IMG/VR virus record: IMGVR_UViG_3300031578_000432
Coordinates: 1 to 20,415 of that record
From: a virus
DNA length: 20,415 nt
Direction: 5' to 3' (one strand)
The notes under the pieces were generated by a model, which saw only the letters and a list, made by a program, of their open reading frames with translations, made no database searches and was not told the DNA's origin. The translations under genes were made by a program, and so were the position numbers. This document shows, piece by piece, positions 1 to 20,415 of this stretch. The first letter of the stretch is position 1. Every line of letters starts with the position of its first letter.

Positions 1-1390
1 AACCGTCAGAAGGACAGCCTGCTCGTCAATGACGGTAAGAGTATCGCAGACCGAGACTTCATAGAAAGTAAACTGCTGTTCTACTGAGTCCGAAAGCGAT
101 ATCGTATCGTACACATTGACCGAGAGCTCGCTCGCTTCCACAAGAGTAACATCGGCAGCGTCGTTCAGACCAAGCGAATCGGAAACGAATATTTCCAGTA
201 CTGGAACTTCGAGGCCGGTAACATCCATAACGCCTACCGAATCGGAGGCCAATACCTCAAGGACCGGCAGTTGTATCGTCGTTTCATCAGTCACGCCAAC
301 AGAATCGAATACGCAGACTTCATAGACGGCGATCTGTGTAGTTGTAACATCCGATACGCCAATCGAATCAAAGACTGATACTTCAAGAGCCGGGATCTGG
401 GCCGTCGTTTCATCAGTGAGGCCAATATCATCGTAAGCAGATATCTCATAGACGGCGATCTGAACATCCGCTTCATCGCTTACTCCAATATTATCGGCAA
501 CCGACAGTTCGTAGAAATTCAACATGCCGGCCGTGGCTTCCGTCACCTGAACATTGTCATAAACATAAATGTTCAATACGGCTGCATCCTGGCGGATCGC
601 CGTGGCGCCGTCCGTGAGCCCTATGATGTCGCCGACAGCAATTTCCAGTAACGGATAGAAAGTATCGACCGCATCGGTCAGACCAATGGTATCGTAGACT
701 GAGACTTCCAGAACGGGCAATTCGACTACGATCTCGTCTGCCAGCCCTATACTGTCAGATACGAAAACTTCTAATACAGAGATGGATATTTCGACGGCAT
801 CCGTGAGGCCAACTAAATCCGATACCGACACTTCCAGGGCTGGAATCTGAACAGCGTCCTCATCGCTAAGTCCTATAGCATCGGCAACGGAAACTTCTAA
901 AACTGCAATTTCAACAGCAACATCATCACTCAACCCTATTCCGTCAGTAACCAAGGCCTCGTACAGAGACAAAGCTGCATCAACTGCCTCCGAAAACCCA
1001 ATACTATCGCTAACAGAAATCTCTAATACCGGTATCTCGTTAGCGACATCATCAGTTAAACCTATCGAATCAAACACGGATACTTCCAGGACCGGTATTT
1101 CAACAGCGGTTTCATCAGCCAAACTGATACTGTCAGTGACCGAAACCTCATATAAATCCAGGGCCAAATCAACCGCATCGGCCAAGCCAATATCGTCTGA
1201 AACGAATATTTCCAGCACCGGGATTGATATATTCACATCATCCGTGAGTGAGATTTCGTCAAAAACCAAAACCTCTATTGTTGGCACAAGCAGAGTTACT
1301 TCATCAGTTAGCCCAATATCATCTGAGACTGAGACTTCAAGAATTGGAATCGAGGCGGAAGCTTCTTCGGAGGCGCCAATATTGTCAAAG
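1..1390 (-). repeat. At least 22 tandem repeats of about 21 residues (about 63 bp) in the fibre gene
   Basis: Read on the minus strand, the motif LEV(S/F)V(S/F)DSIGLTDxVxxxIPV recurs every 20-24 codons, usually 21, and I count 22 copies in the window. The most constant positions are an aromatic or Leu followed by Glu, then Val, Asp, Gly-Leu or Gly-Val, and a second Asp or Glu. Third codon positions differ freely between most copies, so selection seems to act on the protein. The array continues past base 1. The regular hydrophobic/acidic alternation suggests a beta-stranded rod, possibly metal-binding, but that is inference. Confidence 0.88.
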
Positions 1391-3222
1391 ACGTTTATAA
1401 ATAGAGAGCTTCCAGCAACAACCTCAACATTGACAAAATCTGTTACGCCAACAGAGTCAACCCCAGACGCAAAATGTATTCCTATATTTGTATTAACTGT
1501 CCATCCCAGACCTTCTAATGTTGCTTTATCAGTTTCGCCACCTGCTGATGGAGCAGCATTATTACCCGGCAAATCCAGCGTATTGAATGCCCCATCGACG
1601 CCACTATCCACAATATCGGAAAGGATGTTATCGACTTGTGACTCTGTCAAAGAACAGTCATCCATGTCGACTCCGTCTATGCTTGCTGTTAGGTCAGCGA
1701 ATGCACCAGAGGTCGTATCGTAATCAAACGAAGTATTATTTGCCGTGAGAAAATCAAGTAAAGGCGGCCACGTCCACTGTGAAATATCACCAGAAAGAGA
1801 AGTGTTATAGCATTTGAAATCCACTAAACCAGTTGAATGCGTCCATCCAGATATATCTCCTGTAACAGAAGTGTTTTGCAGGTATAAATCGTAGAGAGTA
1901 TTAGGAAATGTCCAACCAGAAATATTGCCAGAAACCGATGTGTCAGCGAGGCTAAGAATTTCCAGAATGGTATTAAATGTCCAACCAGAAATATCGCCAG
2001 AAACGGATGTGTTATGAATGGACAGAGTATCTAACGCAACAGGAAATGTCCAACCAGAAATATCACCAGAAACGGATGTGTTGTAAGCATAAAAGAGTTC
2101 TAAACTACTCGGTAACGTCCAACTTCCAATATTACCAGATACCGATGTGCTTTCTACTCTAAAGGTCTGAACGCTGTTCGGAAGTGACCAACCAGAAATA
2201 TCGCCGGAAACGGATGTGGTTGCAAGATTTATAATGCTTAACCCAGTTGGCATTGTCCAACCGCTGATATCACCTGAAACATTAGTGTTTTGTAAAGAAA
2301 AATAAGTTAAATCATCTGGCAATTCCCATGACGCAACGCTTCCATACACATCATCGTTATATAAATTTATATAAGTTATAGAATCATAATCACTGCAAAC
2401 ATATTCAATTTTGTCGTCAGTGGATACAGATATGCTCCCTGCCACTCCAGATGTTAAACTGCTGTCGTAGGCATCGTTAATCCAAACCTCTACCGTACCG
2501 GAGGGAAAATTAAATTGTGGAGTTATGGTCGTGTCGGATGAAGCATAGACGGTCAATACGACGGCTGCATCCTGGCGGATCGCCGTACAGCCGTCTGTGA
2601 GTCCTATGATGTCGCCGACAGCAATTTCCAGTAACGGATAGAAAGTATCGACCGCATCGGACAGGCCAATTGTATCGGAAACTGAGACTTCAAGAGGCGG
2701 CGGCGTCTCATACGTCACCTCCATCGTCACGTAGTCGATATAAACGTTGGAGTTATTGCCTGTCGGTATGACAGCAAGAGCCACGCCGAAATCTGCATCC
2801 TTCACCCAGGCTGCCGTTAAAGAATTGCCCCAGAGATTGTCCGCTGCCCCTATCGTATAAATCGTCTCGCCAGTCGCTATAGCAAGTGGTATTGGCGTTG
2901 AAGCAAGGTTTGTCCCTACCTTGTTGCCGTCAACATCCAGAAGCTGCGCTAACGCAATTCCAGATGCACCAATGGTATAGTAGCCCTCAACCCTGACTGT
3001 GATACCAAGAATTGTCGCGCCAGCCGGAACAGCACTAAAGTCGAAACCTTTAGCCTTCAACACATAAGATTCAACACCGCTATCAAAGGCGGCATCGTCA
3101 ATGTAAGCATAGGCAGCGTCATTAGCCTTGATATTGTCCGGATCGATCCATGTCAAATGATCGTAGGGAGCCTCCGACGTTGTCGATGCTACTGTCGGAT
3201 ATTTTGCCCCTGTTGTTGCCAT
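1..3222 (-). CDS. Giant repetitive tail fibre / adhesin-like protein (3' end beyond left edge)
   Basis: The frame is open for all 1074 codons from the ATG at 3222 to base 1, so the C-terminus lies outside the window. AAAGAG sits 5 nt before the ATG, and the upstream gene stops 9 nt earlier. Residues 1-170 form a beta-rich domain ending in YIDYVTMEVTYE, a type common at the N-terminus of environmental phage structural proteins. After a short linker come about eight 23-residue leucine-rich-like repeats (about 298-495). Next is a segment with LTESQVDNIL and LDLPGNNAAPSAG, a pattern I recognise from other phage LRR proteins. From about residue 611 to the edge are tandem repeats of about 21 residues of the form LEVSVSDSIGLTDDV. 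Composition is acidic and rich in Ser, Thr, Val and Ile, with very few Lys. Host-receptor binding or a long spacer is inferred from architecture and position. No chaperone or depolymerase domain is visible. Confidence 0.85.
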   Translation of the reverse strand, partial: MATTGAKYPTVASTTSEAPYDHLTWIDPDNIKANDAAYAYIDDAAFDSGVESYVLKAKGFDFSAVPAGATILGITVRVEGYYTIGASGIALAQLLDVDGNKVGTNLASTPIPLAIATGETIYTIGAADNLWGNSLTAAWVKDADFGVALAVIPTGNNSNVYIDYVTMEVTYETPPPLEVSVSDTIGLSDAVDTFYPLLEIAVGDIIGLTDGCTAIRQDAAVVLTVYASSDTTITPQFNFPSGTVEVWINDAYDSSLTSGVAGSISVSTDDKIEYVCSDYDSITYINLYNDDVYGSVASWELPDDLTYFSLQNTNVSGDISGWTMPTGLSIINLATTSVSGDISGWSLPNSVQTFRVESTSVSGNIGSWTLPSSLELFYAYNTSVSGDISGWTFPVALDTLSIHNTSVSGDISGWTFNTILEILSLADTSVSGNISGWTFPNTLYDLYLQNTSVTGDISGWTHSTGLVDFKCYNTSLSGDISQWTWPPLLDFLTANNTSFDYDTTSGAFADLTASIDGVDMDDCSLTESQVDNILSDIVDSGVDGAFNTLDLPGNNAAPSAGGETDKATLEGLGWTVNTNIGIHFASGVDSVGVTDFVNVEVVAGSSLFINVFDNIGASEEASASIPILEVSVSDDIGLTDEVTLLVPTIEVLVFDEISLTDDVNISIPVLEIFVSDDIGLADAVDLALDLYEVSVTDSISLADETAVEIPVLEVSVFDSIGLTDDVANEIPVLEISVSDSIGFSEAVDAALSLYEALVTDGIGLSDDVAVEIAVLEVSVADAIGLSDEDAVQIPALEVSVSDLVGLTDAVEISISVLEVFVSDSIGLADEIVVELPVLEVSVYDTIGLTDAVDTFYPLLEIAVGDIIGLTDGATAIRQDAAVLNIYVYDNVQVTEATAGMLNFYELSVADNIGVSDEADVQIAVYEISAYDDIGLTDETTAQIPALEVSVFDSIGVSDVTTTQIAVYEVCVFDSVGVTDETTIQLPVLEVLASDSVGVMDVTGLEVPVLEIFVSDSLGLNDAADVTLVEASELSVNVYDTISLSDSVEQQFTFYEVSVCDTLTVIDEQAVLLTV
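578..709. repeat. Direct repeat copy B in the fibre gene
   Basis: This segment matches 2561-2692 with about eleven mismatches. It includes 26 identical bases at its start (578-603) and 58 identical bases at 620-677. It encodes part of a fibre repeat with the residues FYPLLEIAVGDIIGLTDG followed by TAIRQDAAV. Other repeat units in the same array are far less alike at DNA level, so this copy was probably generated or homogenised recently. Confidence 0.9.
1740..2330 (-). repeat. About eight 23-residue leucine-rich-like repeats (69 bp) in the fibre gene
   Basis: The translated unit is VSGDISGWTFPxxLxxLxLxNTS, repeated with a 69-bp period and well conserved at DNA level (ccaaccagaaatatc recurs on the plus strand). 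The spacing of Leu, Asn-Thr-Ser and Gly-Asp-Ile resembles extracellular-type leucine-rich repeats, which form curved solenoids used for binding. The last copy, near 1740-1800, is diverged (LSGDISQWTWPPLL) and acts as a cap before the non-repetitive part. The block looks more AT-rich than the flanking fibre sequence. Confidence 0.8.
2561..2692. repeat. Direct repeat copy A in the fibre gene
   Basis: This is the partner of 578-709 at an offset of 1983 bp, which is exactly 661 codons. It lies between the N-terminal domain and the leucine-rich block, so the two copies bracket the leucine-rich block and about twelve of the 21-residue repeats. It is a lone 21-residue-type unit placed away from the main array. 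Confidence 0.9.
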
Positions 3223-3231
3223 GAAATCTCT

Positions 3232-4005
3232 TTACGGGTATTGTTTCCCTGTCGAAAGGTCAATGTGCTTACAGAATATGTTCGTATCGCACAAGAACGG
3301 ATACTTCTTCCGTCCAATCTTAGGCCAGCCAGACCGTTTCAAAACATTATCTTTAATAACTCGAGCGCACCAGTTAAGGTCGGAAGTGCCGCTGCCGGAA
3401 GCGAAAGAGTTCGTATCGCGGTCGTAATAGCATTTGGCCGGAGTCTCGAAGACCTTCCTTGTCTTGCGGCCGCCGACGGTTTCGTACTCCTCGCTCTCGT
3501 TCCACATCAGCTTGATAAGCGATGAATGGATCAGGAGAAATCCCGTGGGAACGCCGTCGGCCCAGACCTTGTCGCCTATTTTGAAATCTTCATAAGCGCC
3601 CGTGCCCAGGCCTCGATAGAGAACCGGCTCGGTGTAATTGCTCTTGAGGTAATACAGGCCGCTCACAACGGGAATGGTCGCTTTCTTCATATACTGATTC
3701 AGTTGCAGGAAGGCGTCGGGCGGCGCAATAACATCATCCTCCCAAAGAAGCATCCACTCGTAGCCCTGGTTGACTACATCCTCGCAGCCGAAGTTCTGGG
3801 CGTCGGCAACCAGGAAGTGCAAGGGCACGGTACAACCTAATCCCAAAGAACGGCCCCCCGCGGACCAGTTGGGGGGCGTAGGCTGCCCGTGCCGAGACAT
3901 TGACCATTCCATTCGCACAATGCCCAGGGAGGCCGTGACGATCAGTAATCTATTCCTCGGGTTCCCGTTCGCTCCGCTCTGTATCAGCTTGGCGCCGCCT
4001 ATCAT
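3232..4005 (-). CDS. GT-A-fold glycosyltransferase-like protein
   Basis: With the ATG at 4005 the protein has 257 residues. It opens with a beta-strand RLLIVTASLG (19-28). Then come WMLLWEDDVIAPPDAF (84-99), where the acidic WEDD (88-91) is placed like a DxD metal/nucleotide-sugar site, VSGLYYLK (114-121), a substrate-side loop ADGVPTGFLLI (149-159), and a C-terminal CKHIDLSTGKQYP. This order is typical of phage and capsular GT-A transferases, but I cannot name the sugar or acceptor. AGGTGACG precedes the ATG. An earlier in-frame ATG at 4065 would add a Pro/Ser-rich leader that looks like out-of-frame sequence from the overlapping small gene. It lies just upstream of the fibre gene, consistent with a role in modifying virion or host surface glycans. 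Confidence 0.72.
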   Translation of the reverse strand: MIGGAKLIQSGANGNPRNRLLIVTASLGIVRMEWSMSRHGQPTPPNWSAGGRSLGLGCTVPLHFLVADAQNFGCEDVVNQGYEWMLLWEDDVIAPPDAFLQLNQYMKKATIPVVSGLYYLKSNYTEPVLYRGLGTGAYEDFKIGDKVWADGVPTGFLLIHSSLIKLMWNESEEYETVGGRKTRKVFETPAKCYYDRDTNSFASGSGTSDLNWCARVIKDNVLKRSGWPKIGRKKYPFLCDTNIFCKHIDLSTGKQYP

Positions 4006-4096
4006 CGTCACCTGGCTTGACAGGTGCGGGCTTGACGGTTTCGGTAATTTCGACATTGACTGCATCGGTTATTTTCACTCCGTCACTTTGAGTCAT
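3950..4096 (-). CDS. Small protein of 48 residues, unknown function
   Basis: AAGGAG sits 7 nt before the ATG at 4096, one of the best ribosome sites in the window. The gene overlaps the end of the upstream methyltransferase by 14 nt. The first 29 residues look like an ordinary acidic, Val/Thr-rich peptide (MTQSDGVKITDAVNVEITET, then Pro/Lys-rich). The tail is strongly charged (DDDRRRQ to SEREPEE) and overlaps the next glycosyltransferase by 56 nt in another frame. It may be a real small protein or the front end of a frameshift product with the glycosyltransferase. Confidence 0.5.
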   Translation of the reverse strand: MTQSDGVKITDAVNVEITETVKPAPVKPGDDDRRRQADTERSEREPEE

Positions 4097-4676
4097 TTTT
4101 AACTCCTTTTTTCTTCGGTGACATTTCAACCGCATCGTCCGGCCTCTGCTTATCGAACTTCGGTTGCATTACAGGTTTTCCTTTTTTGTCTTTGCGCGGC
4201 TCCATGATGATCTCAATGCAACCGTTCAGAGAAAACACGCTCCTGATGATCTTCCACGGCAGGGGCTTCTTGTAACTGCAACTGTGCCACAATTGAAAAT
4301 CGGGATCGAAGAACTGGAACGTCGCTTCGTTGGGGCACATATAATGCGCCGGGTGGGCTGCCTCCAGGTAACTTCCGGCATAAGGACAGCTCAAGAGCAA
4401 CTGGCCATCGTGCCGGCATATACGCCACAGTTCATCCATGACCTGAAAGCGGTATTTCGGCTCTATATGCTCCCAGATATGCGACATCAAGACCTGAAAA
4501 CAGCTTCTGTCGGGCACGGGCCAGGGGAACCGCTGAATGTCCCAGACGATGTCCACGCCGGGCTGCCTGTACTGATCGAGACCGACAAATCCCTTCTGTT
4601 TGAATTGCCCGCAGCCTATATCGAGCTTAATGCCGCTGGCTTTTCGGAATAACGCTTCGTTCACTCTTTTTGCCAT
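4083..4676 (-). CDS. Class I SAM-dependent methyltransferase
   Basis: The 197-residue protein has the SAM-binding glycine motif LDIGCGQ at residues 18-24 and an acidic strand-2 end GLDQ at 32-35. SHIWEHIEP at 65-73 matches the post-II region of Methyltransf_11-type enzymes, and LLLSCPY (93-99) matches the following strand. The last 40 residues are Lys/Pro-rich and probably disordered. The ATG at 4676 was chosen because the SAM motif then starts 18 residues in, with AAGGGA about 12 nt upstream. Earlier starts would overlap the previous gene and add a low-complexity leader. The substrate is unknown. Placement between a structural gene and a glycosyltransferase suggests a sugar or glycoprotein, as inference. 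Confidence 0.8.
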   Translation of the reverse strand: MAKRVNEALFRKASGIKLDIGCGQFKQKGFVGLDQYRQPGVDIVWDIQRFPWPVPDRSCFQVLMSHIWEHIEPKYRFQVMDELWRICRHDGQLLLSCPYAGSYLEAAHPAHYMCPNEATFQFFDPDFQLWHSCSYKKPLPWKIIRSVFSLNGCIEIIMEPRKDKKGKPVMQPKFDKQRPDDAVEMSPKKKGVKNDSK

Positions 4677-4701
4677 CAGCCAAAATGTCCCTTCCGCTAT
4701 T

Positions 4702-5175
4702 TTAGGTCGTCGAATAACGCCATTCGTATGAGCAGTTAACGCTCTGCGTGGTAGCCAATGCCGAAGAAGCGAAAGCTTTGCCTGCCAGCAGCGAGCCGGA
4801 CGAATTGGCAAACACCCCGATATTGGCAATCGTTACGGCGCCCAGTGCCCCGTCAAAGGCTACGGACATGCGGGCGGTCAAACTGTCAATAACGGAACTC
4901 TGGGCAAAAGCCGAGTAGTAATCGGAATGGCTGTCAGCAAGTTCCACATCACTGCCCACGGGGTTGCCTGTTCCACTACCAAGCCTGAGACCGGCGGCCT
5001 GGACGGATGCGGCTCCTATCGGGGCGGCGACGATGCAACTGTTCAAGCCGTAGTTGGTAATCTGGTTTTCAAACCAGCCGGAATCGCCAACTATCTTTTT
5101 CGTTTTCTTGTCCACGATTTGCAGACGTGCGAAACCCTTGATGCCAATGCAACTTGTTAATTTTTTAATTCTCAT
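4702..5175 (-). CDS. Probable phage structural protein (157 residues)
   Basis: A good GGGAG lies 7 nt before the ATG. After a charged start (residues 1-35, with KLTSCIGIKGFARLQIVDKK) the protein is small-residue rich. It has the feature GLRLGSGTGNPVGSDVELAD, common in phage tail-associated beta-structured proteins, followed by alternating Ala/Ser/Val strands. The segment RLQIVDKKTKKIVGDSGWFENQITNYGL resembles the start of many small phage virion proteins in which a beta-hairpin leads to a loop. There is no signal peptide or catalytic motif. A virion role is inferred from composition and from its place in the capsid-to-fibre region. Confidence 0.6.
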   Translation of the reverse strand: MRIKKLTSCIGIKGFARLQIVDKKTKKIVGDSGWFENQITNYGLNSCIVAAPIGAASVQAAGLRLGSGTGNPVGSDVELADSHSDYYSAFAQSSVIDSLTARMSVAFDGALGAVTIANIGVFANSSGSLLAGKAFASSALATTQSVNCSYEWRYSTT

Positions 5176-5246
5176 TTCAATACTCCCTTTTATGTAATTG
5201 TTAAGGCAGGTAAATACGCTTGCTTTTATTGTTTCCTTCCCGCCCT

Positions 5247-5537
5247 TTACTTTTTCTTCGGTTTGGCCTTCGGTTCTTGTTTATCCGGCTCATCCGGCAC
5301 TACCCCCGGCTCTTCTCGATGCACGGCAAGCAGATGCTCCTTGAACAACTCGGGAGTCTGCCTGACCGCGCCGCACAATTTGCAGGTCAATCCCGTTTCC
5401 TTGACGGGCGGTACCGGGGCTTTCGCCGACACATCAACCTCTTCACCGGAACTCGGATCGTAATAAACACCATCCTGTTTCCAGAGGGTTCCGCTCTTTG
5501 AGCCGGCGATATCGTAAGGTCTACTTTTGTCTAACAT
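5247..5537 (-). CDS. Small C2H2 zinc-finger-like protein
   Basis: The 96-residue protein contains CKLCG at 52-56 and HLLAVH at 68-73, a Cys2-His2 spacing like a classical zinc finger, which is uncommon in phage structural regions. The C-terminus (PDKQEPKAKPKKK) is Lys/Pro-rich. The N-terminus has a short segment LWKQDGVYYDPSSGEEV. AGGAG is 8 nt before the ATG, and the start lies inside the last 17 nt of the upstream transferase gene, so translation is probably coupled. It could bind nucleic acid or be a small structural or accessory protein. I see no basis for choosing. Confidence 0.7.
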   Translation of the reverse strand: MLDKSRPYDIAGSKSGTLWKQDGVYYDPSSGEEVDVSAKAPVPPVKETGLTCKLCGAVRQTPELFKEHLLAVHREEPGVVPDEPDKQEPKAKPKKK

Positions 5538-7137
5538 TTTTCCATCTCCTGTAATATTTTTCGATTGCTTCGACTATTCTTTCAGGCTTGAGGGCTTCCA
5601 TGCACTTTGCACCATCGTGCCTTACGTTTAATGGGATAATATTGCCGTCCACAGTCTTAATCTGGGCCTTTGATACGAGGCATTCGCCGTCGTAAATCAG
5701 CCTGTGACACGGCTGGCAGTTAACCGGCGCGGACAATGCCGTGCAGTTCTTCCAGTATTTTGTCAGGTTCTCCGGCGATGAATGACTGAGAAAGACGATC
5801 TTGGGAGTATCGTAGCAGCTTGCAGCGTTGAGCACCCCCGTCTCCGGACCTACAACAAGGTCACAATATTTCGTCATCAGCATGGACTGGCGAATGGTCC
5901 AGGCGCCGGATTTGTTGAGAGTGTTCTGATGTTTCCACGACTCCAGGATCTTGCACATCTCATCGCCGACCGTAACGATAACAATGTCCGGATGCTTCTG
6001 ATGGATTGTGCCGGCCACGATGTGGGTCCAGGGATAGCATTTATGCAAACTCGAACCCGACAGCGACCAGAGAATCATAAACTTGTCTTCATTCTGCTGA
6101 CGGATAATCCGGGCAAGCGATTCTTCCATATCGGTAAAATGCAGTTCCGGTAATTGGCCCTTCATATCGGGATAACCGGCGGCATCCATAGTCCTGTCCA
6201 TATAATTGATATTGCAAAGCTCGTTACGCTTTTTGTGAGAAAGATGATATTCGGCAGTGCCCTGTCGAACCAGCAGCGTTTTTTCCACGCTTTCGCAGAG
6301 ATTGACGACACGGTCGAATCCTTTGCCGATTTCCTCCCAGTACGGACCCAGCTCGGCGTTTGGAACAACGTCACGCTCCTGCAGCATGAACTCGTCTATC
6401 CAGGGACATTCCCTTAATACTTCGGCCGAGTAAGGAGTGCAATTATAAGTGATCCTAAAGCCATCGGACTTGAGTTGTCTCAAAACCGCCGTTGCCCAGA
6501 CGGCATCGCCTAAAGCACCATAGCGAATAACCAGGCAAGTTTTTCCAGCCTTTTTACGGGGGAACGCCACGAAACCGTTATTGGATTTCAATGGCTCGGT
6601 CATGCAAGCCGGAAGAATGCGCCTGAGCATACCGACACGCTTTCTTACAATGATTTGGAAGCTGTATTCGTTGCTCGAATTATGTTCCGTGGCTGAAATC
6701 AGTTTGAAGTTGCCGAACTTCTTGAGAATAGCCCAAATATCGCGCCACTCAAAATCTTGTTGATGATTTGGATTCGCCCCGGCCGTTCCGACATTGGGAT
6801 AAAACTTTCTATCGGGAAGATACAGGATTAGGTATCCACCCGACTTAATCACGCGACACCACTCCCGTAGGATCGGTTCAGTACATTTGAAATCCTCGAG
6901 GCAGTGCGATGAAAAGACGTAATCGAAAACGCCATCTGAAAATATACCGAGTGCATTATCTGCCGACAGGTCCAACTTGATATCGGCCGCCGAGCCAGCA
7001 ATGTCTATCCCCGTAGCTTCATCGCAGACCTTCTCATTCCCGCAACCAATGTCCAACCCTGTTCCCCGCAGATAACTTGCTACCCTGTATCTGCACTTCT
7101 GGGCCTCGTAACCCTGCGATAATTGCGAATTCCACAT
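5521..7137 (-). CDS. Two-domain enzyme: N-terminal methyltransferase, C-terminal GT9 (heptosyltransferase-like) glycosyltransferase
   Basis: The 538 residues hold two modules. Residues 1-170 form a class I methyltransferase with GLDIGCGNE (27-35), GIDI (43-46) and DYVFSSHCLED (72-82). Residues about 198-538 match the glycosyltransferase family 9 fold. They start with CLVIRYGALGDAVWATAVLR (201-220), which contains the GxxGD signature, and reach GPETGVLNAAS (430-440), the usual nucleotide-sugar-side motif, and then a Cys-rich CQPCH to GEC (474-485). GT9 enzymes typically transfer heptose or related sugars to lipopolysaccharide or protein. Here the donor and acceptor are unknown. The gene starts 3 nt after the upstream GT2 stop and overlaps the downstream zinc-finger gene by 17 nt, so it sits in one operon. 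Confidence 0.85.
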   Translation of the reverse strand: MWNSQLSQGYEAQKCRYRVASYLRGTGLDIGCGNEKVCDEATGIDIAGSAADIKLDLSADNALGIFSDGVFDYVFSSHCLEDFKCTEPILREWCRVIKSGGYLILYLPDRKFYPNVGTAGANPNHQQDFEWRDIWAILKKFGNFKLISATEHNSSNEYSFQIIVRKRVGMLRRILPACMTEPLKSNNGFVAFPRKKAGKTCLVIRYGALGDAVWATAVLRQLKSDGFRITYNCTPYSAEVLRECPWIDEFMLQERDVVPNAELGPYWEEIGKGFDRVVNLCESVEKTLLVRQGTAEYHLSHKKRNELCNINYMDRTMDAAGYPDMKGQLPELHFTDMEESLARIIRQQNEDKFMILWSLSGSSLHKCYPWTHIVAGTIHQKHPDIVIVTVGDEMCKILESWKHQNTLNKSGAWTIRQSMLMTKYCDLVVGPETGVLNAASCYDTPKIVFLSHSSPENLTKYWKNCTALSAPVNCQPCHRLIYDGECLVSKAQIKTVDGNIIPLNVRHDGAKCMEALKPERIVEAIEKYYRRWKNVRQK

Positions 7138-7140
7138 CTG

Positions 7141-7929
7141 TTATCCTTTCGTCTTTACTCTTAATCCTGCAATTTGACTGCATTGACTGCGTATGTGTTC
7201 GATATGAGGTTTCAGATCTTCGGCGCTCGAGTCTACTTTCGGATGGCTGAGTGTCTGAAACAGCTCCCCGGTAATCCATTTGCGGGCGTAATAATCCATA
7301 TCGAGAATCTTTCGTGCGCATATTTCATTCGAACCGTGCACTTTAGATACCCCGCCTTCGTGAACTCCCCGGGCCCTGACAATATTCCAGATTTGAAAAC
7401 CACGCGATCTTGCCGTAAAGCAATAATCGCTGTCACTGCCGACAAGCTGCATATTCTCATCGAGCAGGCCTATCTCTCTCAGCATGGCCGTTCGCATAAT
7501 CCAGCAGCAGGCACTGGCCCATCGCACCTGTGCGTTATCGCGGAAAACAGCCAAGGACCCAATTGCGGCAGTACCCAACGGGTAAGTACCCACCCCGCCG
7601 GCACATATAACTTCATCGGGATTGACCTGAGATAATTGAAGAGGCATTCCGATTCCGCAGTCCGGCATACCGTCCATAAACTTCACCATCTCCTCGACGG
7701 CCCCTGCCTCCAGGTACATATCCTGATTGAGAATGATAATATACGGTTCCTGCGGATCGCTTTTTAAGAATGCCCGCAACCCGACGTTGACGGCCCGCGT
7801 GAAATAGATATTCTCATCGGTATTATCGTGGATATAAACTTTGACATGAACCGTCTGTTTGCGTAAATGCTCAAGGCATTTGTCGAGCTGCTCTCTGTTT
7901 TTGAAGAATGGGATTACCACTGGAATCAT
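7141..7929 (-). CDS. GT2-family glycosyltransferase
   Basis: The 262-residue protein begins with the GT-A strand MIPVVIPFFKN. It has a DNTDEN segment (35-40) in the nucleotide-binding region and LNQDMYLEAGAVEEMV (67-82), the variant DxD region. GSDSDYCFTARSRG (164-177) corresponds to the acceptor-side acidic (ED-like) motif of GT2 rhamnosyl/glycosyl transferases, and VHEGG follows at 189-193. The ATG at 7929 overlaps the upstream stop as ATGA. A GTG at 7938 is possible, but its GGGAG would be too close. It is probably translated with the flanking transferases and may extend the same glycan. Substrates are not readable. Confidence 0.87.
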   Translation of the reverse strand: MIPVVIPFFKNREQLDKCLEHLRKQTVHVKVYIHDNTDENIYFTRAVNVGLRAFLKSDPQEPYIIILNQDMYLEAGAVEEMVKFMDGMPDCGIGMPLQLSQVNPDEVICAGGVGTYPLGTAAIGSLAVFRDNAQVRWASACCWIMRTAMLREIGLLDENMQLVGSDSDYCFTARSRGFQIWNIVRARGVHEGGVSKVHGSNEICARKILDMDYYARKWITGELFQTLSHPKVDSSAEDLKPHIEHIRSQCSQIAGLRVKTKG

Positions 7930-9260
7930 CTTCTGCACGGCTCCCGCAAGTTCAGTAGTTCTCGCCTGTTTTCTTCCAAAAACTCGTAAGTTGGAATTAT
8001 CTCTTTAGTAAACAACTCCTGAGAGGTTTTTTCTATAACCCCAACCCCGTAATCGACATCGAAAACATACATGCCCAGGTCCGGCCTCGATGCCCTCAGC
8101 TCCGCCCAGGCCTTCCAGACATCGCCGCACCAAAGACCCTTCCTGACGTTGACAGGGCATTGAAGCCCTTCCGACGTCGGGTTGCAGTCGTGGACTACGA
8201 TAAATCCGTTTTCCGTTATGAGATTAAGCGCGTTATTTATATCTCTCAAAGCCTGTTCGGCCGTATGCAGGCCATCGACAAAAATCAGGTCGAACTTTTC
8301 ACCCCTGTAACTCTCGAAGAAGTCGTCAGAAGTCATTCTGTATTTGCAATCCTCATTCGGGTCGACACCCGTCTTGTAATCGCAATTTATCTTATTGAAA
8401 TTCGTTGCGGCATTGTCTACGCCGATTTCCAGGTACCGGGACAGGTGATGTTTGCTGATTAGGTCATTGATAATATCCGTCCTCAACACGCAATAATCAC
8501 CTAAGTGCGCGGAATATTTCCCAGGATTATCTCTGATACATTTCGGCAGTTCGGACAAACCTGTGAAACTGAACTCATAACCGGGCCGGCCGAACAGGTC
8601 GATACCCTCGCTTCTGCATTTCTCGATATTCTCTATGTTCGTATATTCCGGCCTGTCGCATTCCGTATGAGAGAAAGCGCAGAGTTTTTCCGCTATCCTT
8701 TCCGCACTCATCAAGTAGGCAAAATGCCACCCGGCATTAGGTAATATTAGCCGATCTTCTTTGCCCTGCCGTAATTGCCGGGCCGATTCGTAGTCTTTGT
8801 AACGGCAGAAAGCAGGCCATATCCAATCCCTCTTTTGGCGGCAGTTAAGCCAGTAATAATAGTTGCGCATACTCAGCCTGCCGGGTAAATTGGTCATTTT
8901 TATAATCGGCATGACATCGGCACTGACGATCTCATCGGCGTCGGTAAGGATAATTGTATCGTCGGGAAGGCATACGGTTTTCAAATAATCGTCGATAGAT
9001 TCCCTCTGTCCCCATTCATTGGCCCAGGCATCCGTAGCGTGATATGCGGTATGTTGAGAGATAATATGAACGATTCTGTCTTTGTGCTTCCTGTATCGCT
9101 CGCTGTTTTCGCAGAAATACAGGGGCTTTGGCTTGCCGGTATAAGTCCTGTCGGATTCGACCAGAACGAATTTATCGACAAGGCCGGACAGCTCTTCCAG
9201 GCGAATATCCAGAAGGTCGAACTCGTCATAAAACATAAAAGTATTGTAAATTAAGCCCAT
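7926..9260 (-). CDS. Two-domain enzyme: N-terminal GT17-like glycosyltransferase, C-terminal methyltransferase
   Basis: Starting at the ATG at 9260 (AGGA 7 nt upstream) gives 444 residues. Residues 1-250 resemble glycosyltransferase family 17: FYDEFDLLDIRLEEL near the start, FVLVESDRTYTGKPKPL (31-47), ILTDADE (104-110) as the metal/donor site, and GWHFAY (177-182). Residues about 255-444 form a Methyltransf_24-like domain with RYLEIGVD (275-282), FVDGLHT (327-333) and VVHDCNP (355-361), ending in WAELRASRPDL and DYGVGVI. GT17 enzymes add N-acetylglucosamine in eukaryotes; bacterial and phage members are not assigned. The fusion suggests addition and methylation of a sugar by one protein. It is the first gene of the glycan block. 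Confidence 0.85.
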   Translation of the reverse strand: MGLIYNTFMFYDEFDLLDIRLEELSGLVDKFVLVESDRTYTGKPKPLYFCENSERYRKHKDRIVHIISQHTAYHATDAWANEWGQRESIDDYLKTVCLPDDTIILTDADEIVSADVMPIIKMTNLPGRLSMRNYYYWLNCRQKRDWIWPAFCRYKDYESARQLRQGKEDRLILPNAGWHFAYLMSAERIAEKLCAFSHTECDRPEYTNIENIEKCRSEGIDLFGRPGYEFSFTGLSELPKCIRDNPGKYSAHLGDYCVLRTDIINDLISKHHLSRYLEIGVDNAATNFNKINCDYKTGVDPNEDCKYRMTSDDFFESYRGEKFDLIFVDGLHTAEQALRDINNALNLITENGFIVVHDCNPTSEGLQCPVNVRKGLWCGDVWKAWAELRASRPDLGMYVFDVDYGVGVIEKTSQELFTKEIIPTYEFLEENRRELLNLREPCRR

Positions 9261-9283
9261 GTTTATTCCTATAAAACATCCGT

Positions 9284-9310
9284 GCGGGAGAGACAACGCA
9301 TCCCTCCCGC
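9284..9310 (-). terminator. Terminator-like hairpin between the decoration gene and the glycan block
   Basis: On the minus strand, GCGGGAGGGA (9310-9301) pairs with TCTCTCCCGC (9293-9284) with one G-U pair and a 7-nt loop. The T-rich stretch GTTTTAT starts only about 6 nt after the stem, so this is weaker than a standard intrinsic terminator. It may act as a partial terminator or an RNA processing/stability signal that lowers expression of the transferases relative to the virion proteins. Confidence 0.5.
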
Positions 9311-9338
9311 CGAATGCCAAGACGAAAGGACTATTCTG

Positions 9339-9773
9339 TTACGCGAACAATCTCTGATACGTCAGTCGCAGATTCAACGGACCGACAATACACACTCCGG
9401 CATTGACCGTTTGTGTACCGGTTACATCGACCTGGAGTTCTGTATTGGCTGCTATGTCGGCACATGCGGCCGCCGTCATAGTTCCATCAACGTCAGTCAG
9501 GGCCGTATTCGTACCGATAGCGATATCGCCGAGCTGAGTAGTGCCGTTCATCAGTAGAAGGTGTGAACTCGAGACGTTCCCAGCCGTCAAAATCTGGGCC
9601 TTCATCGCCAGCAGTTTGCAACGGGCGAACAGCTCGAATTTGGAGGCATCTGTAGCCTTGGGAATCAGTCCCGCCGCATCCGACGCCGTTACCGTTGAAG
9701 TACCGCTAATATTGGGAATTTGCATTTCAGCCGCTGCGTGATACAGCGGATCTGTGTAAACTTCGCCAGACAT
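9339..9773 (-). CDS. Probable capsid decoration / minor structural protein
   Basis: The ATG at 9773 follows AGGAG by 8 nt and gives 144 residues. The N-terminus MSGEVYTDPLYHAAAEMQ is followed by Thr/Ala-rich beta sequence. The C-terminal half has TQLGDIAIGTNTAL, then DIAANTELQVDVTGTQTVNAG, and ends LNLRLTYQRLFA. This pattern of small strands is common in proteins encoded right after phage major capsid genes, which usually decorate the head surface. An upstream in-frame ATG at 9836 is less likely because it lacks a ribosome site and passes through the hairpin and promoter region. Function is inferred from position and composition. Confidence 0.7.
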   Translation of the reverse strand: MSGEVYTDPLYHAAAEMQIPNISGTSTVTASDAAGLIPKATDASKFELFARCKLLAMKAQILTAGNVSSSHLLLMNGTTQLGDIAIGTNTALTDVDGTMTAAACADIAANTELQVDVTGTQTVNAGVCIVGPLNLRLTYQRLFA

Positions 9774-9796
9774 ATTAATTTCTCCTAAAAATAGGG

Positions 9797-9824
9797 TTGA
9801 CTTGTTGATTTGAGGTGATACAAT
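9797..9824 (+). promoter_or_regulatory. Predicted sigma-70-type promoter for the plus-strand HNH gene
   Basis: TTGACT at 9797-9802 and TACAAT at 9819-9824 are separated by 16 bp. Each matches the -35 and -10 consensus at five of six positions. It lies about 70 bp before the HNH start, on the correct strand. Its presence gives the inserted endonuclease its own transcription. Confidence 0.6.
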
Positions 9825-9829
9825 AGAAT

Positions 9830-9864
9830 GAGCCACAGATGAGGTTATGACTCACCTGCGGCTC
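9830..9864. other. 14-bp-stem hairpin in the HNH leader
   Basis: GAGCCACAGATGAG (9830-9843) and CTCACCTGCGGCTC (9851-9864) form a 14-bp stem around a 7-nt loop. In minus-strand RNA all 14 positions pair, two as G-U. In plus-strand RNA two become A-C mismatches. No clear T-tract follows on the minus strand. It may be a regulatory hairpin, or the former transcription end of the capsid gene. Confidence 0.55.
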
Positions 9865-9894
9865 TAAACACGACAATCTATTAAGGAGATCGCC

Positions 9895-10389
9895 ATGTCT
9901 GAGACAATTCAAACAAAACGATGCACAAGATGCAAGGAAGTTAAATCCCTTACGGAATTTTACCGAGACAAGATCAAACTTGATGGCCATAGCAGCCAGT
10001 GTAAAATTTGCAATATCAATCGAATCAAGGTATCCCGCCAAACGGAACGAGGTAGGATTATGTCCTGTAAAGTCTCGCTTCATTACCGGCAAAAACACCC
10101 CGAAAGACATAAAACCTCCCAGAAACACTATCGCCATACTGAAAAAGGCAGAACTTTCGGTCGAGTCTCCAACCTTCTCATAAGACTCTTCCATCCGGAA
10201 AAATGGAAGGCAAGAAGAGCCGTCCAACATGCCGTTCAAGCTGGCAAAATAGTTCCTGTTCATACTCTCAACTGCCAGAATTGCCAGCAAAAGGCACAGG
10301 AATACCATCATACTAACGGCTATGAGCCGGTGTTTTGGTTTATTGTCATTCCTCTTTGTAAACAATGTCACCGCCTTGTTCATAAGTAG
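9895..10389 (+). CDS. HNH homing-endonuclease-like protein
   Basis: This is the only gene on the plus strand. AAGGAG lies 6 nt before the ATG. The 164-residue protein has an N-terminal zinc module with CTRC (10-13) and CKIC (36-39). Its C-terminal HNH-type site has CQNC (127-130), HHTNGY (138-143) and PLCKQCHRLVH (153-163). Free-standing HNH genes of this type cut DNA near their insertion site and spread by homing. It ends 4 nt from the capsid stop codon, tail to tail. Basic residues dominate the middle. It could alternatively be a degenerate member that only binds DNA, but the key His, Asn and Cys residues are all present. Confidence 0.85.
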   Translation: MSETIQTKRCTRCKEVKSLTEFYRDKIKLDGHSSQCKICNINRIKVSRQTERGRIMSCKVSLHYRQKHPERHKTSQKHYRHTEKGRTFGRVSNLLIRLFHPEKWKARRAVQHAVQAGKIVPVHTLNCQNCQQKAQEYHHTNGYEPVFWFIVIPLCKQCHRLVHK

Positions 10390-10393
10390 TTGC

Positions 10394-11368
10394 CTATTCA
10401 GCACTTGTGCCATGAATAATATGAGGGGTCCACCCCTTGGTCGTATCCACACTATCCCCGGTCTTGCTGACCGTGTCGCACCATATACTCTTGAAGGTCG
10501 TCAGGGCCCGCCAAGCGATAGACTTGTCCCGCCCGTGGTCCTTTACCTCATAAGTAATGAGAGGCGCCATGACCGGTATCTCCATCACCGCATCGTCGCC
10601 GAAAACCACAAACTCCCCGTAAGAAGTATTAAAAGAGTTGGAAAGGATGTGGTTCTCTTTAACGAACCGGCAGTTGTATATCTTGCCCGCCTCGTTGGTC
10701 AGTCGCTGCTCCGGCTTGGTGTACTTGTAAACATCTATCCATGCCGTATCGTCTGTGAGACCGCGGAGCGCCTTTACCGATGCGACACATACGTAGTTGC
10801 CCTCGTTATCGAAGGGCGGCACGTTCCAGATCGTCAACTGATCGCAGATGTTCTTAACGTGGTAGCTGTTAAGATTCGAAGCAGCGGTGTCCGTCGTTGT
10901 TCCGGCTGTACCCAGGATGAATGAATCGGTGGTGGTACAGGTGTACTTTGCGAGCGTGTCCTTGAAGGCCGCTGCACATGCCCGGTCGAGCGTTTGGGCC
11001 TGGTGGTTCCTCAGCCGCTTGTGGATCATGTTGTCGATATTGAACTCCGACAGCTTTTCGATCTTGCCGGTATACGGAATAGCAAGACCGTACTCGGCAA
11101 TAGTCGCCGTGCCCTGCCCGAGCACGAAGGTGGCCCTCGGCATGGTAGTGGTCTCGACAAGGGTTCCGTGAGTGCCGGGAATATCGCCGATCTTATCGAA
11201 GAGGACGATTCCGCCCTTAGACCCTGCGTTCAGCGTGTCTTCCTTGATGTTACAGAACTGGGTGAATCTCATTAACGGCTGGGATGCGTCCCAGATTTTA
11301 TGTGACAATCGCGGGTTGGTCAGATAACCGCCGAGCGTGGTTGTCATCCATAATTGTTGTGATGCCAT
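10394..11368 (-). CDS. Major capsid protein, N4 gp56-like family
   Basis: The 324-residue protein opens with MASQQLWMTTTLGGYLTN, passes LMRFTQFCNI (32-41), and then GGIVLFDKIGDIPGTHGTL with ETTTMP, the signature I associate with the N4 gp56-type HK97-fold capsid proteins. AEYGLAIPYTGKIEKLSEF and a long helix-like region with AQTLDRACAAAF follow. The length fits the family. AAGGAG is 8 nt before the ATG, and the gene follows the scaffold gene by 22 nt. The protein forms the head shell. The HNH gene on the other strand abuts its 3' end. Confidence 0.9.
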   Translation of the reverse strand: MASQQLWMTTTLGGYLTNPRLSHKIWDASQPLMRFTQFCNIKEDTLNAGSKGGIVLFDKIGDIPGTHGTLVETTTMPRATFVLGQGTATIAEYGLAIPYTGKIEKLSEFNIDNMIHKRLRNHQAQTLDRACAAAFKDTLAKYTCTTTDSFILGTAGTTTDTAASNLNSYHVKNICDQLTIWNVPPFDNEGNYVCVASVKALRGLTDDTAWIDVYKYTKPEQRLTNEAGKIYNCRFVKENHILSNSFNTSYGEFVVFGDDAVMEIPVMAPLITYEVKDHGRDKSIAWRALTTFKSIWCDTVSKTGDSVDTTKGWTPHIIHGTSAE

Positions 11369-11390
11369 TTTTAATACTCCTTAAAATCAA

Positions 11391-12170
11391 CTAAGGAGCG
11401 ACCGTCTGCGTTTGTGCGCGTCTGGCTCTCCTTTGTTGGACATAACTTTCACCGGTCAATTCCGGCGTTTCCGCTGCTGTTGAAGGAGATGTCGTTCCCG
11501 ATGCGGCAAGTCCGGAGGCTTTAGCGGCCGCAGCGGCCTTGACCTTGGCATCCGCCTCGGTTTTGGCACGTTCGGTCTCAGCCTCTTTCCTGCCTTCGGC
11601 CTTTAAGGACTTTATATGATCGCGGGCATTTTCAACGGCACTTTTGATACGTTCTTCCGGGGTTTCGAAAGGAGAGGTATTTTTCTCCAGGAAATGTCTA
11701 ACGATAACCTCGTTAGGCCCGTTGTCGCAAACATCCGGGTACTTCGCCCTGACGTTCTGCGCAAGCAGCTCCTGCTTGAATTTCGCACTCAGATTACCGA
11801 CAAGTTCTTTGACCTGCTTTCCGGTCACGTACTCTTCGGCATCTTCTTCATCCGAGCCGGCTGCCGGCGCATTTGCGCCCGGGCCGCCGTGGAGCCTCGA
11901 ATAGTCGACGTAGGGACCTATCGTATCCAAAAGCTGCTTGTTACGAGCCGCTTCCTGGGCCGTCTGGGTCAGCTTCGCCTGAAGCTCCTTCTGGCTTTCC
12001 TGAAGCTTTGCGTGCTCTGCCTTGTAGTCGGTTTGGTCCTCGGCTGCTGCCGCCGCTGCGCCTGCGCTGTCATTGTCGCCCGCTGTTTGATCCGCTTCAA
12101 TTGTCCCGGCATCTTGCTGGGGTTGGCCTGCGGATACATCGTCATTTTGAATATTCTCATTTTCTGCCAT
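11391..12170 (-). CDS. Probable head scaffolding protein
   Basis: Starting at the ATG at 12170 (AAGGAG 8 nt upstream) gives 259 residues. An acidic, Asp/Ala-rich N-terminus is followed by a helical segment DYKAEHAKLQESQKELQAKL, a central VTGKQVKELVGNLSAKFKQE, a Lys/Glu/Ala helix, and a basic end with QQRRARRAQ. Highly helical, charged composition directly before the major capsid gene is characteristic of scaffolding proteins, whose basic C-terminus binds the coat protein. No protease motif was seen. An earlier in-frame ATG at 12263 lies inside the terminator hairpin and is unlikely. Confidence 0.8.
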   Translation of the reverse strand: MAENENIQNDDVSAGQPQQDAGTIEADQTAGDNDSAGAAAAAAEDQTDYKAEHAKLQESQKELQAKLTQTAQEAARNKQLLDTIGPYVDYSRLHGGPGANAPAAGSDEEDAEEYVTGKQVKELVGNLSAKFKQELLAQNVRAKYPDVCDNGPNEVIVRHFLEKNTSPFETPEERIKSAVENARDHIKSLKAEGRKEAETERAKTEADAKVKAAAAAKASGLAASGTTSPSTAAETPELTGESYVQQRRARRAQTQTVAP

Positions 12171-12230
12171 CTTCGTATCTCCTTTTTCTGCGCTTGAGTC
12201 CCGTTGGGATTGTTCAAGCTGATTACATAT

Positions 12231-12278
12231 AAATAAAAAACCCGCATCCAACTCGGCACACACCGAATCGAATACGGG
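12231..12278 (-). terminator. Strong intrinsic terminator upstream of the scaffold gene
   Basis: On the minus strand, the arm at 12278-12263 pairs with the arm at 12256-12241 over 16 positions, four of them G-U, with a 6-nt loop. TTTTTTATTT (12240-12231) follows directly. It closes the block of small genes ending with the Tat-signal gene. The scaffold and capsid genes therefore need read-through or a promoter I could not identify with confidence. Confidence 0.85.
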
Positions 12279-12313
12279 CTTCTTTTCGCTTATCGTATCG
12301 CTATAATAGCGTT

Positions 12314-12808
12314 TTAAGTTTTAGAAAGAGCTAACTTAGGGATGTATTGGCAACTATAGTTCTGGAACTCCACCTGAAACGGTCCATTCTTACTAATCAA
12401 TGAAGCGCTAAATGACAGTACATCACCGTAATGCCAATCGAGACGCCAAAGTTCGTGTTTGCCAATCCAATAGACAGAATCCTCAGCAGCAACGAGGTCT
12501 TGGCAAACATCGAGAGTCGGCAGGGCAATCGTAGTATCATCGGGAAGACCATTCTTGCTTCTTCCACATCCACAAATGCCAATCACGTTATCCGAATGAT
12601 TCGCAAAAAGGTGGAACCCTCGCCAATCCAAACTCACAAAATGCCCTTCGTTCATCAGTTCGCAACCTACCAAGCCGCGAGCCAAGGGATGGCTCTTGTT
12701 TAGCGGTGTACCTAACAGTGGCTTTGCTACGGCCTTAGAAGTACAACCAATACCAAGCAAACCGATTGCCGACTGAAAACATCTATGTATAAAACTTCGT
12801 CTATTCAT
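12314..12808 (-). CDS. Tat-signal secreted or lipoprotein-like protein with a short LamG-start motif
   Basis: The 164-residue protein starts MNRRSFIHRCF, a twin-arginine signal (RRSFI), followed by a hydrophobic stretch (AIGLLGIGC, 14-22) and AVA at 26-28 as a possible cleavage site. GIGC is a weak lipobox. Residues 38-55 (KSHPLARGLVGCELMNEG) resemble the start of LamG/concanavalin-like phage proteins, but the protein is too short for a full LamG domain and the rest (with DWRGFHLF, LPTLDVCQDL, YWIGKHELWRLDW) is not recognised. The start overlaps the upstream gene as ATGA. A phage-encoded folded protein exported by the host Tat system would be unusual inside a head module; it might act at the cell surface or in superinfection exclusion. 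Confidence 0.65.
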   Translation of the reverse strand: MNRRSFIHRCFQSAIGLLGIGCTSKAVAKPLLGTPLNKSHPLARGLVGCELMNEGHFVSLDWRGFHLFANHSDNVIGICGCGRSKNGLPDDTTIALPTLDVCQDLVAAEDSVYWIGKHELWRLDWHYGDVLSFSASLISKNGPFQVEFQNYSCQYIPKLALSKT

Positions 12809-13005
12809 TCTTTCACCTTGCTTCTCTTCGTCATAAAGACGTCTTTAACTTGACCGTCCCGCAAATGGACCTCGACAGTTACCTGTCCCGTGAATCCCTC
12901 CCGCTCCGGCACACGCGCCATTATCTGCTCGCCGAGCGATGTCTTGACGGCCTCGCTCCTGAGTATCGTACTGGTTCGAGACAGGCTTTTTGTTCCGTTA
13001 CTCAT
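12805..13005 (-). CDS. Small conserved-looking phage protein (66 residues), function unknown
   Basis: The ATG at 13005 lies within the last 8 nt of the upstream gene, and GAGGAAG is upstream. The N-terminal part is Ser/Thr/Lys-rich. The C-terminal half, GFTGQVTVEVHLRDGQVKDV, is a compact beta-hairpin-type domain that I recognise as common in small phage proteins without a known role. A longer frame starting at 13059 would overlap the previous gene by 60 nt and adds an Arg-rich, unlikely leader. It overlaps the Tat-signal gene by 4 nt. Confidence 0.65.
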   Translation of the reverse strand: MSNGTKSLSRTSTILRSEAVKTSLGEQIMARVPEREGFTGQVTVEVHLRDGQVKDVFMTKRSKVKE

Positions 13006-13300
13006 GCTTGCCCATCGCTTCCTCAACAACCGATTCCCGCTCAATCTCGGCGGCCTCATCGATCGCTATATTGATTCGGTCGAGAAACTCGTTGATTGCC
13101 AGGAGCCGGTAGCGGCACTTGTTCATTTCGGCCAGGTCATTCCATTCGGTACTGATAAGTTGCTGCTCAAGACCCCGCCTGGTTTCAAGCAGGTCGGGCA
13201 GAATAATATCCTGCCAGCCCGGGGACGCTATCATGGCCCTGAGCTTACTTGCCTTTCGCAGCGATTCGTTGATTTCTTCCGGTGGCTGATTCTCGTTCAT
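12998..13300 (-). CDS. Helical phage protein of 100 residues, function unknown
   Basis: The protein is almost wholly helix-like and charged: MNENQPPEEINESLRKASKL, then MIASPGWQDIILPDLLETRRGLEQQLIS, and finally RYRLLAINEFLDRINIAIDEAAEIERE. The pattern ASPGW followed by a leucine helix occurs in small phage proteins near head genes. It starts by an ATGA overlap with the upstream zinc-ribbon gene and overlaps the next gene by 8 nt. It may be a head-assembly or packaging accessory protein, on position alone. Confidence 0.65.
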   Translation of the reverse strand: MNENQPPEEINESLRKASKLRAMIASPGWQDIILPDLLETRRGLEQQLISTEWNDLAEMNKCRYRLLAINEFLDRINIAIDEAAEIERESVVEEAMGKHE

Positions 13301-13623
13301 TTGACTATATCCGCATTGCCTAATATATCATTTTGAGTAACCATATCTGAAATCATTGCCTTACATCTTCTTCCTAAACTTTGCCGAATGCCTTTTATTA
13401 AACAATCGTCTATTCTGTCCCATACTGTCGCAGGTTCACCACCATTTAATATTTTATCTCTGCATTCAAGACATATATCAACAGCAGGTCGACAAGGGAT
13501 GTGTTTTTCATTATCATTTATTTGCTCTAAAACTATCGTTGTGAACCATAGCCGATAATCTCCAGATTGCCCACCCTGAAATTTCCTGCTTTCACCACAT
13601 ATATCACAAAATATTTGTATCAT
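13297..13623 (-). CDS. Cysteine-rich zinc-ribbon-like protein (108 residues)
   Basis: It has CDIC (6-9) and, after a beta-rich middle (DYRLWFTTIVLEQI), CLEC (51-54), a Cys4 arrangement typical of a zinc ribbon. The rest contains WDRIDDCLIKGIRQSLGRRC, which is helical and basic. Its start is preceded by AAGGAG, which lies inside the upstream mini-gene, and their stop and start overlap as TAATG. The sequence looks more AT-rich than the transferase genes. No enzymatic motif is visible. Confidence 0.72.
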   Translation of the reverse strand: MIQIFCDICGESRKFQGGQSGDYRLWFTTIVLEQINDNEKHIPCRPAVDICLECRDKILNGGEPATVWDRIDDCLIKGIRQSLGRRCKAMISDMVTQNDILGNADIVK

Positions 13624-13685
13624 TACAGGTCTCCTTGATTATTTATTCCATATAAATCTGTCACTTCATATACTGCGTGTGCCAT
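13623..13685 (-). CDS. Possible 20-codon mini-gene
   Basis: AGAGG lies 7 nt before an ATG whose frame encodes MAHAVYEVTDLYGINNQGDL and stops in a TAATG overlap with the next gene. The codons for its last residues carry the AAGGAG used by that gene. It may serve mainly to couple translation, or be a real micropeptide. Confidence 0.4.
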   Translation of the reverse strand: MAHAVYEVTDLYGINNQGDL

Positions 13686-13700
13686 CTTTTATCCTCTCAC

Positions 13701-14054
13701 TCATTTCAATACTTTCTCCAGCCTCACAACAATAGCTTCGCATTCTTCCGCCAAATCATCGTTCGTAATATACCTGGCCCCGCCGAGCCAACTGAGCCGG
13801 CTGATTAAAAGATGAAGAACCTCGTGTTTTGCATGGGACTCGGGACCTGGGTCTATCTTGGCGGAATCCTTGCTAATTTCAGTATTCAGACTTACCCTTG
13901 CGGCTTTATCTTGCTCCCAAATCGTCGCTCCTGCATATTGACCGTCCAGCTTCTCATGGAAAAAGTCTATGCGGTACTGAGTCAGGCCCAGTTCCTTCTG
14001 CCATCGCAGGAACTCGGCCTTGAAACGCTTGAAATAAATTTTAGATGTTAACAT
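13701..14054 (-). CDS. HExxH-type metallopeptidase-like protein
   Basis: The 117-residue protein has HEVLH at 77-81 inside a helix (AKHEVLHLLISRL), the zinc-binding and catalytic motif of zincins. EE at 103-104 could provide the third ligand. Residues 10-45 (FKAEFLRWQKELGLTQYRID, then a strand with GQYAGATIW) match the usual beta-strand part before the active-site helix in small SprT- or IrrE-like domains. The ATG at 14054 is chosen because it fits the start of the domain; 14090 is an alternative. Peptidase activity is not certain, since many small phage zincins have no proven substrate. A role in head processing is possible but unsupported. Confidence 0.65.
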   Translation of the reverse strand: MLTSKIYFKRFKAEFLRWQKELGLTQYRIDFFHEKLDGQYAGATIWEQDKAARVSLNTEISKDSAKIDPGPESHAKHEVLHLLISRLSWLGGARYITNDDLAEECEAIVVRLEKVLK

Positions 14055-14175
14055 ATAGATTTTCTCTATAGGATTCTTTGGCAATGTCATCGGCAGTACC
14101 AGCGTCTTCGTTTGGCGTATCCACTATCCAATACGGTTCTTTGTTTCCAAACGCCATTTGCCATTCAATGCTCAT
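14041..14175 (-). CDS. Small protein of 44 residues, unknown function
   Basis: It starts in a TAATG overlap with the upstream gene and reads MSIEWQMAFGNKEPYWIVDT, followed by an acidic stretch (PNEDAGTADDIAKES) and ends YVNI. It fills the gap between two supported genes and overlaps the metallopeptidase-like gene by 14 nt. There is no recognisable domain. It is supported by gap filling and coupling only. Confidence 0.5.
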   Translation of the reverse strand: MSIEWQMAFGNKEPYWIVDTPNEDAGTADDIAKESYRENLYVNI

Positions 14176-14501
14176 TATTCAAATCCCTGCTTCCTTGCCT
14201 TTTTTTCCCGCCTGGCCTTTATGGAATCTTCCTGCTTGCTCAGATCGTCCGGCATACTAATCTTGTGGACCTCGAAGGTATAATCGTACTTTTTCTTCTT
14301 GTCATTCTCGTTGCTGTTACTACTGATTCTCGTCAGCTTGATTTCGGCCTTAACGGTAATGACCTTGCCAATGTCCTTTTCGTCAAAAGAGGACACGCCG
14401 GCCACACCCTCGTCGCTGTAATAGACGGTCGGGTAGTATTTAGCTTTTTTGCCCCTGGTTGACATAGTTTCCGGCTTTTCGCCCAAGTCAATTTCTTTCA
14501 T
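14175..14501 (-). CDS. Phage structural or DNA-packaging accessory protein (108 residues), unassigned
   Basis: AAAGGTGAAGAT precedes the ATG. Residues 13-32 (MSTRGKKAKYYPTVYYSDEG) are followed by beta-strands with KVITVKAEIKLTRISS, a linker of Asn/Asp/Lys, another strand YDYTFEVHKISMP, and a basic helical tail KARREKKARKQ. This beta-barrel-like core with a basic tail resembles small phage head-associated proteins I have seen near portal genes, but I cannot name the family. It is followed by a TAATG overlap. Confidence 0.62.
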   Translation of the reverse strand: MKEIDLGEKPETMSTRGKKAKYYPTVYYSDEGVAGVSSFDEKDIGKVITVKAEIKLTRISSNSNENDKKKKYDYTFEVHKISMPDDLSKQEDSIKARREKKARKQGFE

Positions 14502-14521
14502 ATCTTCACCTTTTTAACAGT

Positions 14522-14803
14522 TTATTCCTGCCACCATTCCTTATCGTCGGACTCTTGAGCCGTCATATTGCCGCAATTGCCACATTCGAGATTGTCAAGA
14601 TCGCTTATGGCCGGCACGATAGCTGTCTGCTCGTGACTGCAAATACGACACCGTAAATCAACAACAACCCATTCCTCACTAATCCCCAAATCTCTCAGTT
14701 CTTGCGTGACCTCATCCAAATCATTGACCATGATATCATTCAAAGGTCTATTGATTTCTTTGTACGCTTCAATGACTTTGGTCTTGTTTTTGAAAAGAAT
14801 CAT
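14522..14803 (-). CDS. Small zinc-ribbon protein (93 residues)
   Basis: The ATG at 14803 overlaps the upstream stop as ATGA, with GGGAG 8 nt upstream; a start at 14818 would lie deeper in the upstream gene. The N-terminal half is helical (FKNKTKVIEAYKEINRPL). The C-terminal half carries CRIC (52-55) and CGNC (74-77), a Cys4 zinc ribbon. The end is acidic (ESDDKEWWQE). It is one of a series of small zinc-ribbon genes in this block. Confidence 0.7.
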   Translation of the reverse strand: MILFKNKTKVIEAYKEINRPLNDIMVNDLDEVTQELRDLGISEEWVVVDLRCRICSHEQTAIVPAISDLDNLECGNCGNMTAQESDDKEWWQE

Positions 14804-14952
14804 ATCTTCAACTCCCAAACCGTCACATTATATGTCCCGCCGCACTCGCAGGCATCGTCTCCCTGCATGGGACAAATCACAGTGACCGTCTTCGTCCTGC
14901 CGCATCTCTCGCAGCGATAGGAACGAACAGTATTCGGATTCGGATCAAACAT
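14800..14952 (-). CDS. Small zinc-ribbon protein (50 residues)
   Basis: The gene opens with MFDPNPNTVRSY and carries CERC (14-17) and, after a short loop, C27 with CEC at 35-37, a compact zinc ribbon. Its ribosome site GAGGT lies inside the last codons of the upstream gene, whose stop TAA touches its ATG. The downstream gene overlaps it as ATGA. It was found by reading the gap between neighbours. Confidence 0.62.
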   Translation of the reverse strand: MFDPNPNTVRSYRCERCGRTKTVTVICPMQGDDACECGGTYNVTVWELKI

Positions 14953-14969
14953 TTACTTGACTACCTCAA
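14953..14969 (-). promoter_or_regulatory. Shared translation-start module, copy 3
   Basis: TTGAGGTAGTCAAGTAA on the minus strand contains the GAGGT ribosome site for the 50-residue gene and the stop codon of the 87-residue gene. It is identical to 15232-15216. Confidence 0.7.
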
Positions 14970-15216
14970 CTTGACTCGCTTCCAATCGCACGGCACAACT
15001 GTTACAGTAATCCGTCCCATGCCCCTCGACATCATTTCCGTCCCAATAGCACCTGTAAGACTTCTTGCATCCGGGACAAGTAAAAAGTGGTTTCAACTTC
15101 CAAAAAGTTGGACATGAAAACAATTTATGCGACCAACGCTTAAAAAAGCCCTTCTTCTTAACTACTGTAAAAAAGGTCATTTCCCCTGTGCTATTTGGAT
15201 ATGATTCTGCTGCCAT
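14953..15216 (-). CDS. Small zinc-ribbon protein (87 residues)
   Basis: The basic N-terminal part (VVKKKGFFKRWSHKLF) is followed by CPGC (48-51) and later CNSC (71-74), a Cys4 zinc ribbon with a beta-strand YRCYWDGNDVEGHG between. It ends in VEVVK, matching the EVVK end of the upstream phosphatase because both 3' ends carry the same 17-bp repeat. Its ATG overlaps the upstream stop by one base (TAATG). Confidence 0.72.
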   Translation of the reverse strand: MAAESYPNSTGEMTFFTVVKKKGFFKRWSHKLFSCPTFWKLKPLFTCPGCKKSYRCYWDGNDVEGHGTDYCNSCAVRLEASQVEVVK

Positions 15217-15232
15217 TACTTGACTACCTCAA
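15216..15232 (-). promoter_or_regulatory. Shared translation-start module, copy 2
   Basis: TTGAGGTAGTCAAGTAA on the minus strand joins the phosphatase stop to the start of the 87-residue zinc-ribbon gene. All 17 bases equal copy 3. Confidence 0.7.
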
Positions 15233-15581
15233 TACCGAGTAGCATCTTGATTTGACTACAACTTGTTTCGGCAACGACAGGGGCAAATCTGAATCCCCGG
15301 TCATCAATATATAAATCCGCAATGGGTTTATTGCCTGTCTCTGGTGGATTATGGTCGCATGAATTTATACTATCGAAATCAAAATTGTGATGTGCGAGCC
15401 ATTCAAATAATGCAGGAGTTACTTTTCTGGTTGTCCATAAAATACAACGATAGCCAGCATTTTTGAGCAACCTAACTAATTCTGCTGTTTCAGAAATAGG
15501 GTCGCCAAAAACATCAACACCCTTCCACGTGTCATAAGTCGCACATACACCATCAAAATCAAAACATATTGTATTCTTCAT
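15216..15581 (-). CDS. HAD-superfamily phosphatase-like protein
   Basis: The 121-residue protein has motif I FDFDG at 7-11 (nucleophile Asp 8 and Asp 10), motif II TTR at 50-52 and motif III/IV KPIADLYIDDRG at 85-96. It is short and without a large cap domain, like phage HAD proteins related to the phosphatase half of polynucleotide kinase or to small nucleotide phosphatases. It probably removes phosphate from a nucleotide, a nucleic-acid end or a sugar phosphate; the substrate is not visible. It starts in an ATGA overlap and ends in the 17-bp start module of the next gene. Confidence 0.78.
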   Translation of the reverse strand: MKNTICFDFDGVCATYDTWKGVDVFGDPISETAELVRLLKNAGYRCILWTTRKVTPALFEWLAHHNFDFDSINSCDHNPPETGNKPIADLYIDDRGFRFAPVVAETSCSQIKMLLGIEVVK

Positions 15582-15787
15582 TTCTGGCTTTCGTAATCAT
15601 GCAGCATTTCACAATCAGGATAATCACACAAAAACCCGTCCACGTGGCTACACCCTTCTTTTTTGTAGAGCCTACAATGACATACGGGGTCATTCGTGCT
15701 TATTAGTATTCGCCTCCAAAGCGGGTAGTAGTTCTCTCTCGCGCCCTTCATATACAAACGATATATCTTTTTAAGCCATCTTAGCAT
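15578..15787 (-). CDS. Small basic cysteine-rich protein (69 residues)
   Basis: The ATG at 15787 follows GGAAGG and the shared start module. An alternative start at 15898 would overlap the upstream gene by about 100 nt and is unlikely. The N-terminal half is a basic amphipathic helix (MLRWLKKIYRLYMKGAREN). The C-terminal half has six cysteines or histidines (CHCRLYKKEGCSHVDGF, CDYPDC), suggesting a zinc-binding fold. It overlaps the phosphatase gene as ATGA. Confidence 0.6.
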   Translation of the reverse strand: MLRWLKKIYRLYMKGARENYYPLWRRILISTNDPVCHCRLYKKEGCSHVDGFLCDYPDCEMLHDYESQK

Positions 15788-15800
15788 TACGAGACTACCT
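15785..15800 (-). promoter_or_regulatory. Shared translation-start module, copy 1 (imperfect)
   Basis: AGGTAGTCTCGTAATG on the minus strand differs from copy 2 at only two bases over this length. It joins the stop (TAG) of the 67-residue gene to the start of the 69-residue cysteine-rich gene. Confidence 0.6.
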
Positions 15801-15998
15801 TCCCTTCTTTGTCGCCTTCTTCCGGCTTCGAACATAATGCCTGAGATTGTCCTGGTCTTTCTCGGCGCCCATACGCGCCCTGATAGAGACCTCGGCACTG
15901 GCCTTGCTCGTCGAGCTACCCACTACCTCGTTGTGGTCCTTGTTGACGATCTTCCACGGCCGCTCGGCACCTTTTACGTATCGGATTTTGTATGGCAT
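15795..15998 (-). CDS. Small basic phage protein (67 residues)
   Basis: It begins MPYKIRYVKGAERPWKIVNK and continues with EVVGSSTSKASAEVSIRA, ending in a strongly basic tail SRKKATKKGR. I recognise the pattern (strand, WKIVN, G..TSK..AE..IRA) as a common small phage protein in which a basic tail follows a beta-hairpin and helix; its job is unknown, with nucleic-acid or head binding likely. AAAGGATAG precedes the ATG and the upstream gene ends 3 nt earlier. Confidence 0.7.
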   Translation of the reverse strand: MPYKIRYVKGAERPWKIVNKDHNEVVGSSTSKASAEVSIRARMGAEKDQDNLRHYVRSRKKATKKGR

Positions 15999-16001
15999 TT
16001 T

Positions 16002-16241
16002 CTATCCTTTCACTTTCTTCTTTTTGCCCATCTTCTTGAACGTCTTGGCGAGATTCGCCTGTCTCTTGGTCTTTGTAGAAGCCTTCGAGTCGGACTTTGT
16101 CACCTTGGCGGCGTATTCCTGAACACCCATACCAGCCTTTTTTGCCTTCTTGGTAAAGGCCCCTTCCTGCATATCCATACCCTGAATCCACTTCTTCTTT
16201 TTCTGGCTCGACTTTCTTGATTGTACATATCCTTTAGCCAT
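16002..16241 (-). CDS. Small highly basic phage protein (79 residues)
   Basis: Lys makes up about a third of residues. KKKKWIQGMDMQEGAFTKKAKK is followed by GMGVQEYAAKV and a poly-basic end KKMGKKKKVKG. The WIQ...GAFTKKAKKAGM...EYA pattern is one I recognise in small phage proteins near portal genes. It may bind packaged DNA, but its role is unknown. AAGGAG lies 11 nt before the ATG and the gene follows the portal gene by 21 nt. Confidence 0.7.
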   Translation of the reverse strand: MAKGYVQSRKSSQKKKKWIQGMDMQEGAFTKKAKKAGMGVQEYAAKVTKSDSKASTKTKRQANLAKTFKKMGKKKKVKG

Positions 16242-16262
16242 ATCAAATAATCTCCTTCGGTA

Positions 16263-18248
16263 TTACCTCATTGGCGATGGTTGCGGCTGTCCTGCCGGTT
16301 GTGACGGCGCCTGGCCGGGCGGTAGTTGCGGCCTTTGTTGCTGCTGTGGCATTTGCTGCTGCATCATCATCTGTTCGGGCTCTTCCTCGCGGTGGGCCTC
16401 ATCCAGGTTCCAGAGACTAAGTAGTCGCTCCCACAAATCCTTCACATCGGTACACTGCGAAAGCTGCTGGTTCGCAAGCGCCAGACTCAGGGCCTGCACG
16501 AGATATTCCACCTGCTGTTTTTGCAGAAGCAGTAAGCTCAATCCGCCGACATTGAACTGATAGCGCTCGATGTTCTTGAATTCATCCGTAAACTGGCAGA
16601 GCATTTCATAGCTGCTCCGCAGAATTTTTCGTATCGTATTCATTTCTATCTTCCGGGCGATTACATCGAAATAACCGTGAGACTCGCTCGTCTTGATCTC
16701 GATCTCCCCCAGTGTCTTGGATTTACCGCCGGGCATCGCGGTAAGAAACTCCGTCACTGCCGTACCTTCCTGCAGCTCCCTCGTGACAAGTTCGAACACC
16801 TTGAACGCGTCGGCCGCAATCCCATGAGTGTTTACCTGGGTGACAACAGGTCCTGTTGTTCCCGGCTTGGTCTTAATGAGCTTGCCGGGGAATATGCTGT
16901 GCATCCTGGCCGGCTCAAGAAGTTTCTGCGGATCGTACTCAAGCATCATATTGACCGAGTAGTTCAGGTTGTCTATGAACATATTCAACAGGTTATTCAG
17001 CGTATACTGGAGCTTGATTTCAGCCTCGACCATTGATTTCCCTGCAAGACCGCGGTGAGGATAGGGCATGGGCACGCAAAAGTCGTATGGCGGCTTCTTA
17101 TTCTTACTAAGAGGTTGTGGGTTGCCGTCGTTCCTGATGAGATACCTTTCGTTTGCGAGCATCAATAGCTGGCCCTTCTTTTTCTCCTTGCCATCCTTAC
17201 TGACCACGGTACCCCAGAACTCAAGGATCTTTACCTTTTTTGATTCCGACTTATGCTCATCGAGACCACGCCTCTTGTTCTGCTCGGCATTTTCATCCGC
17301 CTTCTGCTCACTGGTCTCCGTGACCTTATCGATCTCATCCATATCGAAGACATGGCCATCTTTGTCGGACTTTTCAAAGCTTTCGTTGGCTTCCTTTGCA
17401 ACCTCGATTAAATCGCAGAGCAACATTTCTTTGTACTCGATAATGTAGCGGGGCGGCTCATCCTGGAACGGAAGATAATCGGGCGCGATATAGATGTGCT
17501 GTACGTCTTTAGTCTCATAGCTCAATAGTTTATTTTTAACTATCCACAGCCGTTTGATTACACCGATACCCAGCAGGCAGGCGGGCTTTATCATCTCACC
17601 GAAAGCCGATACGAAGTTCGTCTTCTTCAAATGTGCTTTGAACCTCTTATCATCTTCTTTGCACTGCTCCTCGTATTCGTTCAACTTCTCTTCGAGTGAC
17701 TTGACCTTCTCTTTCGCGGCGTCTACGGTGGCATCGGCCTGCTCTATCTTTTTCTGCTGCATCTCTACAGACTTCGGGGCCTCGGGATTCTTTGGATCCT
17801 TCTCAATTCGCTTGAGTATTTCATTGACCTTGACGTATATCTTGTGAGCAGACTCCTGGGAATGAGCCAAATCCTTTCGGGCCCGGCGGATCATCGACTT
17901 TAACGGCAGTTTGAACTCATCGTCGAGCTCGATATGGAACAGCTTCGAGGTTTGCAGCGTCGCCCGCTCGATCAGCATGGAGGCACGCTCTATTGCCATG
18001 AATAATTTTGGTATGCACGTCTTGGACTGCCAGGGCTTCTTATCCTCGTAGTCCTGCTTGTTCTGGTATATCTGCCATAATTCCTGCCATTCTTTACGCA
18101 GCGTCTTGGTGGCTTCTTCGGCCTCTTTCTTGCAGTCCGTAATCCACTTGATAAGGTATTCGCTGTCGTCGAGACTGACAACACCTTCGTCCGTGGACTT
18201 CGGCTTGGCGGCCTCTTTGTCTTCCGTTTTCTTCTTACCTTTTGCCAT
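16263..18248 (-). CDS. Portal protein
   Basis: The ATG at 18248 gives 661 residues; GGGA is 6 nt upstream. A start 12 nt earlier (18260) has no ribosome site and abuts the terminator U-tract. Residues 35-110 (TLRKEWQELWQIYQNKQDYE, KPWQSKTCIPKLFMAIERA) match the start of long podovirus-type portal proteins, and VPMPYPHRGLAGKSMVEAEI with LQYTLNNLLNMFIDNLNYSVNM is the typical core. A charged coiled coil (about 118-210) interrupts the region after the first helices. The last 45 residues are Gln/Pro-rich and probably disordered. The portal forms the ring at the head vertex through which DNA is packaged by the terminase. Confidence 0.87.
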   Translation of the reverse strand: MAKGKKKTEDKEAAKPKSTDEGVVSLDDSEYLIKWITDCKKEAEEATKTLRKEWQELWQIYQNKQDYEDKKPWQSKTCIPKLFMAIERASMLIERATLQTSKLFHIELDDEFKLPLKSMIRRARKDLAHSQESAHKIYVKVNEILKRIEKDPKNPEAPKSVEMQQKKIEQADATVDAAKEKVKSLEEKLNEYEEQCKEDDKRFKAHLKKTNFVSAFGEMIKPACLLGIGVIKRLWIVKNKLLSYETKDVQHIYIAPDYLPFQDEPPRYIIEYKEMLLCDLIEVAKEANESFEKSDKDGHVFDMDEIDKVTETSEQKADENAEQNKRRGLDEHKSESKKVKILEFWGTVVSKDGKEKKKGQLLMLANERYLIRNDGNPQPLSKNKKPPYDFCVPMPYPHRGLAGKSMVEAEIKLQYTLNNLLNMFIDNLNYSVNMMLEYDPQKLLEPARMHSIFPGKLIKTKPGTTGPVVTQVNTHGIAADAFKVFELVTRELQEGTAVTEFLTAMPGGKSKTLGEIEIKTSESHGYFDVIARKIEMNTIRKILRSSYEMLCQFTDEFKNIERYQFNVGGLSLLLLQKQQVEYLVQALSLALANQQLSQCTDVKDLWERLLSLWNLDEAHREEEPEQMMMQQQMPQQQQRPQLPPGQAPSQPAGQPQPSPMR

Positions 18249-18261
18249 AGTTATTCCCATA

Positions 18262-18302
18262 CCAAAAGAAAAAGGGGCACGTCAGTTTCCCAACGCGCCC
18301 CT
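18262..18302 (-). terminator. Terminator-like hairpin directly before the portal gene
   Basis: On the minus strand, AGGGGCGCGT (18302-18293) pairs with ACGTGCCCCT (18282-18273) with one G-U pair and a 10-nt loop, then TTTTTCTTTT follows. This is a standard intrinsic terminator shape, but it lies only about 14 nt before the portal start, so it would cut off portal expression unless read through. Confidence 0.7.
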
Positions 18303-18368
18303 GGATAGGCTGCGATGATACCAGCATCTCGGCGGTAGCTACTCCGCCTGTGCCTGCTTTTCTTTTGG
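18262..18368 (-). other. Structured intergenic element enclosing three hairpins
   Basis: An 11-bp perfect inverted repeat (CCAAAAGAAAA at 18262-18272 and TTTTCTTTTGG at 18358-18368) encloses the terminator hairpin (18273-18302), a GATG/CATC hairpin (18314-18328) and a GGCGG/CCGCC hairpin (18331-18348). The outer stem contains the U-tract of the terminator, so the two folds could compete. I could not match it to a riboswitch family I know. Confidence 0.5.
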
Positions 18369-18388
18369 GTGTTAAACTATATTATTCA

Positions 18389-18691
18389 TTAAGGAATCCT
18401 GGCCTTCATCTTCTTAAAATGTCGGTCTTCTTCTTTGTGACTCAAGTAATAAGGTTCACCATCGAAAGGTTTATAAATAGAATCTATTGCATCTTCAGAA
18501 TAATCATCTTCGAGCGGCTCTTGAAATAATTGAGAAAGAGGATCACCATCAATGTGAAAAGGAGACCTATCTTTCTTTTCACTTGCAGTTTGTACACCAT
18601 GAGTACAATGCCAACAATATCCATCTTGCGACCTCGTATCTCGTCCACAACCAAGACAATTTACCAATTTTCTGTCTTCGTTATATCTCAT
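18389..18691 (-). CDS. Small cysteine-rich protein (100 residues)
   Basis: Cys-rich N-terminus: CLGC (12-15) and CWHC (26-29) form a short zinc ribbon. The remainder is acidic and disordered-looking (PLEDDYSEDAIDSIYKPFDG) with a basic end. It overlaps the upstream gene as ATGA. A structured element of about 130 nt follows it. Function unknown. Confidence 0.7.
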   Translation of the reverse strand: MRYNEDRKLVNCLGCGRDTRSQDGYCWHCTHGVQTASEKKDRSPFHIDGDPLSQLFQEPLEDDYSEDAIDSIYKPFDGEPYYLSHKEEDRHFKKMKARIP

Positions 18692-18987
18692 TTCTTGTCC
18701 TCATTGGGGCCGTTTATTCCCAGAGCTTCCTGTACGGCAGCGTCACATATCAACTCATCAGCACTTTTTTCTTTCGACTTAAATTCACCACACCAATCAT
18801 AATCTCCGTTTGTGCATGGGAATACCGCGATACGTCCACTATCACCTTCTTCGCACTGGTCGGGCTGGTATAGTAACGCGTTGATAATTACAGGGCTATG
18901 GCATCTGCATTCTCCATATTTATTATCATCCTCATCCGTCCCGCCTTCTTCAAAATCCCAATATTTGCAATCTTCACATTTTGCCAT
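18688..18987 (-). CDS. Small cysteine-rich protein (99 residues)
   Basis: CEDC (4-7), CRC (27-29), then C45, C57 and C66 suggest a double zinc-binding fold. The protein is acidic. AGGA lies about 7 nt before the ATG. The 86-nt gap to the terminase gene holds no supported gene. It is co-oriented with the terminase and overlaps the next small gene by 4 nt. Function unknown. Confidence 0.68.
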   Translation of the reverse strand: MAKCEDCKYWDFEEGGTDEDDNKYGECRCHSPVIINALLYQPDQCEEGDSGRIAVFPCTNGDYDWCGEFKSKEKSADELICDAAVQEALGINGPNEDKK

Positions 18988-19073
18988 AATCTATCCTGTT
19001 TTCTTTTCAACTTTTGCCATATCGAAACATCTTCGGCTATAACCGTTTTTTAACTTGACCTGAGAAGACGGGC

Positions 19074-20415
19074 CTACTCGAACTCGCTCTTTGTCGCGTA
19101 GGACTCCACCAGGTCGTTCTCATCCGAGCCTTCGCCTTCATCATCGGGGTAAATAGCTTCATTATCGTAGCCGATCTGCGTAAGCCCCCAGAGCCCATAG
19201 ACAAGACAATCTGCTCGGTTAGGGCTGTGGCCTATCCTGTCAGCCTTCTTGAGATCATCCTTTGACTCGATCTTGTAGCCTCTCGGAGTCAGCTCTAATC
19301 CGGTCTGTGAAAGTTCCTCGATGAGTATCGGATCATCAGGGATACTTGCCTGACTCTCTCGGAAAGCTATTCGGGCCGTCCACCATATCTCTGCTCGGCG
19401 ATTGAAGCATAGCGGGTCTGTCAGTTCAGATCGCTCCGAGGAGTTGACGGAGATAATGTTCCTTTCTCCCGTCTTAGAAAGCCAGCTAACTACGCCGGAT
19501 CCCGGCCCGATTACGTCCACTACAATAGCCTGAGCCTTAATGTCTATCCTCATCGCCTTGCAGCGTGAAGCTATCTGGTCCGGCTGCTTGTTATTAAAGA
19601 AATCATGGGCGATTACCTTGCCGTTCTTGATACCGTATATCACACCCTCATCCCCGCCGCCCGCCTCGGCAACCCCGCACGGATCGCAAGCCACAATTGT
19701 CTTATCTCGCAGCGTATGGTAGGAATTGCCAATCGCAGCTTTTATCCAACTGTACGGTATGACCTTTTCTTCAGTATCAATATCCTCCCAGCTATTGAGT
19801 ACGAAGCGGTTGTAAATATGGGGTGAATCCTTCTGCATTCGCACCAAGTCCTGAATGAAGTCAAGCGGAAGATTTCTCTTGTTATCATACGAATTAGCCT
19901 CGTATAGATCATAACTTCTCGGGTCGTATGCTTCCTCTACTTCTTTGTAGCTAAGGCCCGACTCCTTAGACATTCGCTTAATCTCTTCATCGCTCGGCCT
20001 TTCAGTATCTTTTATCTTCCATGTCTTCCATATCCAGTTGTGGCCCTTTGTATTTGCTATAACACAGCCATAGTGCGGTACTCCATCCCGCCTAAGCCTG
20101 CCCCTAAGCATATTGAACTCATTATCGGTACTGAACTCCTCCGCCTGCTCGATTACAAAGCCGCCCAAATTCATGTTTGCCAATACGTCTGAATTGTTCA
20201 CCTGCTCTCCGTGCCTGAACATAAACAATGAGCCGTTTTCAAATTTTACATTTTTGTCTGATCCCACTTTCAAGCCCGTGTACTTCTCGAAGTCAGGTAT
20301 AGTCGAGTCCTCAAGCCGCGTGAATTCCTTACGAACGATAAGCCATTCATTATTAGGGTACTGCTCACATTGCTTGACGGCCTTCAGGATTCCAAACATC
20401 GTCTTACCTGTGCCC
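19074..20415 (-). CDS. terL: Large terminase subunit (5' end beyond right edge)
   Basis: The frame runs to the right edge, where the residues GTGKTMFGILKAV show the second half of the Walker A loop, so the true start is outside the window. Counting from the Met at 20399, the Walker B strand and acidic pair are FVIEQAEE (81-88) and the coupling motif is ANTKGHNW (115-122). The C-terminal nuclease domain has three acidic metal ligands: D239 in ACDPCG, D295 in VVDVIGPGSG and D397 in HSPNRADCLVYGLWG. The ATPase drives DNA into the head through the portal, and the nuclease cuts concatemers. The C-terminus is very acidic (DDEGEGSDENDL). Confidence 0.93.
   Translation of the reverse strand, partial: GTGKTMFGILKAVKQCEQYPNNEWLIVRKEFTRLEDSTIPDFEKYTGLKVGSDKNVKFENGSLFMFRHGEQVNNSDVLANMNLGGFVIEQAEEFSTDNEFNMLRGRLRRDGVPHYGCVIANTKGHNWIWKTWKIKDTERPSDEEIKRMSKESGLSYKEVEEAYDPRSYDLYEANSYDNKRNLPLDFIQDLVRMQKDSPHIYNRFVLNSWEDIDTEEKVIPYSWIKAAIGNSYHTLRDKTIVACDPCGVAEAGGGDEGVIYGIKNGKVIAHDFFNNKQPDQIASRCKAMRIDIKAQAIVVDVIGPGSGVVSWLSKTGERNIISVNSSERSELTDPLCFNRRAEIWWTARIAFRESQASIPDDPILIEELSQTGLELTPRGYKIESKDDLKKADRIGHSPNRADCLVYGLWGLTQIGYDNEAIYPDDEGEGSDENDLVESYATKSEFE

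Follow-up and report, generated by a model that had tools for sequence, protein, structure and literature searches.

The window analysed here is a stretch of 20,415 nucleotides from a single virus record (IMGVR_UViG_3300031578_000432), in which the structural genes all lie on the minus strand and follow one another as terminase, portal (phrog_332), scaffold-like protein, capsid (phrog_1357), small protein in the position of a decoration protein, enzyme block, and large fibre-like protein (Table 1). The enzyme block (3232-9260) consists of five enzyme genes interspersed with two small ones, and its domains amount to four glycosyltransferases (GT17, GT2, GT9, and GT-A) and three class I methyltransferases. 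All five enzyme genes announced in an earlier note on this DNA were found on the minus strand, and the block shares one operon with the capsid and fibre genes. The window's proteins recur at 99-100% identity in the IMG/VR contig 3300031673_000096 (47,198 bases), which continues into further structural genes, and the window belongs to an uncultured tailed virus of bacteria. In this longer contig the fibre-like protein, whose gene is cut by the window end, has 1156 aa; it carries a leucine-rich-type repeat block (SGDISGWT...), then an array of EVSVSDSIGLTDAV-kind repeats.

Table 1. Features of the enzyme block and of its structural neighbours in the window.
Feature	Coordinates	Strand	Evidence or remark
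Large repeat fibre-like protein	1..3222	-	Downstream of module B; gene cut by window end; second candidate acceptor
GT-A glycosyltransferase	3232..4065	-	AlphaFold2 model and Foldseek
Class I methyltransferase MT2	4083..4676	-	Weak Methyltransf_23/11: PF13489 0.0048, PF08241 0.018
Small tail-fibre-like protein, proposed acceptor	4702..5175	-	phrog_4176 tail fiber protein 1.8e-7
96-aa protein between modules	5247..5537	-	C2H2-like CxxC...H motif (CKLCG...HLLAVH)
Methyltransf_11-GT9 fusion (MT-GT9)	5521..7137	-	Pfam Methyltransf_11 2.6e-8; GT9 PF01075 7.6e-4, below cut-off
GT2 glycosyltransferase	7141..7938	-	PF00535 7.3e-5, borderline; over cut-off in scan with neighbours
GT17 fused to Methyltransf_24 (GT17-MT)	7926..9260	-	Pfam PF04724 8.7e-39; PF13578 5.9e-11
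Small decoration-position protein after capsid, candidate acceptor	9339..9773	-	Named by position; inner-ATG start inferred
Major capsid protein, module A anchor gene	10394..11368	-	phrog_1357 major head protein E 2.2e-16; Phage_capsid 0.007

Two start sites were reassigned. GT17-MT most likely begins at the ATG at 9260, which follows an AGGA site (called ORF, 7926-9320) and agrees with the end coordinate proposed previously. The most likely start of MT2 is the ATG at 4676 (called ORF, 4083-4829), so that the overlap it seems to have with the tail-fibre gene would be an artefact of the ORF caller. As for the small structural genes described as interleaved with the enzymes, one was recovered as tail-fibre-like, and the other encodes the 96-aa protein, which has relatives in 13 to 18 loci. 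In every gene tested pN was far below pS, with synonymous sites near saturation in most pairs (GT-A against locus L126, pN 0.075 and pS 0.695; MT-GT9 against locus L013, pN 0.182 and pS 0.734), and the enzyme genes are thus under purifying selection. Since gene order is also conserved across contigs of related phages, a comparison that the earlier note had proposed, chance can be excluded as the source of the block.

The glycosyltransferase and methyltransferase folds expected of these genes were upheld by profile and structure searches. The GT17 profile scored 134 bits against a cut-off of 26. The Methyltransf_24 domain is missing from the L013 and L016 homologues, and the nearest relatives are GT17 proteins without that methyltransferase; the fusion thus appears to be local to the window's phage. 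Relatives of this domain at 57-61% identity were seen among apparent tail genes of other phages (L003:3017-4810, where it sits inside a longer protein, and L004:4170-5339), and PHROGs labels relatives of the domain "DNA methyltransferase", perhaps a misnaming. The GT2 protein is 68-71% identical in L013 and L016. For MT-GT9, the family profile of the C-terminal half matched the GT9 structure 3tov (1.8e-6), and a Foldseek search with the AlphaFold2 model (pLDDT 86.8) retrieved heptosyltransferase II of E. coli (1psw, 5.6e-12), 3tov (9.8e-12), and WaaC (9.5e-9), with TibC also among the best glycosyltransferase matches and class I methyltransferases besides. Profile and model together make the GT9 assignment of this half firm, including the predicted GT-B fold of heptosyltransferases. 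This fold and family profile are shared with known GT9 heptosyltransferases such as TibC, which we take to be a protein heptosyltransferase, but the window enzyme differs from them in being fused to a methyltransferase, phage-specific, and encoded beside a capsid gene. An origin of MT-GT9 from bacterial genomes was rejected, as the matches from a genome scan were all weak and fell mostly in the methyltransferase half.

The GT-A protein had no Pfam family match. Its AlphaFold2 model (pLDDT 71.6, with a confident core and poor ends) gave 22 matches in the PDB at E-values up to 0.001, led by viral GT-A enzymes (STIV A197, 2c0n, 3.4e-7) and collagen galactosyltransferases. The DxD-like metal motif is kept, E109-x-D111 and the C-terminal H267 being invariant in 15 relatives, and the model predicts a GT-A fold. 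PDB sequence searches with the GT-A, tail-fibre-like, and decoration-position proteins returned no convincing relatives; the tail-fibre-like protein takes its name solely from its PHROGs label. MT2 is 89.7% identical in L126. According to a 19-residue hydropathy scan, the cassette proteins are all free of membrane segments, the highest value being 1.64 in the tail-fibre-like protein and at most 1.39 in the enzymes.

We then analyzed the distribution of these genes among viral contigs. Each locus list was limited to the best 80 relatives, from incomplete contigs of which some recur between samples. Relatives of MT-GT9 occur in at least 154 viral contigs, and the best 80 of these loci were selected by MT-GT9 alone. 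The window's capsid family lay upstream in 41 of the 42 loci of this set with more than 6 kb of upstream sequence, and in 51 of 52 clusters at 90% identity, at a median distance of 1.2 kb (69 loci). In the one exception, contig 3300009528_000017, the capsid gene lies about 13 kb upstream, and the gap holds GT4, a GFO/IDH/MocA oxidoreductase, an epimerase, methyltransferases, a DegT aminotransferase, GT2-GT1, and LicD, genes which, judged from their families, make up a near-complete sugar-nucleotide pathway. The gap is hypervariable, in other loci with GT4/GT1, PIG-L, hexapeptide transferase, FkbM, TylF, or sulfotransferase-like genes, and in some loci MT-GT9 itself is fused to extra glycosyltransferase and methyltransferase domains. 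The sulfotransferase-like proteins (L109:9288-9962 and similar, a cluster of 13 proteins; PF00685 1.8e-4) make sulfated virion glycans possible.

When loci were chosen by the capsid alone, GT9 was found downstream in 36 of the 54 with enough downstream sequence. It was not found in the available sequence of the other 18, one of which is the contig with the 13-kb gap, and module A, that is GT17-MT, GT2, and MT-GT9, is therefore common but dispensable. The same 18 loci led us to reject a need of the cassette for head assembly, which is also contradicted by Bas95 and Vibrio phage 431E45.1, two isolated phages with distant capsid homologues and no annotated glycosyltransferase at this place, in a comparison made by annotation where most genes are "hypothetical". 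Distances among capsid and MT-GT9 proteins were correlated (Mantel r 0.71, n = 43), a value reached in none of 2000 permutations. By these comparisons, module A appears linked to the capsid lineage, with MT-GT9 as its conserved core. The small decoration-position protein is kept beside the capsid in 36 loci and had no family match in Pfam, PHROGs, or the PDB sequence search; because its relatives are missing from some MT-GT9 loci, it would not be a general acceptor.

Module B, formed by the tail-fibre-like protein, MT2, and GT-A in this order, has a different distribution. Relatives of GT-A were found in at least 185 viral contigs and those of the tail-fibre-like protein in at least 143; the two lists share many contigs and are not fully independent tests. 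Selection by either protein recovered the same triplet, in 70 of the 74 GT-A loci whose upstream sequence was long enough and in 68 of 75 tail-fibre loci, both counted among the best relatives (54/57 and 57/62, respectively, by 90% clusters). Of the other four GT-A loci, three had the tail-fibre-like gene downstream and one had MT2 only, and the seven remaining tail-fibre loci were near contig ends. The window's capsid family was present in only 8 of 82 GT-A loci in the available sequence; in L126, for example, module B stands beside an unrelated head (phrog_771, phrog_766). The window shares 83-90% identity with L126 in module B but 61-67% with L013, although the L013 capsid is 82% identical, which indicates that the whole triplet was exchanged together between phages. 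Divergence is likewise correlated among the triplet proteins (Mantel r 0.55-0.67, n = 57). By gene order and identity, module B is near-obligate, fibre-linked, and carried mostly by phages with other heads. In L126, we also observed that the downstream fibre is related to the window's fibre-like protein (2.6e-53), and that the second gene after the capsid (L126:3741-4382) matches a PHROGs "alpha-2;3-sialyltransferase" (1.4e-24).

The earlier note had read the block as one glycan cassette of five enzymes within a structural operon, forming a single pathway for a methylated oligosaccharide. The enzymes and the operon stand, but the single cassette does not: module A follows the capsid lineage, whereas module B is mostly found with other capsids and moved independently, and a single five-enzyme pathway is accordingly rejected. 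The two modules lie side by side in the window, L013, L038, and L074. We consider it rather likely that two virion-modification modules meet here in one late operon, module A acting on the head and module B on the fibre. The simplest target of an enzyme pair that is almost never apart from one tail-fibre-like protein is this protein or its fibre, and the simplest target of MT-GT9, fixed behind the capsid with swappable sugar genes, is the head. These acceptors are presumed from gene order, and gene neighbourhood may reflect late expression rather than substrate.

From the folds, gene order, conservation, and unit exchange observed, we infer a glycan on virions, with its sugar, linkage, and acceptor. 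Module A would build and methylate a short glycan on the head, the variable genes between the capsid and MT-GT9 serving sugar supply and elongation, and the conserved fusion performing an invariant step, either attachment or formation of a methylated linker sugar. Its acceptor would likely be either the capsid protein or the small decoration-position protein. MT2 and GT-A, in turn, may methylate and glycosylate either the small tail-fibre-like protein, whose gene directly precedes theirs, or the large fibre downstream. These results suggest that phages with the recurring modules use methylated sugars to coat portions of their virions.

Alternatively, the cassette could modify the host surface late in infection, for instance to keep phages from adsorbing again to debris or to cells already infected, and its place in the operon would then reflect late timing only. 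GT9 enzymes typically put heptose on lipopolysaccharide, the best structural matches of the GT9 half are lipopolysaccharide heptosyltransferases, and one relative (3300009528_000017) has LicD and sugar-nucleotide genes, which also occur in surface-polysaccharide loci. However, the cassette proteins are without membrane segments, no flippase or polymerase was seen among the genes tested, and such a function would not lead one to expect the fixed place behind the capsid gene or a single tail-fibre-like protein as the near-obligate partner of module B in unrelated phages. We thus hold this explanation to be unlikely, and position, hydropathy, and pairing favour virion decoration over it, in agreement with the earlier note. 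It is still less probable that module B alone modifies the virion, at the fibre, while module A acts elsewhere, such as on the host surface, and lies on the capsid side for timing. The acceptor argument is indeed much stronger for module B than for module A, given the capsid loci without GT9, but capsid and MT-GT9 diverge together and keep the same place in nearly all clusters. Finally, glycosylation of a modified base in phage DNA is very improbable: DNA-acting phage glycosyltransferases are known (Pyle 2024, as cited in PMC12619734) and the PHROGs name of the Methyltransf_24 relatives would fit, but the 47-kb contig, possibly incomplete, has no thymidylate-synthase family gene (PF00303) and no Tet/JBP match (PF12851, run without a positive control), the nearest structures are protein or lipid glycosyltransferases, and sugar-nucleotide genes by the capsid would not be expected.

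Modification of the particle itself can be compared with known systems. To our knowledge, phage particle glycosylation has been proven in few phages. The nearest proven precedent, as cited in PMC12619734 and PMC11256854, is the glycosylation of capsid and tail tube in mycobacteriophages, where the glycosyltransferases are encoded by the phage, as in the window. Head and tail proteins are the proposed targets of virion glycosylation in Che8 and Rita (Freeman 2023, as cited in the same two papers). By the description given there, the glycosyltransferases of the related phage Maravista lie near the 3' end of the genome, not behind a capsid or tail-fibre gene, and GT17, MT-GT9, and the triplet are not described there for the mycobacteriophage system. 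Gp87, an unassigned protein of the cluster-F1-like phage Ardmore, was matched weakly by the GT-A model in the structure search (8.6e-4). Bacterial flagellin and O-antigen glycan islands likewise place a conserved structural gene beside hypervariable sugar-nucleotide, glycosyltransferase, and methyltransferase genes; the window system differs in being viral, in its fixed MT-GT9 gene, and in having no flippase or polymerase that we could see. Serotype-converting (Gtr) systems have a membrane-embedded transferase or flippase, whereas hydropathy indicated none in the cassette.

A tblastn search with MT-GT9, GT-A, and the tail-fibre-like protein against 50,697 public phage records gave no match, an absence that holds at tblastn sensitivity only, as profiles found relatives of GT-A (5.4e-11) and MT2 (2.9e-37) among the proteins of Podoviridae sp. 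ctKR88 (GenBank MW202524, metagenomic). Like the window, ctKR88 has glycosyltransferases and methyltransferases directly after the major capsid gene, but its capsid belongs to the SU10_MCP family and its proteins matched neither the GT9 nor the tail-fibre-like profile. Paenibacillus phage PG1 has only an MT2-like gene, beside lysis genes. Our literature search found no paper that discusses ctKR88 and none on glycosyltransferase genes downstream of a podovirus major capsid gene. In this system the place of the enzymes, on the capsid side or behind the tail-fibre-like gene, is fixed while the sugar genes vary, in sets of at least 154 and at least 185 viral contigs whose fixed-place enzymes tblastn did not find in public phage records.

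We tentatively propose, with slightly more doubt than confidence, that large groups of uncultured tailed phages possess two dedicated virion-modification loci, a capsid-side locus, swapped in the manner of O-antigen or flagellin-glycan islands around a fixed MT-GT9, and a near-obligate tail-fibre/methyltransferase/GT-A triplet. If so, the diversity of virion glycans would be under selection in these phages. The capsid-side locus would illustrate how virion glycans could diversify in nature, and the near-constant company of the tail-fibre-like protein with its methyltransferase and GT-A gives a directly testable candidate acceptor.

Additional ORFs were observed around the capsid gene. In the window, a 164-aa ORF with CxxC and HNH-like motifs lies between the capsid and the decoration-position gene (9895-10389), on the plus strand and thus opposite to all other genes. 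It is missing from L013, had no good Pfam family match, and probably encodes a free-standing homing endonuclease. In L017 (9089-10693), and also in L099 and L108, the capsid gene is interrupted by another ORF that leaves it in two pieces (in L017, the LAGLIDADG-like ORF at L017:9466-10005), an arrangement suggestive of self-splicing introns in this gene.

Follow-up and report, generated by a model that had tools for sequence, protein, structure and literature searches.

In the viral DNA analysed here (the window, 20,415 nucleotides in its full length), the intergenic stretch in front of a probable portal gene raises the question of whether it encodes a structured RNA and, if so, what that RNA does for the genes around it. 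A sequence-only reading had described a terminator-like hairpin whose U-tract also forms one arm of a long-range stem, and had proposed that mutually exclusive folds of this kind resemble attenuators, that they could set the ratio of terminase to portal, or that the RNA could be associated with packaging.

The element in the window

A structured RNA element of 107 nt lies on the minus strand at positions 18262-18368, between two phage genes. The recognised genes of the window are on this strand: the terminase large subunit is represented by a fragment (phrog_2), after which come two small ORFs, the element, and then an SU10-type portal/head-tail connector (16263-18260; Pfam PF23899, E = 9.7e-21; phrog_332, E = 1.9e-27). 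The small ORF directly upstream (18389-18691, minus strand) encodes 100 aa, has its stop 20 nt before the element and found no family match in Pfam and PHROGs searches. An IMG/VR contig (handles L002, L004 and L013) is 100% identical to the window across the compared stretches. Elsewhere on the minus strand, glycosyltransferase and methyltransferase genes (7926-9320 and 5521-7137; Glyco_transf_17, Methyltransf_24/11) are part of the late region, and an open 1074-aa ORF with many short repeats (..VSDSIGLTDAV.., ..SGDISGWTFP..) occupies 1-3222.

The element is closed by P1, the 11-bp perfect stem of the sequence-only reading, in which CCAAAAGAAAA (18368-18358) pairs with TTTTCTTTTGG (18272-18262). 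The 3' strand doubles as most of the U-tract of P5, a GC-rich terminator-like hairpin of 13 bp with a GAAA loop (18302-18273), which has the longest stem among seven terminator-like sites in 15000-20415. P5 and a second hairpin, P3 (18348-18331), are both enclosed by P1. The U-tract arm is separated by 13 nt from the probable portal start, ATG 18248 (about 14 nt had been stated), and the longest portal ORF has an alternative start at 18260, 1 nt from the arm. The folding energy of 18370-18263 corresponds to z = -3.85, with none of 200 shuffles equally low, and that of the 107-nt element to z = -4.15, again beyond all 200 shuffles; the plus strand of the region folds less well (z = -1.99). P1 and P5 coexist in the predicted minimum-energy fold and are therefore not mutually exclusive, so that the idea of competing folds holds for the core pairings described below and not for these two helices.

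A family of related elements

The pattern of P1 arms at the right spacing occurs in seven viral contigs, including the window's twin, and all seven have the full architecture. The same pattern gave 21 matches in a collection of genome contigs; one is a family member (L020, in a Phycisphaerae MAG), and the other 20, which are without the core, were used as background. One such chance match (L027:2607-2723) is a tRNA-like stretch between two copies of one palindromic terminator-like hairpin. The family was grown to 22 sequences by the covariance model R1, a looser P1 pattern and a core-only pattern free of P1, P3 and P5, and further members came from models R2 and R3 and from whole-genome searches. 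The core-only pattern selected 57 contigs, of which all but L328-L330 were scored with a model and 11 are members; the matches listed for the looser patterns were mostly due to chance. In total, 28 distinct copies were identified, from 25 phage records or genomes. The window's copy scores 101.9 bits with R1, a model that contains the window, and 94.1 bits with R2, and a search of the window's own genome returned this known copy alone.

Counted outside the 28 are the sequence repeats L201, L276 and the second L339 copy, as well as the odd or degenerate copies L343 and L345, which were also excluded from model R3; L320 and L274 were omitted from alignment A6 only because their reverse strands matched too. 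Four weak matches (L208, L177, L043 and L052) were rejected as members. The last of these (L052:2443-2539, plus strand) is a borderline match of 19 bits in which the loop reads UAGCUA and a hairpin resembling P5 is present, while P1 and the core are not clearly recognisable; it may be a relative or a chance match. The L343 copy (4932-5083, plus strand) has an altered, longer P5, maybe through an insertion into the element, and the ORF after it resembles what we take to be the end of an IS110-type transposase; the genome that has it, G380, carries two other copies.

Few loci came from portal and terminase protein scans for relatives, and two of the relatives in these scans, L003 (54%) and L011 (46%), are both without the element. 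A search of the genome contigs with the portal alignment gave no matches, and no copy was present in L347-L349, three annotated phages (of 64 records) whose portals are distant. In BLASTN searches of the element against annotated phages, L320 as query gave no match and the window seven weak partial matches.

Conserved fold and covariation

The members share a common fold made of the closing stem P1, a pseudoknotted core of P2, P4 and P6, the small-loop hairpin P3, and the GC-rich P5, with a U-tract that supplies the 3' arm of P1. In the alignment of 22 sequences, 92.5% of 750 cells are paired and two-sided change is seen in 22 of 35 pairs, which none of 500 shuffles reaches; with slid partners, pairing falls to 43-57%, and 3-10 pairs have two-sided change. 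The 26-sequence alignment gave similar values (90.9% of cells; 23 of 35 pairs). The check for covariation and conservation that the earlier reading had proposed thus revealed strong covariation, and the element came through the computational half of that refutation test. The values for P1, P3, P4 and P5 lean in their own favour because the alignments were fitted to models holding those helices; P2 and P6 were in neither R1 nor R2.

For P1, 97% of cells are paired and seven of 11 pairs show two-sided changes in 26 sequences. Its arms are changed yet still pair in L310, L303, L341, L285/L340 and L346, and the second L340 copy has GGCAACGAA/UUCGUUGCC, so that the search pattern alone does not explain why P1 is kept. 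The P3 hairpin (GGCGG-AGUAGCUA-CCGCC) has two-sided changes in all five pairs. P5 is badly served by the alignment (54.7% of cells, 26 sequences) because its length varies, and it folds alone as a hairpin in each of the 28 members.

In the core, P6 and P4 form an ordinary H-type pseudoknot with a 4-bp stem, a one-letter loop and a 6-bp stem. Stem 1 is P6, in which GAUG (18325-18328) pairs with CAUC (18314-18317); the 5' strand of P4 (CUGGUAU, 18318-18324) lies inside the P6 loop and pairs with AUCCAG (18301-18306), with one U bulged in the window and two-sided changes in six of six pairs. P2 links the last loop of this pseudoknot to the 5' side by pairing AGGC (18352-18355) with GCCU (18307-18310), and it is paired in 98.9-99% of cells, with compensatory changes. 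A further pairing, P2alt, whose strand overlaps the 5' strand of P2, was rejected as the main stem: its columns 21-70 are unpaired in eight of 22 sequences, as against one of 22 for the P6 columns 70-82 (AU 14, GC 7, other 1 in alignment A4). Because P6 fits the varying column better, P2alt was demoted to an alternative pairing. One copy (L303:716-838, minus strand) has TTAGATGCTATACCA[C/T]CG twice, the P6/P4 strand being duplicated in tandem.

The P3 loop

We compared 30 P3 loops, those of the 28 members and of L343 and L345, which represent 20 distinct sequences. A palindrome of at least 4 nt is present in 17 of the 20 (shuffle mean 7.8, maximum 16 in 20,000) and one of at least 6 nt in 10 (shuffle mean 1.7, maximum 8), with AGCU, GAUC, GGCC, CGCG, CAUG, AAUU and UGCA among the palindrome cores; the loops of L019, L179 and L345 have none. 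The self-complementary loop of the window, UAGCUA (18336-18341), is thus a putative homodimer kissing site in which the palindrome is kept despite sequence change. The adjacent loop columns 34-35 can pair in 26 of 26 sequences (GC 19, AU 7), columns 33-36 in 24 of 26 (AU 13, GC 6, CG 4, UA 1) and columns 32-37 in 18 of 25, and the covariation score of the loop is matched by none of 500 shuffles. As neighbouring nucleotides within a single strand are unable to pair, this argues for intermolecular pairing. A homodimer would be expected to leave palindromic loop positions that covary, even in adjacent columns, and to the extent that alignments can tell, the covariation points to a homodimer kissing loop; a contact of 4-6 nt could be weak in the cell.

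Genomic position and neighbouring genes

The element lies mid-operon, and the next gene with a PHROGs assignment is always on the element's own strand, which is the strand that the neighbour scans covered. With the start taken as the first one opening at least 50 codons, it falls 11-32 nt 3' of the element in 24 of 31 loci, and the upstream stop codon is often at most 20 nt away. Downstream genes encode a portal/connector (phrog_332, phrog_156), the terminase large subunit (phrog_9), the major head protein (phrog_10, phrog_14242, with phrog_212 and phrog_9953 further on), the major tail protein (phrog_1407, phrog_2175/807) or, after L338, a glycosyltransferase (phrog_14945). The next genes of L274 and L342 have no family match, that of L341 is a homologue of the one after L342, and the downstream side of the L017 copy stops at the contig end. 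Since other phages place the element before terminase, capsid, tail and glycosyltransferase genes, it is not specific to the portal, and the proposed control of a terminase-to-portal ratio does not describe the family; with downstream genes so diverse, no single regulated function stands out.

BLASTP clusters identified three groups in which the downstream gene is common and the upstream gene is not (L014/L016/L218/L244, L015/L018 and L184/L201), and no group showing the converse. Three records, two of them close relatives (G682 and G683) and the third G692, have two copies, the second before another gene. The two copies in G692 (L340) are strongly divergent, the second scoring only 32 bits with R2, and their loops differ (UAGCUA vs. 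UUGCAA). No conserved promoter motif was found in the 40 nt upstream of the 28 copies. In several phages a small ORF directly precedes the element (L014:9509-9799, L218:5690-5935, L244:4936-5313; window 12314-12808 is listed with them); these ORFs begin like what we presume to be twin-arginine signal peptides (MKRRDFLQ.., MNRRNFLK..).

Alternative pairings and the terminator-like end

In 28 of 28 members, P5 is followed by at least 4 U within the next 6 nt, and this GC-rich hairpin with its U-tract stands upstream of the start codon at the short distance given above, an arrangement expected of an attenuator. Two alternatives to the core are conserved. P2alt is kept in 92.7% of its cells, and the GCCU strand can pair with the 5' arm of P5 instead of with AGGC (P2b:P5a), with 86.4% of cells paired as against 15-64% for slid partners and two-sided change in three of five pairs. 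When the RNA is cut before the 3' arm of P5, P2b:P5a is predicted with a mean probability of 0.80 and P2alt with 0.91, and P2b:P5a is absent from the computed ensemble of the full-length RNA. Such a pairing in the nascent RNA, lost at full length, is what an attenuator would do, and we regard the predictions as moderate support for one. In the control with shuffled P5 arms, 6.9 pairs formed as against 9.2 for the real arms, and the mean energy z was -0.71 (below -1 in nine of 28 members), so the antiterminator pairing, moderately supported as it is, does not clearly go beyond what composition would give. The likeness to attenuators that had been suggested is thus borne out for the terminator-like 3' end and the alternative folds, and more moderately for the antiterminator.

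Hosts and relation to known RNAs

Matches were found in five of 397 genomes of the class Phycisphaerae, to which L020 belongs, one of the five having the degenerate L345 copy only. A sample of 294 genomes of the phylum Planctomycetota gave a match in L020's own genome alone, besides one in G248 that was rejected as a plain terminator, and the phyla of a Verrucomicrobiales MAG and of a Pedobacter genome gave none (0 of 240 and 0 of 247 genomes). Because only the best 9-16 candidates per genome were scored, these counts are lower bounds. Since the genome matches fall in Phycisphaerae and none in the two other phyla, this class is the likely host for at least part of the family.

The whole window and eight loci had no match in Rfam 15 at the gathering score, epsC (RF01735) included; the best sub-threshold score was 22.2 bits for Termite-leu, as against a gathering score of 51. 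ARAGORN detected no tRNA or tmRNA in the window or in 10 loci. No published description was found in the open literature, with most subscription papers and preprints outside the reach of that search.

Discussion

That the copies form a genuine conserved RNA family is, in our view, practically certain. As to function, we prefer control in cis of the downstream gene by an attenuator-type switch leader, to which we give about an even chance, over a trans-acting dimer RNA or a passive element. Here, the element would be the leader RNA of the next gene inside a phage late operon, two transcripts could pair through their P3 loops, and P5 with its U-tract, placed between the upstream gene and the next one, would terminate transcription intrinsically or mark an RNA 3' end. 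The core could adopt either the pseudoknotted state of P2, P6 and P4, in which P5 is free to form, or an alternative with P2alt, where GCCU is paired to the 5' arm of P5 and the formation of P5 is delayed; dimerisation or another partner would bias this choice and thereby set read-through into the downstream gene. Action in cis is favoured by the conserved fold, the linkage to the downstream start and the presence of more than one copy per phage, the homodimer by the palindromic loop, and the terminator-like end by the U-tract hairpin of every member. On the other side, capsid and tail genes encode the most needed products, and attenuation there would be odd. In a more specific version, identical late mRNAs would recognise one another through a private P3 palindrome; once abundant, their leaders would dimerise and lock one core fold, altering read-through into the next gene or its translation. 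We consider this dose-sensing leader distinctly unlikely; if it were true, the two leaders of the L340 phage (UAGCUA, UUGCAA) would count their own transcripts separately, as the palindrome would be the address.

An attenuator-type leader would resemble terminator-type riboswitches and attenuators, including the manA and wcaG motifs of cyanophages (PMC2864571), in being a structured, phage-borne RNA before a gene with a terminator-like hairpin and competing pairings. It differs from them in standing before unrelated virion genes without a known ligand, in a P1 that includes the U-tract, in the homodimer loop and in its moderately supported antiterminator.

Alternatively, the element could be a stand-alone RNA, cut or terminated from the late mRNA, with ends zipped by P1 and its U-tail hidden in the duplex. 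Such an RNA would work in trans as a dimer, for instance as a decoy or during packaging, which would make it a small counterpart of GOLLD/ROOL or of the phi29 pRNA. The pRNA also comes from a phage, is of comparable length, has its ends paired and makes a loop-loop contact; the element shares the size and the paired ends, its own loop-loop contact being putative; unlike the pRNA, it is absent from a close relative, may occur twice and has no link to one type of packaging motor. A core packaging RNA would be expected in relatives that share the packaging module. L003, whose portal is the nearest (54% identical), lacks a copy in its record of 40,023 b, possibly a fragment, and the downstream families differ. 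Because of this relative and the three records with two copies, the core packaging role that had been raised for this locus is unlikely. Section 8 of PMC12286853 names the pRNA as an RNA homomer, and that source bases the homo-oligomer argument for OLE and GOLLD, the latter encoded in phages and prophages, on palindromic loop letters that change together, from GGCC to GAUC or AGCU. The P3 loop follows the same logic as OLE, ROOL and GOLLD, its dimer being read from alignments, but the element has about 107 nt rather than hundreds, no Rfam match and a cis position before virion genes. A trans-acting role would make sense of the self-contained fold with paired ends, the dimer loop, the terminator-like 3' end of every one of the 28 members and the position among virion genes; we nevertheless hold it to be rather unlikely, as no promoter is conserved in the 40 nt upstream of the 28 copies, the element tracks the downstream gene near its start, and the two copies of three records stand at different genes, one pair with different loops (UAGCUA vs. 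UUGCAA).

No more probable is a passive operon element, in which P5 and P1 shield mRNA ends or define where the mRNA is processed or partly terminated, so that neighbouring genes have different mRNA levels without a switch. The strong hairpin with its U-tract in every copy and the mid-operon place adjoining structural genes suit this explanation, but the pseudoknotted core, P2alt and a palindromic loop kept through change would all be needless. It is very improbable that the RNA acts on its own polymerase so that later terminators are read through, following the example of HK022 put (PMC9378689) or epsC/EAR (PMC2864571). These two offer precedents, in a phage and in EPS genes, for an operon RNA that, while nascent, could affect transcription in cis. 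Consistent with such an activity are the pseudoknot and a mid-operon, sense-strand position with no constant partner gene; against it, the element ends in a terminator-like hairpin, matches nothing in Rfam and varies in its place within the late operon, and put acts during early-gene transcription, as PMC9378689 describes, whereas the element is in a late operon. Finally, P5 and its U-tract do score as a terminator, yet the idea of a plain intrinsic terminator whose inverted repeats arose by chance is already refuted by the covariation in 22-26 sequences, and the core is absent from 20 of the 21 genome matches to the P1 pattern and present in all seven viral contigs; we give this explanation almost no credence.

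In summary, these results describe a compact RNA family, absent from Rfam, that occurs across tailed phages with no other evident relationship, whose hosts probably belong, at least in part, to an understudied bacterial class. It adjoins virion-building genes, and its sequences bear the mark of self-pairing with unusual clarity; natural RNA multimers have rarely been observed (PMC12286853, section 8). Since the loop carries many different palindromes that substitute for one another, dimerisation and any link between it and expression are directly testable with short transcripts.
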